A program made the translations under genes and the position numbers. A DNA stretch of 64,000 nt, taken from assembly GCA_016177805.1 (NCBI GenBank), contig JACOUN010000054.1, positions 1 to 64,000 of the forward strand. Reading direction: 5' to 3'. The notes beneath the pieces were generated by a model, which did no database searches, was not told the DNA's origin, and was given only the letters and a program-made list of their open reading frames with translations. Numbering within the stretch: position 1 is the stretch's first letter; every line of letters begins with the position of its first letter. Below are positions 1 to 64,000 of the stretch, one piece after another. This DNA comes from Rhodocyclales bacterium (GTDB taxonomy: Bacteria; Pseudomonadota; Gammaproteobacteria; Burkholderiales; Rhodocyclaceae).

Positions 1-2571
1 GATGCACGACCCGGTCCGCCGCCGCCTTGCCGACGTACTGACGGCCACCCGGCTGCGCACCACGGTGGCCGCCGCCGGGTTGGCGCTGGCGCCCAACGCC
101 GAACGCCGCCTGCACGACCGTGCCACCCTGGCCGCGCGTTACCCCCCCGCGCTGCTCGCCGAAACCCTGCGGGTGGCGGCACTGTGCAGCTTCCGTCTCG
201 ATGAGCTGCGCTACGAATACCCGGCCGAACTGGTTCCGCGCGACCATAGCGCCGCGAGCTGGCTGCGCCACCTGGTTGAAGCCGGCCTGCGCTGGCGCTA
301 CCCGCACGCCGGCCAACCGCCGCCACGGGTACGCGCCCAGGTTGAACATGAACTGGCGCTGGTCGGGGAGTTACGCTACGAGGCGTACTTCCTGACCGTG
401 CACGACATCGTCCGCTACGCGACATCCTGTGCCAGGGACGCGGCTCGGCGGCCAATTCGGTGGTGTGCTGGGCGCTGGGCATCACCGAGGTCAGTCCCGA
501 GCTGGGCATCATGCTGGTCGAACGTTTCATCTCGCGCGAGCGCAACGAGCCGCCCGACATCGACGTCGATTTCGAGCATGAGCGACGCGAAGAAGTCATC
601 CAGTACCTCTACGCCAAGTACGGGCGCGAGCGCGCCGCGCTGGCCGCCACGGTGATCTGCTACCGCCCGCGCAGCGCGCTGCGCGACGTGGGCCGGGCGC
701 TGGATTTCTCGCCCGCGCAGATCGAACGCCTGACCCGCGACCGGCTGTGGTTCGACGGTCGCGCGATCGCGCCCGAACGCCTGCGCGACGCCGGCCTGGA
801 CCCGGCCAGCCCGACCGTACAGCGGCTGATGGAGCTGACCGAAGCGCTGATCGGCTTTCCGCGCCATCTGTCGCAACACGTCGGCGGTTTCGTCATCGCC
901 CGTGGGCGGCTGGACGAACTGGTGCCGGTCGAAAACGCCGCGATGCCCGAACGCACCGTCATCCAGTGGGACAAGGACGACCTCGACACCCTGGGCCTGC
1001 TCAAGATCGACGTGCTCGCGCTGGGCATGCTTACCGCGCTGCGCCGCACCCTGGCGCTGGTCGCGGACTGGCGCGGCCGCCCCCTGACCCTGGCCGACAT
1101 CCCGCGCGAAGCTCCGCAAGTGTATGAAATGCTCTGCAACGCCGACTCGGTGGGGGTGTTCCAGATTGAGTCACGCGCCCAGATGACCATGCTGCCGCGC
1201 CTGCAGCCTCGCCGTTTCTACGATCTGGTGGTGGAAGTCGCGATCGTGCGCCCCGGCCCCATCCAGGGCGGCATGGTGCACCCCTATCTCCATGCGCGCG
1301 AGCGGGTCGCGCGCGGCGAGCCGATCGACTACCCACGCCCCGTCGACGGTCATGGTGACGACGGGGGTAACGGCGTACGCAGCGTGCTCGAACGCACCCT
1401 GGGGGTGCCGATCTTCCAGGAACAGGTCATGCAACTGGCGGTGGTCGCGGCCGGCTTCACTCCCGGCGAGGCGGACCAGCTCCGTCGCGCGATGGGCGCC
1501 TGGCGACGCAAGGGCGAGCTGGAACGCTACCGCGAACAACTGCTCACCGGCATGGCCGAGCGCGGCTATTGCGCGGACTTCGCGGCGCGCCTGTGCAGCC
1601 AGATTGAAGGCTTCGGCAGCTACGGGTTTCCCGAGTCGCACGCCGCGAGCTTTGCGCTGCTGGTGTATTTCTCGGCCTGGCTCAAATGCTTCGAGCCCGC
1701 CGCCTTCCTGTGCGGCCTGCTCAACAGCCAGCCGATGGGGTTTTATTCACCCTCGCAACTGATCCAGGACGCCCGCCGCCACGACGTCATCGTGCTGCCC
1801 CCGGATGTCGGCGCGAGCGACTGGGAATGCACGCTGCAAGCCGCCGCCCCCACGCCGGCGCGCGCCCCCGCCGCGCGGCTCGGGCTGTGCATGATCAAGG
1901 GGCTACGGCACGACACCGCCGCGCGCATCGTCACCGCACGCGCCAGCGCGCCATTCTCAAGTGTGGAAGATCTGGCCCTGCGCGCCCGCCTCGACGCTGG
2001 CGAGCTGAAGCGCCTCGCCGCCGCCGGGGCGCTTGCCGCGCTGGCCGGGCATCGACGCCAGGCCCTGTGGCAGGCCGCCGGCAGCCTGCCCGCCCCCGGC
2101 GTGCTGCGCGGCGCCCCGACCCAGGAATCGCTCCCCGCGCTGCAGCCCCCCGATGAGACCGAAGATCTGGTCGCCGACTACGCCCGCCTCGGCTTCACCC
2201 TCGGCAGCCATCCGCTGGCCATGCTGCGCGACACCCTGGCCGGCATGCGCTTCATCACCGCCACCGCCATCGCCGCCTGCCCCGACCGCAAGCTCGCGCG
2301 CGCCGCCGGCATCGTCACCTGCCGCCAGCGCCCCGGCACCGCCAAGGGGGTGATGTTCGTCACGCTCGAAGACGAAACCGGCCTGATCAACGTCATCGTG
2401 CGTCCGGAACTGCTCGAACGGCAGCGCCGCGAACTGATAGCCGCGCGCCTGCTCGGGGTGTACGGCCAGATCAGCCGGGTCGGCAAGGTCGTACACCTGC
2501 AGGCCAGCCGGGTCGTCGACCATAGCGCCCTGCTTGGCGCGCTCGATGCGCGCAGTCGTGATTTTCAGTGA
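1..2571 (+). pseudogene. dnaE2: Error-prone DNA polymerase DnaE2, 5'-truncated by window edge and frameshifted
   Basis: C-family polymerase alpha subunit of the ImuA-ImuB-DnaE2 mutasome type, used in SOS-induced translesion synthesis. The N-terminal PHP region lies outside the window. Bases 2 to about 420 read in frame 2 and end in [14 protein letters not shown]; the rest reads in frame 1 from [13 protein letters not shown]. In intact homologues these blocks are joined by about three residues (such as RGR), so about 10 bases are missing near 418-421. The downstream part keeps the catalytic acidic motif [14 protein letters not shown], the finger region (GSYGFPESHAASFA), the OB-fold region and the usual end SRDFQ. 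The stop overlaps a possible GTG of the next gene. The gap is either a real disabling deletion in a GC-rich repeat or a sequence error; I cannot tell which. Confidence 0.88.
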
Positions 2572-2624
2572 ATATCGGCTACCATGCCGGTCCCGCCGCA
2601 CCACACCCATCCGCATCCCGAGGC

Positions 2625-4409
2625 ATGCTCGACCCGTCCGCACCTTACGCACTGTTTGACGACAACCTCGACCAGGCAGGCGATCTGCTGCTCACCGGTC
2701 TGTGCCAGACCCTGAGCTGCCACGCCATCGACGACGTTGCACCCACCTTCGCCGCCATCGAGGCGGCGCGCGCGCAAGGCCGCTGGATTGCCCTCGCGCT
2801 GTCATACGAACTCGGTCACGCCTTCGAACCCCGCCTGCGGCGCCTGCCGCCTCGGCGGTCCCCCGCTCCGTCACCGCTGCTGACCGCCTGGGTATTCACA
2901 CAGGCCACGCGCATGGAGGCGAGCACCACCACGGCGGCCATGGCCGACGCACTGGCCCGGCTCACCGAACACCAACGCAGCGCCGTGCCGGGCGGATTGT
3001 CGCGCGGCATCACGGCGCAGGCCCACGCCGTGGCGGTCGAGCGCATCCGTGCCCTGATCGAAGCCGGCGACTGCTACCAGGTCAACTACACCTTCACCTC
3101 GCATGGCCACATGAGCGGTCATCCGCTCGCACTCTACGCGGCCTTGCGCGAGCGCCAGCCGGTGCGCTACGGCGCCTGCATCGGCCATGCCGATGGTTGC
3201 ATCCTGTCACGCTCGCCGGAACTGTTCGTCGAGCGCAAGGGCCGCACGCTGACGTGCAAGCCGATGAAAGGCACGGCCCCGGCGCATACCGATCCACGGC
3301 AGTTGCGGGATTCGGAAAAGAACCGTGCCGAAAACCTGATGATCGTGGACCTGATCCGCAACGACCTGGGGCGCCTCGCGCCACCGGGCGGGGTCAAGGT
3401 GGCGCGGTTGTTCGACATCGAAGCCTATCCCGGCGTATGGCAGATGACCTCGACCATCACCGCCGCCCCCGTCGACGCCGATCTGCAAACCCTGCTGCGC
3501 GCGCTGTTTCCCTGCGGCTCGATCACCGGCGCACCCAAGATACGCGCCATGGAGATCATTCACGACCTCGAACGCACCCCGCGCGGCCTCTATTGCGGCG
3601 CACTCGGCTGGCTTGCGCCGGACGGCGACCTGCGCCTGTCCGTACCCATCCGCACCCTGGAGGCGGACAACGCCGGGCAATTCAGCTTCGGCCTGGGCAG
3701 CGGCATCGTGGCGGACTCCGACCCGGCCGACGAATGGGCCGAATGCCTGGTGAAAGGACAATTCGTCACCGGCATGCAGGCGGACTTCTCCCTGTTTGAA
3801 ACCCTGCGCTGCGAGCCCGCGCCGGCGGAGCGTTACCCCCTGCTCGAACGGCATCTGGCCCGGCTCGCCGCGTCCGCCCGTTACTTCGGCTTCAGCTTCG
3901 ATCCGGAACAGGCCCGATCCGCCCTGCGCGCGGCGGCCGAACCGCTCGACGACATCCACCGAGTCAAGCTGACCCTGGCCCCCGACGGGCAGAGCCGCAT
4001 CACCTGCGCGCCCCTCGATCCACGCCCGCCTGAACCGCTGCGGGTCGGCATCAGCACCCACCGTGTCAACGCTGGCGACCCGCTGCTGCGCCACAAGACC
4101 ACCCTGCGAGCGCTCTACGACGCCGAACTGGCGCGCGCCACCGCGCTCGGATACTTCGACGTGCTGTTCTTCAACGAACGCGACGAACTGGCCGAAGGTG
4201 CACGCAGCAACGTGTTTGTCGATCCGGGCGACGGCGTGCTGCTCACCCCGCCGCTCGCCAGCGGCGTGCTCGACGGCGTGTATCGGCGCGCACTCCTCGA
4301 CGGCGGTCAAGCCCGCGAAGCCCGCCTGACGCGTGCCGACCTCACCGGCGCGCGCACCATCTACGTGGCCAATGCACTGCGCGGGTTGCTGCGCGTGCGG
4401 TTGAGCTGA
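2625..4409 (+). CDS. pabB: Bifunctional aminodeoxychorismate synthase component I / aminodeoxychorismate lyase (PabB-PabC fusion)
   Basis: Makes p-aminobenzoate for folate: the PabB half aminates chorismate to 4-amino-4-deoxychorismate and the PabC half releases PABA and pyruvate. The chorismate-binding domain fills roughly the first 380 residues, with PMKGTAP (the nucleophilic lysine class of PabB), SEKNRAENLMIVDLIRNDLG and ITGAPKIRAMEII. A PLP fold-type IV lyase domain follows from FSLFETLR to the end, with HKTTLRALYDAE carrying the likely PLP lysine and a typical EGARSNVF block. The ATG at 2625 starts just before the conserved ALFDDNL; an in-frame GTG at 2568 overlapping the dnaE2 stop would add 19 unlikely residues. 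The glutamine amidotransferase partner PabA is not nearby. Confidence 0.93.
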   Translation: MLDPSAPYALFDDNLDQAGDLLLTGLCQTLSCHAIDDVAPTFAAIEAARAQGRWIALALSYELGHAFEPRLRRLPPRRSPAPSPLLTAWVFTQATRMEASTTTAAMADALARLTEHQRSAVPGGLSRGITAQAHAVAVERIRALIEAGDCYQVNYTFTSHGHMSGHPLALYAALRERQPVRYGACIGHADGCILSRSPELFVERKGRTLTCKPMKGTAPAHTDPRQLRDSEKNRAENLMIVDLIRNDLGRLAPPGGVKVARLFDIEAYPGVWQMTSTITAAPVDADLQTLLRALFPCGSITGAPKIRAMEIIHDLERTPRGLYCGALGWLAPDGDLRLSVPIRTLEADNAGQFSFGLGSGIVADSDPADEWAECLVKGQFVTGMQADFSLFETLRCEPAPAERYPLLERHLARLAASARYFGFSFDPEQARSALRAAAEPLDDIHRVKLTLAPDGQSRITCAPLDPRPPEPLRVGISTHRVNAGDPLLRHKTTLRALYDAELARATALGYFDVLFFNERDELAEGARSNVFVDPGDGVLLTPPLASGVLDGVYRRALLDGGQAREARLTRADLTGARTIYVANALRGLLRVRLS

Positions 4410-4456
4410 GAGGTGCAACCAATGCCACATCAACCACGACCGCCCGGCGTTCCAGA

Positions 4457-4556
4457 AGGAGCGGCTTTAGCCGCGACCATCCATGCGTTCGGGGCTGAAG
4501 CCCCTCCTACGAAGCGATCGAGCCATGTCCCCGTAGGAGCGGACTCAGCCGCGACC
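4457..4556. repeat. Three short REP-like palindromic repeats
   Basis: The pabB-trmA gap holds three copies of a GTAGGAGCGGCTTNAGCCGCGA-like unit: 4457-4477 (aggagcggctttagccgcga), 4490-4511 in inverted orientation (ggggctgaagcccctccta), and 4533-4556 (gtaggagcggactcagccgc). Each contains a small stem (GCGGCT/AGCCGC or GGGGCT/AGCCCC). This resembles REP/BIME elements common between genes in proteobacteria; a role as mRNA stabiliser or terminator is possible but not shown. Confidence 0.75.
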
Positions 4557-4588
4557 ATCGCACCCAATCCTTCACAGGCTCATAGCTA

Positions 4589-5677
4589 ATGCCCCTGCCC
4601 AGCATCGACCCCGCCCACTACGACGCACAGCTCGCGGACAAGGTCGCCCGCTTCAAGGCCGCGTTCGCACCCTTCGACCTGCCCGAACCGGCCGTATTCG
4701 CCTCCGCCGCGCAGCACTATCGCCTGCGCGCCGAGTTCCGCATCTGGCACGACGACGGCCGGATCGACTATGCGATGTTCGACCCCGCCGAACCCCGACA
4801 ACCCGTCGCGATCCATGATTTCCCGATGGCGGCCGAACCCATCTGCGCCGCGATGCCGCGCCTGCTGGCGCACCTGCAAAGCCGCGAGGTGCTCAAACAC
4901 CGCCTGTTCCAGGTCGATTTTCTCGCCACCCTGAGCGGCGAGCTGATGATCAGCCTCGTCTACCACCGCGCGCTCGACGCGGACTGGGAAGCCGCCGCGC
5001 GTGAACTCGCGGCCGAGCTGGGGGTGCAGTTGATAGGCCGCAGTCGCAAGCAGAAAATCGTGCTTGAGCGTGACTGGGTGCTGGAACAATTCGAACTGAA
5101 CGGGCGTCACCTGCGCTACCAGCAATTCGAAGGCAGCTTTACCCAGCCCAACGGTGGCGTGAACCGCCGGATGCTGGCCTGGGCCTGCGCCCAGGCGCAA
5201 GGACTGGGCGGCGATCTGCTGGAACTGTATTGCGGCAACGGCAATTTCACCGTCGCGCTGGCACCGGCCTTCAACCGCGTACTCGCCACCGAAGTCAGCA
5301 AGTCGTCGGTCAAGGCCGCCGACTACAACCTCGACGCCAACGCCATCACCAACGTCGCGATGGTGCGCATGGCGAGCGACGAAATCAGCGACGCCCTCGC
5401 CCGCACCCGCGAATTCCGCCGCATGCAGGACATCGACCTCGACAGCTACAACTTTTCCACCCTGTTCGTCGACCCACCCCGCAGCGGCCTCGACGCCCCC
5501 ACCGTCGAACTCGCGCGCGGCTTCGACCACATCCTGTATATCTCCTGCAACCCGCACACCCTGCACGACAACGTCGCGGCGCTGCACCCCACCCACGCGA
5601 TCACGGCTGCGGCGGTGTTCGACCAGTTTCCGTATACCCAGCATCTTGAGTGCGGGCTGCTGCTGACGCGCAGGTGA
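4589..5677 (+). CDS. trmA: tRNA (uracil-5-)-methyltransferase TrmA
   Basis: SAM-dependent enzyme that methylates U54 in the T-loop of tRNA. The 362-residue length matches the family. Visible motifs are the SAM-binding LELYCGNGNFTVALA, the FVDPPRSGLD loop, the catalytic nucleophile region YISCNPHTL, and a C-terminal HLECG with the general-base glutamate. It lacks the N-terminal TRAM domain and Fe-S cysteines of RlmD/RlmC, which supports TrmA. It starts at an ATG shortly after the repeat-filled gap and stands alone on this strand. Confidence 0.96.
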   Translation: MPLPSIDPAHYDAQLADKVARFKAAFAPFDLPEPAVFASAAQHYRLRAEFRIWHDDGRIDYAMFDPAEPRQPVAIHDFPMAAEPICAAMPRLLAHLQSREVLKHRLFQVDFLATLSGELMISLVYHRALDADWEAAARELAAELGVQLIGRSRKQKIVLERDWVLEQFELNGRHLRYQQFEGSFTQPNGGVNRRMLAWACAQAQGLGGDLLELYCGNGNFTVALAPAFNRVLATEVSKSSVKAADYNLDANAITNVAMVRMASDEISDALARTREFRRMQDIDLDSYNFSTLFVDPPRSGLDAPTVELARGFDHILYISCNPHTLHDNVAALHPTHAITAAAVFDQFPYTQHLECGLLLTRR

Positions 5678-5707
5678 TCTCCGTAAGCGGCGCGGCGAAA
5701 AATGCAA

Positions 5708-6361
5708 CTAACTGGCAAACCTGAACAGCACAAGAGTCAGAACCACTGCCAGAGCCGCTGTCATGAACAGCGCGACGAATGCAGCCTCTATGACCAGGCG
5801 TCTACGGCCGATACGCCATGCCGCCGCATAGAACTGCCACTCGTTCCGGGCATGGTTGCCCTCCGGAAGCCGGGTACTCAGCAGGGCATCAAGCTTGCTT
5901 ACATCGATCACAGGTTGCCCCCTCGGTAGCCCAACCGCACCGGTATGGATACCCGCCAAGGATATCTGTCCGGCTTGGTGCGTCAGGCGCATCTCAGTAA
6001 TTTTTCCTTTGTGCGCTGGCGCAATCACCAGTAGTTCCGCATACGGATAGACCGTCTCGGTTCCATTGATGTCCACCAACAACGCATCCGGCAGAAACAC
6101 GAACCTGCGCGGAAAATTGCGCTGCGCGACACTACCAAGCCATCGAACCAGCAACACCAACGGAAGCACCAAACCACCGAGCGTCCACACATAGCGGAAA
6201 TCGTGCGTGTACCAAACTAGCGGCGCCCCCAACACTGCGGCGAGCACCAGAACCATGTACTGCACCCGGCGCATCGTGCGTGCCAGCACCGCGTGGTCGG
6301 CAATTACTGTATCCGCCTGACCGTCGACGTCAGGCGTGACACCGTGCTGCTCAGTGGCCAT
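5708..6361 (-). CDS. Membrane protein of unknown function with a PH-like middle domain
   Basis: 217 residues. Two adjacent hydrophobic segments lie near residues 34-75 (MVLVLAAVLGAPLV and LGGLVLPLVLLVRWLG), and one near the C-terminus (FVALFMTAALAVVLTLVLF). The cytosolic part between them (FVFLPDALLVDINGTETVYPYAEL) looks like a small beta-rich, bPH-type domain; that is an inference. It starts 3 bases after the stop of the gene upstream on the same strand, so the two are almost certainly co-transcribed. I do not recognise a characterised homologue. Confidence 0.75.
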   Translation of the reverse strand: MATEQHGVTPDVDGQADTVIADHAVLARTMRRVQYMVLVLAAVLGAPLVWYTHDFRYVWTLGGLVLPLVLLVRWLGSVAQRNFPRRFVFLPDALLVDINGTETVYPYAELLVIAPAHKGKITEMRLTHQAGQISLAGIHTGAVGLPRGQPVIDVSKLDALLSTRLPEGNHARNEWQFYAAAWRIGRRRLVIEAAFVALFMTAALAVVLTLVLFRFAS

Positions 6362-6364
6362 GTT

Positions 6365-7441
6365 CTAGTCCGACCCGGCTCGCGCACCGACAGCCTGGTT
6401 CAAGTTGTAGCCAAGCAAGGTCAGCAACAGCAGGGGTGCAAGAAAGGAGATGGCCGCCGCCACGCCCGCCATGAACGAGGTTTTCCCAAACGACTCGCCA
6501 GCGGAAAAATGCCTTTCGACCGTCGCTGCGGCGTCCGGGCGCAGAAAGGTCCGACCCGGCGCGCCGTCATTCATGATCCTGATAGCCCTGTCGTCGAGCC
6601 CGGCCAGCAGTACGGCGCCGCGAGAGGTGGTCGCGAGCGACACCGGATCATTCAATCCAGTGGGCACGGTGGATGAGGTCTTGCCGTTGCCATAACGGGC
6701 GACACTCCCATTCGCCAGCATGGAACCACTTTCCAGCACCAGCCAGCCACCATCCCGATCCGGCACCGCGTAGTAAGGCTGCGCCTTGGTCCGCAGGATC
6801 TGCGTTGCCGCCGTGCTCAGGTCGATGGGGGTGCCGGGCCTCGAAGACCACTTCAGCAAGGCGTGCCCTCCGGTGTTGGCAACCACCAGCGCGGCGCTGG
6901 TAAAGATGGGTTTGTTCGGCCGATTCAGTGGCGTGGTCGCCTCGATCGAGCTTGATTTGCGCTTCCCGGTCACGGCGTCGAGCAGGTGCACGATGTCCCG
7001 TCCGTTGTCGACCAGCGCCAGTTCATCACGCGCGGCCGAGTACGCGATCTTGCCGTCCTGGATTTCTTCCTCCAGCGGTATGCGGCGACATGCCACCGGC
7101 GCCGCGCTGCACTTGACCAGTTGCTCCCTGGTCAGCAATGCAATACCGTCACCGAGCGACGTCGCATCCAGCACCACCCCCGAAACCTTCAATTCTTCCA
7201 GAGCGGCGGATTCGAGCAGCGCACCGTCACCGTCCGTGACGAACACCTGGTTTTTGGCAATCGCCCAAACGCGGTCCTGCGCATCCACCGTCAGCGCGAG
7301 AAAGCCTGGGTCGATCCGCCCCGAAGCCCAGAACCGCACCCCCAACAACGCAGCGGCTGCCAGCCAGGCGATGCCGACGATCAGATAGGCACGTGCGTCA
7401 AGCGGCCGCTTGCCGCGTGCCGCGCTCGTTTTCCCGTTCAT
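6365..7441 (-). CDS. Membrane-anchored beta-propeller-like protein of unknown function
   Basis: 358 residues. An N-terminal transmembrane helix (YLIVGIAWLAAAALLGVRF, about 20-40) and a C-terminal one (AGVAAAISFLAPLLLLTLLGYN) enclose a long extracytoplasmic domain. Repeated short strands such as DAQDRVWAIAKNQVFV, DELALVDNGRDIVHLL and SLATTSRGAVLLAGL suggest a propeller of the NHL/WD type without clear consensus repeats. First gene of a two-gene unit with the downstream small membrane protein. The ATG at 7441 was chosen because the basic N-terminus then precedes the helix. No function can be assigned from sequence. Confidence 0.72.
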   Translation of the reverse strand: MNGKTSAARGKRPLDARAYLIVGIAWLAAAALLGVRFWASGRIDPGFLALTVDAQDRVWAIAKNQVFVTDGDGALLESAALEELKVSGVVLDATSLGDGIALLTREQLVKCSAAPVACRRIPLEEEIQDGKIAYSAARDELALVDNGRDIVHLLDAVTGKRKSSSIEATTPLNRPNKPIFTSAALVVANTGGHALLKWSSRPGTPIDLSTAATQILRTKAQPYYAVPDRDGGWLVLESGSMLANGSVARYGNGKTSSTVPTGLNDPVSLATTSRGAVLLAGLDDRAIRIMNDGAPGRTFLRPDAAATVERHFSAGESFGKTSFMAGVAAAISFLAPLLLLTLLGYNLNQAVGARAGSD

Positions 7442-7636
7442 ACTGAGTACTCGCTTCGGATTTCAAATGAATGACCATGGCCGACATCCGCCGTCCACAT
7501 AAAACACGAAACGCATACTACATGCTCATGCGATTGAATGTTGGTGAAAATTGCCGGCGCAGCCCGTTGCGATGCCGCACAGACTGCCGATAGCCAAGGG
7601 CGGAACCACGTCCTGCAAGCACCATGCGCAACATGG

Positions 7637-7665
7637 TTGTACTACATTCCAACGCCCGTTAGACT
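7637..7665 (+). promoter_or_regulatory. Possible sigma70-type promoter for the DsrE-family gene
   Basis: TTGTAC at 7637-7642 and TAGACT at 7660-7665 are separated by 17 bases and lie about 43 bases before the chosen start at 7708. Match to consensus is moderate. The rest of the 7442-7707 gap shows nothing else I can name. Confidence 0.35.
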
Positions 7666-7707
7666 GTGCGTATGAATCCTGAACGCTTCAGAGAACGGAG
7701 CATTGCC

Positions 7708-8058
7708 ATGCCAAGCACACTTTTCATCATCAACGATGCCCCCTACGGCAATGAACGGGCCTATAACGCACTAAGGCTTGCTGGAGCGCTCGCCGGTCGC
7801 GAGGAACAGCAGGTACGGGTTTTCCTGATGGCTGACGCGGTGGGCTGTGCCAAGGTGGGGCAGAAGGTCCCCGAGGGTTACTACAACGTTCAGATCATGC
7901 TCGGCAAAGTCCTGCGCAAGGGCGAGGTGGCCTTGTGTGGCACCTGCATGGATGCGCGCGGGCTGACGGATGCGGACTTGGCCGAAGGCGCTCGGCGCTC
8001 GACGCTGAACGAGCTGGCCGAATGGACCGCCGATGCGGACAAAGTGCTGGTGTTCTGA
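7708..8058 (+). CDS. DsrE/YchN-family sulfurtransferase-like protein
   Basis: 116 residues of the DsrE fold (beginning TLFIINDAPYGNERAYNALR). Proteins of this family carry or relay sulfur on cysteine. The conserved central part ADAVGCAKVGQKVPEGYYN and a second cysteine pair in CGTCMDARG are present, as in the soluble DsrE-like proteins found outside dsr operons. The ATG at 7708 is preceded by GGAG with 7-base spacing; a longer in-frame start at 7666 would add 14 residues lacking family similarity. An MFS gene follows after 29 bases, so the two are probably one operon. Confidence 0.85.
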   Translation: MPSTLFIINDAPYGNERAYNALRLAGALAGREEQQVRVFLMADAVGCAKVGQKVPEGYYNVQIMLGKVLRKGEVALCGTCMDARGLTDADLAEGARRSTLNELAEWTADADKVLVF

Positions 8059-8087
8059 ACTTTCACACGCTCAACAAAGGAGTCCGG

Positions 8088-9263
8088 ATGTTTCCCGGCA
8101 GCCGCAATATTCTCCTCCTGGCCGCGAGCCAAGCCATGATGCTCTCGGCCATCGTCATGTCGATGACGCTGGCGGCGATACTCGGAAGCATCCTCGCGCC
8201 AACCAAGAGTCTGGCGACGCTGCCGGTCGCCGTGATGGTGATCGGCGCCGCGATCGCCTCGCTACCGGCGGCGATGCTGATGCGCCGCCTGGGGCGACGC
8301 GCGGGCTTCCTGATCGGTGCCACGCTCGGCGTCGCCGGCAGCGCGGTCGCGGCCCTCGGGTTGCAGCAGCAGTCGTTCCAGCTTTTCGTCCTGGGGCACC
8401 TGTTGCTGGGCAGCTACCAGGGCTTCGCGAACTATTACCGGTTTGCCGCCGCTGAAGCGGTCGACCCCGCTCACGTCAGCAAGGCCATTTCGTGGGTCGT
8501 GACGGGCGGCGTGGTCGCCGCCTTTCTCGGACCGCAACTCGGGCAATGGGGGCGGGACTGGTTTGTCGGCGGATTGTTCGTTGGTTCGTATCTGGCCCAG
8601 GCGGCGCTGAGCGTGATTGCGCTGGGGCTGCTGGCTTGCGTTCGGCTCAAGCCCGTGTTGGTCACGGCGGGCGGCGTGGCCAGACCGCTGCGCGAGATTG
8701 TTGCGCAGCCGGCGCTGCGTGCCTCGGTGTTCGGGGCGGCGGTCGGCTACGCCGTGATGATCATGGTGATGACCGCGACCCCCTTGGCGATGCTGGGCTG
8801 CGGGTTGTCCGCGACCAGTGTCACGCCGGTGATTCAGTGGCACGTGGTCGGGATGTTCGCGCCGTCGTTCTTCGCTGGCAATCTGATCAAGCGTTACGGC
8901 GCGCCCCGCATCATGCAGACCGGTTTCATCCTGCTGCTGGGGCATGTCGCGATCACCTTGCTCGGGGCCGAGTTCCTGAATTTCCTGTCGGCGTTGATCC
9001 TGCTGGGTATCGGCTGGAACTTCGCCTTCATCGGCGGTACCGCGCTGCTCACCCAGACCTACCGCGCTTCGGAACAGATGAAGGTCCAGGCGATCAACGA
9101 GTTCTCGATATTCGGCCTGGTGGCGCTCGCGACGCTGTCGGCGGGCTGGCTCTATGACCGCTTTGGCTGGGTCACGCTCAACCTGGCGGTGGTGCCGCTG
9201 CTGCTTCTTGCGTTGGTGGCCGCCATGGGTATCGAGCGCGGTTTGCGGCCGGCGGTCGAGTAG
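8088..9263 (+). CDS. Major facilitator superfamily transporter
   Basis: 391 residues with about 12 hydrophobic helices. The loop after helix 2 reads MRRLGRRAGFLIGA, a typical MFS motif A variant, and the C-terminal half repeats the pattern (IKRYGAPRIMQTG). The start at 8088 follows AAAGGAG by five bases. It lies directly downstream of the DsrE-family gene, but the substrate cannot be deduced. Confidence 0.85.
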   Translation: MFPGSRNILLLAASQAMMLSAIVMSMTLAAILGSILAPTKSLATLPVAVMVIGAAIASLPAAMLMRRLGRRAGFLIGATLGVAGSAVAALGLQQQSFQLFVLGHLLLGSYQGFANYYRFAAAEAVDPAHVSKAISWVVTGGVVAAFLGPQLGQWGRDWFVGGLFVGSYLAQAALSVIALGLLACVRLKPVLVTAGGVARPLREIVAQPALRASVFGAAVGYAVMIMVMTATPLAMLGCGLSATSVTPVIQWHVVGMFAPSFFAGNLIKRYGAPRIMQTGFILLLGHVAITLLGAEFLNFLSALILLGIGWNFAFIGGTALLTQTYRASEQMKVQAINEFSIFGLVALATLSAGWLYDRFGWVTLNLAVVPLLLLALVAAMGIERGLRPAVE

Positions 9264-9287
9264 CCTCCCCGACCCGGTGGTCGGCCA

Positions 9288-10007
9288 TCAACCTGGGGTC
9301 CGCCCTTCGCCGGCCTCTTCCACCGTCCGCCCGTCGCGGATGTGGTAGATGCGCCGGAAGGTCGGAATGATCTTCTCGTCGTGTGTGACGACGATGACGG
9401 CGGTCTGGAACTGGCGCGCCATGTCGTTGAGGATGCGGATCACGGTCAGGGCGCGTTCGCTGTCGAGCGGTGCGGTCGGTTCATCGGCGAGGATCACCGG
9501 AGGCCGGTTGACCAGCGCCCGCGCGATTGCGACGCGCTGCTGCTCGCCCCCGGACAATTGCGACGGCATGGCGCGGGCGCGATGCGCAACGTCGAGCGCG
9601 GCCAGCAGCTCAAGCGCGCGCCGACGCGCCTCGGCATTCGCAACCCCGGCCAGCATGGGCAGCAAGGCAACGTTGTCGGTGACGTCGAGAAACGGAATCA
9701 GGTACGGCGCCTGGAAGACGAAGCCTATGCTGTCGCGGCGCAAGGCGCGCAGATCCGGTATCCGCCAGCCGTCGGCGTAGATCGGGGCCTCACCCAGGAG
9801 CATGCGACCACCGCTCGGCTCCATGATGGCGCCGAGGCACTTCAGCAGCGTGCTCTTGCCCGATCCGGATGGTCCCACCCGGCCGACGACTTCCCCCGCG
9901 CCGACCACCATGTTGACGTCCTTGAGCGCGTCCACGGCGGTGTCACCAGCACCGTAGCGCTTGCGCAGGGCTTCGATGCGTATGCCGCGCGATGCCGGTT
10001 CAGCCAC
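9288..10007 (-). CDS. ABC transporter ATP-binding protein, MacB/LolD type
   Basis: 239-residue ATPase. Walker A is GPSGSGKSTLL, the Q-loop lies in IGFVFQAPYLIPF, the signature is LSGGEQQRVAIARAL, Walker B is VILADEP and the switch histidine is in VIVVTHDEKI. This combination and size fit the LolD/MacB/DevA group that pairs with FtsX-like permeases. The GTG at 10007 (VAEPASRG) overlaps the permease stop by 8 bases, implying translational coupling. Last gene of a TetR-adaptor-permease-ATPase operon. Confidence 0.9.
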   Translation of the reverse strand: MAEPASRGIRIEALRKRYGAGDTAVDALKDVNMVVGAGEVVGRVGPSGSGKSTLLKCLGAIMEPSGGRMLLGEAPIYADGWRIPDLRALRRDSIGFVFQAPYLIPFLDVTDNVALLPMLAGVANAEARRRALELLAALDVAHRARAMPSQLSGGEQQRVAIARALVNRPPVILADEPTAPLDSERALTVIRILNDMARQFQTAVIVVTHDEKIIPTFRRIYHIRDGRTVEEAGEGRTPG

Positions 10008-11202
10008 CGATCGCCTCCGCCGGGTCAACCTTGAGCGCGGCCTGTATCGCCAGTACGCTGGCAAGGATGCACATCACCACCACCGCGACCAGCGCGCGCC
10101 CGGCATCACCGCTTTCGAGCAGCACATGGCGCGGAAAGATCGGCGCCCACACGGCGGCCGCGATCCGCCCCACAACGAAACCGATCAGCCCCAGCCCCAC
10201 CGCCTGCTGCACGATCATCGCGGCAATGCTGCGGTTGCGCGTGCCGATCAGCTTGAGTACCGCGATTTCGCGGATCTTGCCGATGGTGAGGGTGTAGATG
10301 ATGAAGGCGACTATCGCGGCGCTGACGATGGCCAGTATCACGAGGAACATGCCGATCTGGCGGGCCGAGGTTGCGATCAGCTTGCCCACCAGTATTTCTT
10401 CCATCTGTGCGCGGGTATACACCTGCAGGCGCAACCAGCGCCGGATCGGCTCGGCCACTTCCTCGGCGGCGTGGCCTCGCTCCAGGCGCACCAGCACTGC
10501 ATTCACGTAGGGGTTGACGCTTTGCGAGGCGATGACCGCATCGAGCAGGCCGGGCACGCCGGGGCGGTCGAACGCCGGATTCTCGGCGGTGTGGCGGCGC
10601 TGTTGCAGGATCGCGTCGTTATCCTTGAGAAACTGCGCTTGTTGTGCGTCCTTGAGCGGGATGAACACCATCGGGTCACCCCCCGACGACACCATGCGCC
10701 GGGTCAGGCCGACGATGGTGTACTCGTTGCGCCGCACGCCGATCCGCTCGCCCAGCGCGAAACCGGCCGCCACATCGGCCACCGCTTCATAGTGGCCGCG
10801 CGTGATGTGGCGCCCGGCCACCAGGCGTGTCGGCTGGCCGGGCTCGCCCGGACCGCCCGGCACCACGCCGACGATCATGGCGCGCACGTCGCGCCCCGCA
10901 TGCGTGATCTGGGTGGTGAGGTAGGTCACGTTGGCTGCCTGGGCCACGCCCGGCATGCCGACCACGCCGCGCCACACGTCGTCGCGGATGCTGGAGGATT
11001 CGGCGTACGGCCCCAGCGTGTCCTGCTGCACCACCCACAGATCGGCGCCGCTGTTGTCGAGCAGCACGCGGGCATCATCGACCATGCCGCGATACACCCC
11101 CGCCATGGTCAGCGTGACGCCGATCAGCAGACCCAGCCCGGCTCCGGTGAGCACGAACTTGCCCCAGCCGTGGAGGATGTCGCGCCCGGCCAGGCTGATC
11201 AC
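10000..11202 (-). CDS. ABC transporter permease, FtsX/MacB-like (DevC type)
   Basis: 400 residues. An N-terminal helix (FVLTGAGLGLLIGVTLTMAG) is followed by a periplasmic domain of about 230 residues with the MacB-like start GVYRGMVDDARVLLDNSGADLWVVQ, then three C-terminal helices with the FtsX signature REIAVLKLIGTRNRSI. The GTG start overlaps the adaptor stop (GTGA). Works with the neighbouring ATPase and membrane-fusion protein as an exporter; the cargo is unknown. Confidence 0.9.
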   Translation of the reverse strand: MISLAGRDILHGWGKFVLTGAGLGLLIGVTLTMAGVYRGMVDDARVLLDNSGADLWVVQQDTLGPYAESSSIRDDVWRGVVGMPGVAQAANVTYLTTQITHAGRDVRAMIVGVVPGGPGEPGQPTRLVAGRHITRGHYEAVADVAAGFALGERIGVRRNEYTIVGLTRRMVSSGGDPMVFIPLKDAQQAQFLKDNDAILQQRRHTAENPAFDRPGVPGLLDAVIASQSVNPYVNAVLVRLERGHAAEEVAEPIRRWLRLQVYTRAQMEEILVGKLIATSARQIGMFLVILAIVSAAIVAFIIYTLTIGKIREIAVLKLIGTRNRSIAAMIVQQAVGLGLIGFVVGRIAAAVWAPIFPRHVLLESGDAGRALVAVVVMCILASVLAIQAALKVDPAEAIGG

Positions 11203-12392
11203 GATGTCACTCCCGGCAAGCTGTCGACCACCCGCACGCGGCTGCGCGCACCGAGCGCGTGCTGGCTGTAGACCACCACCTGATCGCCGTCCTTGAGGCC
11301 GTCGAGTATCTGCACTCGACCGTCGAGATCGGCCGCGCCAGGCTCAACCGACCTGAAGCGCAGACCGTCGTCTTCCACTATCCAGACCCCCAGCACGCCG
11401 TCGTGTCTTTGCAGGCTTGCGTTCGGCACGCTCGGGCGGGACGGCAGCGGCGGCAGCATCACCGACACTTCCGCGAGTTCCCCGATCGGCGGCAACGCCT
11501 CGGGCATCACGTCGAACACCACCCGCGCGCGCAGCTCTTCGGTGACCGCGTCAGCCATCGGCTCGACCCGCACCAGCGTGCCGCTCAGGACCGTATCCGG
11601 GCGCGAGCGCATCACGATGCGTGCCGCCAGCCCGGCCTGCAAGCCTTGGGCACGCGCCTGGTCGACGCGCAGGTTGATCCACAGGGAAGCCGGATCGACC
11701 AGCTCGACCGCCGCCTGCCCGGCGACCAGGGTTGTTCCCGGATCAGCCAGCCGCGCCGCGACCAGGCCATCGACCGGTGCCACCAGATCCAGGCTGGCGC
11801 GCTGGCGCAGCAGCCCGTCGAGATCGGCTTGCAGGCGCGCGTGCTCGGCAGTCAGCGCATCACGATTGGCCCGTGCCGCACTGACTCCGGCATCCGCCAC
11901 GCTGACTTCCCGGACTTTCACATCCAGCGCCTCGGGGCTGACAAAGCGCACTTGCTGCAACTGCTGGTAGCGCCGCAGTTGCGCCTGGGCATGGGCGCGG
12001 TGGGCGGTGGCCTCCTCGACCTGGGCGACGGCGGCCAGCACGCTGGCAGCGGCGCGATCGATCGCCGCCTGCTGCGCGCGCAAGCGCTCGTCGAGATCGA
12101 CCGGGTCCATTTCACCGATCACCTGCCCGACCTGCACGCGCTCGCCCACATCGACATCCAGCCGCTTCAGCCGCCCCGCCACGGTAGGCCCGATACGATA
12201 GGTGTGGCGCGCTTCAACCGTTCCCACGCCGTACAGGGCTGGCGCGATGGCGCGGCTTTCGACGCGGATCACGGTGACCGGCACCGGCGCCAGCGGGCCG
12301 GTACGCACTCCGACGTACACAAACGCGGCGAGCAGCAGCGCCAGCACGGTCAGCAGCGCGAACGCGCTGCGGCTGAGCGGCAGGCGTTTCAT
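11199..12392 (-). CDS. HlyD/RND-type periplasmic adaptor (membrane fusion protein) of an ABC exporter
   Basis: 397 residues. One N-terminal membrane anchor (FALLTVLALLLAAFVYVGV) is followed by the lipoyl/barrel-sandwich half (YRIGPTVAGRLKRLDVDVGERV), an alpha-helical hairpin rich in Ala, Gln and Arg (about 90-190) and the second lipoyl half (DLVAPVDGLVAARLADPGTTL). It bridges an inner-membrane ABC pump to an outer-membrane factor, which is not encoded here. The ATG overlaps the TetR stop (ATGA) and is preceded by GGAG. Confidence 0.9.
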   Translation of the reverse strand: MKRLPLSRSAFALLTVLALLLAAFVYVGVRTGPLAPVPVTVIRVESRAIAPALYGVGTVEARHTYRIGPTVAGRLKRLDVDVGERVQVGQVIGEMDPVDLDERLRAQQAAIDRAAASVLAAVAQVEEATAHRAHAQAQLRRYQQLQQVRFVSPEALDVKVREVSVADAGVSAARANRDALTAEHARLQADLDGLLRQRASLDLVAPVDGLVAARLADPGTTLVAGQAAVELVDPASLWINLRVDQARAQGLQAGLAARIVMRSRPDTVLSGTLVRVEPMADAVTEELRARVVFDVMPEALPPIGELAEVSVMLPPLPSRPSVPNASLQRHDGVLGVWIVEDDGLRFRSVEPGAADLDGRVQILDGLKDGDQVVVYSQHALGARSRVRVVDSLPGVTS

Positions 12393-12997
12393 CGCGCGAC
12401 TCCGATGCCACGCCGGTATATCGCGAAGGCGCCCGCCGCATCGGTGCGGATACGCTGCGGGTCGCCCGCGAGCAGGGATTGCATCACCAGCCCTTGTATC
12501 GTTCCGATGAACAAGGTTGCGGCGGCTTGCACATCGGTTTCAGCCGCGATTTCGCCACCCGCCTGCCCTTGTTTGATCAACGCGCACAAGCGCTCGCCAT
12601 AACGACCGATGAGAGTACGGACCATGCGCTTGGCCGGGGTGTCGCCGGAGCGCTGCAGCTCGCCGAACATCATGCGTGGCACACCGGGGTGCCTGGCGAC
12701 GAAATCGACATGCGTCATGAACATCGCCTCCAGCGCGGCCAGCGGCGATTCCACCCCCTCGGCCGCCGCATCCAGTCGCGCCAGCAAACGCTCGGCCACC
12801 CACGCCATGACCGCCTCCCAGATCGCCTCCTTGCTCGGGAAGTGACGAAACAGCGCCCCCTGGGTCAGCTTCATGCGCGTGGCGATCGCGGCGGTGGTGA
12901 TTTCGCCTGGGTCCTGTTCCCCGGCAAGCTCGATGACCGCTTCGACCGTTACGGCCTTGCGCTCTTCCGCAGGGAGATGACGCGTTGTTGAAGACAT
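12389..12997 (-). CDS. TetR/AcrR-family transcriptional regulator
   Basis: 202 residues. The N-terminal helix-turn-helix is clear: EITTAAIATRMKLTQGALFRHFPSKEAIW. The ligand domain is divergent, as usual. It is the first gene of the exporter operon and has a perfect inverted repeat just upstream, so it probably represses itself and the pump genes until a ligand binds. The ATG at 12997 was chosen; the longer reading from 13066 runs through the operator region and adds no domain. Confidence 0.9.
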   Translation of the reverse strand: MSSTTRHLPAEERKAVTVEAVIELAGEQDPGEITTAAIATRMKLTQGALFRHFPSKEAIWEAVMAWVAERLLARLDAAAEGVESPLAALEAMFMTHVDFVARHPGVPRMMFGELQRSGDTPAKRMVRTLIGRYGERLCALIKQGQAGGEIAAETDVQAAATLFIGTIQGLVMQSLLAGDPQRIRTDAAGAFAIYRRGIGVAR

Positions 12998-13020
12998 GGC
13001 AGTTCCAGGATCAATAGTAA

Positions 13021-13036
13021 GTGAGTAGTTACTCAC
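13021..13036. promoter_or_regulatory. Probable TetR operator (16-bp inverted repeat)
   Basis: GTGAGTA-GT-TACTCAC has perfect 7-base arms and lies 24 bases upstream of the tetR start. The adjoining 10-base palindrome CACTATAGTG (13037-13046) contains a plausible -10 element. Size, symmetry and position are typical for TetR-family self-regulation. Confidence 0.7.
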
Positions 13037-13154
13037 CACTATAGTGTGCGTGTCACCCGTGGTCAACCAACCAACACAAACCCCCCCCCTTGGTCACGCG
13101 GACGGATTCCGCCCTTCCTGCCTTCGATGCACCATTGTTGGGAGTTGCGCTGGT

Positions 13155-13160
13155 TATACT
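13155..13160 (+). promoter_or_regulatory. metY: Possible -10 element of the metY promoter
   Basis: TATACT lies 39 bases before the metY start; no convincing -35 box is visible at the expected spacing (only TTGTTG at 13135). The upstream stretch contains a run of ten C residues near 13080-13089. Confidence 0.35.
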
Positions 13161-13198
13161 CTCCAACCCACACTCACAATTCGATCAAGGACTGCCTC

Positions 13199-14470
13199 AT
13201 GAAGCTCGAGACGCTCGCCGTGCACGGCGGCTACAGCCCGGACCCGACCACCAAGGCGGTCGCGGTGCCGATCTACCAGACCACCTCGTATGCGTTCGAC
13301 AACACCCAGCACGCCGCCGACCTGTTCGACCTCAAGGTGCAGGGCAACATCTACACCCGCATCATGAACCCGACCCAGGACGTGCTGGAAAAGCGCGTCG
13401 CGGCGATGGAGGGCGGGATCGCGGCGCTCGCGATGGCCTCCGGCATGGCCGCGATCACGGCTGCGATCCAGACCATCACCGAGGCTGGTGACAACATCGT
13501 CACCTCCAGCACCCTGTATGGTGGCACCTACAACCTGTTCGCCCACACCCTGCCGCAGTACGGCATCGAAGTCCGCTTTGCCGATTATCGCGACCCGGAT
13601 GCGTTCGAGAAGCTGATCGACGCCAAAACCAAGGCGGTCTATTGCGAGTCGGTCGGCAATCCGCTGGGCAACATCACCGACTTCGAAAAGCTGTGTGCCA
13701 TCGCGCACAAGCATGGGGTGCCGGTGATCGTCGACAACACCGTGCCCTCGCCCTATCTGTGCCGCCCGTTCGAGCACGGCGCCGACATCGTGGTGCATGC
13801 GCTGACCAAGTACCTGGGCGGACACGGCAACTCCATCGGCGGCATCATCGTCGACTCGGGCAAGTTCCCGTGGGCCGGGCACAAGGCGCGCTTCCCGCGC
13901 CTGAACGAACCGGACGTGTCGTACCACGGCGTGGTGTACACCGAGGCGCTCGGGCCGGCCGCCTACATCGGCCGCGCGCGCGTGGTGCCGTTGCGCAACA
14001 TGGGCGCGGCGATTTCGCCGTTCAACGCCTTCCTGATCCTGCAAGGCATCGAGACGCTGGCGCTGCGCATGGACCGTATCTGCGCCAACACGGTCAACAT
14101 CGCCAGGCATCTGCAAGGCCATGCCAAGGTCAATTGGGTGAACTACGCCGGGCTGGAGGACCACAAGGACTACCCGCTGGCGCAGAAGTACATGGGTGGG
14201 CGCGCCTCGGGCATCCTGACTTTCGGCGTCAAGGGCGGACTCGCCGCCGGCGCGCGCTTCCAGGACGCGTTGCAACTGATCACGCGCCTGGTCAACATCG
14301 GTGACGCCAAGTCCCTCGCCTGCCACCCGGCATCGACCACCCATCGTCAGCTCAACGCGGAAGAGATGGTCAAGGCCGGCGTCAGCGAAGACATGATCCG
14401 CCTGTCCATCGGTATCGAGCACGTCGACGACCTGATCGCCGACCTCGATCAGGCACTCGCAGCCGCCTGA
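13199..14470 (+). CDS. metY: O-acetylhomoserine aminocarboxypropyltransferase (sulfhydrylase)
   Basis: PLP enzyme that makes homocysteine from O-acetylhomoserine and sulfide. At 423 residues it has the length of MetY rather than MetB/MetC (about 380-400). The start KLETLAVHGGY and YTRIMNPTQDVLEKRVAAMEGG are typical. The PLP lysine is K204 in HALTKYLGGHGNSIGG, and the C-terminal region has SLACHPASTTHRQL. The ATG at 13199 follows AAGGA with good spacing. Transcribed away from the tetR operator region; no methionine genes are adjacent. Confidence 0.93.
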   Translation: MKLETLAVHGGYSPDPTTKAVAVPIYQTTSYAFDNTQHAADLFDLKVQGNIYTRIMNPTQDVLEKRVAAMEGGIAALAMASGMAAITAAIQTITEAGDNIVTSSTLYGGTYNLFAHTLPQYGIEVRFADYRDPDAFEKLIDAKTKAVYCESVGNPLGNITDFEKLCAIAHKHGVPVIVDNTVPSPYLCRPFEHGADIVVHALTKYLGGHGNSIGGIIVDSGKFPWAGHKARFPRLNEPDVSYHGVVYTEALGPAAYIGRARVVPLRNMGAAISPFNAFLILQGIETLALRMDRICANTVNIARHLQGHAKVNWVNYAGLEDHKDYPLAQKYMGGRASGILTFGVKGGLAAGARFQDALQLITRLVNIGDAKSLACHPASTTHRQLNAEEMVKAGVSEDMIRLSIGIEHVDDLIADLDQALAAA

Positions 14471-14482
14471 TCGCAGCCCGCG

Positions 14483-14532
14483 CGGACCGGGGCAACCCCG
14501 GTCCGATTCGCCCCCGCCGGACGCCGTCCGGC
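14483..14532 (+). terminator. Two GC-rich hairpins downstream of metY
   Basis: CGGACCGGGG-CAA-CCCCGGTCCG (14483-14505) is a perfect 10-bp stem. It is followed by GCCGGAC-GCC-GTCCGGC (14516-14532). Neither has a clear T-tract, so termination is likely but not certain. The remaining bases to 14713 show nothing else recognisable. Confidence 0.45.
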
Positions 14533-14713
14533 TTCGGCCATCCCTTCAGGATCACCACCTGGCGCGCGTTTGCGCCTTACACCTGTCGCGTTTGCATATC
14601 GTTGCAAATTTGACGGCGGGTAGTTTCTTGCCTGCGGTCGATTGCTATGATCGGCCGTCGACTACGCTTCCTTTCAAACAAATGACGAACCCGCAATCAG
14701 GGATGACCCGAAC

Positions 14714-17275
14714 ATGAATCTGCAAAGGTTCATCGTCCTGACTTCGGTCGCGGTTGGCGCCGTGTTTCTCGGCGGTAGCTGGATATCGGTCGGTGCCACC
14801 TTCGAGTCCCTGTTTCGTGACCAATCCAGAGCGCAGTCGGAGGAAATCGCCCGCATCACCTTCGCGTCGATGAACGAAATCATGAGCAAGGGGTGGTCGC
14901 GCAGTCAGGCCGAGCGCTTTCTCGCCGCGCTGCGCAGCAACCATGCAAATTCTGGGCTGTCGGTCGAGTTGTATCGCAGCCCGGTGGTCGAGGAGATCTT
15001 CGGCACCATAGAACAGCCCGCGATCGCGACCAACGTACGCCGGGCCTTCGATTCCGGACAGCGTGTGGACGACGACTTTGAACAGAGCTATCGCAGCGCC
15101 TTCCCCCTGGTGGCCGAAGAACGCTGTCTGCGCTGCCACGACAATGCCGCCACCGGCGACGTGCTGGGGGTGATGGAAATCCGCCAGGCCTATGGTGATC
15201 CACTACGCGCGGCCCGCATAGCGTTCTACCGCAATTCGACCCCCAGCCTGTTGCTGGCCGCGCTGATCGCCTGCATCGCGGTGTGGTGGGTCGGGAGAAG
15301 GATCTCGCGTGGGGTGAACAACGTCCAGTCCAGCCTTGACTCCATCAGCAAGGTGGCTGATCTGCGCAACTTCGAGGTCAGGCCGCAAAGACACGGGCTG
15401 GATGAGTTGGACCGGATACAGGGCTCGATCACGGCGCTGGCGACCCGGTTGCGTTCCATCGCGGTGGACAAGGACATCCTGATGTTCGAGATCGGCTTGC
15501 TCGAACGCTTCGTGATCACCTCGGAGGTGATACGCGACTGGCACGAATATGTGACCCAGTTGCTGGCGGACATCAACTCCATCCTGTACGCCCCGGTGCT
15601 GTTCTCGGTCTTCCAGATCGACGACGAATTGTTCGACATCGAGATCTTCTGGCATTCCACCCCGACACCGGCCTATCGTGCCCGCATCGAGTCGTCGGTC
15701 GCGGCGGCCATGCGGCAGGACCCGCGCTTCAACGCACCGGCATCGGTCAACATCCGCCACCACAACGCGACCGAGCATCAAGGCGACCTCGCGATCGACG
15801 ATACCCACCTCGAACTACAGGTCAAATCGTACTTCGTGGACAAACCCACGATCGGCAGCATCGTCGGCATCGGCGTGCATTCGGACACGCTGCGTGAGCC
15901 GACCCAGCACCTGGTGCTCGACAGCATCCTGTCCACGCTGCTCAACGTGGTCGGTTCCATCAAGGCCATCCACAAGTACACGCGCGATCTCGAGTACTAC
16001 GCGACCCGTGACCCGCTCACCGATCTGTACAACCAGCGCGTGTTCTGGGAACTGCTCAACTACGAGATCTCGCGCTGCGAGCGGCACGGCAACCGGGCCA
16101 CGCTGCTGATGCTCGACCTGGACAACTTCAAGCTGATCAACGACCACTTCGGCCACGCCACCGGCGACCTGTTCCTGCAGGCCTTCACCCGCTCGGTGAG
16201 CGCGGCCCTGCGCGGTGGCGATATCTTTGCCCGCTATGGCGGTGACGAATTCGTCGTGCTGCTGCCTGAAACCGATCTGGAGCAGGGGCATACGGTCGCG
16301 ATGCGGGTACTGGACGCGGCCCGCGCCACGGTGGTCGACCTTGGCGCGCAAGGCAAGGCGGCCGCGACCGTATCGATCGGGATCGCGGTGTACCCGGACC
16401 ATGCGGGCAACGCGAAAGACATGTTCCTGTTCGCCGACACGCTGATGTACAAGGCCAAGTCCGAAGGCAAGGAACGGATCAGCCTGCCGACCAAGGACGA
16501 CGTGATGGAAGTGTTCCGCAACATCACCGATACCGGCGTCGCGGTCGTGAACGCGATCAACGAGCGGCGCATCGTTCCGTTCTTCCAGCCCATCGTGCAT
16601 ATCGCCGGCCAGTTTCAGAATGCGGTCGAAGTCCTGTCACGCATCGAGATCGACGGCAAGCTGATGCGGGCCGATCAGTTCATCGAAATCGCCGAAAAGA
16701 TGAGCATGATCCACCGCCTCGACGCCATCGTGATGGAGAAGGCGCTGGACGCAATCGCGTGCAGCGGCTTTCAGGGGCCGGTGTTCTTCAACCTCTCGCC
16801 GCGCGCATTGCTGCTGTCCGAATTCACCCAGACCCTGCGCGGCATCGTGCGCCAATCCGGGGTGCCGCCCGAGCGTATCGTGTTCGAGATCACCGAACGC
16901 GACACGGTCAAGAATCTGTCCTTGCTGGAGCGCTTCCTTGCCGACCTCAAGGCCGAGGGCTTCCGCCTCGCGATCGATGACTTCGGCTCCGGGTTCTCGT
17001 CATTCCACTACCTGCGACGCTTTCAGTTCGACTTCCTGAAGATCGAAGGCGACTTCGTCGCCAACATGATCGCCAGCAAGCGCGACCGCATCTTCGTGCG
17101 CTCGATCAACGAACTCGCGCGCTCGCTCGGCATACAGGTGATCGCCGAATACGTCGAATCCGCCGAAGTGCTGGCGCTGCTCAAGGAACTGCGCATCGAC
17201 TACGCGCAGGGCTATCACGTCGGACGCCCGAGCCAGGATCTACCCGTCGCACACAGTACCAGGATCGCGCTGTAA
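14714..17275 (+). CDS. Membrane sensor with periplasmic haem motif (DUF3365-like), GGDEF and EAL domains
   Basis: 853 residues. Helix 1 is about 7-27 and helix 2 about 177-195. The periplasmic region between them resembles DUF3365/Tll0287 sensors and has a c-type haem motif, C138-L-R-C141-H142. Then come a HAMP-like linker, a GAF-like region (about 250-410), a GGDEF domain (motif YGGDEFVVLLPE intact, preceded by DPLTDLYN) and an EAL domain to the end. The EAL signature reads EVL; the other metal and catalytic residues look kept (NLSP, ITERD, IDDFGSG, LKIEGDF, AEYVES, YAQGY). It likely turns redox, oxygen or NO sensing into a change in cyclic di-GMP. Whether the EAL half is active or only regulatory is open. 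Confidence 0.88.
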   Translation: MNLQRFIVLTSVAVGAVFLGGSWISVGATFESLFRDQSRAQSEEIARITFASMNEIMSKGWSRSQAERFLAALRSNHANSGLSVELYRSPVVEEIFGTIEQPAIATNVRRAFDSGQRVDDDFEQSYRSAFPLVAEERCLRCHDNAATGDVLGVMEIRQAYGDPLRAARIAFYRNSTPSLLLAALIACIAVWWVGRRISRGVNNVQSSLDSISKVADLRNFEVRPQRHGLDELDRIQGSITALATRLRSIAVDKDILMFEIGLLERFVITSEVIRDWHEYVTQLLADINSILYAPVLFSVFQIDDELFDIEIFWHSTPTPAYRARIESSVAAAMRQDPRFNAPASVNIRHHNATEHQGDLAIDDTHLELQVKSYFVDKPTIGSIVGIGVHSDTLREPTQHLVLDSILSTLLNVVGSIKAIHKYTRDLEYYATRDPLTDLYNQRVFWELLNYEISRCERHGNRATLLMLDLDNFKLINDHFGHATGDLFLQAFTRSVSAALRGGDIFARYGGDEFVVLLPETDLEQGHTVAMRVLDAARATVVDLGAQGKAAATVSIGIAVYPDHAGNAKDMFLFADTLMYKAKSEGKERISLPTKDDVMEVFRNITDTGVAVVNAINERRIVPFFQPIVHIAGQFQNAVEVLSRIEIDGKLMRADQFIEIAEKMSMIHRLDAIVMEKALDAIACSGFQGPVFFNLSPRALLLSEFTQTLRGIVRQSGVPPERIVFEITERDTVKNLSLLERFLADLKAEGFRLAIDDFGSGFSSFHYLRRFQFDFLKIEGDFVANMIASKRDRIFVRSINELARSLGIQVIAEYVESAEVLALLKELRIDYAQGYHVGRPSQDLPVAHSTRIAL

Positions 17276-17379
17276 CCCATGCAAACCGGACGCATCGATT
17301 CAACTGCAACGAACAAGAATCAAATAACAGCAATAAATAATATTCATACAGTCACACTTACTTGAAGAAAGGGGTTCTC

Positions 17380-19380
17380 ATGTTCGGCAAGTCAACGTCC
17401 GTGGCGACGAGGTTGAGCCTCGTGCTCGCCACCGCCATCACCCTGCTCCTGGTCGGCTCTTCATTCGTGCTGTCGCGTACGCTCGCCGACCAGCTCGAAG
17501 TCAAGTCATTGCAGTCCCTGAAGAACACCAACCGGGTCATCGTCGACATGATCGACGCTTACGACGGCGAACTGAACGCGCAAATCCGCCGCCTCGGGCG
17601 TCTGTTTTCCGCCCGATACCCCGAACACTTCCAGCTCGACAGCGGCGGAACCCTGCAGCACGGAAACACCCCGATCACCTACCAGGACACCACCGGCCCC
17701 GACCGGTTCACCGAGCTGGCAGGCGTGGCGGCCACGGTGTTGACACGCAAAGGGGATGATTTCGAACGTACTTCGACATCCATCACCGACACCTCCGGCA
17801 AGCGCGCGTCGGGTGTTCCGCTGGGTCCCGACCATCCGGCCGTCCCCCGTCTGCTCAAGGGCGAGTCCTACACCGGCAAGGCCAGCATGCTGGGGCGCGA
17901 CTTCATGACCCACTACATCCCGATCAAGGGCAACGATGGGCAGGTCATCGGCGCGTTCTTTGTCGGCCTGGACTTTACCGAGGGGCTGGCGACGCTGAAG
18001 AAGAAAGTCCTCGCGGTCAAGATCGGCGAGACCGGCTACCCCTACGCCCTCGACATCGGCCGCGACAAGGGGGTGCTGACCATACACCCCGCCAAGGAAG
18101 GCACCTCGTTACTCGACACACGCGACAGCGCGGGCAAGAACTTCGTGGCCGAGATGATCGAGAAGAAGGACGGCGTCATCACCTACTGGTGGCAGAACCC
18201 TGGCGATGCCGAGGCGCGCGAAAAGATCGTGGTCTTCACCCATTTTCCGCAATGGAACTGGCTGATCGCCTCGGGTAGCTACCTCGACGAATTCAACGGC
18301 GAAGCCAAGGCCGCCGGTCGCGGCATGCTGTGGTTGTCGGTGGGCCTGATCCCGGTCATGGCCCTGTTGATCTGGCTGTGCACCCGCGTCTGGATTGCCC
18401 GTCCGCTCAACGATGCGGTCGCCCTCACCCGCCAGGTGGCGGATGGCAATTTCTCGATGAACATCGAGGCGCGCTCCAACGACGAAGTGGGCTCGCTGAT
18501 GCGCGCGCTCTCCACCATGGTCAAGGATTTGCGCACCATGCTCGATGAAGTGCGCACCGCGGCCACGTCGGTGGCGACCGATGCGCATCAACTGACCGGT
18601 GCGGCCGACTGCGTTGCCGAACGTTCCGCCGAACAAAGCGACGCCGCTTCCAGCATGGCGGCAGCAGTGGAGCAGATGAGCACCAGCATCGATGTGATCG
18701 CCGAACATGCCGGCGATGCACGTTCGGTCACCGATGAATCGCACACCATTTCGACGCAAAGCGCGCACACGATAGAGCAAACCGTGCAGGCCATGACCCG
18801 CATCGCCGCAACCGTGCGCCAGTCGTCCGAAACCATCGTCAACCTGGGCAAGGAATCCCGCGCGATTTCCGCGATCGCCGACGTGATCAAGGATATTGCC
18901 GATCAGACCAACCTCCTGGCACTGAACGCCGCGATCGAAGCGGCGCGCGCGGGCGAAGCCGGACGTGGCTTTGCGGTGGTGGCCGACGAGGTAAGAAAGC
19001 TCGCGGAACGGACCACCAACTCGACCCTGGAGATCAACGAAATGATAGGACGCATCCAGCAAGGAACACAGCGCGCCGTCGACCACATGGAATCAGGCGT
19101 CACCGAAGTCGATCGCGGCGTGCAACTGGCCGACGAAGCCCGGACAGCGATCCAGCGCATCAAGGACGGCGCCCAGCGGGTGGCTCAAGCGGTGTCGACC
19201 ATCTCCAGTGCGATCAACGAGCAAAGCGTGGCCAGCGCCAGCGTGGCCCAGGGGCTGGAGAGAATCGCGCAGATGACCGAGCAGAACAACGGCAGCGCCC
19301 AGGAAACGGCGCGTTCGGCCCAGCAGTTGCAAGGGGTCGCCAGCCGCCTGCACCGCAACGTCGAGCGTTTCCGCACCTGA
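17380..19380 (+). CDS. Methyl-accepting chemotaxis protein with periplasmic Cache domain
   Basis: 666 residues. An N-terminal helix ([21 protein letters not shown]), a large periplasmic sensor and a second helix ([23 protein letters not shown]) are followed by HAMP and the signalling domain. The sensor is of the Cache_3-Cache_2 type: [30 protein letters not shown] and [25 protein letters not shown]. The hairpin tip sequence ([20 protein letters not shown]) is fully conserved. The ATG at 17380 is preceded by AAAGGGG. Ligands of such Cache receptors are usually small organic acids; none can be named. Confidence 0.92.
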
Positions 19381-19391
19381 GACACGAGCCG

Positions 19392-19417
19392 AAAAAAAAA
19401 GGGGGGCATCGCCCCCC
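19392..19417. terminator. Intrinsic terminator between the chemoreceptor and nirS (convergent)
   Basis: GGGGGGC-ATC-GCCCCCC (19401-19417) is flanked by nine A residues on its left. Read on the minus strand it is a stem followed by a nine-base T-tract, an excellent nirS terminator. On the plus strand it follows the chemoreceptor with a weaker T-rich tail. Confidence 0.88.
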
Positions 19418-19454
19418 TGTTCATTTCTGATGCGACCGAGTTGTTACATCAAAC

Positions 19455-21254
<1,800 letters not shown>

Positions 21255-21279
21255 TTAGTCGTGTATTCGATCACCCATG

Positions 21280-21293
21280 TTGACCAAAGTCAA
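21280..21293. promoter_or_regulatory. FNR/Dnr-family binding site upstream of nirS
   Basis: TTGAC-CAAA-GTCAA is a perfect inverted repeat with 4-base spacer, close to the FNR/Anr/Dnr consensus TTGAT-N4-ATCAA. It lies in the gap between the NosR-like gene and nirS, 87 bases from the nirS start, a distance consistent with activation from about -41.5. Regulation by low oxygen and NO/nitrite is the expected role. Confidence 0.75.
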
Positions 21294-21340
21294 TTTCAGC
21301 CGGGATCGAAACACGTTACGCGCCATCCCGCTCCTGCATG

Positions 21341-23029
21341 TCACTGGCGTGTGGGTGCCACGGATGCAACTTCGGCGCTGTCGTCGGCACTCGCCTGCTT
21401 CACTCTTGTTTCGCGGCGCTTGCGCCGGTCTATCAACGGTACGCACATCTTGTCGTTGTAGTAGATGACCTGGCAGTCCATGCAATAGTGGCACTCGTTG
21501 GCATTGATCTCGCCGGTCGGACGAATTGCCCGCACCGGACAGCGGCTGGCACAGACCTGACAGGGCGTACCGCACTCCTTGCGCCGGCGCAGCCACCAGT
21601 CGAACAGACGGAACCGTCCGGGAATGGCCAGCGCCGCGCCCAGCGGACACAGGTACTTGCAGAAGAACTTGCGGTTGAACAGCGACAGCACGATGAGCGC
21701 CAGCGCATACGTCACGAACGGCCACTCGCGATCGAAGCGCATGGATATCACCGTCTTGAAAGGCTCGACCTCGGCGTATAGCGCCGCTTCCGCCAGTGAC
21801 TGCATCGACACGCCGAACAGCATGATCAGGATCACGTACTTCACCGCGATCAGCCTTTCATGCACCGCGTCGCTGAACTCCCACTGCGGGAGCTTCAGCC
21901 GCCGCGATACGATCAGCATCAATTCCTGCAATGCACCAAACGGGCACAGCCAGCCGCAATAGACCCCCCTGCCCCACAACAGCAAGGTCACCGCGACGAA
22001 CGACCACAGAATGAACAGCATCGGGTCGATCAGGAAGGTCTCCCAACGGAAACCGTGCATCGCCGCGTTAACGAAGGTCAGCACGTTGATCACGGACAAC
22101 TGGGCCAGTCCCCACCAACCGAGAAAGAACAGCGCATACACATTGAAACCGGTGCGCACCCGGATCAGCGCGTTGGGATGGCGCGCAAGCCAGTCCTGGA
22201 ACATCAGGATAAAGGTGAGCGCCACCAGACCGACTAGCAAGACGCCGATCTCGAACACCCGCTGATGCCAGATGGCAACCCAGACCGGCTCCTCGCCCGG
22301 ACTGTTCCAGCGCCCGCCCAGCGCGGCCCCGGTCAGGGCGGCGGCGCTGGGCGCCGCATCGAGACGCGTTGCGGTCCGCATGGTGGGGGACTCCGAGGGC
22401 GCGGCGATCGTCACGACCGGAGGACGTGTGCTCGCCGCCACCCCGTCCGGCGCTTCACCCCCTTCGCCAACCGGCCCGATACCTCGTGACATTGCGAACT
22501 CGCCCGCCGCGCGCATCACGGTTGCATTTTCGACCATGACGGTAATGGTCGCCCCGGAAATGCCGTCTATCGCCAGATGCCCTGGGCGCGGCGCCCCGAT
22601 CACGACCTTGTCGTGGGCCGACTTGCCCTGGTACTGGGCAACGTAGCGTGCCAGGCGCTCTTCGGTAATGCCCACCGCCAGTATCGGCTCCTCATGCTGC
22701 ACGATGGCCAGGCCGGCAATGCGCCCGTCCATGCTGATGCCTATCAGGGTGTTGATCGGGCGCCCCGAATAGGCGGGAATGCGCAGCACGTCGTTGGTGA
22801 AGAACACGTATCCGATCTGGGCTCCATTGCGCGTCACAGGGGCCGCGGGTGGCGTACCGCCAAAGTCGCCGAACGCATCGGCTTCCGGAAAGATGGATCT
22901 CACCTGCGGGAAAACCGCCGCCACATCAGCCGCATGCAGCGGCGTGCGCGCGCATAGCAGCGCGACCACAAGAACACCTAGCAAACGGGCAATTGACATC
23001 ATTGGAAGCGTGAGACCATGGACAATCAT
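21341..23029 (-). CDS. NosR/NirI-family membrane flavo-iron-sulfur protein
   Basis: Members of this family support expression or electron supply of nitrous oxide reductase (NosR) or nitrite reductase (NirI). An N-terminal signal/anchor is followed by a periplasmic FMN-binding domain with the flavin attachment motif SGATIT (in DGISGATITVMVENA), several helices, two cytoplasmic CxxxCP motifs (CGWLCPFGALQE and CKYLCPLGAALA) and two 4Fe-4S cysteine clusters (CGTPCQVCASRCP and CHYCMDCQ). At about 562 residues it is shorter than typical NosR. Its position directly upstream of nirS on the same strand favours a NirI-like role. The ATG at 23029 is uncertain; starts at 23089 and 23002 are possible. Confidence 0.85.
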   Translation of the reverse strand: MIVHGLTLPMMSIARLLGVLVVALLCARTPLHAADVAAVFPQVRSIFPEADAFGDFGGTPPAAPVTRNGAQIGYVFFTNDVLRIPAYSGRPINTLIGISMDGRIAGLAIVQHEEPILAVGITEERLARYVAQYQGKSAHDKVVIGAPRPGHLAIDGISGATITVMVENATVMRAAGEFAMSRGIGPVGEGGEAPDGVAASTRPPVVTIAAPSESPTMRTATRLDAAPSAAALTGAALGGRWNSPGEEPVWVAIWHQRVFEIGVLLVGLVALTFILMFQDWLARHPNALIRVRTGFNVYALFFLGWWGLAQLSVINVLTFVNAAMHGFRWETFLIDPMLFILWSFVAVTLLLWGRGVYCGWLCPFGALQELMLIVSRRLKLPQWEFSDAVHERLIAVKYVILIMLFGVSMQSLAEAALYAEVEPFKTVISMRFDREWPFVTYALALIVLSLFNRKFFCKYLCPLGAALAIPGRFRLFDWWLRRRKECGTPCQVCASRCPVRAIRPTGEINANECHYCMDCQVIYYNDKMCVPLIDRRKRRETRVKQASADDSAEVASVAPTRQ

Positions 23030-23187
23030 TTTTTCATAATAACCCTGGCGCGGGCGCGCATACACGCGATATCGCGCGAATCGACGCAACCACGCCCCCG
23101 CGCCGCGCGCGCAGGTTTGGGGTTAAGATGAAGCCGCAGTGAGATGTCGCGGTCTGGTCGACTTTGATTCCTTACAAGGGGGCACAA

Positions 23188-23763
23188 ATGAGCTGGATAG
23201 AACTTCCTCGCATGATCGTTTCTTCCCATGCCGGATGGGACAAGGTGGAACGCACCCACCCGTCGGCACGCGCGATGTTCCTGCGGCTGGTGTTGCCGAT
23301 GTCGCTGTTACCGCCCGCCATGATCCTGTTTGCCGCATCCCACGTCGGCGCCGAGCGCTTTCCGGGAGTGGCGTTCGAGACCTGGATCCTGCTCGCGGCA
23401 GCGTTCCTGGTGCTTGAGTTGCTGAGCGTGCCGGCGATGGCATGGATCATACGCATGGTCGCCTCCGACAAGGGCGCGCGTACCGACGAACATGACGCGT
23501 TCATGGTCGCGGCCATCGCCCCGGTGCCGTTGTGGCTGTCGTCGCTGGTACTGCTGCAAAGCCACGTGTGGCTTATCGTCGTGGTGCCGCTGCTGGCCAT
23601 GGCCGCATCCGCCGGACTGATCCGCCACGGCGTGGAAAGGATGTTGCACGTCGACGAAGAAGTGGCCGCCGAAGAGTTGTCCATGATCGTGATCACCATA
23701 GGCATTCTTGCCTGGATGGTCCTGATAGGCATCGTGCTGTTGCCCGCGCTCATGCACGGCTGA
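23188..23763 (+). CDS. Yip1-family integral membrane protein
   Basis: 191 residues with about five hydrophobic helices (LVLPMSLLPPAMILFAAS, WILLAAAFLVLELLSVPAM, PLWLSSLVLL, LIVVVPLLAMAASAGLI, VITIGILAWMVLIGIVLLP). The pattern, with an acidic loop after helix 3, fits the bacterial Yip1 domain. The ATG at 23188 is preceded by AAGGGGG. No partner or function is evident. Confidence 0.7.
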   Translation: MSWIELPRMIVSSHAGWDKVERTHPSARAMFLRLVLPMSLLPPAMILFAASHVGAERFPGVAFETWILLAAAFLVLELLSVPAMAWIIRMVASDKGARTDEHDAFMVAAIAPVPLWLSSLVLLQSHVWLIVVVPLLAMAASAGLIRHGVERMLHVDEEVAAEELSMIVITIGILAWMVLIGIVLLPALMHG

Positions 23764-23836
23764 GCATCCCGCGCGAGGCCGCCGTTGTCGCGCCCCGCCA
23801 TGGGGCGTATGCTGCGCCGCTTTGAGCGGGGAAGAC

Positions 23837-25051
23837 ATGGCGGCAGCAGCATCCCGTTTTGACGTCGTCGTGATCGGGGCCGGCGCGGCCGGCATGATGT
23901 GCGCCGCTCAGGCCGGCATGCGCGGGCGCAAGGTCCTGCTGGTCGACCACGCCACGCGGCTGGGCGAAAAAATCCGCATCTCGGGCGGCGGGCGCTGCAA
24001 TTTCACCAATCGGCGCGTCGCACCCGACAACTACCTCAGCCAGAACCCGCACTTCACCCGCTCCGCCCTCAGTCGCTATGGCCCGGCCGACTTCATCGCG
24101 TTGGTCGATCGCTACCGCATCGCGTGGCACGAACGTTCGCACGGACAACTGTTCTGCGACGACTCGGCGCAGGCCATCATCGACATGCTGCGCGGCGAAT
24201 GCGCTGACGGCGGAGTCGAATGGGCCACTCCGGTCGAGATCAGGGCGGTACGGAAGATCGCCGGTGACGCGGGCGTCTATGAAGTCGTCACCAGCGCCGG
24301 CACCTATTCATGCGCGAGCCTGGTGGTCGCCACGGGAGGGCTGGCGATTCCCGGCATCGGCGCGACACCGTTCGGATATCGCATCGCCGAGCAGTTCGGC
24401 GTGCCTGTGGTCCCACCCCGCCCGGCGCTGGTGCCGCTCACCCTGCCCCCCGAAACACTGGAACGCCTCAAACCACTCGCCGGCGCATCGCTGGAAGTCG
24501 AAGCCAGCAGCAACGGACGCAGCTTTCGCGAAGCCTTGCTGATCACTCATCGTGGCCTGTCCGGACCGGTCGTGCTGCAGGTTTCGAGCTACTGGCAGGC
24601 ACAGGCCTGGCGCGACGGCGAATGGGACCCGGTGCATATCGATCTGCTGCCCGGTTGCGATGTCGCCGCGTGGCTCGCCGGGCACGCCGCTGACCGCGCC
24701 CTGCTCGCCAACCTGCTGGCCGAACGCCTGCCGCGCCGCTTCGCCCACGCCTGGTGCGCGCTGCATGGCTGGGAGCGCCCGCTCAACCAGTTCCGCCCCG
24801 CCGAGATCAAGCACATCGCCGCCACCCTGACCGACTGGTGCATCGTGCCATCCGGTACCCAGGGCTACGCCAAGGCCGAAGTCACGCTGGGCGGCGTGGA
24901 CACGCGAGCCCTGTCATCCAAGACCATGGAAGCCACCCGCTGCAAGGGCTTGTACTTCATCGGTGAAGTCGTGGACGTGACCGGCCATCTGGGGGGGTAC
25001 AACTTTCAGTGGGCGTGGTCGTCGGGTTTTGCCGCTGCTCAGTTCGTCTGA
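23837..25051 (+). CDS. NAD(P)/FAD-dependent oxidoreductase, HI0933/YhiN (BaiN-like) family
   Basis: 404-residue flavoprotein. The N-terminal FAD dinucleotide fold is VVVIGAGAAGMMCAAQA, followed by the family motif GEKIRISGGGRCNFTN. The C-terminal end has GLYFIGEVVDVTGHLGGYNFQWAWSSG, both typical of HI0933-like proteins. The reaction is undefined for most members. The ATG at 23837 follows GGGGAAG; a TTG at 23822 would add five residues. Its 3' end overlaps the convergent MFS gene by 13 bases. Confidence 0.92.
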   Translation: MAAAASRFDVVVIGAGAAGMMCAAQAGMRGRKVLLVDHATRLGEKIRISGGGRCNFTNRRVAPDNYLSQNPHFTRSALSRYGPADFIALVDRYRIAWHERSHGQLFCDDSAQAIIDMLRGECADGGVEWATPVEIRAVRKIAGDAGVYEVVTSAGTYSCASLVVATGGLAIPGIGATPFGYRIAEQFGVPVVPPRPALVPLTLPPETLERLKPLAGASLEVEASSNGRSFREALLITHRGLSGPVVLQVSSYWQAQAWRDGEWDPVHIDLLPGCDVAAWLAGHAADRALLANLLAERLPRRFAHAWCALHGWERPLNQFRPAEIKHIAATLTDWCIVPSGTQGYAKAEVTLGGVDTRALSSKTMEATRCKGLYFIGEVVDVTGHLGGYNFQWAWSSGFAAAQFV

Positions 25052-26268
25052 GCCGGGGCGCGCCGGTCCCGTACCAGCAGCGGCACCAGCGTCAGCGCCT
25101 GCAGCACGATCAAGCCGGCGAACGCCGCGCGCAGTGAAGCGGCATCCGACCAACCCGCCCCGCGCAAGCCGTCCAGCACCAACCCCAGCCCCCACTGCAC
25201 GCTGAATGCACCGATGAAGGCCATCAGGTTGATCGCGGTGCTGACGCGCCCGAAGGCATCTTTTGGAAAATGCGTCGCGGTGGCGATGTAGGCTTGCGCG
25301 TTGACTGCCGACAGCACTCCGAGCAGAAACCACGGCAATGCCGCCGAACCGGCGTTGGTGAGTATCAGCAGTTGCACCACCAGCATTCCGGAGAACCCGT
25401 ACTGCACCAGCTTGCGTGGCATCACGCCGCGCGCGGTCAGGCGCGCGCCCAACATGCCTATCGCCAGTTGGCCCGTCAGCATCCCGATGTTGAGCACCAT
25501 CAGCGTCGCGGCCGCCTCGCTCAACGACATGCCGTTCATCGTCATCATCCACGGCACGGCCCACAGGCTCTGCAGGGCCATGAAGCCCCCGGTAAACATC
25601 ATCACCGAACTGGCAAAGCGCAGGAAAGCCGGGGCCACGAAGATATGCACTACCGAACGCAATGCCTGCGGCACCGTGTCTCGCGATGCGTGCGCGGCCT
25701 CGTCCGGCACCACGATGAAGATGAATGCGGCGATGCTCACCGCCACCGCCGCGATGATCCAGAACACCCCCCGCCACCCCAATGCCGGCAGCAAGAGTTC
25801 GACCGGCGCGCTCGCGGTCAACGCCCCCAGCGCACCCGCGGCCATGATGAAACCGGTCATCGAACTCTGGCGCTCGGGTGGGTACCACATCGCGAATCCC
25901 TTGAGCCCGGCCATCAGGCACGCCGACACCCCCAGGCCGATGAGACTGCGGGAAAACGCGAGTTGCGTCAGTGATTCACCCAGCGCGAAGGACGCCGCGC
26001 CCAGCGCCGCCAGAATCAACAACCCTCCCTCCACCCGGCGCGGGCCGTAGCGGTCCAGCGCGATTCCGAGTGGAATCTGGGCGGCGCCGAAGGTGATGAA
26101 GTAGGCGCTCGTGAGCAGCCCCAGATCGGCCGCCGACAGCGTCAGTTCGCGCGTCAGGTCGGGCGAGATCACCGCGTTGACGGTGCGCACCAGATACGAA
26201 AGGTAGTACCCCATGGCAAACGGCAGGAACAACGTCGCCCAGGTGTTGGGTCTTGAACAGGGGGTCAT
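25039..26268 (-). CDS. Major facilitator superfamily transporter
   Basis: About 409 residues, 12 predicted helices. The first helix is LPFAMGYYLSYLVRTVNAVI and the motif-A region is GIALDRYGPRRVEGG. It lacks the NarK nitrate signatures. The ATG at 26268 starts just before the first helix; a GTG at 26310 would add 14 residues. It is divergent from the hemerythrin gene and shares the intergenic region holding an FNR/Dnr box, so anaerobic control of this gene is also possible. Confidence 0.82.
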   Translation of the reverse strand: MTPCSRPNTWATLFLPFAMGYYLSYLVRTVNAVISPDLTRELTLSAADLGLLTSAYFITFGAAQIPLGIALDRYGPRRVEGGLLILAALGAASFALGESLTQLAFSRSLIGLGVSACLMAGLKGFAMWYPPERQSSMTGFIMAAGALGALTASAPVELLLPALGWRGVFWIIAAVAVSIAAFIFIVVPDEAAHASRDTVPQALRSVVHIFVAPAFLRFASSVMMFTGGFMALQSLWAVPWMMTMNGMSLSEAAATLMVLNIGMLTGQLAIGMLGARLTARGVMPRKLVQYGFSGMLVVQLLILTNAGSAALPWFLLGVLSAVNAQAYIATATHFPKDAFGRVSTAINLMAFIGAFSVQWGLGLVLDGLRGAGWSDAASLRAAFAGLIVLQALTLVPLLVRDRRAPAQTN

Positions 26269-26327
26269 GGGAACGCCAAATGTTACGGATTCGTGCTGCG
26301 GTGCAACCACGAATTGAATCAGGAGTG

Positions 26328-26341
26328 TTGATAGACATCAA
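26328..26341. promoter_or_regulatory. FNR/Dnr-family binding site, consensus match, upstream of hemerythrin
   Basis: TTGAT-AGAC-ATCAA is an exact match to the FNR/Anr/Dnr consensus. It is centred about 60 bases before both the hemerythrin start at 26395 and the divergent MFS start at 26268. An AAAATA sequence near 26363-26369 could serve as -10 for a class II promoter toward hemerythrin. Confidence 0.82.
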
Positions 26342-26394
26342 GGCGCGCAATACCCATGACCGCAAAATAGCGCCATCACACTGGAGACCAAAAC

Positions 26395-26847
26395 ATGACA
26401 AGCATCACTGAACTGATGACCCACGATCATCGCGCCTGTGACGAAGTGTTCGCAACGATAGAGACCGCCGTCGCCAAAGGCGACTGGGACAAGGCCGGCG
26501 CCGCACTGACCGCCTTCGGGGAGGCGCTGGAGGCGCACCTGAGCGCCGAGGAAACCACCATCTTCCCGCGTTTCGAGTCGGCCTCCGGCATGGTCGACGG
26601 CCCGACGCGCATGATGCGCATGGAGCACACCGAGATGCGCCGTGGCCTGGACAACATGCGTGACGCGCTGGAACGCAAGGACGCCGACGATCTGTCCGGC
26701 GAAGCCGAAACCCTGCTGATCCTGATGCAACAGCACAACATGAAGGAAGAGAACATTCTCTACCCGATGTGCGACAACCACCTGTCCGGCGAAATGGCCA
26801 CGCTCGGCCCGAAGATCACCAGTCAGCTCAAGGCCTCCGGCGCATGA
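26395..26847 (+). CDS. Hemerythrin-like (HHE) domain protein
   Basis: 150 residues, a four-helix bundle with the di-iron ligand pattern: H12 (THDHRAC), H48 and E52/E53 (EAHLSAEE), H78 (MEHTEM), H114 and E118/E119 (QQHNMKEENILYPM). Such proteins bind oxygen or NO, or help protect or repair iron centres. It follows a consensus FNR/Dnr box and GGAG. Its stop overlaps the DUF2249 start (ATGA), so the two are translationally coupled. The set suggests handling of NO from nirS; this is inference. Confidence 0.9.
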   Translation: MTSITELMTHDHRACDEVFATIETAVAKGDWDKAGAALTAFGEALEAHLSAEETTIFPRFESASGMVDGPTRMMRMEHTEMRRGLDNMRDALERKDADDLSGEAETLLILMQQHNMKEENILYPMCDNHLSGEMATLGPKITSQLKASGA

Positions 26848-27059
26848 GCACGGTGGTCGACGCGCGCGGGCTCGAACCGCCAGAGCCTCTGGAAAGAGCC
26901 ATGGAGGCACTGGCGGACCTGCCCACGGGCGGACATCTGACCGTGTTGCTCGACCGCATGCCGTGGCCGTTCCTGCGTATCCTGGACCGGGACGGCTACA
27001 AGTACGAGCACCAGATCCGCGACGACGGCACGGTAGAGATCGGAATCACCGCGCCATGA
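26844..27059 (+). CDS. DUF2249 domain protein
   Basis: 71 residues beginning STVVDARGLEPPEPLERAMEALADL and containing LTVLLDRMPWPFLRIL, typical of small DUF2249 proteins. These often lie next to hemerythrins, NnrS or nitrite reductase genes and are predicted to act in electron transfer or NO metabolism, but no activity is proven. The ATG at 26844 overlaps the hemerythrin stop by four bases. Confidence 0.85.
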   Translation: MSTVVDARGLEPPEPLERAMEALADLPTGGHLTVLLDRMPWPFLRILDRDGYKYEHQIRDDGTVEIGITAP

Positions 27060-27082
27060 TCCTGGATTCCTCGGCTGGACGT

Positions 27083-27193
27083 GCCCGAGTGTGCGGTTTT
27101 GGGGCTGGCTGGCAAGGCGCGACGACGCGGCATGGTCGTTCCCTGCAAGGAGGAGTAACGCAGCCAGGCGGTCCCAAAACCGTGCAATCGGGT
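27083..27193. repeat. MITE-like inverted-repeat element, copy 1
   Basis: A 111-base element with 31-base imperfect terminal inverted repeats (27083-27113 and 27163-27193, 23 of 31 matching, including CGGTTTTGGG/CCCAAAACCG). The core (27111-27166) has GGCAAGGCGCGA and AACGCAGCCA, which recur in the element at 61881-62047. It fills most of the gap between DUF2249 and the NnrS-like gene. No ORF of note lies inside. Confidence 0.75.
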
Positions 27194-27295
27194 ACGTAGC
27201 GCGCTCATTCGTTCGGTGATCGCTAACGGAGCCAAAAATGTCAGCATTCACGCACCATCCAAACAAGCTACAAGCGGTCAGCCGAGGAATCTAGG

Positions 27296-28561
27296 ATGAA
27301 CATGGCCGCCGGCAACGCGCTCGGCTACGAAGCCGCGCCCGCCTTTTCCGCACCGCTGCGCTTCTTCCTGACCGCGCCGCTGTTCGGCGTGCTGGCGGGG
27401 GTGCTGTTGCTGGTCATGCCGGAGCTGCTGGAGTCGCGCTGGACTCCGGGCGCCCTGGCGCTGACCCACCTGGTCACGGTGGGCTTCATGCTGACCGTCA
27501 TGCTGGGCGCCATGTTCCAGATCCTGCCGGTGGTGGCCGGGGCACCAATACCGGCCACCACCGTGGTCGCCACCATCGTCCACCTGTTGATGAGCGCCGG
27601 CGCGGTCGCGCTGGTGTGGGGGCTGGGCGCACCGGCGCCCGACGTGCTGGTCATCGCGGTGTGGTTGCTCGGCGCCGGCTGCGCGGTATTCTTCGTTGCC
27701 GCCGCGATTGCATTGCTGCGCGTCCCCATCACCCAGGCGACACCGCGCGACATGCGTTTTGCCCTGATCGGGCTGGGGATCGCGATCCTGCTCGGCCTGA
27801 CCCTGGCGATGATCATCGCACGCGGACTCGCCCTGCCGCTCGTACCATTGCTCAAGCTGCACGTGGGCTGGGCGTGGCTGGGGGGCGTCGGCATGCTGCT
27901 GGGCGCTACGGCCTGGATCGTGGTGCCGATGTTCCAGATCACCCCACCCTACCCGGCGGCGCTGACGCGCTACTGGGCCTTCGCCACGTTCACCACGCTC
28001 CTGATCTGGAGCGCCACGGTGATGTACGAGCTGACCTCGATCGAGTTCGTGATCGTGATCGCGCTGGTGGCGCTTGCGGGCGCGTTCATAGGCAACACCC
28101 TTGCCCTGCAGCGACGTTCGCGCAAGTCGATACCCGACATCACCCAGCGGGCCTTCCAGCTCGGGCTGGGGAGCCTGATCGCGGGGCTGATCTGCATACT
28201 GGTTTCGTATCACTCGGACAGCCCGCTGTGGCCGGTACTGTCCGGGGTGCTGATCCTGCATGGCGGCTTCATCAGCGTGATGCTGGGCATGCTCTACAAG
28301 ATCGTGCCCTTCCTCGCCTGGCTGCACCTCACCCAGGCCGGAGTGCGGGCGCCGAACATGAAAAAGCTGCAGCCGGATGCGCCGGTGCGCAAGCAGTTGA
28401 TCGCCCACGCGATCACGTTGGCGGCACTGATCGTCGCCACCCTCGGCGTCAGCGCCTGGGCGGGCCGTATCGCCGGCATGCTGATGACCATCGAGTTCGC
28501 ATGGTTGCTGAACAACATGATCAACGTCATACGCGCGTACCGGCGCGCCGGCAGTGCCTGA
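27296..28561 (+). CDS. NnrS-like / haem-copper-oxidase-subunit-I-like multi-pass membrane protein
   Basis: 421 residues with about 12 hydrophobic helices. Histidines sit within or next to helices in patterns reminiscent of NnrS and of subunit I of haem-copper oxidases: THLVTVGFMLTVMLGAMFQI, LLKLHVGWAWLGG and LHGGFISVMLGMLYKIVPFL. It follows hemerythrin and DUF2249 in the same direction, which supports a role in nitric oxide or nitrite response. The start follows GAGGAATCTAGG. The exact family is uncertain; NnrS is the closest label I can give. Confidence 0.72.
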   Translation: MNMAAGNALGYEAAPAFSAPLRFFLTAPLFGVLAGVLLLVMPELLESRWTPGALALTHLVTVGFMLTVMLGAMFQILPVVAGAPIPATTVVATIVHLLMSAGAVALVWGLGAPAPDVLVIAVWLLGAGCAVFFVAAAIALLRVPITQATPRDMRFALIGLGIAILLGLTLAMIIARGLALPLVPLLKLHVGWAWLGGVGMLLGATAWIVVPMFQITPPYPAALTRYWAFATFTTLLIWSATVMYELTSIEFVIVIALVALAGAFIGNTLALQRRSRKSIPDITQRAFQLGLGSLIAGLICILVSYHSDSPLWPVLSGVLILHGGFISVMLGMLYKIVPFLAWLHLTQAGVRAPNMKKLQPDAPVRKQLIAHAITLAALIVATLGVSAWAGRIAGMLMTIEFAWLLNNMINVIRAYRRAGSA

Positions 28562-28570
28562 GGCCACCCT

Positions 28571-28595
28571 CTGAACGGCGCAGTGCCGCGTTCAG
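28571..28595. terminator. Hairpin between convergent genes
   Basis: CTGAACG at 28571-28577 pairs with CGTTCAG at 28589-28595, with an inner GC/GC extension. It overlaps the radA stop codon and may act in both directions, but no T-tract is present. Confidence 0.35.
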
Positions 28596-29965
28596 GACTC
28601 CAGTTCCCGCGCCCGCTCTATCGCCTCCTCGATGCGGTCGACCGCAATCACCCGCATCGCACCAACCGACTGTTTAGGCGCGTTGGCCTTGGGAATGATG
28701 GCGGCGGTGAAACCGAGCTTTTCGGCTTCCCTGAGGCGCTCCTGACCGCGCGGCGCGGGCCGGATCTCGCCGGCCAGGCCGACTTCGCCGAACACCACCA
28801 GCGAACGCGGCAGCGAACGGCTGCGCAGCGATGACACGATGGCGAGCGACACCGCCAGATCGGCGGCGGGTTCGACGATCTTTACCCCCCCCACGGCATT
28901 CACGAACACGTCCTGATCGAAGCACACCACCCCGGCGTGGCGGTGCAGCACCGCAAGCAGCATCGCCAGGCGGTTCTGTTCCAGCCCCACGCTCAGACGG
29001 CGCGGATTGGGGCTGTGGGCGGCGTCGACGAGGGCCTGGATCTCGACCAGCAGCGGTCGCGTCCCTTCCTGTGTGACCAGCACCACGCTGCCTGGCACCT
29101 GCTGGCCATGCTGCGACAGGAACAACGCGGAGGGGTTGCTCACGCCGCGCAGGCCGCGCTCGGTCATGGCGAACACGCCCAGTTCGTTCACCGCGCCGAA
29201 GCGGTTCTTGAACGCGCGCACCAGGCGAAAGCTCGAATGCGTATCGCCCTCGAAGTACAGCACGGTGTCCACCATGTGTTCGAGCACGCGCGGCCCGGCC
29301 AGCGTGCCGTCCTTGGTGACGTGCCCGATCAGCACCAGGATGGTGCCGCTCTGCTTGGCGAAACGCGTCAGTTGTGCCGCGCACTCACGCACCTGCGCCA
29401 CCGAGCCCGGTGCGGATTGCAGGACTTCGGAGTACAGCGTCTGGATCGAGTCGATGACCGCGACGCGCGGTGCGGCCTCCTGGAGAATCGCGAGGATGCG
29501 CTCCAGATTGACCTCGGTGAGCAACTGCAGATCCGCCGGGTTGACCTGCAAGCGGCGCGCACGCAACGCGATCTGTTCGCCCGACTCTTCTCCGCTGACG
29601 TAGATCGCGGCGCTGTGAGTCGCCAGGTGCGACAGGGTTTGCAGCAGCAGCGTGGATTTCCCGATACCCGGATCACCGCCGATCAACACCACCCCGCCGC
29701 TGACCAAGCCACCCCCAAGCACCCGGTCGAACTCGTCGTTGCCGGTGGGCAGGCGCGGTTCTTCGCGCGGTTCGAGTTCTGCCAGCGTGTGCAGGCGCGC
29801 GGTCGCGCCCGCCATGCCGGCGTAGCGGCTCGCGGGCGCGACATTCTTTTCCTGCACGCCTTCGGCCAGGGTGTTCCATGCCTTGCAATGCGGGCACTGC
29901 CCCTGCCATTGCGGTGACTGACCACCACATTGGGTGCAGTTGAATACGGTCCTGGCCTTGGCCAT
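28592..29965 (-). CDS. radA: DNA repair protein RadA
   Basis: 457 residues, the usual RadA (Sms) length; a branch-migration ATPase in recombination. The N-terminal zinc finger has C10-TQ-C13 and C24-PH-C27. Walker A is GGDPGIGKSTLL, the KNRFG motif occurs in FKNRFGAVNELGVFAM, and the C-terminal Lon-like domain contains GGVKIVEPAADLAVSLAIVS. The start ATG overlaps the stop of the upstream LysR gene by one base. Confidence 0.96.
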   Translation of the reverse strand: MAKARTVFNCTQCGGQSPQWQGQCPHCKAWNTLAEGVQEKNVAPASRYAGMAGATARLHTLAELEPREEPRLPTGNDEFDRVLGGGLVSGGVVLIGGDPGIGKSTLLLQTLSHLATHSAAIYVSGEESGEQIALRARRLQVNPADLQLLTEVNLERILAILQEAAPRVAVIDSIQTLYSEVLQSAPGSVAQVRECAAQLTRFAKQSGTILVLIGHVTKDGTLAGPRVLEHMVDTVLYFEGDTHSSFRLVRAFKNRFGAVNELGVFAMTERGLRGVSNPSALFLSQHGQQVPGSVVLVTQEGTRPLLVEIQALVDAAHSPNPRRLSVGLEQNRLAMLLAVLHRHAGVVCFDQDVFVNAVGGVKIVEPAADLAVSLAIVSSLRSRSLPRSLVVFGEVGLAGEIRPAPRGQERLREAEKLGFTAAIIPKANAPKQSVGAMRVIAVDRIEEAIERARELES

Positions 29966-30885
29966 CAATCGCGCTCCGGTTGCGATGTGGCCATCGCGGC
30001 CAATGCCGTCGCGGCGTGATCGGCAAAGGCCGTGATCAGGCGCGAGCGGAACCTGTCCTTGGGCAGGATGATTTCCAGCGGCGTGTAGACCTTGGGCTGC
30101 AGCGCAATCGCGACCAGCCGCTGTTCGCGCAGATCGCGCTGTATCGCGGCCTTGGAGGCAATCGCGTAGCCCAGCCCCTGGGCCGCCAAGTGCTTGACGC
30201 TGGCAAGGCTGCCCAACTCGGCGCAGATCGTCACCTGGTCCATGCCGATGCCGGCCGCCTCGAAAAACTCCTCCGCCAGCACCCGCACCGCATTGCCGGG
30301 GTCGCGCGTGATGAACGGGTGCGCGAGCAGATCCTCGGCCCCGAGCATGGGCAAGTGCGCCAGGGGGTGGCCGGGTTGGCAGATCACCAGCAGTTCGTCG
30401 TGGGCCAGCGTGCGTCGTTCCACCAACGGCTGGTCGGTGGCGATCTCGATCAGCCCCAGGTCGAGTTCGCGCGACGCTACCCGGTCCTCGGTCAGTTGCG
30501 AGTTCCCGACCACCACGCGCGGGGTCACGCGCGGGTACTTGCGCTTGAACTGTTCGAGCAGGCACGGCAGCCAGTACGCGGCGATGGTGGTGCTGGTGCC
30601 TATGGTCAACGTGCCGGCGAGTTCGTCGGTCAGTTCACTGACACGCGACTCCAGCTCGGCATCGAGATCGAGAATGCGCTCGGCGTAGGCCAGCACCATC
30701 TCGCCGGCCGCCGTCAGCGATACCCGCCCGTGCCCGCGCTCGAACAAGCGCGTGTCGTAGTGCTCTTCCAGTTGCTTGATCTGGAAGGTCACCGCCGGCT
30801 GCGTCATGAACAGATGCTCGGCCGCCCGCGTGAACGACCCATGCTTGGCCACGGCATTGAATACCTGCAATCTGCGATCCGCCAC
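29965..30885 (-). CDS. LysR-family transcriptional regulator
   Basis: 306 residues. The winged helix-turn-helix at the N-terminus reads FNAVAKHGSFTRAAEHLFMTQPAVTFQIKQLEEHY, with QPAVTFQIK as recognition helix. The effector domain starts near GTLTIGTSTTIAAYWLP. It resembles the CysL/CbbR-like group, but the effector cannot be fixed. The GTG at 30885 follows GAGG with good spacing and gives the standard family length; longer readings add unrelated residues. It lies upstream of radA and divergent from lplT. Confidence 0.88.
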   Translation of the reverse strand: MADRRLQVFNAVAKHGSFTRAAEHLFMTQPAVTFQIKQLEEHYDTRLFERGHGRVSLTAAGEMVLAYAERILDLDAELESRVSELTDELAGTLTIGTSTTIAAYWLPCLLEQFKRKYPRVTPRVVVGNSQLTEDRVASRELDLGLIEIATDQPLVERRTLAHDELLVICQPGHPLAHLPMLGAEDLLAHPFITRDPGNAVRVLAEEFFEAAGIGMDQVTICAELGSLASVKHLAAQGLGYAIASKAAIQRDLREQRLVAIALQPKVYTPLEIILPKDRFRSRLITAFADHAATALAAMATSQPERD

Positions 30886-31073
30886 GCTTGCCTCATAAGT
30901 CCTGTTTATCGACGCGATTAGAGCATGAATCGGGCGATCCGGGCCACGGCCCAGGCTCCCGATCGAACCCGCGCCCACATCCGGACACGGAACAATGCAT
31001 GTGCGGAAACAAATGTGCCGGGTTCGTGATATAACCCCCCGTTCCCTACACACTGTGGCGTTTCATCGAACCG

Positions 31074-32324
31074 ATGCCGGGCGGCTTCTACATCATCATG
31101 GCGGCGCAGTTCCTGTCCGCGCTCGCGGACAACGCACTGCTGATCATCGCCATCGCCTTGTTGCGCGACATGGCTGCTCCCGAACAGTACGAGCCGCTGC
31201 TCAAGCTGTTCTTCACGGTTTCTTACGTGGCCCTGGCAGCCTTCGTCGGCGCCTTCGCCGACTCGATGCCGAAATGGCGCGTCATGCTGATCAGCAACAC
31301 GGTCAAGATCGGCGGCTGTCTGATGCTGCTGTTGGGCAGCCATCCGCTGTTTGGCTATGCCGTGATCGGGCTGGGGGCGGCGGCCTATTCCCCGGCCAAG
31401 TACGGCATCCTGACCGAGTACCTGCCGGCACGCCAACTGGTGGTCGCCAACGGCTGGATCGAAGGCTTGACCGTGGGTGCGATCATCAGCGGCACCGTGC
31501 TGGGCGGCGCCCTCATCCATCCGGACGTGATCACGTGGCTGGCGGCGTGCGGCCTGCCGCTGGTGAGCAACGGCTTCGAAGGCGCTATCGCCCTGGTCGG
31601 CACCGTCTATATCGCCGCCGCCGCGTTCAACGCCTACATCCCCGACACCGGCGTCGACCACAAGCCGCTCAAGAACAACCCGATCTACCTGTTCCACGAC
31701 TTCAACCACTGTCTGAAGCTGCTGTGGCGCGACCGCCTCGGTCAGATCTCGCTCGCCGTGACCACCCTGTTCTGGGGCGCGGGCGCGACCTTGCAGTTCA
31801 TCGTGATCAAGTGGGCAGAGCACAATCTGGGTTTCGGCCTGTCGCAGGCATCGATGCTGCAAGGGGTGGTCGCCATCGGAACGGCCCTCGGGGCGATCGC
31901 GGCAGCCAAGCTGGTGAGCCTGCGCCGCTCGGTCGATGTCATACCGATCGGCATCGCGATGGGGCTGGTGGTGATGATCATGGTGCTGGTGACCAACACC
32001 ACGGTCGCGATGGTGCTGATGGTCATCATCGGCGCGCTCGCGGGCTTCTTCGTCGTACCGATGAACGCCCTGCTGCAGCATCGCGGCCACATCCTGATGG
32101 GCGCGGGCCACTCGATCGCGGTGCAGAACTTCAACGAAAACCTGTCCATCCTCGTCATGACCGGCACCTATGCGCTGCTGCTCATCGCGGGGCTGTCGAT
32201 CAACGCGGTGATCGTGTTGTTCGGCCTGTTCGTCGCGGCAACCATGCTGTTCATCAAGCGCTGCCACGAGTACAACCGCCGGGTGCACAACTCCATCGCC
32301 CTGCTGGAAGAACACGCGGGCTAG
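31074..32324 (+). CDS. lplT: Lysophospholipid transporter LplT
   Basis: 416-residue MFS protein that flips lysophosphatidylethanolamine and related lipids across the inner membrane for re-acylation. Typical LplT segments are AAQFLSALADNALLIIAIAL near the N-terminus, SPAKYGILTEYLP, GFFVVPMNALLQHRGH and AGHSIAVQNFNENL. The partner acyltransferase Aas is not adjacent. The position next to radA is common in betaproteobacteria. Confidence 0.93.
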   Translation: MPGGFYIIMAAQFLSALADNALLIIAIALLRDMAAPEQYEPLLKLFFTVSYVALAAFVGAFADSMPKWRVMLISNTVKIGGCLMLLLGSHPLFGYAVIGLGAAAYSPAKYGILTEYLPARQLVVANGWIEGLTVGAIISGTVLGGALIHPDVITWLAACGLPLVSNGFEGAIALVGTVYIAAAAFNAYIPDTGVDHKPLKNNPIYLFHDFNHCLKLLWRDRLGQISLAVTTLFWGAGATLQFIVIKWAEHNLGFGLSQASMLQGVVAIGTALGAIAAAKLVSLRRSVDVIPIGIAMGLVVMIMVLVTNTTVAMVLMVIIGALAGFFVVPMNALLQHRGHILMGAGHSIAVQNFNENLSILVMTGTYALLLIAGLSINAVIVLFGLFVAATMLFIKRCHEYNRRVHNSIALLEEHAG

Positions 32325-32329
32325 CGTGG

Positions 32330-33472
32330 TCAATTCACCAGGCCGAATCGCGGGCGCAGGCGTACTCCGATCCACGACCCCGCCATCGCGGCCACGATCC
32401 ACAGCCAGCCGTGCAGGCTGGTCGACGCCACCCCGGAAAAGAACGCGCCGATGTTGCAACCGTACGACAGGCGCGCGCCATAGCCCATCGCCAGGCCGCC
32501 GAGTAGCGCGGCGCACAACGAGCGGGGCGGAATGCGCCAATCCGGGGAAAAGCGCCCCGCCAGCATGGCCGCCATCGCCGCGCCGAGCAGGATGCCGATA
32601 TCCATGAGCGAAGTCACGTCGGCCAGTACCGCGCCGTCGAGCGCGCCGCGCTGGAACGGCTGGCTCCAGAAGGCGCTGGTGTCCGGATTCCAGCCCAACG
32701 CTTGCGACACCTTCGCGCCCCACAGGGTGAACCCCCAGGTGATGCTCCACGGATGGCCGGCCAGCATCAGCGTCGCCACGTTGCATGCCGCGAGCACCAA
32801 GGCCGCGAGCAGCAACGGCCAAGGCCCGCACCACACATTGAACCGCGCCGCCGAGGGCGGGTCGGCGCCGCGCCGCATCGCCCAGGCCACAGCCCCGAGC
32901 AGGGCCGCCTGCAGCGCCGCCGCCCAGCCCCAGCCATAGCGCTGACCAAGCACCACCGGCGCCCATTCGGGCAGGGATTGCCACGCGCTCAGGTGAAGGC
33001 TGGCCCAGAACCCGCCGCCACAGAATGCCGCCAGGACGAACAACATGCGCGGCGACCCGCCGCCCACCGTGTACAACGTGCCCGAGCCGCAGCCGCCGGC
33101 CAGTTGCATGCCGAGACCGAACAGCAAGGCGCCCAACACCATCGACACCCCGACCGGTGCAAACGCGCCGGTCAGCGCGCGCCCGCCGAATTCCCCGGCC
33201 GCCAGCAATGGGGCGAACGCCACGCTCGCCACCGCCAGCATGATCAACTGCGCGCGAATGGCGCGATATTCGCCATGCACGATCAGGCGTCGGCAGGCAC
33301 CGGCGAAGCTGAAGCTGCCGTGGTAGAGCGTCACACCGAGCAACAGGCCAATCGCGAACAGCGCCGTCAGGCGCGCGCTGTCCAGCGCCAGCCTGACACC
33401 GATCGCGATCACGGCAACGCCGACGGCGACCCCTGGCAACACCGCGCGGCAGCGCAACTCGCACATGTTCAT
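32330..33472 (-). CDS. YeeE/YedE (TsuA-like) family transporter
   Basis: About 380 residues with roughly ten helices in two similar halves. Conserved glycine/cysteine motifs are present: FSFAGACRRL, QLAGGCGSGTLYTVGGG and LSYGCNIGAFFSG. YeeE/TsuA imports thiosulfate through such cysteines, and related proteins handle other sulfur or selenium compounds. It is the last gene of the one-strand cytochrome/NPCAAK set, 45 bases after the cupredoxin-like gene. The start is uncertain (ATG 33472 or 33466, TTG 33487). Confidence 0.88.
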   Translation of the reverse strand: MNMCELRCRAVLPGVAVGVAVIAIGVRLALDSARLTALFAIGLLLGVTLYHGSFSFAGACRRLIVHGEYRAIRAQLIMLAVASVAFAPLLAAGEFGGRALTGAFAPVGVSMVLGALLFGLGMQLAGGCGSGTLYTVGGGSPRMLFVLAAFCGGGFWASLHLSAWQSLPEWAPVVLGQRYGWGWAAALQAALLGAVAWAMRRGADPPSAARFNVWCGPWPLLLAALVLAACNVATLMLAGHPWSITWGFTLWGAKVSQALGWNPDTSAFWSQPFQRGALDGAVLADVTSLMDIGILLGAAMAAMLAGRFSPDWRIPPRSLCAALLGGLAMGYGARLSYGCNIGAFFSGVASTSLHGWLWIVAAMAGSWIGVRLRPRFGLVN

Positions 33473-33517
33473 CGCATGACCACACAACGCACCATCAGGG
33501 ATTGGCGGCGTGGCGGC

Positions 33518-33985
33518 TCACTTCACGACCAGCTTGTAGTCGGGGGTGGTGTTGAGCGGGCACGAGTACAGGTATTCGCCCTGCGTCAGTTCGATGGCGT
33601 AGTCCTGGGTTTTGCCCGTCAGCAATCCACCGCCCGAGACGCTGGGCAGCGTCACGCGCCCGGCGATGCCCGCACCCCGCAGCCAGAAACCCAGTTCGTA
33701 GGGAACGTTGCGATTGGTGACGCGAAAGATGTACTTGCCGGGCTTGAGTTCCAGCGTTTTCGCCTTTTGCAGGCGCTCGGCGGCGGTCCGCGCATTGATA
33801 GCCTCGCAGTCCTTGATGTTGGTGCTGCGATAACCGTGGTCACGGTCGTATTCGCTTTCAAGGAACTGGCACGGCACCTGGGTCAGCTCCACGATCATCG
33901 GCGGTGCGGATTCGCTCGCCAGGGTGGTGGCTGGCAGCGGCAAGGCCGACAAGGCCACGGCGATCATTGGTAGCAGCTTGTTCAT
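33518..33985 (-). CDS. Cupredoxin-like periplasmic protein
   Basis: 155 residues with a signal peptide (MNKLLPMIAVALSALPLPATTLA). The C-terminal half reads like a cupredoxin fold: KPGKYIFRVTNRNVPYELGFWLRG and GEYLYSCPLNTTPDYKLVVK, where the SCP segment matches the copper-site loop (C-P-x-N). The usual following histidine and methionine are missing, so copper binding is doubtful or altered. It starts 5 bases after the stop of the five-haem cytochrome gene and is very likely co-transcribed. Confidence 0.72.
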   Translation of the reverse strand: MNKLLPMIAVALSALPLPATTLASESAPPMIVELTQVPCQFLESEYDRDHGYRSTNIKDCEAINARTAAERLQKAKTLELKPGKYIFRVTNRNVPYELGFWLRGAGIAGRVTLPSVSGGGLLTGKTQDYAIELTQGEYLYSCPLNTTPDYKLVVK

Positions 33986-33990
33986 GACGT

Positions 33991-35286
33991 TTACTCCTCG
34001 GGTAACGGATGCCGTTCTTCGAAGGCGACGAAAGCCGACGACTCGGCCTGCGCCAGCGCCTCCTGAATGAGCGTGGCGCCCTGCCCGGCTCCACCGTCGG
34101 TCAACAGCGAGCGATAGAACCTGGCGTAGAACTCGTCCGGCTCGACGCGCAGGCGATACACCAGTGCCACGGCGCCGGGGTGGCGCGGCCGCGCATAGAT
34201 CAGGCGCACCTCGCTGTCGGGAGGCAGCCGCGTGTCGGCGATCTCGTGACCGAGATCGAGCGGCACCTGGCGCGCGATGACCCGTGTCTCCCGTGTTTGC
34301 GGCAGCGCCTGGCCATTGCCGCCGACCTGCTCGATCTCGGCGGTGACGCGCGGCGTGACGTAGGTGGGGAAGTAATGCCCGGTCGCGCTGTTGCGCACCG
34401 TGAGCGCCGCATCCACGATGCCACCGGACAATCGCGCGCCTTCGGCGACGAAATCGACCCCGCCGCGCACCATCTCGGGGTCATGTATGCCTCGCCACAT
34501 ATGCCGGCGCCCAGGCATGTGGCAGGACTGGCAGGTTCGGCCCTCGCGCGCATGGCGTGAGTCCTTCCACTCTTCGTACGTGTTCTCGAGCAACTTGCCG
34601 TTCAGGGCATATTGGTCGGGCTGGAACTGATGGCAGGCGGAGCAGAAGCGCGCATCCTCGAACGCCTTGTCCGCGGTAAAACCACCATGCGGCAGGGACA
34701 CGTTGCTGGCCGCGTCGGGCACGCTCCCGTCCGGGCGCGGCGGCCCCAGGTGCTCGTGTGCCCGAACATGGCAGGCCGCACAAACCACGCCCTGGGTATG
34801 CAGCGGCGGGCTCGCGACCGGAGCGGGCGACACCGATGACGCCTGCCCAAGGGCACCCAGCGCTTCCACCAACCCGTCCGCCTGCTCGGCCAGTGGCGCA
34901 TGACAGCGGATGCAATCCTGGTGCTCATCGCGCGCGTGCGGCGCCATGTTGACCAACTGCCCCATCAAGCCCGGCCCCATCGCGCGCGCGTGCAGCGCGC
35001 TGTGCCAATCCCGGTACTGCTCGGCATGGCAACTGCCACAATCGGCGGGGGCGAGCGAAGCTTCGAGGGGGCTGAATTTTTCCGGCGGCTGCCCCTGGGG
35101 GGCAAGCGGACGCGCCCAATGCCGCTCAAGAAACGCAGCGACCGCCGCATCCGGGGCCGTATCGGTAGCCGCATCCACCGCTGGCGGCTGCGTCACGCCC
35201 GATACGTCAGGTGCGGCGCGCTCGCCACAACCGGCCAGCGCGAGCAGGAACAAAGGGAGGGCCAGCAATGCCCTCCCCTTCGTCAC
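33991..35286 (-). CDS. Five-haem c-type cytochrome, lipoprotein
   Basis: 431 residues. The N-terminus MTKGRALLALPLFLLALAGC is a lipoprotein signal with cysteine in LAGC. Five CxxCH motifs follow: CGSCH, CIRCH, CAACH, CSACH and CQSCH, all in the first two thirds. The C-terminal third has no haem motif and looks beta-rich (YFPTYVTPRVTAEIEQV). The GTG at 35286 is chosen because it gives the basic signal-peptide start; a TTG at 35268 has a better Shine-Dalgarno (AAGGGGAGGG) but leaves no basic residues. Distant similarity to c554/NrfB-type multihaem proteins is possible. Likely a periplasmic electron carrier or a reductase/oxidase subunit. Confidence 0.85.
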   Translation of the reverse strand: MTKGRALLALPLFLLALAGCGERAAPDVSGVTQPPAVDAATDTAPDAAVAAFLERHWARPLAPQGQPPEKFSPLEASLAPADCGSCHAEQYRDWHSALHARAMGPGLMGQLVNMAPHARDEHQDCIRCHAPLAEQADGLVEALGALGQASSVSPAPVASPPLHTQGVVCAACHVRAHEHLGPPRPDGSVPDAASNVSLPHGGFTADKAFEDARFCSACHQFQPDQYALNGKLLENTYEEWKDSRHAREGRTCQSCHMPGRRHMWRGIHDPEMVRGGVDFVAEGARLSGGIVDAALTVRNSATGHYFPTYVTPRVTAEIEQVGGNGQALPQTRETRVIARQVPLDLGHEIADTRLPPDSEVRLIYARPRHPGAVALVYRLRVEPDEFYARFYRSLLTDGGAGQGATLIQEALAQAESSAFVAFEERHPLPEE

Positions 35287-35302
35287 TACGACGCGCGGCC
35301 GC

Positions 35303-35566
35303 TTACTTTTTGGCCGCACAAGGGTTCTGTGCCGCGCATGGGTTCTTGGCCGCGCATGGGTTCTTCGCTGCGCATGGGTTGGTTGCAACCGCTTTCGCCG
35401 CGCATGGGTTCTTGGCGGCGCACGGATTCTTCGCCGCGCACGGGTTGGTCTCAACCGCTTTCGCCGCGCACGGGTTCTTGGCCGCGCACGGGTTGGCGTG
35501 AGCAAACGGAACGGCAAGCACCAACGCAGCGGCGCCCAGCGCGACCTTCAGGGATGTCATTTTCAT
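35303..35566 (-). CDS. Secreted NPCAAK-repeat protein
   Basis: 87 residues. A clear signal peptide (MKMTSLKVALGAAALVLAVPFAHA) is followed by nine NPCAAK/NPCAAQ hexapeptides with only AVET and AVAT as spacers, giving nine cysteines in a mature chain of about 63 residues. The ATG is preceded by AAGGAG. It lies between two c-type cytochrome genes on the same strand. Regular cysteine spacing (C-x5-C) would suit metal binding, disulfide ladders or assembly with the partner cytochrome that carries the same repeats. No known function. Confidence 0.85.
   Translation of the reverse strand: MKMTSLKVALGAAALVLAVPFAHANPCAAKNPCAAKAVETNPCAAKNPCAAKNPCAAKAVATNPCAAKNPCAAKNPCAAQNPCAAKK
35306..35494 (-). repeat. 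Tandem 18-base repeats encoding NPCAAK
   Basis: The mature part of the small secreted protein is built from 18-base units such as AACCCATGCGCGGCCAAG. Differences between units are mostly in third codon positions, which suggests selection on the peptide rather than on DNA. Confidence 0.85.
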
Positions 35567-35617
35567 TGGATTCTCCTTCGGGATGAGGGTGATTACAAAC
35601 TCATAGCGGAACGTCCG

Positions 35618-36277
35618 CTATTTCTTGGGTGCACAGGGATTGCTCGCCGCGCACGGGTTCTTGGCCGCGCACGGGTTCTTCGCTGCACAAGGGTTCTTCG
35701 CCGCGCACGGGTTTGCGCCGGATGCGGCGCCCGGCTTGAACGTCTTCTGGACAGACGCGGAATAGGCGGTCAATGCCGCGAGCTGCCGCGAGGCCCATGC
35801 CAGCGGTTTGCCAGCCAGGGGCGCCACCACGCATATCTGGACCATTTCATCCAGATGTATGGTCTTCATGCCGGCACGATCGACCGCCATCTGTACCGGG
35901 TGAGGATAAGGCTGCGCGAAACTGTCGGAGAACGCTGCATTCCCCTGATGGCAGGAGCTGCACGACAGGCCATTGGTCGACAGGCTGGTGTCGCTCCACA
36001 GACGCTTCCCCTCCTGCTCCAACTCCGCGACGTTGCCGACATAGGGCTTGTAGTTCTGTGGCCGGGTCACGAGCTTCGGGTCAATCCGGTCACTGGCGGC
36101 GCACGGATTCTTCGCCGCGCACGGGTTCATGGCTTTTGCCGCACACGGGTTCTTCGCGGCACACGGGTTTGTGGCTTTGGGCGCGCACGGGTTCGCCGCC
36201 TGTGCGGCCGGCATCGATACTGCAAGCACCCCCGCAAGGGCCAGGACACACGCCAGTGGTTTCGCATTCGGATTCAT
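35618..36277 (-). CDS. Monohaem cytochrome c flanked by NPCAAK repeats
   Basis: 219 residues. Signal peptide to about residue 28 (VLALAGVLAVSMPAAQA), then five NPCA(A/P)(K/S) units (29-62), a cytochrome c domain with C106-SSC-H110 in LSCSSCHQGNAAFSDSFAQ, and five more repeat units (189-218). The domain's C-terminal part (DEMVQICVV, GKPLAWASRQLAALTAYSASVQKTF) resembles monohaem cytochromes of sulfur-oxidation type; the methionine in DEMVQ may be the distal ligand. The ATG at 36277 follows GGAG at 7 bases. First gene of the set that continues with the NPCAAK protein, five-haem cytochrome, cupredoxin-like protein and YeeE. Confidence 0.85.
   Translation of the reverse strand: MNPNAKPLACVLALAGVLAVSMPAAQAANPCAPKATNPCAAKNPCAAKAMNPCAAKNPCAASDRIDPKLVTRPQNYKPYVGNVAELEQEGKRLWSDTSLSTNGLSCSSCHQGNAAFSDSFAQPYPHPVQMAVDRAGMKTIHLDEMVQICVVAPLAGKPLAWASRQLAALTAYSASVQKTFKPGAASGANPCAAKNPCAAKNPCAAKNPCAASNPCAPKK
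35621..35713 (-). repeat. NPCAAK-coding repeats, C-terminal block of the cytochrome
   Basis: Five 18-base units coding NPCAAK, NPCAAK, NPCAAK, NPCAAS and NPCAPK at the end of the monohaem cytochrome gene. Confidence 0.8.
36092..36193 (-). repeat. NPCAAK-coding repeats, N-terminal block of the cytochrome
   Basis: Five units (NPCAPK, NPCAAK, NPCAAK, NPCAAK, NPCAAS) with AT and AM spacers directly after the signal peptide. Confidence 0.8.
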
Positions 36278-36616
36278 CTGAGCACTCCTCACTTGTTGTT
36301 GGTCTTCATCGCGATAGTCAGACCCTCTCGACTACCCGCACACCATACTCCACTGCAGCTACGCCGATGCAACCATAGCCGGGTCAGGCAAGCGCGTTGT
36401 TCCGGCGCATGGCAAACATGGCCCACGTCCTTCAGTCGGGCGGGAAATGGTGTTCTTACACATTTCCGGAATTTTTTTCGCTGCCGCCGCCTGGTCGCGT
36501 TACGCCGGCCCCTGTCTCGCCGAATGGTGCTGTAATGACGATCATCGGCGGGCGACCAATCAACACAACAACGCTGCGCTCCTCGATGGAATCGGGACAG
36601 AACAGGGAGAAAGACG
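36278..36616. other. Divergent intergenic region between the NPCAAK operon and a YeeE/YedE gene
   Basis: 339 bases without a credible gene. It must hold promoters for both directions. I see GGAG before the cytochrome start and AGGGAGAAAG before the YeeE start at 36617, but no FNR-type box and no strong hairpin. A T-run (about 36472-36479) lies mid-region. Confidence 0.6.
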
Positions 36617-37666
36617 ATGGGGCTGCCGACGGTCGAACTGAGCGCACTCGCAAGTGTGGTGCTGGTGGCCTGGGTCGGATTTGCCGCCCATCGGGCGAGC
36701 CTATGCACGGTCCGCGCGGTGGCCGAGATCCTGAGTTCCGGTACGGCCTGGATGCTGGCAAGCTTCGCCAAGGCGGCGCTGTGGACCCTCGCGGTATCCG
36801 GTCTGGTACTGCTGCTCAGCCCGCTATCCGGCGCACCCGTGCAGCAGACCCTGCCTCACGCCGTGGCGCTGGCCGGCGGGCTGGTGTTCGGCATCGGCGC
36901 GGCGCTCAATGGCGGTTGCTCGCTGTCCACGCTGCAGCGCCTGGCGGACGGCGACCTGAGCATGTTCGGAACACTGGCCGGTTTCGTGGCCGGTGTGTTT
37001 GCCTGGAGCATGCTCAACCATCCGTTGGAACTGACCACGCTGACGACGCAAGCAGTGTTGTGGGACAGGCAATCGATCTGGGCGGCACCAGTACTGATTC
37101 TGATCTGGCTGTGGGGCGTGCGCGAGATCATTCGACTCTGGCGACCGACCGCAGAACCCACTGCAGTCTCGGCGTTGGCCGCGCTGCGGCAGCGCCTGAG
37201 CGCGCCGGTCTATCGCCTTTCTTCATCGGCCGCGATCCTGGGCGTGGCCGGTGGCGTGCTGTATACGGTGCAGGGGGCGTGGACTTATACCAATTTCCTG
37301 CGCGCCGAAGCCGTCTCATGGCAGGGCGCGGGGGTCGCCCCCTCGACCCTGCACGGCACCCTGCTCGTTGCCCTGCTGGCGGGCATGGTGCTCTCGTCAC
37401 TGCAACGCCACTCGTTTGCGTTGCAGTTCGACTGGCGTGTCTGCGCCGGACGACGAGTCGCGGGAGGCTTGTTGATGGGCGTCGGCGGCGCCGTCATTCC
37501 CGGCGGCAACGACACGCTGATCCTTGCCGCCATACCGACGCTTTCACCGTGGTCGCTCGCCACCTACATCGCGTTACTCACCGGAGTGGCGGCCGCGCTC
37601 CTGGCGATGCGCGCATTCACGGGCCTACAGCTCCGTGTCGACTGCACCGGCGACCGTTGTCACTAA
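36617..37666 (+). CDS. YeeE/YedE-family membrane transporter (second copy)
   Basis: 349 residues, about nine helices. Signatures are FAAHRASLCTVRAVAEIL with a cysteine in the first motif, and GIGAALNGGCSLSTLQRLADGDL in the middle. The second half has GVGGAVIPGGNDTLILAAIP, where the cysteine typical of this motif is replaced. It is divergent from the NPCAAK-cytochrome set, whose last gene is another YeeE/YedE homologue. Substrate is probably a small sulfur or related anion (inference). The ATG follows AGGGAGAAAG. Confidence 0.87.
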   Translation: MGLPTVELSALASVVLVAWVGFAAHRASLCTVRAVAEILSSGTAWMLASFAKAALWTLAVSGLVLLLSPLSGAPVQQTLPHAVALAGGLVFGIGAALNGGCSLSTLQRLADGDLSMFGTLAGFVAGVFAWSMLNHPLELTTLTTQAVLWDRQSIWAAPVLILIWLWGVREIIRLWRPTAEPTAVSALAALRQRLSAPVYRLSSSAAILGVAGGVLYTVQGAWTYTNFLRAEAVSWQGAGVAPSTLHGTLLVALLAGMVLSSLQRHSFALQFDWRVCAGRRVAGGLLMGVGGAVIPGGNDTLILAAIPTLSPWSLATYIALLTGVAAALLAMRAFTGLQLRVDCTGDRCH

Positions 37667-38490
37667 CTCGGCCCGTTGTCCCGAGCCGTCAGTCCGCCCT
37701 CGGCTGCGCCGAGCGTGCGCGCGTGGCACAGATCTTCCCACGCCTTGCCCTTGTCCACCGGGTTGCGCAACAAATACGCGGGATGGTAGGTAACGATTAC
37801 CGGGAACCCGGAATGCGCGTGCACCTTGCCGCGTGCGGTGCTGATGCGCACTTCCGCGCCCAGCAAGGCTTGCGCGGCGGGACGGCCGAGCGCCACCAGC
37901 ACGCGCGGGCGCACGAGCGCGATCTGCCGCTGCAGAAATGGCAGGCACGCCGCGATTTCATCCGGCTCGGGGGTGCGGTTATGGGGTGGCCGGCATTTGA
38001 CCGCGTTGGCGATATACACCCCCTCTCCCCGGCGCAAGCCGATCGCCGCCAGCATTGCGTCAAGCAGCTTGCCCGCCTGACCAACAAAGGGCTCGCCACG
38101 CCGATCCTCTTCCGCGCCCGGCCCTTCGCCGACGAACATCCACGTCGCTCGCCGGTCGCCCACGCCGGGCACCGCCTGTTTGCGCTGTTCGCACAGGCGG
38201 CACGCCGTGCAGCTACGGATGGCCTGTTCCAGCGCCTCCCACTCCAGCCCGGCGATGACCGCAGCGCGACCATCGGAGGATGCTGGCGCGCAGCTTGGTT
38301 GCGGGTCGGCATGCGTCGCCGGTGCGCGGGCGGGTGCCGTCGATTGAGCATCGGCGCCGGTGGACAGGCGCGCCTGTTTCGACTCGTCGATCGCAGGCCG
38401 GGAGACATCCGCGTCTGCGTCCCGCACGCGCGAGCGCAGCCGCCACAACGGTGCCAGCCCTATTTCGCGCAGCAGCGCGTCCCGGTTCAT
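37663..38490 (-). CDS. Uracil-DNA glycosylase, family 4 (Fe-S type)
   Basis: 275 residues. Removes uracil from DNA. Motifs: CTACRLCEQRKQAVPG with Fe-S cysteines, GEGPGAEEDRRGEPFVGQAGKLLD (water-activating loop), the C-terminal VTYHPAYLLR, and CRPPHNRTPEPDE with further cysteine. An N-terminal extension of about 80 low-complexity residues is common in betaproteobacterial versions. The start overlaps the rimI stop (ATGA). Its 3' end overlaps the convergent YeeE gene by 4 bases. Confidence 0.92.
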   Translation of the reverse strand: MNRDALLREIGLAPLWRLRSRVRDADADVSRPAIDESKQARLSTGADAQSTAPARAPATHADPQPSCAPASSDGRAAVIAGLEWEALEQAIRSCTACRLCEQRKQAVPGVGDRRATWMFVGEGPGAEEDRRGEPFVGQAGKLLDAMLAAIGLRRGEGVYIANAVKCRPPHNRTPEPDEIAACLPFLQRQIALVRPRVLVALGRPAAQALLGAEVRISTARGKVHAHSGFPVIVTYHPAYLLRNPVDKGKAWEDLCHARTLGAAEGGLTARDNGPS

Positions 38491-38942
38491 CGATCCAGCT
38501 CCAGGCGCATGACCTGAGCGTCCTCACGCTCGCCGCCAGCGGCGGGATAGTAGCGCTTGCGCCTGCCCACCACGACGAAACCGTGCCGCCGGTACAAGGC
38601 CAGCGCCGGCGCATTGGACGGACGCACTTCGAGAAAGAACTGGGTCGCACCGCGCAGACGTGCCTGCTTGAACAGATAGTCCAGGCAGATCGTTCCCAGC
38701 CCGCGTCGCTGCATCGTTTTTGCAACGCTGATATTGAGCAGGTGTGCCTCATCCAGCACCAGCAACATCACCGCGTAGGCCGCCGGCTCGCCGTCATGAC
38801 GCATGACCCACGAGCTGTAGCCCGAAGCCAGCGCATCGACGAAATTGCCGCGCGTCCACGGAAACGCATGTAACTCGCGCTCGTTGTCGACGATCCAGTC
38901 GAGGTCGGCATGAGCCATCGGAGCGAAGATGTTCTGCGACAT
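38487..38942 (-). CDS. rimI: Ribosomal protein S18-alanine N-acetyltransferase RimI
   Basis: 151-residue GNAT acetyltransferase. The acetyl-CoA binding motif is VAKTMQRRGLGTICLDYL, followed by FFLEVRPSNAPALALYRRHGFVVVGRRKRYY, the RimI signature. The ATG at 38942 gives the family length; further upstream in-frame residues overlap tsaB. Middle gene of tsaB-rimI-udg, a common proteobacterial order. Confidence 0.93.
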   Translation of the reverse strand: MSQNIFAPMAHADLDWIVDNERELHAFPWTRGNFVDALASGYSSWVMRHDGEPAAYAVMLLVLDEAHLLNISVAKTMQRRGLGTICLDYLFKQARLRGATQFFLEVRPSNAPALALYRRHGFVVVGRRKRYYPAAGGEREDAQVMRLELDR

Positions 38943-38958
38943 ATCGCGTGCGCGTCGC

Positions 38959-39651
38959 TCAGGCCCGTCCGCCGCGTGCCAGACGCTCACGGGTGGTGAG
39001 GGCGACCTTGTCACGCACGTACACCGGTGCGGCCTGTTCGGGCGCAAGCACGCGCCCCGCGCCGATCTCGGTCGCGGCGATGCGCGCCACGTCGCTGGCT
39101 CGGGGTACGGCATGGTCGTTCCACGCGGCGGCTCGCTCGGCCCAGCGAGGGACCAGGATCGCGGCATGGGCGCGCAGCGCCGAACCGATCACCGACCACT
39201 GCCCGTCCGGCGGGAACGACACCAGTTCGGGGGGGTCGCAACGCATTTCGCGCGCGATCACCGGCACGCCGTCGACGACCCGGTAGGCGGCCGAATACAC
39301 TTCTCCCATGCGCGCATCGGTGGCAACGAACACATGTTCCGCATCGGCCTGCAAGCTCAACGCGGCCAGACTGGAAACCGGCACCACCCCCAGGCCGGCA
39401 CCCATCGCCAACCCCTGCGCCACCCCGCACGCCAGGCGCAGCCCGGTAAACGCACCGGGGCCACAGCCAAACGCGACCGCATCGAGCCGGGTCAGCGACA
39501 TTTGCGCTTCAGCCAGCAGGCCGCGCAAGGTCGGCAGCAGATATTCCGAGTGATTGGCGTGCCCTTCCAGCGCACGCTCGCACATGCGAGTACCGCAGAG
39601 CAAAGCAACCGACGCACGTTCGCAGGATGTCTCGATGGCGAGTATGTTCAT
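38959..39651 (-). CDS. tsaB: tRNA threonylcarbamoyladenosine biosynthesis protein TsaB
   Basis: 230 residues; partner of TsaD and TsaE in making t6A37 in tRNA. The N-terminus is MNILAIETSCERASVALL and the core motif FGCGPGAFTGLRLACGVAQGLA, both diagnostic. It lies 16 bases upstream of rimI on the same strand. Start ATG at 39651; no strong Shine-Dalgarno is visible. Confidence 0.95.
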   Translation of the reverse strand: MNILAIETSCERASVALLCGTRMCERALEGHANHSEYLLPTLRGLLAEAQMSLTRLDAVAFGCGPGAFTGLRLACGVAQGLAMGAGLGVVPVSSLAALSLQADAEHVFVATDARMGEVYSAAYRVVDGVPVIAREMRCDPPELVSFPPDGQWSVIGSALRAHAAILVPRWAERAAAWNDHAVPRASDVARIAATEIGAGRVLAPEQAAPVYVRDKVALTTRERLARGGRA

Positions 39652-39807
39652 GGCGACGTATTCTAACGGTTGCCGCGGCGTATCCGAAGCCGGATACAAC
39701 GGGCGGTTGCGGGGTTTGCAAGAAATGTTCAAGATCGCGCGTCTGCGGTCGTAGAACACAATAGAAACGCGTCCGTGCTTTCCACCCAACCTCAAGTCGA
39801 GTCCGCC

Positions 39808-41826
39808 ATGAACGCCATGCTTCGCCCTGCCATCAGCCTGATGAACGGACTCCGGTTCACCGGCAAGTTCTGCCTGATGCTCGTTGTCCTGTTTCTCGCC
39901 ATCGCGGTCCTGGTGGTGTCCCTGTATCAGAACCTGAATGCGTCGATCCACGCATCGCAACTTGAGATCAGCGGCATCGCGGTGGTCAAGCCGGTGCTGC
40001 GGGCGGTGCAGACGGTCCAGCAACACCGGGGGCTCGCGGCGGCAGTGCTGGGTGGCAACCAGGACTTGTCGGGGGCGCGTGAAGCCAAGGCTAGGGAGGT
40101 GGCACAACTATTTGCCGCCGCCGATGCGGCAATGCCCACGACGCTGCAGCGCAATCAGGCGTGGCAATCGGCCCGCGGCGCGTGGTCGCGCATCGAGAAC
40201 GGCGGCATGCAGCTCGACGTATCGAAAAGCGTCGCGGCACACATCGACCTGATCGGCCAGATGCTGCGATTTCTCGGCGATGTGGCGGATGAATACGGGC
40301 TGTCGCTCGATCCGGAAGTCGGATCGTACTATCTGATGGACACCTCGGTATTCAAGCTCCCCGCCATGCTCGAAACGCTGGGACAACTGCGCGCCCTGGG
40401 TGCGGGCATACTGGCGGCGAAGAATCTCGACCCCTCGCAGGAGATTGATTTGAGCGTGTTCCTGAAGGACCTGGAGCGCTCGGGCAGAGACTACTCGATC
40501 AACCTCGACAAGACAGCGCGAGCCAACCCGTCGGTCGCAACAGCGCTCAGATCGTCGGCCGAGAGCCTGAAAGGAGCGTTTGGCCGAATCGATGGCGTGG
40601 TGCGTGACGACATACTCACCGCACGCTTCTCGGTCGCATCCCAGGATTACATCAAACAGGCGACGCAGACCATCGACATTGGTTACCAGCAAATTCACGA
40701 AACCCTGCTTCCGACCTTGATCATGCTGCTCGATGAACGCATCGAGCGCCTGAATTCCGATTTGCGCGTCAACATCGCGGTCATCGCCATCGTACTGTTC
40801 CTGTGCGGCTATCTCGCGGCGGGCATGTATCGCGGCACCATCGACAATCTCGGGCGTCTGAGCGAGACCGCCGGGCGCATCGCGGCGGGCGATCTCACCG
40901 CGCGCATATCTCTCCCGTGCAAGGACGAGCTGCAACAGGTTGCTGCGAGCTTCAATCGAATGGCGGAGGCGGTTAACAGCACGGTCCGCAACGTGCGAAC
41001 CAACGCCGACATGGTGCTTGATGCCGCCCGTCGTACCGCGCAGTCGTCATCCCACATCGCCACCGCGAGCAACAACCAGAGTTCGGCGGCATCGAGCATG
41101 GCTGCTGCGGTTGAAGAAACAACCGTGGGTATCGATCATATTTCCCGCAACGCCAGTGACGCGCGGGAGATTTCCCATCAATCGGGGCAACTGTCGGTGC
41201 AGGGCGGCAAACTGGTACATACCGTGGTCGCGGAGATGCAGGACATCGCGACCGCCGTCAGCGCATCGGCGCGGTCGGTGGAGGATCTGGGCAAGCGTTC
41301 CGACCAGATCTCGACCATCGTCGGCGTCATCAAGGAAATCGCCGACCAGACCAATTTGCTGGCACTCAACGCGGCCATCGAAGCCGCGCGTGCGGGTGAG
41401 CAGGGACGCGGCTTTGCCGTGGTCGCTGACGAAGTACGCAAGCTCGCTGAGCGCACGGCCACGTCGACGCAGGAAATCGGCAAGATGATAGGCTCGATTC
41501 AGAGCGAAACCCGTGCCGCGGTGGACAACATGAAGCTGGGCGTCGAGCGCGTCGCACGCGGCGTCGAACTGACCGGCAAGGCGGGCGAATCGATGTCTGA
41601 AATCGAACAGGGCGCGGCTCGCGTCGTCGACGTGGTGCGCGAGATATCCGACGCGCTTGCCGAACAAAGTGCGGCCAGTGCCGATATCGCGCGCAACGTC
41701 GAGGCCATCGCCCAGATGGCGGAAGAAAACTCGGCTGCCGTCAGCGACAATCACGACACTGCGGAGCAACTGGAGAAGTTGGCGCGCGACCTGCAGAACG
41801 AGGTTGCCCGCTTTACCGTGAGCTGA
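39808..41826 (+). CDS. Methyl-accepting chemotaxis protein
   Basis: 672 residues. Helix 1 ([20 protein letters not shown]), a periplasmic helical sensor of about 300 residues containing [15 protein letters not shown] (a nitrate/nitrite-sensor-like NIT pattern), helix 2 ([21 protein letters not shown]), HAMP and the signalling domain. The tip sequence [21 protein letters not shown] is intact. The ATG at 39808 was chosen because helix 1 follows at normal distance. The QQHRGL motif makes a nitrate/nitrite-like ligand thinkable but is weak evidence. Confidence 0.9.
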
Positions 41827-41876
41827 TCCACGGATCAAGCACAAACCCGGCCTTCAGACCGGGGTGACTCCAGGCT

Positions 41877-42239
41877 CTATTGCGTCGGAACAGTGTATTC
41901 GTCGTAAGCGCTGCGCATGACTTCGCGCAGCTCCCGGTTCAACATGTCGCGCTCGTCGCGCGACATCGGGCGCGCCTGCGTTCCAGGGGTGGTCCGGCTG
42001 CTGCCTTCTACCAGCGCGCGGCGCAGATTGGCGCGCCGCTGTGCACGAACATCAACCATGGGTTCCGGCGCCGCCACGGCCTCACCCACACCCGCCTCCC
42101 AGGCCAGCGCCGGCACGGCGACGACCATCCCGATACCCAGGCACGACACCATCGCCAGTGCAAGCGCGGTCGGACGCACACCGACCGGACAGCCTACGCG
42201 GTGCGGGCTCAGGCAGAGGTTTACAGGTTTCGGGCACAT
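41877..42239 (-). CDS. Small exported protein of unknown function
   Basis: About 120 residues. A hydrophobic segment (TALALAMVSCLGIGMVVAVPALA) forms a signal peptide, followed by a charged tail with RRANLRRALVEG and SRDERDMLNRELREVMRSAYDEY, probably helical. The start at 42239 is tentative. It lies between a chemoreceptor and the ompR-like gene, divergent from the latter. Not recognised further. Confidence 0.6.
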   Translation of the reverse strand: MCPKPVNLCLSPHRVGCPVGVRPTALALAMVSCLGIGMVVAVPALAWEAGVGEAVAAPEPMVDVRAQRRANLRRALVEGSSRTTPGTQARPMSRDERDMLNRELREVMRSAYDEYTVPTQ

Positions 42240-42435
42240 ATGAGTATGGATCCGTGTCTGACGCTTCACGGGGTCAAAATACAACGATTTTGTGTTCCGG
42301 TGCACCCCGCCCTACTCAAACCGGCGTAACTTTGTAAGCGGATATTGCCCATCCGACACGGACTTACGAAGCGTTACCGCGCGTTGGCTGCGGTCGCCCA
42401 TCCATTGCTGGCACCCACGTGCGCGGCGCGATACG

Positions 42436-43182
42436 ATGTCTGCCATGAATACCAAAGTGCGATACAAGATCCTGCTGGTCGATGACGACGCGCGTTTGCG
42501 CGAGTTGTTGACCCGCTACCTGATGGAACAGGGTTTCTCGATCAAGGCGGTCAACGACGCCCCCGCCATGGATCGCGCGCTGCATCGTGAACACTTCGAC
42601 CTGATCGTGCTCGATCTGATGCTGCCGGGCGAAGACGGGTTGGCGATCTGCCGTCGACTGCGCGCCGACGAGAACGCCGTGCCCATCGTGATGCTGACCG
42701 CCAAGGGTGATGAAGTTGATCGCATCATCGGGCTGGAAATGGGCGCGGACGACTATCTGCCCAAGCCTTTCAATCCACGGGAACTGGTCGCGCGCATTCA
42801 TGCGGTGATGCGCCGGCGTCCGTCCACCCTTCCGGGCGCACCGACGATAGACAACGAAATCGTCAGTTTCGGGCGCGTACGCGTCAATCTCGGCACTCGC
42901 TCGCTCACCCGCGACGATCAGGATCTGGCGCTGACGACCGGCGAGTTCTCCCTGCTCAAGGTGCTGCTGCAGCACCCCCGCCAGCCACTGTCGCGCGACA
43001 AGCTGATGGAGTTGGCACGCGGTCGCGAGTACGGCGTATTCGATCGGGCCATCGACGTTCAGGTCAGCCGGCTGCGCAAGCTGGTCGAAGACGATCCGGC
43101 CAAGCCGAAGTTCATTCAGACGGTGTGGGGATATGGCTACGTGTTCGTTCCGGAAGAGGTAACGCCCCAGAGTGGCTCCTGA
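42436..43182 (+). CDS. ompR: OmpR-family response regulator
   Basis: 248 residues. The receiver domain has ILLVDDDARLRELL, the phosphoacceptor aspartate in LIVLDLMLPGEDG, MLTAKGDE and DYLPKPFNPRELVARI. The C-terminal winged helix has LTTGEFSLLKVLLQHPRQPLSRD and GYGYVFVP. The extended spacing and sequence match OmpR more than PhoB. It overlaps the histidine kinase gene by 11 bases. The ATG at 42436 gives family length. Confidence 0.9.
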   Translation: MSAMNTKVRYKILLVDDDARLRELLTRYLMEQGFSIKAVNDAPAMDRALHREHFDLIVLDLMLPGEDGLAICRRLRADENAVPIVMLTAKGDEVDRIIGLEMGADDYLPKPFNPRELVARIHAVMRRRPSTLPGAPTIDNEIVSFGRVRVNLGTRSLTRDDQDLALTTGEFSLLKVLLQHPRQPLSRDKLMELARGREYGVFDRAIDVQVSRLRKLVEDDPAKPKFIQTVWGYGYVFVPEEVTPQSGS

Positions 43183-44602
43183 AGTACGCGCACCAGAGTC
43201 CGCATCACCTCTGCTCCTGAGTGCATTGCAGCGTCTGACGCTGCGCTTGTTCCCGCATACCCTGTTGTGGCAGACCTTCTTGCTGATGGCGCTGGTGCTG
43301 ATCCTCGCGCTCGCGGCGTGGTCGCAGATTTTCCGCCACTTCCAGGAACCCGCACGGGCACGCGATCTGGCGCAGATGGTGGTCAGCGTGGTCAACCTCA
43401 CGCGCACCGCGCTGATCAATGCGGAAGTCTCGCGGCGTACCGAACTGCTCATCGACCTCGCCGCGCTGGAGGGGATACGCATCTATCCCTCCGAAGACTC
43501 GGATGAACTCCTGCCCTTGCCCGATACCCGCCCGATGCGTCTGCTGACCAAGGAGATACGTCGCCATCTGGGAGCACACACCCGCGTTGCGGCACGCTGG
43601 AAAACGCTGGATGGTTTCTGGGTCAGTTTCCGCCTCGATCCGGAAGACACGGACGACTTCTGGGTCATGTTGCCACCGGATCGCCTCCAATCCTCGCGCG
43701 GACTGGACTGGCTGATCTGGGTCAGCGGCGCGCTCCTCGTGACACTCCTAGGCGCCAGTCTGATCGTGTCTCACATCAGCTTGCCCTTGCGTCATCTGGC
43801 GCGCGCCGCCGGGCTGGTCGGGCGCGGACAGCAACCGCCGGTGCTGCGCGAAACCGGTCCGCTGGAAATCGCCTCGGTCGCCAGGGCCTTCAATCAGATG
43901 ACCGGCGATCTGGCGCGCACCGATGCGGACCGCACGCTGATACTCGCCGGTGTGTCGCACGATCTGCGCACCCCGCTGGCGCGCCTGCGCCTGGGCATAG
44001 AAATGTCCGGGGCACCCGAAACCGAAGTCACCGCGATGGTGGCCGACATCGAGGAAATGGATCGCATCATCGGACAGTTTCTCGATTTCGGGCGCGGCGA
44101 CCCGCAGGAACCGAAACAGCAGATCGACATTGCCACGCTACTGGCCGATGTCGTGGAACCTTATCGGCTGCGCGGCATCAATCTTGCGCTGTCGTGCCCG
44201 GAGCACCTGCTGGTGCCAGCCCGGTCGCTTACGTTGCGGCGCGCCATTGCAAACCTCGTCGACAATGCCATCCGCTATGCCGGGCAACAGAATGAGATCA
44301 CCCTCACCCTCACCTCCGACCAATACGAAGCAATGCTCGAAATTGCCGACCGCGGCCCAGGAATACCCGAGCATGAAATCGCACGGCTGCGCCACCCCTT
44401 TACTCGCCTTGAAAGCGCCCGATCCGACGCGAAAGGCGCGGGACTGGGACTCGCCATTGTTGATCGCATCATGCACGGCCACGGCGGCCGGCTTGAGCTA
44501 CGCGCGAGGGATGGCGGCGGGCTGCGGGCCATACTGCATCTACCGCTTGAAAAGCGCTCAGCGCAGGAAAGCAGTTCATCCAGTTCGGGGTACGTGCAAT
44601 GA
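43172..44602 (+). CDS. envZ: Sensor histidine kinase, EnvZ-like
   Basis: 476 residues. Two transmembrane helices (TFLLMALVLILALAAW and WLIWVSGALLVTLLGASLIV) enclose a periplasmic domain of about 120 residues. HAMP, the H-box VSHDLRTPLARLRL, N-box ANLVDNAIRYAG, G1 IADRGPGIP and G2 GAGLGLAIVDRI follow. The GTG start overlaps the end of ompR, so translation is coupled. Osmotic or envelope sensing is expected from the EnvZ family; the signal in this organism is unknown. Confidence 0.88.
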   Translation: MAPEVRAPESASPLLLSALQRLTLRLFPHTLLWQTFLLMALVLILALAAWSQIFRHFQEPARARDLAQMVVSVVNLTRTALINAEVSRRTELLIDLAALEGIRIYPSEDSDELLPLPDTRPMRLLTKEIRRHLGAHTRVAARWKTLDGFWVSFRLDPEDTDDFWVMLPPDRLQSSRGLDWLIWVSGALLVTLLGASLIVSHISLPLRHLARAAGLVGRGQQPPVLRETGPLEIASVARAFNQMTGDLARTDADRTLILAGVSHDLRTPLARLRLGIEMSGAPETEVTAMVADIEEMDRIIGQFLDFGRGDPQEPKQQIDIATLLADVVEPYRLRGINLALSCPEHLLVPARSLTLRRAIANLVDNAIRYAGQQNEITLTLTSDQYEAMLEIADRGPGIPEHEIARLRHPFTRLESARSDAKGAGLGLAIVDRIMHGHGGRLELRARDGGGLRAILHLPLEKRSAQESSSSSSGYVQ

Positions 44603-44705
44603 GGAACCCGAAGGCGTTCCAGGCGCCGGCGCTCCCGTCGACTCCCCCTGCTATCGGCAAACCTGGCGCACGGCGACCAAACACAAGCAGGTATAATCCC
44701 CGCGC

Positions 44706-45314
44706 ATGAAAATCCTATTTGATCTTCTACCCGTCATCCTGTTTTTCGGTGCCTACAAGTTTGCAGGCGGAAACGAGGCCGCAGCATTCGACCTGGCCTC
44801 GCAATGGCTGGGTGCGGGCATTACGCCGACACAGGCTCCGATACTCATCGCGACTGCGGTCGCGATACTCACCAGTCTCGCCCAAGTCGCCTGGGTGTGG
44901 CTGCGTCACCGCAAGATCGACAACATGTTGTGGGCCAGCGTCACCATCATCGTCCTGTTCGGGGGCGCGACGTTGCTGTTTCACGATCCGACGTTCTTCA
45001 AGTGGAAACCCACCGCGCTGTACTGGCTCTTTGGCGTCACGCTGACAGCGTCCGCCCTGGTGTTCCGCAAGAACCTGATCCGCAGCATGCTGGAAGCCCA
45101 GATACAACTCCCCGACGCAGTCTGGGGGCGCCTGAACATGGCGTGGGCCGGGTTCTTCATTGCGATGGGCGCGCTCAACCTCTATGTCGCGTACAACTTC
45201 GCGGAATCGACCTGGGTCAATTTCAAGCTGTTCGGCGGTTTGGGGCTGATGCTGGTGTTCGTCCTTGCCCAGGGCGTGTATCTTTCCAGGCATATCCATG
45301 AGGAGCCTAACTGA
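44706..45314 (+). CDS. yciB: Inner membrane protein YciB (septation protein A)
   Basis: 202 residues, five to six helices. The start MKILFDLLPVILFFGAYKF and the later segments FHDPTFFKWKPTALYWLFG and WGRLNMAWAGFFIAMGALNLYVAY are diagnostic for YciB/IspZ, linked to cell envelope and septation. Its stop overlaps the yciI start. Confidence 0.96.
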   Translation: MKILFDLLPVILFFGAYKFAGGNEAAAFDLASQWLGAGITPTQAPILIATAVAILTSLAQVAWVWLRHRKIDNMLWASVTIIVLFGGATLLFHDPTFFKWKPTALYWLFGVTLTASALVFRKNLIRSMLEAQIQLPDAVWGRLNMAWAGFFIAMGALNLYVAYNFAESTWVNFKLFGGLGLMLVFVLAQGVYLSRHIHEEPN

Positions 45315-45613
45315 TGTTGTATGTTCTTATCGGCGAGGACGCGCCAGGGACCCTGGACGCGCGCATGGCCGCCCGCCCCGCCCATCTTGCGCGCCTCGAA
45401 GCGTTGCGTGACGACGGCCGCCTGCTGGTCGCCGGCCCCATGCCCGCCATCGATACGCCCGACCCCGGCCCGGCGGGATTTTTCGGCAGCCTGGTCGTCG
45501 CCGAATTCGGCTCGCTTGGCGAAGCCGAGCGCTGGATCGCGGATGACCCCTACGTCAAGCAGGGCGTATTCGCCCGCACCACGGTCAAGCCCTACAAGAA
45601 AGTACTGCCATGA
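45314..45613 (+). CDS. yciI: YciI family protein
   Basis: 99 residues of the ferredoxin-like YCII fold: RPAHLARLEALRDDGRLLVAGPMPA and FARTTVKPYKKVLP. A histidine-aspartate pair is usual in this family; H in RPAHLARL is present. Function is not firmly known. Start and end overlap yciB and bolA. Confidence 0.93.
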   Translation: MLYVLIGEDAPGTLDARMAARPAHLARLEALRDDGRLLVAGPMPAIDTPDPGPAGFFGSLVVAEFGSLGEAERWIADDPYVKQGVFARTTVKPYKKVLP

Positions 45614-45879
45614 ACAGAATTGACGAAATCAGAACCCGTTTGAAAGCGCTTTCCCCCATCGCGCTCGAAATCGAAGATGACAGCGCGCTGCATGCAGGCC
45701 ATGCCGGTGCGCGCAGCGGTGGCGGCCACTATCGCGTCACCATAGTTGGAGATTGTTTCAAGGCACGCAACACGGTTGCCCGGCATCGCATGATTTATGA
45801 TGCGCTCGGCGACATGATGCGCGGCCAGGTACATGCACTATCGATTCGCGCATTGACGGCCGAAGAGGCCGGAAATTAA
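45610..45879 (+). CDS. bolA: BolA family protein
   Basis: 89 residues. Helical start IRTRLKALSPIALEIEDDSALHAGH, then GGHYRVTIVGDCFKARNTVARHRMIYDAL with the conserved histidine. BolA proteins pair with monothiol glutaredoxins in Fe-S trafficking. The start overlaps yciI (ATGA). Confidence 0.94.
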   Translation: MNRIDEIRTRLKALSPIALEIEDDSALHAGHAGARSGGGHYRVTIVGDCFKARNTVARHRMIYDALGDMMRGQVHALSIRALTAEEAGN

Positions 45880-45901
45880 CCCACTCCAGAAAGGAACCCC
45901 G

Positions 45902-46687
45902 ATGAAACGTTTCCCCAGTCGCCTTGCCATGGCCCTCATGGCCGGCTTCTTTTCCTACTCCGCCTACGCCGCCGATCCTGTCGCGACCGTCAATGGCACC
46001 GCCATACCCGCAGCCCGTGCCGCAGTCATGCTCGACGAGCAGAAAACCCAGGGCGCCCAGGAAAGCCCCGAGTTGAACGAAGCCATACGCGAAGAACTGA
46101 TCCGTCGCGAAGTGCTTGCCCAAGCCGCCTCCAAGGCCGGTCTGGACAAGCGCAAGGACATCCAGACCCAGATGGATCTGGCACGTCAGGCCATCCTGAT
46201 CCGGGCTTACCTGCAGGATTTCGTCAAGAACAACCCGATCACCGATGCCGACGTCGCCAAGGAATACGAAACCATCAAGGCCAAGATGGGCGGAAAGGAA
46301 TACAAGCCGCGCCACGTGCTGGTCGAAACCGAAGACGAAGCCAAGGCCATCATTGCCAGCCTGGGCGCGGGCGGCAAGTTCGAGGAGATCGCGGCCAAGC
46401 AGTCCAAGGACCCCGGCTCCAAGGACAAGGGCGGCGAACTCGGCTGGAGCAATCCGGGCATGTTCGTCAAGCCCTTCTCGGACGCCATGGTCGCGCTGGA
46501 GAAAGGCAAGTACACCAGCACTCCGGTCAAGAGCGACTTCGGCTATCACGTGATTCAGCTCGACGATCTGCGCGACGTGCAGCCGCCGCCGCTGGACGAC
46601 GTGAAGCCGCAACTGCAGCAGCGCTTGCAGCAGCAGAAGGTCGAAGCCCACCTGACCGAGCTGCGCGACAAGGCCAAGGTAAAGTAA
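45902..46687 (+). CDS. Periplasmic peptidyl-prolyl cis-trans isomerase, parvulin type
   Basis: 261 residues. Signal peptide (MKRFPSRLAMALMAGFFSYSAYA), a helical N-terminal chaperone part, and a rotamase domain with KPRHVLVETEDEAKAII, GGELGWSNPGMFVKPFSDAM and FGYHVIQLDDLRDVQPP. Helps fold outer-membrane or periplasmic proteins. Last gene of the yciB-yciI-bolA run and followed by a strong terminator. Confidence 0.93.
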   Translation: MKRFPSRLAMALMAGFFSYSAYAADPVATVNGTAIPAARAAVMLDEQKTQGAQESPELNEAIREELIRREVLAQAASKAGLDKRKDIQTQMDLARQAILIRAYLQDFVKNNPITDADVAKEYETIKAKMGGKEYKPRHVLVETEDEAKAIIASLGAGGKFEEIAAKQSKDPGSKDKGGELGWSNPGMFVKPFSDAMVALEKGKYTSTPVKSDFGYHVIQLDDLRDVQPPPLDDVKPQLQQRLQQQKVEAHLTELRDKAKVK

Positions 46688-46720
46688 TCAGCGCGGCAAC
46701 CACCAGGTTGGCGCAACTGA

Positions 46721-46752
46721 AAATGCCGGTCCGAGAGGACCGGCATTTTTTT
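46721..46752 (+). terminator. Intrinsic terminator after the ppiC-type gene
   Basis: AAATGCCGGTCC-GAGA-GGACCGGCATTT is a perfect 12-bp stem with GNRA-like loop, running into a T-tract of seven (46746-46752). Confidence 0.95.
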
Positions 46753-46773
46753 ACCCTGGCGATTGGGGACGCC

Positions 46774-46796
46774 AAAAAAAGCGGCCTTGCGGCCGC
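46774..46796 (-). terminator. Intrinsic terminator for the acyl-CoA dehydrogenase gene
   Basis: On the minus strand GCGGCC-GCAA-GGCCGC is followed by seven T residues. It lies 23 bases after the dehydrogenase stop. Confidence 0.93.
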
Positions 46797-46818
46797 CGTT
46801 GGGTACTGATCAATCCGA

Positions 46819-48615
46819 TCAGAACAGATCTTCGGACAGTTCCAGCGCACTCGCGGCGCCATTGCGCACGGTATGCGCCAATCCAGCCGCCTGTGACAAG
46901 ACATGCTCGGCATAGAAATGCGCGGTAATGATCTTGGCGCGGAAGAAATCCGCATCGGCGTGGCCCTCGTCCAGACGCTGCTGGGCGACCAGCGCCGCAC
47001 GCGCCATCTGCCACCCGCCGGCAACGATGCCGAACAGCTTCAGGAACGGCACCGAACCGACCGACGCCGCCTTGATGTCCGTCGGGTAGGTCGCCAGGAT
47101 GTAGGCTACCGCCGACTCCAGCGCATCCACCCCGGCACCCAGCGAATTCGCCTGAGCCGCGAACGCCTCGCCCTTGCGAACCTTCAGAGCATCCACCACC
47201 GCGCGCATCTCTGCGATCACAGCCTTGACCGTGACACCGTCTTCACGCGCGATCTTGCGTCCGATCAGGTCGTTCGCCTGGATCGCGGTGGTGCCTTCGT
47301 AGATCGTGGTGATGCGTGCATCACGCAGATGCTGTGCTGCCCCGGTCTCCTCGATGTAGCCCATGCCGCCATGCACCTGTACGCCGGTCGATGCGATCTC
47401 GATCGAATTCTCGGTGCTCCAGCCCTTTACCACCGGTATCAGCAGATCGACGAACGCCTGTTCGCGGGCGCGGACGACCGGGTCCGGATCATGATGGGCC
47501 TTGTCGGTTGCGGCGCCAACGACATACGCTAGCGCACGCATCGCCTCGGTCTGCGACTTCATCGACATCAGCATGCGGCGCACATCGGGGTGACGGATGA
47601 TGGCGACTTTTTCACCGCCGCGTACGCCGGCCTCGGTGCCCTGCACCCGGTCCTTCGCGTATCCGAGCGCGTGTTGATAGGCACGTTCGGACAATGCCAA
47701 GCCTTCCATGCCGACCGCGAAACGCGCTTCGTTCATCATGATGAACATGTACTCGAGACCACGGTTGGGCTCACCAACGAGCGTACCGATCGCACCGCCC
47801 TTGTCCCCCAGTGCGAGGACACAGGTCGGGCTCGCATGGATGCCCAGCTTGTGTTCGATCGACACGCAATGGACGTCGTTGCGCGCCCCCAGCGAGCCGT
47901 CCGGATTGACCAGAAACTTGGGTACCGCGAACAGCGATATTCCCTTGACCCCCTCCGGCGCATCGGGCAAACGTGCGAGCACAAGGTGCACGATGTTGTC
48001 GGTCAGATCATGCTCACCGTAGGTGATGAATATCTTCTGCCCGAAAATGCGGTAGGTGCCGTCACCCTGCGGCTCGGCGCGGGTACGCACCGCCGCGAGA
48101 TCGGAGCCGGCCTGCGGTTCGGTCAGGTTCATGGTGCCGGTCCACTGTCCGCTCACCATCTTCGGCAGATACATGCTCTTCTGCTCGGGCGTACCGCGAT
48201 ACATCAGCGATTCGATGGCGCCATTGGTCAGCATCGGGCACAACGAGAACGCCATGTTGGCCGACTTCCACATCTCCATGACGGCGGTCGACACGAGCTT
48301 GGGCAAGCCCTGGCCGCCGTACTCCGGATCACACGCAAGCGCGGTCCAGCCGGCCTCGGTGAACTGCTTGTACGCATCCTTCCAGCCACTGGCGGTAAGC
48401 ACCTCGCCGTGCGCCCAGCGCGCGCCTTCGCGGTCGCCCGGAATGTTCAGCGGAGCCAGCACGCCGCTGGCGAACTTGCTGGCTTCCTCAAGTATCGCCT
48501 CGACCAGATCGGGCGACACTTCGTCGTAACCTGGAAGCTGCTGGATATCCTCGAGACCGGCCAGTTCACGCAGGACGAACTGCATGTCCTGTATGGGTGC
48601 GGAATAGTTGCTCAT
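46819..48615 (-). CDS. Acyl-CoA dehydrogenase (long form with C-terminal AcdA-type domain)
   Basis: 598 residues, longer than classical acyl-CoA dehydrogenases (about 390) because of an extra C-terminal domain. It has MNLTEPQAGSDLAAVRTRAEPQ and FITYGEHDL in the FAD-binding middle, and IEETGAAQHLRDARITTIYEGTTAIQAND, where the glutamate of YEGT is the usual catalytic base. This type includes 3-methylmercaptopropionyl-CoA dehydrogenase DmdC and fatty acyl enzymes; the substrate is not fixed. The ATG at 48615 begins MSNYSAPIQDMQFVL. It feeds electrons to the neighbouring EtfAB. Confidence 0.94.
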   Translation of the reverse strand: MSNYSAPIQDMQFVLRELAGLEDIQQLPGYDEVSPDLVEAILEEASKFASGVLAPLNIPGDREGARWAHGEVLTASGWKDAYKQFTEAGWTALACDPEYGGQGLPKLVSTAVMEMWKSANMAFSLCPMLTNGAIESLMYRGTPEQKSMYLPKMVSGQWTGTMNLTEPQAGSDLAAVRTRAEPQGDGTYRIFGQKIFITYGEHDLTDNIVHLVLARLPDAPEGVKGISLFAVPKFLVNPDGSLGARNDVHCVSIEHKLGIHASPTCVLALGDKGGAIGTLVGEPNRGLEYMFIMMNEARFAVGMEGLALSERAYQHALGYAKDRVQGTEAGVRGGEKVAIIRHPDVRRMLMSMKSQTEAMRALAYVVGAATDKAHHDPDPVVRAREQAFVDLLIPVVKGWSTENSIEIASTGVQVHGGMGYIEETGAAQHLRDARITTIYEGTTAIQANDLIGRKIAREDGVTVKAVIAEMRAVVDALKVRKGEAFAAQANSLGAGVDALESAVAYILATYPTDIKAASVGSVPFLKLFGIVAGGWQMARAALVAQQRLDEGHADADFFRAKIITAHFYAEHVLSQAAGLAHTVRNGAASALELSEDLF

Positions 48616-48723
48616 CGTAAACTCACTCAAAAAACGGGCATGGAAACGCAAGCGCGCCAACCAACTCTGCGCCGCCGCCCCTGAACGGGCCGGCATTACG
48701 GAGCAGAGGTCGAAATATGTTGC

Positions 48724-49656
48724 TCAGCCCAGGGCTGCCGTCAGCTCAGGTATGGCTTCAAACAGGTCAGCCACCAGACCGTAGTCGGCCACCTGGAATA
48801 TCGGTGCTTCCGGATCCTTGTTGATCGCGACGATCACCTTGGAGTCCTTCATCCCCGCCAGATGCTGAATGGCACCGGAAATACCCACCGCGATGTAGAG
48901 CTGCGGGGCGACGATCTTGCCGGTTTGCCCAACCTGGTAGTCGTTCGGCACGAAACCGGCGTCCACCGCCGCGCGCGACGCACCCAGCGCCGCGCCGAGC
49001 TTGTCCGCGAGCGGTTCCAGCAGCTTGTGGTAATTCTCGCCGCTGCCCAGACCCCGCCCACCGGAGACGATGACTTTCGCCGCGCCCAGTTCCGGGCGCT
49101 CGGACTTGGTCAGCTCACGCGCGACAACTTTTGACAAGCCGAGATCGGCACCCGCGGCGAGTTGCTCGACCGAAGCGGAACCACCTTCACCGGCCGCCTC
49201 GAAGGCCGTAGTGCGCACCGTGATGACCTTGACGCTGTCGTTGCTCTTGACCGTCGCAAGGACGTTGCCGGCGTAGATCGGGCGCACGAAGGTGTCGTCG
49301 CTTTCAACCGCCACGATATCGCTGATCTGGGCCACATCCAGCAGCGCCGCCACGCGCGGCAGCGTGTTCTTGCCGAACGAAGTCGCCGGGGCAAGGATGT
49401 GGGTATAGCCATCGGCCTGGGCCACCACGAGTGCCGCGACGTTCTCGGCCGTCTGTTGTTCGTAGTGTGCCGCATCGGCGACCCTGACCTTGGCAACGCC
49501 GGCGATTTTGGCCGCCTGTTCCGCTGCGGCGCCACAACCGCTGCCGGCAACCAGCACATCGACTTCGGCTCCCAGCTTGACTGCGGCGGCAATCGTGTTG
49601 AGCGTCGCGGCCTTGATCGACTGGTGGTCGTGTTCAGCTATTACTAGAGTCCTCAT
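48724..49656 (-). CDS. etfA: Electron transfer flavoprotein subunit alpha
   Basis: 310 residues. The C-terminal FAD domain has [38 protein letters not shown] and the [30 protein letters not shown] signature pieces. Accepts electrons from acyl-CoA dehydrogenase and passes them to ETF-quinone oxidoreductase. The start is one base after the etfB stop. Confidence 0.97.
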
Positions 49657-49657
49657 C

Positions 49658-50407
49658 TCAGATCACCTTTGCTTCGTTCTTGAGTTTTTCCACCAACTGG
49701 GCCACATCGGGCACCCGCACCCCGGCGCTGCGCTTGGGTGGTTCGGCAACCTTGAGCGTGCTCAGGCGCGGCTTGACGTCGACGTCCAGATCTTCCGGCT
49801 TCACCGTTTCGAGCGGCTTCTTCTTGGCCTTCATGATGTTGGGTAGGGTCGCGTAACGCGGTTCGTTCAGACGCAGGTCGGTGGTCACCACGGCCGGCAG
49901 CGGCATCTCCAGGGTTTCCATGCCGCCATCGATCTCGCGCATCACGCTGGCCTTGCCATCGGCGAGCACCACTTTCGAGGCGAAGGTCGCTTGCGGCCAG
50001 CCCATCAGGGCGGCAAGCATCTGGCCGGTCTGGTTGGCGTCGTCGTCGATGGCCTGCTTGCCGCAGATCACGACTTGCGGCTGCTCCTTCCCGCACAGTG
50101 CCTTGAGCAGCTTGGCTACCGCCAGGGGCTGAAGTTCCTCGGCGGTTTCAACCAGGATGCCGCGATCGGCACCGATCGCCATGGCCGCACGCAAAGTCTC
50201 CTGACATTGCGCAACGCCGCACGACACCGCCACGACTTCGGTAGCAATGCCCGCTTCGCGCAGACGCACGGCCTCTTCCACGGCAATCTCGTCGAACGGA
50301 TTCATCGACATTTTGACGTTGGCCACATCAACCCCGCTGCCGTCGCTCTTGACGCGGACCTTGACGTTGTAATCGACCACGCGTTTGACCGGTACCAGTA
50401 TCTTCAA
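49658..50407 (-). CDS. etfB: Electron transfer flavoprotein subunit beta
   Basis: 249 residues from a TTG start at 50407 ([18 protein letters not shown]), which gives the exact family length and has AAAGGAG 8 bases upstream; the longer reading from 50443 adds 12 unrelated residues. The signature [19 protein letters not shown] is present, as is a later [20 protein letters not shown]. First gene of etfB-etfA-acyl-CoA dehydrogenase. Confidence 0.96.
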
Positions 50408-50510
50408 AGCTGCGCTCCTTTGATCGTGTTTGACGATTTCCATCGTAGTGAAGGCATTATGTCATCGAGGGCCGACGTTGGACACCTTGACCAAACGTGA
50501 AAAAAGTCGT

Positions 50511-50546
50511 CCCATACGTAACAGTATGGGTGCGTACGGTAGCGTA
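50511..50546. promoter_or_regulatory. Inverted repeats between etfB and the TetR gene
   Basis: CCCATAC-GTAACA-GTATGGG (50511-50530) has perfect 7-base arms, and TACG-GTAG-CGTA (50535-50546) lies directly beside it. A further CGTATGG occurs at 50571-50577. The divergent arrangement of etfB and a tetR gene makes these likely operator sites. Confidence 0.62.
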
Positions 50547-50574
50547 TGGTCCCTTGTTCGTCAATGCTTCACGT

Positions 50575-51210
50575 ATGGAATTCACCTTGAACAAACCCCG
50601 TATCCAGCTTGACCGCGATGCCTGGGTGCATGGCGCCATGGATGTGCTTGCCGAGGAAGGCATCGCCGGCCTGCGCGTCGAAGTGCTGGCCAAGCGGCTG
50701 AGCGTCACCAAGGGCAGCTTCTACTGGCACTTTGAAGACCGCCGCGACCTGCTGCTCGCGGTACTGCACGTGTGGAAGGAGGGGCGCATCCGCGACATCG
50801 TCAAGCAAACGCGGGCGCAGCCGGGCAAGGAGCTGGAGCAGATCTACCACGTCATCGACGTGTATAGCGCCGGGCGCAACCGGCGCGGCATGATGATAGA
50901 ACTGGCGGTGCGCGACTGGGCGCGGCGCGACGCCGAAACGGCCGCGATCGTGGCCGAGGTCGATGACAGCCGGTTGCGCTGCGCGCGCGAGCTGTTCCTC
51001 GCCTGCGGTGTGCCGTTCGACGAGGCTTCGAGCCGCTGCATGCTGCTCTATGCCTACGTGTTCGGAATTTCGCTGATGGTGTTCGACTCGTTCGACAGCG
51101 ATGTCGCACGGGTCAAACGGGACATCGCCGACCTGATTGCCCGCTCGCGCAGCATCGGTGCGGATATATCCTCCTCAAGCAGCGCATCGCAACAAACCGG
51201 GCAGCACTGA
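50575..51210 (+). CDS. TetR-family transcriptional regulator
   Basis: 211 residues. The HTH is RVEVLAKRLSVTKGSFYWHFEDRRDLL, typical of TetR. The ATG at 50575 (MEFTLNKPRIQLDRDAW) is preferred; in-frame codons before it lie in the operator-like repeats. It is divergent from etfBA-acyl-CoA dehydrogenase, so it probably controls fatty acid or acyl-CoA oxidation genes. Its 3' end overlaps the convergent tatD gene by 36 bases. Confidence 0.9.
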   Translation: MEFTLNKPRIQLDRDAWVHGAMDVLAEEGIAGLRVEVLAKRLSVTKGSFYWHFEDRRDLLLAVLHVWKEGRIRDIVKQTRAQPGKELEQIYHVIDVYSAGRNRRGMMIELAVRDWARRDAETAAIVAEVDDSRLRCARELFLACGVPFDEASSRCMLLYAYVFGISLMVFDSFDSDVARVKRDIADLIARSRSIGADISSSSSASQQTGQH

Positions 51211-51951
51211 TCGGGCGTTGTGCGTCGTCGCCTGGGCGATATCAGCCACTTCCGCACCGCGCAGATCAGCCAGTATCGTGCAGAAGCGTGCCAGATTCGC
51301 CAGCTCGTTGCGCCCGCCGTTGGCCCACGCTGGCGGAATGTCGGGTGCGTCGGTTTCGAGCACGATGGCTTCGAGCGGCAGGCTTGCCGCAAGTTTGCGT
51401 ATGCGCTGTGACCCGTCGAAAGTCATCGCGCCGCCAAACCCCAACTTGAACCCCATGCCGATGAAGACGTCCGCCTGCTGGCGGCTGCCATTGAAGGCGT
51501 GCGCGATCCCGCCGGGCACCTCGATGCGCCGCAGTTGTTTCAGTACCGCGTCAACCGCGCGGCGCACGTGCAGGATGACCGGCAGGCCGAAACGCTGCGC
51601 CAGTTTGAGCTGGGCCACGAAGTAGCGCTCCTGCAACGCGTGGTCCGCATCGGCGACGAAATGATCCAGCCCGATTTCGCCCACCGCAACGGGGTTTCGG
51701 CACGACAGCCAGTCTTCCAGTACCCCGAGATCTTCCGGGTAGGCATGCTGCACGTACAGGGGGTGGATGCCGTACGCCACGTGAATATCGGGCTGCACCG
51801 AGGCCAGTTGCGCGATCCCTTCAAAGCCGGCGACCTCCACACCGGGCACGACGAACTGCTTGACCCCGGCCTCGCGCGCAGCTTCCAGCACCGCATCGCG
51901 ATCCGTGTCGAAGTCAGCCGCGTCGATGTGACAGTGCGTGTCGATCAACAT
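51175..51951 (-). CDS. TatD-family metal-dependent hydrolase
   Basis: 258 residues, TIM-barrel hydrolase. Metal ligands: MLIDTHCHIDA, GEIGLD, ILHVRR, GIAHAFNGS and LETDAPDIPP. The last is the family signature. TatD proteins act as 3'-5' exonucleases or deoxyribonucleases. The ATG at 51951 begins directly with the metal-binding strand. It lies 15 bases after the enoyl-CoA hydratase homologue. Confidence 0.93.
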   Translation of the reverse strand: MLIDTHCHIDAADFDTDRDAVLEAAREAGVKQFVVPGVEVAGFEGIAQLASVQPDIHVAYGIHPLYVQHAYPEDLGVLEDWLSCRNPVAVGEIGLDHFVADADHALQERYFVAQLKLAQRFGLPVILHVRRAVDAVLKQLRRIEVPGGIAHAFNGSRQQADVFIGMGFKLGFGGAMTFDGSQRIRKLAASLPLEAIVLETDAPDIPPAWANGGRNELANLARFCTILADLRGAEVADIAQATTHNARSVLPGLLRCAA

Positions 51952-51965
51952 CACACCATTGCGGC

Positions 51966-52769
51966 TCAGCGCCCTTTCCACAGCGGCTGCGGCTTCTTCG
52001 CGACAAAGGCGTCGATGCCCTCCTTCGCGTCGTCAGCCATCATGTTGCACACCATGGTTTCGGAGGCTAGCTGGTAGGCGGCCTCCAGTCCCATTTCCAA
52101 CTGGCGATAGAACATCTGCTTGCCCGTGCGCACTGCCAGCGGTGATTTTGCGCAGATCGAAGCGGCCAGCCGCCCGACCTCCTCGTCGAGTTGATCGAGC
52201 GACACCACACGATTGATCAACCCGCGCCGCTGCGCTTCGGTGGCGTTGATGAAGTCCCCCGTGACCAGCATTTCGAACGCCGCCTTGCGCCCCACATTGC
52301 GCGACAAGGCCACGCCAGGGGTGGCGCAGAACAAGCCGACGTTGATGCCCGACACCGCGAACCGGGCGACATCGGCGGCCACCGCCAGATCGCAGGTCGA
52401 CACCAACTGGCACCCGGCCGCGGTCGCGATGCCGTGTACGCGCGCAATCACCGGCTGGGGCATTTCGGTCAGTCTGACCATGAAGCGGCTGCACTGGTTG
52501 AACATGGCCTGCTGAAACTGGCGCGCTTCATTGCCGCGCATTTCCTTGAGATCATGCCCGGCACAAAACGCCTTGCCGGCCCCCGCCAGCACCACCACGC
52601 GCACGCTGGTGTCGGCTGCGATCTGGTCTATCGCGGTCGTCAGCGCCTCCAGCATGGATGTGGATAGCGCGTTGAACTGGCCCGGACGGTTGAGCGTCAG
52701 CGTTGCAACGCCCGCTACGTCATGCCGGAGCAGCATCGGTTCATCGACTGTATCGGCTACTGCGCTCAT
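51966..52769 (-). CDS. Enoyl-CoA hydratase/isomerase family protein (ECHDC3-like)
   Basis: 267 residues of the crotonase fold. The oxyanion hole segments are FCAGHDLKEM and HGIATAAGCQLVSTCDLAVAA. In classical hydratases a catalytic glutamate follows the second glycine (GGGCE); here it is GCQ, as in ECHDC3-type proteins, so hydratase activity is doubtful. The ATG at 52769 follows AGGAGG. It lies between acyl-CoA synthetase and tatD on the same strand. Confidence 0.9.
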   Translation of the reverse strand: MSAVADTVDEPMLLRHDVAGVATLTLNRPGQFNALSTSMLEALTTAIDQIAADTSVRVVVLAGAGKAFCAGHDLKEMRGNEARQFQQAMFNQCSRFMVRLTEMPQPVIARVHGIATAAGCQLVSTCDLAVAADVARFAVSGINVGLFCATPGVALSRNVGRKAAFEMLVTGDFINATEAQRRGLINRVVSLDQLDEEVGRLAASICAKSPLAVRTGKQMFYRQLEMGLEAAYQLASETMVCNMMADDAKEGIDAFVAKKPQPLWKGR

Positions 52770-52872
52770 GTTTGCGGTCCTCCTGTCCTGATTGTCGGGA
52801 AGCGGGCCACCCGGATCAGGGCAGCCCGTCGAATACTCGGCGCGACGCATCATCGCGCATGACCCGCAGCGC

Positions 52873-54525
52873 CTACTCGATCGCGTCGGTAGCTCCCGCC
52901 TGCGCGCGCAGCACGAACTTCTGGATCTTGCCGGTCGAGGTCTTGGGCAGTGGCGCGAACACGATGCGCCTGGGCATCTTGAAGCCGGCCAGATGTTCTC
53001 TGCAATGGCCGAGCATGTCTTCAGCGGTAAGCGTAACGCCGTCCTTCAGTTCAATGTAGGCACACGGCGCCTCGCCCCACTTGGCGTCCGGCATCGCGAC
53101 CACCGCCACGGCCAGCACCGCCGGATGCTTGTAGATCGCATCCTCGACCTCGATGGACGAGATGTTCTCGCCCCCCGAGATGATGACGTCCTTGGAGCGG
53201 TCCTTGATCTTGACGTAGCCGTCCGCCTGCATGACCGCCAGATCACCGGTGTGGTACCACCCGCCACGAAACGCCTCCGCGCTCGCCTTTTCGTTCTTCA
53301 GATAGCCCTTCATCACGATGTTGCCGCGAAACATCACCTCGCCCATCGTCTGGTTGTCGCGCGGCACCGGCGTCATCGTGTCTGGATCCAGGACGGTCAT
53401 GCCTTCCTGGGTGTGGTAGCACACCCCCTGGCGCCCGTTCAGCGCCACCTGCTGCGCCAGCGGCAACTCGGCCCATTCGTCGTGCTTCGCGCATACCGCC
53501 GCCGGTCCATAGGTCTCGGTCAGTCCATACACATGGGTGATGTCGAAGCCGATTCTGGCCATGCCTTCTATCATCGACGCGGGGGGCGGCGCGGCCGCAA
53601 CCAGACCAAAGACCTTGTGCTCTATCCCGGCGCGCATTGCCTCAGGCGCGTTGGCGAGCATGGCGTGCACGATGGGCGCGCCGCAATAGTGGGTCACCCG
53701 GTGCTCGCGGATGGCGGCGAAGATCAGCGCCGGATCGACCTTGCGCAGGCAGACGTTGACGCCGGCGTTGGCCGCCATGGTCCACGCGAAACACCAGCCG
53801 TTGCAGTGGAACATCGGCAGCGTCCACAGGTACACCGCATGCGGCGGCATGCCCCATGACACGATGTTCGACAGCGCATTGAGATAGGCGCCACGGTGGT
53901 GATACACGACGCCCTTGGGGTTGCCGGTGGTGCCCGAGGTGTAATTGAGCGAGATCGCGTTCCACTCGTCGGCGGGGTGTTCAAATTCGAAATCGGGCTG
54001 CCCGCCGTCGAGGAATGCTTCGTATTCGACGCTGCCGATACGCTCGCCCGCGCCCAGGTATTCGCTGTCGTCGACATCGATGACCACCAGGCCCTGGCGT
54101 TGAGCGAGTTCGACCGCCGGTCCGACCGTGCGCGAAAACTCGCGGTCGGTGATCAGGACCCTGGCCTCGCCGTGGTTGAGGATGAAGGCAATGGTCTCGG
54201 CGTCGAGGCGGGTGTTGATCGTGTTGAGCACCGCACCGCACGCGGGCACGCCGAAATTGCACTCCAGCATCTCGGGCGTGTTGCTCAGCACCACCGCCAC
54301 CGTATCGTTGCGCCCCACCCCCAGTGTGCGCAGCGCCGATGCGAGACGGCGACTGCGCCGGGCGTATTCCTGCCATGTATAGCGGCGCGCGCCATGGATG
54401 ATCGCGATCCGGTCGGGATAGACGTAGGCGCTGCGATCAATGAAACTCAGCGGCGTGAGTGGAACGTAATTGGCCGGATTCTTGCCAAGTCCTGCATCGT
54501 AGGGTGACTGGCTCAGTGCGCTCAT
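52873..54525 (-). CDS. Acyl-CoA synthetase (AMP-forming)
   Basis: 550 residues of the ANL family. The P-loop is YTSGTTGNPKGVVYHHRG, motif A8 is GWYHTGDLAVMQADGYVKIKDR, and the C-terminal catalytic lysine is in LPKTSTGKIQKF. The group includes medium-chain fatty acid and 3-methylmercaptopropionate ligases; the substrate is not resolved. The start follows GAGGAGGAACG. It shares strand and close spacing with the hydratase homologue and lies 15 bases after the PqiC-like gene. Confidence 0.94.
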   Translation of the reverse strand: MSALSQSPYDAGLGKNPANYVPLTPLSFIDRSAYVYPDRIAIIHGARRYTWQEYARRSRRLASALRTLGVGRNDTVAVVLSNTPEMLECNFGVPACGAVLNTINTRLDAETIAFILNHGEARVLITDREFSRTVGPAVELAQRQGLVVIDVDDSEYLGAGERIGSVEYEAFLDGGQPDFEFEHPADEWNAISLNYTSGTTGNPKGVVYHHRGAYLNALSNIVSWGMPPHAVYLWTLPMFHCNGWCFAWTMAANAGVNVCLRKVDPALIFAAIREHRVTHYCGAPIVHAMLANAPEAMRAGIEHKVFGLVAAAPPPASMIEGMARIGFDITHVYGLTETYGPAAVCAKHDEWAELPLAQQVALNGRQGVCYHTQEGMTVLDPDTMTPVPRDNQTMGEVMFRGNIVMKGYLKNEKASAEAFRGGWYHTGDLAVMQADGYVKIKDRSKDVIISGGENISSIEVEDAIYKHPAVLAVAVVAMPDAKWGEAPCAYIELKDGVTLTAEDMLGHCREHLAGFKMPRRIVFAPLPKTSTGKIQKFVLRAQAGATDAIE

Positions 54526-54540
54526 CGTTCCTCCTCGGTA

Positions 54541-55188
54541 TTACCGCTGTGCCGACTCCGTACCCCGGCAGGCGCTGACCACGCGTGCATCACCGCTCAA
54601 GCCATCCATCCAGACTATAAGCTCATCGGCGAGACGATGCACCGCATCGCGGTGCGCCCGCACCCCGGTGCGCGCATCGGCACCGTCGGCGGCAACCTCG
54701 ACCGATATCACGTGGCGCGCCAACGGTCGGCCGTCGCGCGTCGCAAGCAACGCCACCCGCGTGCGCATGGCGGCCCGGCTGGCGGCGGGCGCATCGAAAA
54801 CCTGCACGAACTCGTCCAGCTCCACCCTCAACCGGCAGCGCGTTGCCTGGGCGCCATCTGTCGCCAGCCGGGAAGACAGGAAGCGTGTCAGCATTTCGCC
54901 GGGCGCGCCCGCCCAGCGACTGTCCGCGTAGGCTTCGCGGCTCGCGAGTCCGAGGTAGTCGCGCCGGTACTGCATCGACGAATTTGCCAACCACGATGGC
55001 GCACCGACTTCCACGGTCGCCGGCATCCACCCCGCCACCTTGCGCTGCGCGCCCCGCGGCACGCCAAGATCATAGACCGTCTGCGCGACCGGAGGTGGCG
55101 CCAGGGCCGTACATGCACATAGCGTGGTTGCGGCTGCGAGAAGCAGGCCGCGACGTATCCAGATCATCATTTCGTGTGTCATCGTCAT
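54541..55188 (-). CDS. PqiC-like auxiliary lipoprotein of an MCE/ABC lipid transporter
   Basis: 215 residues. Lipoprotein signal with cysteine in LLLAAATTLCAC. The mature part has VYDLGVP, YRRDYLGLASREAYADSRWAGAPGEML and the ABC-type transport auxiliary (DUF330/PqiC) pattern. It follows mlaD by 8 bases and is the outer-membrane-facing component of the adjacent lipid transport system. The first ATG (55188) was kept; internal ATGs at 55170 and 55167 are possible. Confidence 0.85.
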   Translation of the reverse strand: MTMTHEMMIWIRRGLLLAAATTLCACTALAPPPVAQTVYDLGVPRGAQRKVAGWMPATVEVGAPSWLANSSMQYRRDYLGLASREAYADSRWAGAPGEMLTRFLSSRLATDGAQATRCRLRVELDEFVQVFDAPAASRAAMRTRVALLATRDGRPLARHVISVEVAADGADARTGVRAHRDAVHRLADELIVWMDGLSGDARVVSACRGTESAQR

Positions 55189-55196
55189 TGAATGCG

Positions 55197-56147
55197 TCAG
55201 GGTCGCGCCGGATCATAGCCGGGCTCACCCGGCCCCGGCCGGCGTTCGCCCCGCCCGGTGATGAACACTTGGGGCGAGTTCTCCACTTCATTGATGAGGC
55301 GTCGCATCTGTGCGGACGTGCCGTCCAGTTCCTGCAACAAGCTGTTCAGTTGCGGCAGGGTGTTTTCCAGCAGCGCATCCCCGGCGTTGAAAGCAAGCCG
55401 GTCTACGGTCGCCATCAACTGCGTGGTGCGCGCCATCAGCGCCCGCATTTCGTCGACGGCAGGGCTGGCTTCGCCGCTGAGGCGTTCGATGTTCCCAAGA
55501 GCGGCAGACAATCTGGTCACATTTTCCGGACTGAACGCATTGCGCACCGCAGCCAGGGTTGCAGGCGCTTCGGTAAAGGTGTGATCCAGCCCAACCGCGG
55601 CGGATTCCAGCTTGACCAGCGTGGCATTGAAGCGCGCCAGATTCTGATCGTCAAAGAACGCCCCCATCCTATCGGTCAACTTGCCGAAGCGGCGCAAGGC
55701 ATCCATGGTCTGATCGGCGATCTGGTCCAGCGCCCCTGATTCCAGCGTCAGCCGCGGAAGACGACCATCGACGCCGAGCAGCGGCGTCGTATCGCCGCCA
55801 CGATCGTCAAGCTGGACGTAGGCCAGCCCGGTCACCCCCTGGTAGCCCAGCGTGGCGCGCGTACCTTGCGTCAGTGGCAATCCACCCTTGACCTCGATCG
55901 CCACGATGATATTGCGCCGGTCGGTCGGGTCGATCCGGATATCCGTGACCTTGCCCGCCGAGACCCCGCGATAGCGTACCTGCGCCTGTGAATTGAGCCC
56001 GGTAATGACCCCGGTCGACACCAGTTCATAACGATTGACCGCTTCGCGGTTACCGGAGAACCACCACACCGCGAACACGCAGGCGGCCCCGAGCAACAGG
56101 GTAAACAGTCCAGCCGCAAGCGCGTGGGCACGACTTTCCATCAGCAT
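55197..56147 (-). CDS. MlaD/MCE-family substrate-binding protein
   Basis: 316 residues. N-terminal anchor (ALAAGLFTLLLGAACVFAVWWF) and one MCE domain (VSTGVITGLNSQAQVRYRGVSAGKVTDIRID ... GYQGVTGLAYVQLDD), followed by a long helical tail. Transports phospholipids between membranes with the neighbouring ATPase and permease. The start overlaps the ATPase stop by 7 bases. Confidence 0.92.
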   Translation of the reverse strand: MLMESRAHALAAGLFTLLLGAACVFAVWWFSGNREAVNRYELVSTGVITGLNSQAQVRYRGVSAGKVTDIRIDPTDRRNIIVAIEVKGGLPLTQGTRATLGYQGVTGLAYVQLDDRGGDTTPLLGVDGRLPRLTLESGALDQIADQTMDALRRFGKLTDRMGAFFDDQNLARFNATLVKLESAAVGLDHTFTEAPATLAAVRNAFSPENVTRLSAALGNIERLSGEASPAVDEMRALMARTTQLMATVDRLAFNAGDALLENTLPQLNSLLQELDGTSAQMRRLINEVENSPQVFITGRGERRPGPGEPGYDPARP

Positions 56148-56923
56148 TGATCTCCCTGCTTCGCAACGTTGGCACCTCGTTCCAGCACGCTCTTGAAGAA
56201 CCGCTGGACAAAGGGATGAGCCCCGGCGACGGTATCCTGCACCGAAGCGTAACTTACGATGCGGCGCTCGGCCAGCACGGCAACCCTGGTCGACAGCGCC
56301 ATCAGGGTATCGATATCGTGTGTAACCAGCACTATGGTCAGATGCAATCGGCGTTGCAGGCCGCGTATCAGATCCACGAACGAGGCGCTCAGATCCGGGT
56401 CCAGGCCCGCGGTGGGCTCATCCAGCAGCAACAGTTCGGGCTCCAGTGCCAGCGCGCGCGCCAGGGCAACCCGCTTGATCATCCCGCCGGACAACTCCGC
56501 AGGCATCAATAGTGCGTGTTCCGGAGCGAGTTCCACCATGGCCAGCTTGCGTGCCACCAGGTCGCGGATCTCAACGCCGCTGGCTACGCGCAATTCACGC
56601 AACGGAAAACCGATGTTCTCCGCAACGTTCAACGCCGAAAACAAGGCGCCCTGCTGGAACAACACCCCGAAACGGCGCCGCCGCACGCGCTGTTCCGCCA
56701 TGTCGCCCGACAACAGAGGCTCGCCGAACAGCTTGACCGTGCCGCGATGCGGTCGGGTCAGTCCGATGAGGTGACGCAGCAAAGTGGTCTTGCCGCTCCC
56801 CGACCCGCCGATCAACGAGACGATCTCACCCTGCTCGACCCGCATCTCCAACCCTTCGTGCACGATGTTGCTGCCGAACCGCGTCGCGATGCCGTGCAGC
56901 TCTATGACCGGCGGCGCCCTCAA
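56141..56923 (-). CDS. MlaF-like ABC transporter ATP-binding protein
   Basis: 260 residues. Walker A IGGSGSGKTTLL, signature ELSGGMIKRVALARAL, Walker B LLLLDEPTAGLDP, H-loop LVTHDIDT. The GGMIKR signature is typical of the MlaF/Ttg2A group. The TTG at 56923 overlaps the permease stop by 4 bases and has AGGGG upstream; no ATG or GTG fits. Energises the phospholipid transporter. Confidence 0.92.
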   Translation of the reverse strand: MRAPPVIELHGIATRFGSNIVHEGLEMRVEQGEIVSLIGGSGSGKTTLLRHLIGLTRPHRGTVKLFGEPLLSGDMAEQRVRRRRFGVLFQQGALFSALNVAENIGFPLRELRVASGVEIRDLVARKLAMVELAPEHALLMPAELSGGMIKRVALARALALEPELLLLDEPTAGLDPDLSASFVDLIRGLQRRLHLTIVLVTHDIDTLMALSTRVAVLAERRIVSYASVQDTVAGAHPFVQRFFKSVLERGANVAKQGDQC

Positions 56924-58047
56924 AAAGGTACCCCTATCGAGCGGGTTGCGATTGCGAAGACCGCATCGACCAGGATCACGACCGTGATCGCGGCGACCAC
57001 CGAAGCCGTGGTGTTCGCCGACAGGCTCTCGGTATTGGGTTTGACGCGCAGTCCGAAATGGCACGCCACCAGCGCGATCAATACTCCAAAGACGTAGCCC
57101 TTGGCGAGCGCGATATACAGGTTTGCCAGCGGAACCACGCGCGGCAAGGTATCGATGAAGAAGCCGAAGCTCAGACCGAGCTGCAGCCAGGCCGACACCA
57201 TGCCACCGAATATCGCCGCCGCCGAGGTCCACAGCACCAGCAACGGCATCGCGATCGACAGCGCGATGACCTTGGGCAGCACCAGGCGCAGGCTGGGCGA
57301 GATACCCATGGCGCTGAGCGCATCGATTTCCTCGGTGACCCGCATCACCCCGAGTTGCGCAGTCATCGCCGAACCGGAACGCCCCGCGATCAGCACCGAC
57401 ACCAGCACCGGCCCCAGTTCCCGGATGATGCCCAGGCCGAGGATGTTGACGATGAACACGTCCGCGCCGTAGGCACGCAACTGCAATGCTGACAGATAGG
57501 ACAGCGCCACCCCGATGAGAAAACCCACCAGCGCGGAAACCGGCATGGCCCGCACGCCGACCTTGAACAGGTTGGCCGATATCTCGCGCAACGGCCAGTC
57601 GCGCGGGGTCTTCAGTACGTGGGTCAGATCCAGGACGAGCTGGCCAAACAACTGGACGAAGCCCGACACATGCGAATGAAAGCGCAATGCCGCCCCACCC
57701 AGCAGGATCACGCTATCCACCGGGGTGCGTCGATGCGGGCTCGGCAGTGGTTCGGCGCTGGCACGCGCGACCTCGTCGATCGTCGCTCGCAGCTCGTTTC
57801 CCAGCGTAACCGCGGACGGCCAGCGTTGCTGCCAGATACGCCACAGCAAGGTCGCGCCGAAGCTGTCCAACCGCCCGACGTCGTCCAGTTCCCAGCGCGT
57901 GGCGGAACCGGCTTGCGCTAGCTGACGGCGCAACCGTGCGATATCCGGCGCCAGCATGTGCAGAGTCCAGTCACCCCTGAGGCGCATTGTGCCGTCGCCC
58001 AAAGGGTCCATGGTCGCCGTGGGCTGGTTGTCGGAGCGATCCGGCAT
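56920..58047 (-). CDS. MlaE-like ABC transporter permease with N-terminal STAS domain
   Basis: 375 residues. The first about 100 residues form a STAS-like domain (LDDVGRLDSFGATLLWRIW), a role played by separate MlaB in E. coli. The permease part follows with GVRAMPVSALVGFLIGVALSY, ELGPVLVSVLIAGRSGSAMTAQLG, EEIDALSAMGISP and five to six helices, typical of MlaE. It lies 5 bases after ppx. Confidence 0.93.
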   Translation of the reverse strand: MPDRSDNQPTATMDPLGDGTMRLRGDWTLHMLAPDIARLRRQLAQAGSATRWELDDVGRLDSFGATLLWRIWQQRWPSAVTLGNELRATIDEVARASAEPLPSPHRRTPVDSVILLGGAALRFHSHVSGFVQLFGQLVLDLTHVLKTPRDWPLREISANLFKVGVRAMPVSALVGFLIGVALSYLSALQLRAYGADVFIVNILGLGIIRELGPVLVSVLIAGRSGSAMTAQLGVMRVTEEIDALSAMGISPSLRLVLPKVIALSIAMPLLVLWTSAAAIFGGMVSAWLQLGLSFGFFIDTLPRVVPLANLYIALAKGYVFGVLIALVACHFGLRVKPNTESLSANTTASVVAAITVVILVDAVFAIATRSIGVPF

Positions 58048-58052
58048 GGCGT

Positions 58053-59552
58053 TCAGGCGGACGGCGATTCGCTACCGGGCGTCTTGATCGCCAGGCCGCG
58101 CCCGACCGAAAGCCACTGTCGCTGCTCTTCTTCGATTGCCGCGATCGTGAGCGGCAGCTTTTTCAGCCACCCTTCACGGACCACCACCGCGAAGCCGTTA
58201 TCGGTACGGGAAATCGAAATCGGCGGCACTCCCCGCCCGTCGCGGGCACGATGAAAGATACAGGCCAGACGCAAACATACGATCAGCATCCAGTCCGGGC
58301 TATCCTCTTCCAGTGCCGCAATACGTGCGAGCTTGCCGCGATGCGCGAGCACGATACGCGCGAGGCGGGCCTGATCCATGCGTGAAAAACCGGGCATGTC
58401 GGCGTTGGCCAGAACATAGGCGCTGTGCTTGTGGTAGCTCGAATGGGCGACCGAGATGCCAATCTCGTGCAGACGCGCGGCCCAGGCCAGAAACAGCCGA
58501 TCCGGGTGTTCCTTGTCCACCGCGCCGGGATCAAGGCAGGTCAGCAGATGGCAAGCGGTCTCGGCCACCGCGTCAGCCTGAGCGACATCAACCTGGTAAC
58601 GCGACATGAACCCGGACACCGTCGCATCGCGCAGGTCGTGGTGGTGGTAGCGTCCCAGCAAGTCGTACAGCACGCCAAGACGCAGCGCTCCTTCGGAAAA
58701 TGTCATGTGTTTCAATCCGAACTCCTTGAACACCGCGGACATGATGGCAAACCCACCCAGCAGCACCGGCATGCGGTCGCCCTTCACCGCCGCCAGATCC
58801 AGCCGATCCAGCCGGCCCGCGCGCAGCAATTCGATGCGCAGCTTTTCCAGGCCTTCGAGACAGATCCCGTTTTCGGACAGTCCATTCTGTTCCAGCACAT
58901 CGACCAGCGCCTTGGCCGAGCCGCTGGAGCCGACCGCCACCTCCCAGCCGACTTCCCGGTACGCGTGTGCAATGGCCTGCAACTCGCGCCGCGCCGCGAG
59001 TTCCGCCTCCTTGAGGCTGCGCTTGTCGATACGCCCATCAGGAAAGTAGCGCAGGCTGAAGCTGACACAGCCCATGTACAGGGACTCCAGCATCAGCGGC
59101 TGGAAGCTGCGACCAATGATGAACTCTGTCGATCCACCCCCGATGTCGACCACCAGTTGTTGCCGATGCGGATCGGGCAGCGTGTGCGCCACGCCGACGT
59201 AGATCAGACGTGCCTCCTCGCGACCCGCGATGACCTCGATCGGCACGCCCAGCGCCGCTTCGGCCTTGAGCAGGAACTGCGGCGCGTTCTTCGCCACGCG
59301 CAAGGTGTTGGTGGCCACGGCGCGTACCGAATCCGGACCGAAGCCCTGCAGCCGTTCGTTGAAGCGACGCAGCGCATCGAGCCCGCGCTGCTGCGCGGCC
59401 AGATCGAGCAGTTTGCCGTCCGAGAGGCCCGCCGCCAGTCGCACCGGTTCCTTGAGGCCATCGAGCGGATATATCTGATCGTTGACGATCCGCCCGACCT
59501 GCAGGCGGAAACTGTTGGAACCCAGATCAATCGCAGCGATCAGTTCATGCAT
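58053..59552 (-). CDS. ppx: Exopolyphosphatase (Ppx/GppA family)
   Basis: 499 residues. ASKHA phosphatase: LIAAIDLGSNSFRLQVGR, EARLIYVGVAHTLPD and VVDIGGGSTEFIIG are the nucleotide-binding motifs; the C-terminal half has an HD-like helical region (LHEIGISVAHSSYHKHSAYVLANADMPGF). Degrades polyphosphate or pppGpp. The ATG at 59552 (MHELIAAIDLG) is preferred. It is divergent from ppk1. Confidence 0.94.
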   Translation of the reverse strand: MHELIAAIDLGSNSFRLQVGRIVNDQIYPLDGLKEPVRLAAGLSDGKLLDLAAQQRGLDALRRFNERLQGFGPDSVRAVATNTLRVAKNAPQFLLKAEAALGVPIEVIAGREEARLIYVGVAHTLPDPHRQQLVVDIGGGSTEFIIGRSFQPLMLESLYMGCVSFSLRYFPDGRIDKRSLKEAELAARRELQAIAHAYREVGWEVAVGSSGSAKALVDVLEQNGLSENGICLEGLEKLRIELLRAGRLDRLDLAAVKGDRMPVLLGGFAIMSAVFKEFGLKHMTFSEGALRLGVLYDLLGRYHHHDLRDATVSGFMSRYQVDVAQADAVAETACHLLTCLDPGAVDKEHPDRLFLAWAARLHEIGISVAHSSYHKHSAYVLANADMPGFSRMDQARLARIVLAHRGKLARIAALEEDSPDWMLIVCLRLACIFHRARDGRGVPPISISRTDNGFAVVVREGWLKKLPLTIAAIEEEQRQWLSVGRGLAIKTPGSESPSA

Positions 59553-59799
59553 GACATGGGGTGTGGTGCAGTGATAGGTGCGAAGCATTCTATCAGCCTG
59601 TTACGGCTGGATACGGATCGAATGGAACCAAGCCTGCGAGATACGAGTCAGCACCGCCTCGGCACCGTTGGCTTATCCCTGCGACACCACTCGGGTATGC
59701 TGCGTAATATGTCCTTCATGTTGTAATGCGAAAATCGTCCGAATAACAACCGTCGTTGCGCATTGCCAAGCCATGGGCGCAACCCGCATAGGTAAACAG

Positions 59800-61884
59800 A
59801 TGAGAGCCCCTGAACGCGTCGCTCCCCAGTTCCCGACCGAGCACTTCTTCAATCGGGAGCTGTCACAGCTGCGCTTCCATCGGCGCGTGCTCAACCAGGC
59901 CGCGGACAAGAAGGTGCCGTTGCTGGAGCGGCTGCGCTTTTTGTGCATCGTGTCGAGCAATCTGGATGAATTCTTCGAGATCCGGGTGTCCGGCATCAAG
60001 GAACAGATACGCCTGGGTAGCCGCGGGGTCGGCTCGGATGGCCTGCAGGCGGCGGAGTTGCTCGACCGGGTGAGCAAGGAAGTCCACGGCATCATCGCCG
60101 ACCAGTACGAACTGCTCAACGCCGAGATCCTGCCCGCGCTCGAACAGGAAGGCATCGTGTTCCTGCGCCGCAGCCTGTGGAATGAGGCCCAACGCGCCTG
60201 GATCAAGGATTACTTCGATCGCGAAGTCAATCCGGTACTCACCCCGATCGGGCTCGATCCCGCACACCCGTTTCCACGGGTGCTTAACAAGAGCCTGAAC
60301 TTCGCAATCGAACTCGAAGGCCGTGACGCCTTCGGGCGCGACTCCGGCGCAGCCATCGTCCAGGCACCGCGCGCCCTGCCACGCGTGATCCGGCTGCCCA
60401 AGGACATCAGCGACCATGAATACACCTTCGTATTCCTGTCGTCGGTCCTGCACGTGCATGTCGACCAGCTCTTTTCCGGCATGCGCGTGCTGGGCTGCTA
60501 CCAGTTCCGCGTCACGCGCAACTCCGATCTGTTTGTCGACGAAGAAGAGGTCAAGGACCTGCGCGCCTCGCTCAAGGGCGAGTTGCAGCAACGCCACTTC
60601 GGAGACACGGTCCGCCTGGAAGTGGCGGACACCTGCTCCGAGAAAATGGAAGCCTTCCTGCTGCAGCAGTTCCTGCTCACGCGGCGCGATCTGTATTCCA
60701 CCCCTGGCATCGTCAACCTGGTGCGCCTGATGCAGGTGCCCGACTGGGTGTCGCGTCCGGATCTGACCTATCCGTCGTTCCTGCCGGGCATCCCCAAGGG
60801 CCTGGACAAGAAACAGGACATGTTCGCGGCGATCCGGCGTCAGGACATCCTGCTGCACCACCCATATCAGAGCTTTGCGCCGGTCATCCAGTTGCTGCGC
60901 AGCGCGGCGGACGATCCGCAGGTGCTAGCAATCAAGATGACCGTGTATCGCACCGGCTCGGAATCGGTGCTGATGGAACACCTGGAACGCGCCGCGCAGA
61001 AGGGCAAGGAAGTCACGGTGGTGCTCGAACTGATGGCGCGTTTCGATGAAGAAGCCAACATCGCGCTCGCCAACCGTCTCGAAGAGGTCGGCGCGCACGT
61101 GGTGTACGGCGTGTTCGGCTACAAGACCCACGCCAAGCTCCTGATGTTCGTGCGTCGCGAAGAAGGCCGGCTGCGTCGTTATGTGCACCTGGGCACGGGC
61201 AATTACCATCCGCGCACCACCCGTTCCTACACCGATTTCGGACTGCTCACCTGCAACGAGGAAATTGGCGACGACGTGGCCGAAGTCTTCAAACAGCTCA
61301 CCGGCCTCGGCCAGGCCACCACGCTCAAGCACCTATGGCAGGCGCCCTTTACCCTGCATCGCAACGTGGTTGCGGCAATCAACGCCGAAGCCGACGCGGC
61401 GCGCGCCGGGAAGAAGAGCCGCATCATGGTCAAGATGAATGCGTTGCTGGAGGCCGAAACCATAGAAGCGCTGTATGCGGCCTCGCAGGCGGGGGTGCCG
61501 ATCGACCTGATCATACGGGGCGCCTGCGCCCTCAAACCAGGGGTCGTGGGGCTGTCCGAGAACATCCGGGTGCGCTCGGTGGTGGGACGATTCCTCGAAC
61601 ACCACCGCATTTTCATGTTCCACGCCGGTGGCGAACAAAAAGTGTATCTGTCGAGCGCCGACTGGATGGACCGCAACTTCTTCCGCCGCATCGAAGTCGC
61701 GTTCCCGGTGCTCGATCAGCGCCTCAAGCGACGGGTGATCCGCGAAGGCCTGCGTGCCTACCTGGCCGACAACAGCCAGTCCTGGGACATGCTGGAAGAC
61801 GGCCGCTACCGTCGTCGCGCCTCGCGCGGCATGAAGCGCTCGGCACAGTTGATGTTGCTCTCGGATCTGGCAACGAATAGCTAG
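59800..61884 (+). CDS. ppk1: Polyphosphate kinase 1
   Basis: 694 residues. Makes polyphosphate from ATP. N-terminal FFNRELSQLRFHRRVL, SNLDEFFEIRVSG, then catalytic segments IKMTVYRTGSES, ELMARFDEEANI, YKTHAKLLMFVRREEG (phosphohistidine region) and HLGTGNYHPRTTRSYTDFGLLT. The start ATG at 59800 lies just before PTEHFFNREL. The TAG stop is part of the CTAG end of a MITE-like element, so the last residues may come from the element. Ppx is divergent. Confidence 0.96.
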   Translation: MRAPERVAPQFPTEHFFNRELSQLRFHRRVLNQAADKKVPLLERLRFLCIVSSNLDEFFEIRVSGIKEQIRLGSRGVGSDGLQAAELLDRVSKEVHGIIADQYELLNAEILPALEQEGIVFLRRSLWNEAQRAWIKDYFDREVNPVLTPIGLDPAHPFPRVLNKSLNFAIELEGRDAFGRDSGAAIVQAPRALPRVIRLPKDISDHEYTFVFLSSVLHVHVDQLFSGMRVLGCYQFRVTRNSDLFVDEEEVKDLRASLKGELQQRHFGDTVRLEVADTCSEKMEAFLLQQFLLTRRDLYSTPGIVNLVRLMQVPDWVSRPDLTYPSFLPGIPKGLDKKQDMFAAIRRQDILLHHPYQSFAPVIQLLRSAADDPQVLAIKMTVYRTGSESVLMEHLERAAQKGKEVTVVLELMARFDEEANIALANRLEEVGAHVVYGVFGYKTHAKLLMFVRREEGRLRRYVHLGTGNYHPRTTRSYTDFGLLTCNEEIGDDVAEVFKQLTGLGQATTLKHLWQAPFTLHRNVVAAINAEADAARAGKKSRIMVKMNALLEAETIEALYAASQAGVPIDLIIRGACALKPGVVGLSENIRVRSVVGRFLEHHRIFMFHAGGEQKVYLSSADWMDRNFFRRIEVAFPVLDQRLKRRVIREGLRAYLADNSQSWDMLEDGRYRRRASRGMKRSAQLMLLSDLATNS

Positions 61885-62047
61885 TGGTCTGCTTCGCAAA
61901 TACCGAAACACGAAAACGCGTCTTGTGGCGCATGGCTGCGTTGCTCATCCTCGCAATAGTTACGACTATTGCTGCGGTTCGCGCCTTGCCCTGCACCTCA
62001 AACCATCGTTTTCGTCATGTTCCTTGATTTGCGAAGCAGACCACTAG
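61881..62047. repeat. MITE-like element with perfect 21-bp terminal inverted repeats, copy 2
   Basis: A 167-base element. Its ends are exact inverted repeats: CTAGTGGTCTGCTTCGCAAAT (61881-61901) and its complement (62027-62047). The core (61931-61990) is the reverse complement of the core at 27111-27166 (TGGCTGCGTT and TCGCGCCTTGCC shared). It fills the gap between ppk1 and relA and could also act as a bidirectional terminator. Confidence 0.85.
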
Positions 62048-62074
62048 CCTCCGGGCAGGCGACGCGGGCCGCGC

Positions 62075-64000
62075 TCAGCGGCGCCGCGCATCGATCACGT
62101 CGGGCACTTCACAGATCAACGCAGTCGCCCGCTGGATCTGGGCCGCGCCACTGACTTCAAGAGTAAAGCGCATGTAGGCTTTGCCCTTCTTGGTCAGCGA
62201 ATTGGCGCCAGTCACGTTGAGCTTCTCGCGCGACAGCACCTCCGAGATATCACGCAGCAATCCCTGCCGGTCCATCGCTTCGACCATGATGTCGACCGAA
62301 AACACGGATTGCGGCCCCTTGAACGCATCGCCCCCCCAAGTCGCCTCTATCACCCGTTCAGGCTGCCGTTCGACCAGGCGCCGGAAGTCCTTGCAGTCGA
62401 CACGATGTATCGACACCCCCCGCCCCCGCGTCACGAATCCCTTGATCGCGTCGGGTGGCGCCGGTTTGCAGCAGCGGCTGAGGGAAGTCATGAGCTTGCC
62501 CACGCCGACCACCAGCACCTTGCCACTCGTGTCCCCCGAACGGCTGCGCCCCAGCACGATTTCCGGTTCGGACTCGGCAGATGGGGGCGCGTCCGGCGCG
62601 CGCAGGCCGATCTGCACCGCCCGTGGCCCGACCTCACCCCGCCCGGCGGCGACGAACATCGCCTCGGCCGACTTGAACCCGAGCCGACCCGCAAGCTCGT
62701 CGATGTTGGCCTGGGACTGCCCCTCGCGCTGCATCTCACGGGTCACGAAGCTGCGTCCGCGCGTCAGCAACTCCGCCTCTTCGAGCTGGCTGAAGTACTG
62801 CTTGATCTTGGTGCGGGCGCGGCTCGTCGCGATGTAACCCAGCTGCGGGTTGAGCCAGTCGCGCGACGGTCCGCCTTCCTTGACCGTCGTGATCTCCACC
62901 GTCTGCCCGCTTTCCAGGCGCGTGTTGAGCGGCACCAGGTGTCCGTCGACCTTGGCGCCACGACAACGGTGCCCAAGCTCGGTATGCAGGCGGTAGGCAA
63001 AATCGATGGGCGTGGCGCCGGCGCGCAAGTCGATCACACGCCCCTGCGGCGTCAACAAATAGAGGGTGTCGTCGAGCGAGGCGCGCTTGAACTGTTCGAC
63101 CCACTCGGCCGAATCCGCGACCTCGTCGCGCCACGACAACAGGCTGCGCAGCAACGCGATCTTCTCGTCGTAGTCACCCGCGTGACCACTGCCTTCCTTG
63201 TAACGCCAGTGCGCGGCCACCCCCAGTTCGGCGTGGCGATGCATGTCTTGGGTGCGGATCTGCACTTCCAGCGAACGCCCGTCCTCGGCATACACCGCCG
63301 TGTGCAACGACTGGTAGTTGTTGCCTTTGGGTCGGCTGATGTAGTCATCGTATTCGGCGGGAATCGGTTGCCAGATACGATTGACGATATCGAGCACGGT
63401 GTAGCAATCCTGCACCCGGTCAACCAGTACGCGCACCGCGCGGATGTCGTAGATGCGCGAAAAATCCACCTTCTTGCCGCGCATCTTGTTGTAGATGCTG
63501 TAAATGTGCTTGGGGCGCCCCTGGATCTCGGCCGTGATCCCGACTGCGGCAAGCTCGCTCCGGAGCCTCTCGATGGCCGCGCGGATGAACGCCTCGCGCT
63601 CCGAACGCCGCTCGTCCAGCATCCTGGCGATGCGTTTGTAGGTGTCCGGCTCAAGAAAACGGAACGACAGATCCTCAAGCTCCCACTTGAGCTGCCACAC
63701 GCCCAGACGGTTGGCCAGCGGTGCGTAGATGTCCTGGCTCTCGCGCGCCACCTCCGCACGGCGCGGCACATCGTGTTCGGTGTAGTAGCGCAGGGTCTGG
63801 GTGCGTGAGGCGAGACGCAGCAGCACCACGCGGATGTCGGCGACCATCGCCAGCAACATCTTGCGCAACACTTCGGTATGAGCGCGTACTTCAGGCGCAC
63901 TCGCACTGGCGGCCATGCGCGTGAGCGGGCGCAGGCCGTTGAGCCTCACCAAGCCATCCACCAGACTGGCGACGACCGGGCCGAAGCGCCGCTCCAGCAA
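62075..64000 (-). CDS. relA: GTP pyrophosphokinase RelA, partial (start beyond window)
   Basis: 641 C-terminal residues of a RelA/SpoT protein; the N-terminus is outside. The synthetase domain has RGRPKHIYSIYNKMRGK, YDIRAVRVLVD and the EYDDYISRPKGNNYQSLHT motif, whose ExDD form is typical of the monofunctional synthetase RelA rather than SpoT (RxKD). The remnant HD part LASRTQTLRYY lacks the usual hydrolase pattern (LADRLHNMRT). TGS and zinc-finger-like CCKPAPPDAIKG and a C-terminal ACT domain follow. The stop is 27 bases from the MITE-like element. Confidence 0.94.
   Translation of the reverse strand: MLERRFGPVVASLVDGLVRLNGLRPLTRMAASASAPEVRAHTEVLRKMLLAMVADIRVVLLRLASRTQTLRYYTEHDVPRRAEVARESQDIYAPLANRLGVWQLKWELEDLSFRFLEPDTYKRIARMLDERRSEREAFIRAAIERLRSELAAVGITAEIQGRPKHIYSIYNKMRGKKVDFSRIYDIRAVRVLVDRVQDCYTVLDIVNRIWQPIPAEYDDYISRPKGNNYQSLHTAVYAEDGRSLEVQIRTQDMHRHAELGVAAHWRYKEGSGHAGDYDEKIALLRSLLSWRDEVADSAEWVEQFKRASLDDTLYLLTPQGRVIDLRAGATPIDFAYRLHTELGHRCRGAKVDGHLVPLNTRLESGQTVEITTVKEGGPSRDWLNPQLGYIATSRARTKIKQYFSQLEEAELLTRGRSFVTREMQREGQSQANIDELAGRLGFKSAEAMFVAAGRGEVGPRAVQIGLRAPDAPPSAESEPEIVLGRSRSGDTSGKVLVVGVGKLMTSLSRCCKPAPPDAIKGFVTRGRGVSIHRVDCKDFRRLVERQPERVIEATWGGDAFKGPQSVFSVDIMVEAMDRQGLLRDISEVLSREKLNVTGANSLTKKGKAYMRFTLEVSGAAQIQRATALICEVPDVIDARRR

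Follow-up and report, generated by a model that had tools for sequence, protein, structure and literature searches.

The 64,000-nucleotide stretch of DNA analysed here, referred to as the window, includes an ORF on the forward strand (nucleotides 14714 to 17275) that starts with ATG, has no internal stops and codes for a protein of 853 amino acids. Its predicted organization, all on the same strand, consists of a membrane helix, a periplasmic haem-c sensor of the Cache type, a second membrane helix, HAMP, a middle domain, GGDEF and EAL. The helices were located by hydropathy at residues ~6-26 (nucleotides 14729 to 14791) and ~175-197 (15236 to 15304). Since they flank residues 138-142 (15125 to 15139), where the only CxxCH motif of the protein is found as CLRCH, this motif is predicted to be in an extracytoplasmic loop. 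The number of CxxCH motifs expected from the composition of the protein is 0.0008. The sensor domain encompasses residues 28-172 (14795 to 15229) and is followed by a HAMP-like linker (residues 192-247, nucleotides 15287 to 15454), a conserved middle domain (residues 250-425, nucleotides 15461 to 15988), a GGDEF domain (residues 430-588, nucleotides 16001 to 16477) with the GGDEF motif at 509-513 and an RxxD site at 500-503, and an EAL domain (residues 612-839, nucleotides 16547 to 17230) whose signature reads EVL at 639-641 (16628 to 16636). Pfam analysis of the complete protein gave clear matches to GGDEF (2.4e-43) and EAL (4.1e-60); the matches to HAMP, Mcp40H-20_sensor and Tll0287-like (DUF3365) were weak and under the curated cut-offs for the window protein alone. 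A search of the whole genome revealed no second full-length copy of the gene.

By sequence comparison the gene belongs to one intact orthologous family. Of 101 related genomes, 28 gave a match to the sensor part (residues 1-262), a strong one (E<1e-28) in 22 cases, and the gene is widespread among the relatives of the denitrifying host. Scanning GTDB with the peptide pattern AVDKx[IVM]LxFE, located C-terminal of the sensor and outside the haem site, yielded 211 loci with relatives, of which 80 were kept for analysis. These are mostly from Rhodocyclales, with others from Halomonadaceae, Hydrogenophilales, Gallionellaceae and Aquificaceae, and the cultured genera in the family include Azoarcus, Azospira, Dechloromonas, Azonexus, Denitromonas and Halomonas. 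All full-length members keep the entire domain layout. The CxxCH motif is present in 81 of 81 sequences (the 80 loci plus the window) and in 23 of 23 in an alignment of relatives, and for this reason we do not consider it a product of chance; the placement of a CxxCH at residues 138-142 of a putative periplasmic domain, as proposed in the initial annotation, was borne out. Met57 (nucleotides 14882 to 14884) is likewise found in 81 of 81 sequences and in 20 of 23 relatives, having been lost in three. In the 76 full-length rows that could be aligned, once five of the 80 loci that are cut short and weaker second matches inside genomes (for example L072 and L073) had been left out, the invariant residues of the sensor are Met57, Gly60, Trp61, Ala134, Cys138, Cys141, His142, Gly148 and Gly152. 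The dN/dS values against three relatives are between 0.14 and 0.36 in all domains and therefore indicate purifying selection. One orthologue (L048, G057:C1, ~1444-1448 kb) is broken just past HAMP by an insertion element, which leaves the haem sensor apart from the enzyme half. The insertion includes a 541-amino acid transposase-like ORF and a 208-amino acid TnpB-like ORF, and we take it to be an IS66-like element. This interrupted copy was excluded from the alignments, yet its genome was counted as positive in the association test described below.

A profile of the sensor domain compared with the PDB matched 3b47 (1e-5) and 3b42 (1.8e-4), both haem-c sensors from Geobacter, and no other chain below 0.05. 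In both alignments the CxxCH motifs coincide, and the counterpart of Met57 is position 26 of the chain. Counted from His143 or His144 this is residue 60, the Met60 of GSU0935 and GSU0582. The window domain scored 24.5 bits against PF21563 (cut-off 27) and 19 bits against PF11845 (cut-off 24.1); at E<=0.1, Mcp40H-20_sensor matched 65 of 76 family members and Tll0287-like 51 of 76. The structural model of the sensor (143 residues, pLDDT 88.7) has strands at 53-59, 89-93 and 96-104, a helix at 107-111 and a strand at 121-130 in its own numbering, and the helix with CxxCH sits between the third and fourth predicted strands, in agreement with the published description of sCache_heme. This kind of domain (DUF3365/Tll0287) was defined in a preprint by Deshpande et al. 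(2026), in which CXXCH is given for 99% of members (PMC12889525). Taken together, fold, motif and location as predicted make the window domain a member of sCache_heme, although its individual Pfam scores fall short.

Searched with Foldseek, the model had 3b47 and 3b42 as top matches (identity ~15-19%), and VIA ranked first the haem protein Tll0287 (5b82; Z 10.7, rmsd 3.2 over 126). The haem-free WalK ties with the latter (Z 10.6 vs 10.7), and Cache sensors lacking haem, WalK and DcuS among them, have this fold too, so that the protein could be an ordinary ligand-binding Cache receptor whose CxxCH serves without haem, for example as a disulphide or metal site. We regard this as very improbable: the motif is invariant including its His, Met57 is invariant at the place of Met60, the best matches by both profile and Foldseek are haem-c proteins, and the loop is predicted to be exported in a host with haem-c maturation, for which the window genome encodes ResB. 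The site is best read, from the alignments and the model, as a haem c ligated by His142 on the proximal and by Met57 on the distal side. The initial suggestion of covalent haem sensing coupled to cyclic di-GMP turnover consequently stands as the best reading of the profile and fold matches, the invariant CxxCH and Met57, and the predicted intact enzyme sites. A second, different CxxCH periplasmic sensor is encoded in the same genome (L184, G000:C5, 976-2616). It is a histidine kinase with the motif CVACH, matches the sensor profile weakly (E 0.003) and adjoins a response-regulator-like gene.

Downstream of the gene are a Cache chemoreceptor gene (17362-19380) and, on the opposite strand, nirS (19455-21224) and a NosR/NirI-like gene (21341-23089). 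This MCP-nirS-nirI arrangement recurs among the 80 loci only in L074, which is from the same genus, with a partial nirS match in L137; the adjacency of nirS was therefore dropped as general evidence of NO sensing. Clustering of the neighbours of the 80 loci and the window identified no gene present in most loci and hence no conserved operon. The gene metY is near in 11 of the 80, and several of the top clusters resemble antisense artefacts. An association with denitrification was found at the level of genomes, in a test that ignores phylogeny: nirS, nirK or nosZ was present in all 22 genomes that carry a strong copy and in 41 of the 79 others (p 6e-6), the values within the family being 19 of 19 and 24 of 42 (p 3e-4, phylogeny again ignored). 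The thresholds were set by us (nirS E<1e-140, nirK over its cut-off, nosZ E<1e-100), and six of the 28 sensor-positive genomes with weaker matches (G009, G018, G038, G039, G074 and G083; E 4e-13 to 3e-4) were scored as negative. FNR-like boxes (TTGATN4ATCAA) scoring at least 8/10 were more frequent upstream of family members (24/79) than upstream of neighbouring ORFs (76/808, p 9e-7), a rough control in which ORF starts were guessed. The numbers were 7/79 and 9/808 for boxes of at least 9/10, and 1/79 and 4/808 for perfect boxes, the latter not significant. FNR control is not claimed for the window gene because no such box was found upstream of it, the best one scoring 7/10. An 18-bp palindrome, TTTGCATATCGTTGCAAA, is located upstream of the gene at nucleotides 14591-14608, and at a stringency of at least 11/12 the remaining 79 upstream regions of the family do not contain it.

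The signals initially proposed for the haem were NO, oxygen and redox state. Oxygen appears to be the least likely, as one signalling-type member of sCache_heme was described to bind NO, with slow release, and to form no stable oxy complex (PMC12889525). The Geobacter sensors are informative with respect to the other two. In GSU0935 one haem of the dimer has His144-Met60 ligation and the other has His-water (PMC8396549, PMC3460858). The redox potentials reported for 3b47 and 3b42 are -156 and -251 mV, Met60 ligation is redox-linked, and the authors interpreted GSU0582 and GSU0935 as redox sensors (PMC8396549). As these are the closest sequence relatives and Met57 is kept in 81/81 sequences, the oxidation state of the iron, reflecting periplasmic redox poise, could be the signal instead of NO, Met57 being bound in the reduced form and released in the oxidised form as proposed for the Geobacter chemoreceptors. 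We consider this unlikely, since the domains of GSU0582 and GSU0935 both bind NO, and do so in the two redox states (PMC8396549, PMC3460858), and since the signalling member mentioned above has the properties of an NO sensor (PMC12889525). The enrichment of denitrification genes in the carriers also speaks for NO, although it is compatible with redox sensing too.

The middle domain (residues 250-425) is strongly conserved, with Trp276, Trp313, His349 and Lys371 invariant in alignment A6. Pfam searches gave no convincing match to this region, and no GAF family was among the matches to 30 members; a profile search of the PDB with residues 250-425 also found no GAF. A profile match to 7rdr, a repeat protein, amounted to ~6 bits per stretch and was discarded. 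The best 50 matches listed in a fold search with the full-length protein were GGDEF and/or EAL proteins and are uninformative on this region. The order of helices and strands in the predicted model resembles that of GAF, which suggests a GAF-like domain. When the 101 relatives were searched with this region, the 24 strong matches were all within the family of the window protein, and five weak ones (1e-7 to 1e-10) were elsewhere. Four of the weak matches (L176, L180, L181 and L182) are GGDEF proteins lacking CxxCH in the frames read; at the fifth locus (L177) the frame examined was the non-coding one. Since soluble GGDEF proteins contain distant copies of it, the domain may be a second input.

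Both output domains appear to be intact. The GGDEF motif and the RxxD site are conserved in all 77 copies in which the domain is present, and the metal and substrate residues D468, N476 and D477 are invariant. The EAL signature of 76 members is EVL in 66, ELL in four, EIL in three and ECL in three, always with the Glu; the domain is absent in five of 81, which are truncated upstream of the signature. Arg643 is replaced by Gly in one of the 76 rows, across which E639, N693, E725, D755, D756, K776, E812 and Q832, which we take to be the signature Glu and the catalytic residues, are invariant. The alignments thus agree with the initial annotation in that the signature is EVL with the other active-site residues kept. 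The impairment implied by its description of a degenerate signature is a different matter: EVL is the norm of the family and is reported to sustain activity (review, PMC4933438), and a degenerate or impaired EAL domain was rejected. The 11 next-best GGDEF-EAL proteins of the window genome read EAL in seven cases and nothing in four, so EVL is a trait of the family and not of the genome. The GGDEF-EAL query matched this 3.5-Mb genome at 53 places, so that its cyclic di-GMP network appears to be large.

As the GGDEF, RxxD and EAL catalytic residues are kept, synthesis and hydrolysis would both be possible. The protein could also be mainly a regulated phosphodiesterase, in which GGDEF would bind GTP and regulate EAL without making cyclic di-GMP and the haem would switch hydrolysis only. 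Among solved structures, RbdA (PA0861, ~31% identity) is the best match to the GGDEF-EAL half; it works by such a GTP-dependent mechanism, and for this reason we give the proposal a probability only slightly below even; the predicted retention of all GGDEF, metal-binding and RxxD residues argues against it. It is a variant of the output and is compatible with either NO or redox as the signal.

The explanation that we favour, and consider moderately probable, is a one-component transmembrane haem-c receptor in which NO or redox alters the Met57 bond and with it the balance between synthesis and hydrolysis of cyclic di-GMP. The periplasmic sCache-type domain would hold the haem covalently through Cys138 and Cys141, with His142 as the proximal ligand and Met57 as a labile distal one, and NO, or a change in the redox state of the iron, would break or rearrange the Met57 bond. 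Met57 sits where the long first helix ends, so a change at the haem could travel along the membrane helices and HAMP as far as the middle domain, and from there would alter synthesis by GGDEF versus hydrolysis by EAL, in whichever direction the response runs. A more specific version, in which periplasmic NO displaces Met57 and switches cyclic di-GMP within one polypeptide of a widespread denitrifier family, so that biofilm or motility decisions would depend on denitrification and residues 250-425 would provide a second input, is tentative and somewhat doubtful. If true, a periplasmic haem-c receptor consisting of a single protein would couple attachment and dispersal with denitrification in many cultured genera. 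Clean point mutants can be made in Met57, which provides a testable prediction, in the two Cys residues and in either output domain.

Among known GGDEF-EAL proteins, RbdA of Pseudomonas aeruginosa (PAS-GGDEF-EAL) has a sensor that is not a haem-c Cache domain and has the signature ELL where the window protein has EVL. DosP (haem PAS-GGDEF-EAL), which is among the fold matches listed and is labelled oxygen-sensing by NCBIfam, resembles our reading in that a haem sensor is joined to GGDEF-EAL; its haem is cytoplasmic and non-covalent and senses oxygen. The Geobacter proteins GSU0582 and GSU0935 (3b47, 3b42; relatives of PF21563) share the aligned CxxCH and Met residues but have a chemotaxis domain as output instead of GGDEF-EAL. 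A figure legend of the sCache_heme preprint already lists fusions of haem-c Cache sensors with GGDEF and with EAL (PMC12889525). Among the open-access papers listed by our searches, none characterised a cyclic di-GMP enzyme whose sensor carries haem c covalently, and a term search of the 2022 census of cyclic di-GMP sensing (PMC8846402) returned neither "c-type" nor "cytochrome". As described in the preprint, sCache_heme proteins are like the window protein in their extracytoplasmic Cache fold, the position of the CxxCH helix and the link through a membrane helix and HAMP to a signalling output (PMC12889525). They differ in that the NO sensor described there has no axial Cys and probably has water (PMC12889525), whereas Met57, invariant in most members, is the likely distal ligand in the window family, which also adds the middle domain and has a weak Pfam score. 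A periplasmic CHASE4 domain with non-covalent haem was reported to lower cyclase activity (PMC13277305). Finally, the reviewed routes from NO to cyclic di-GMP, through H-NOX and NosP, use a separate NO-binding protein (PMC8846402), in contrast with the periplasmic covalent haem c that, in our reading, would be part of the same protein as the enzyme domains.
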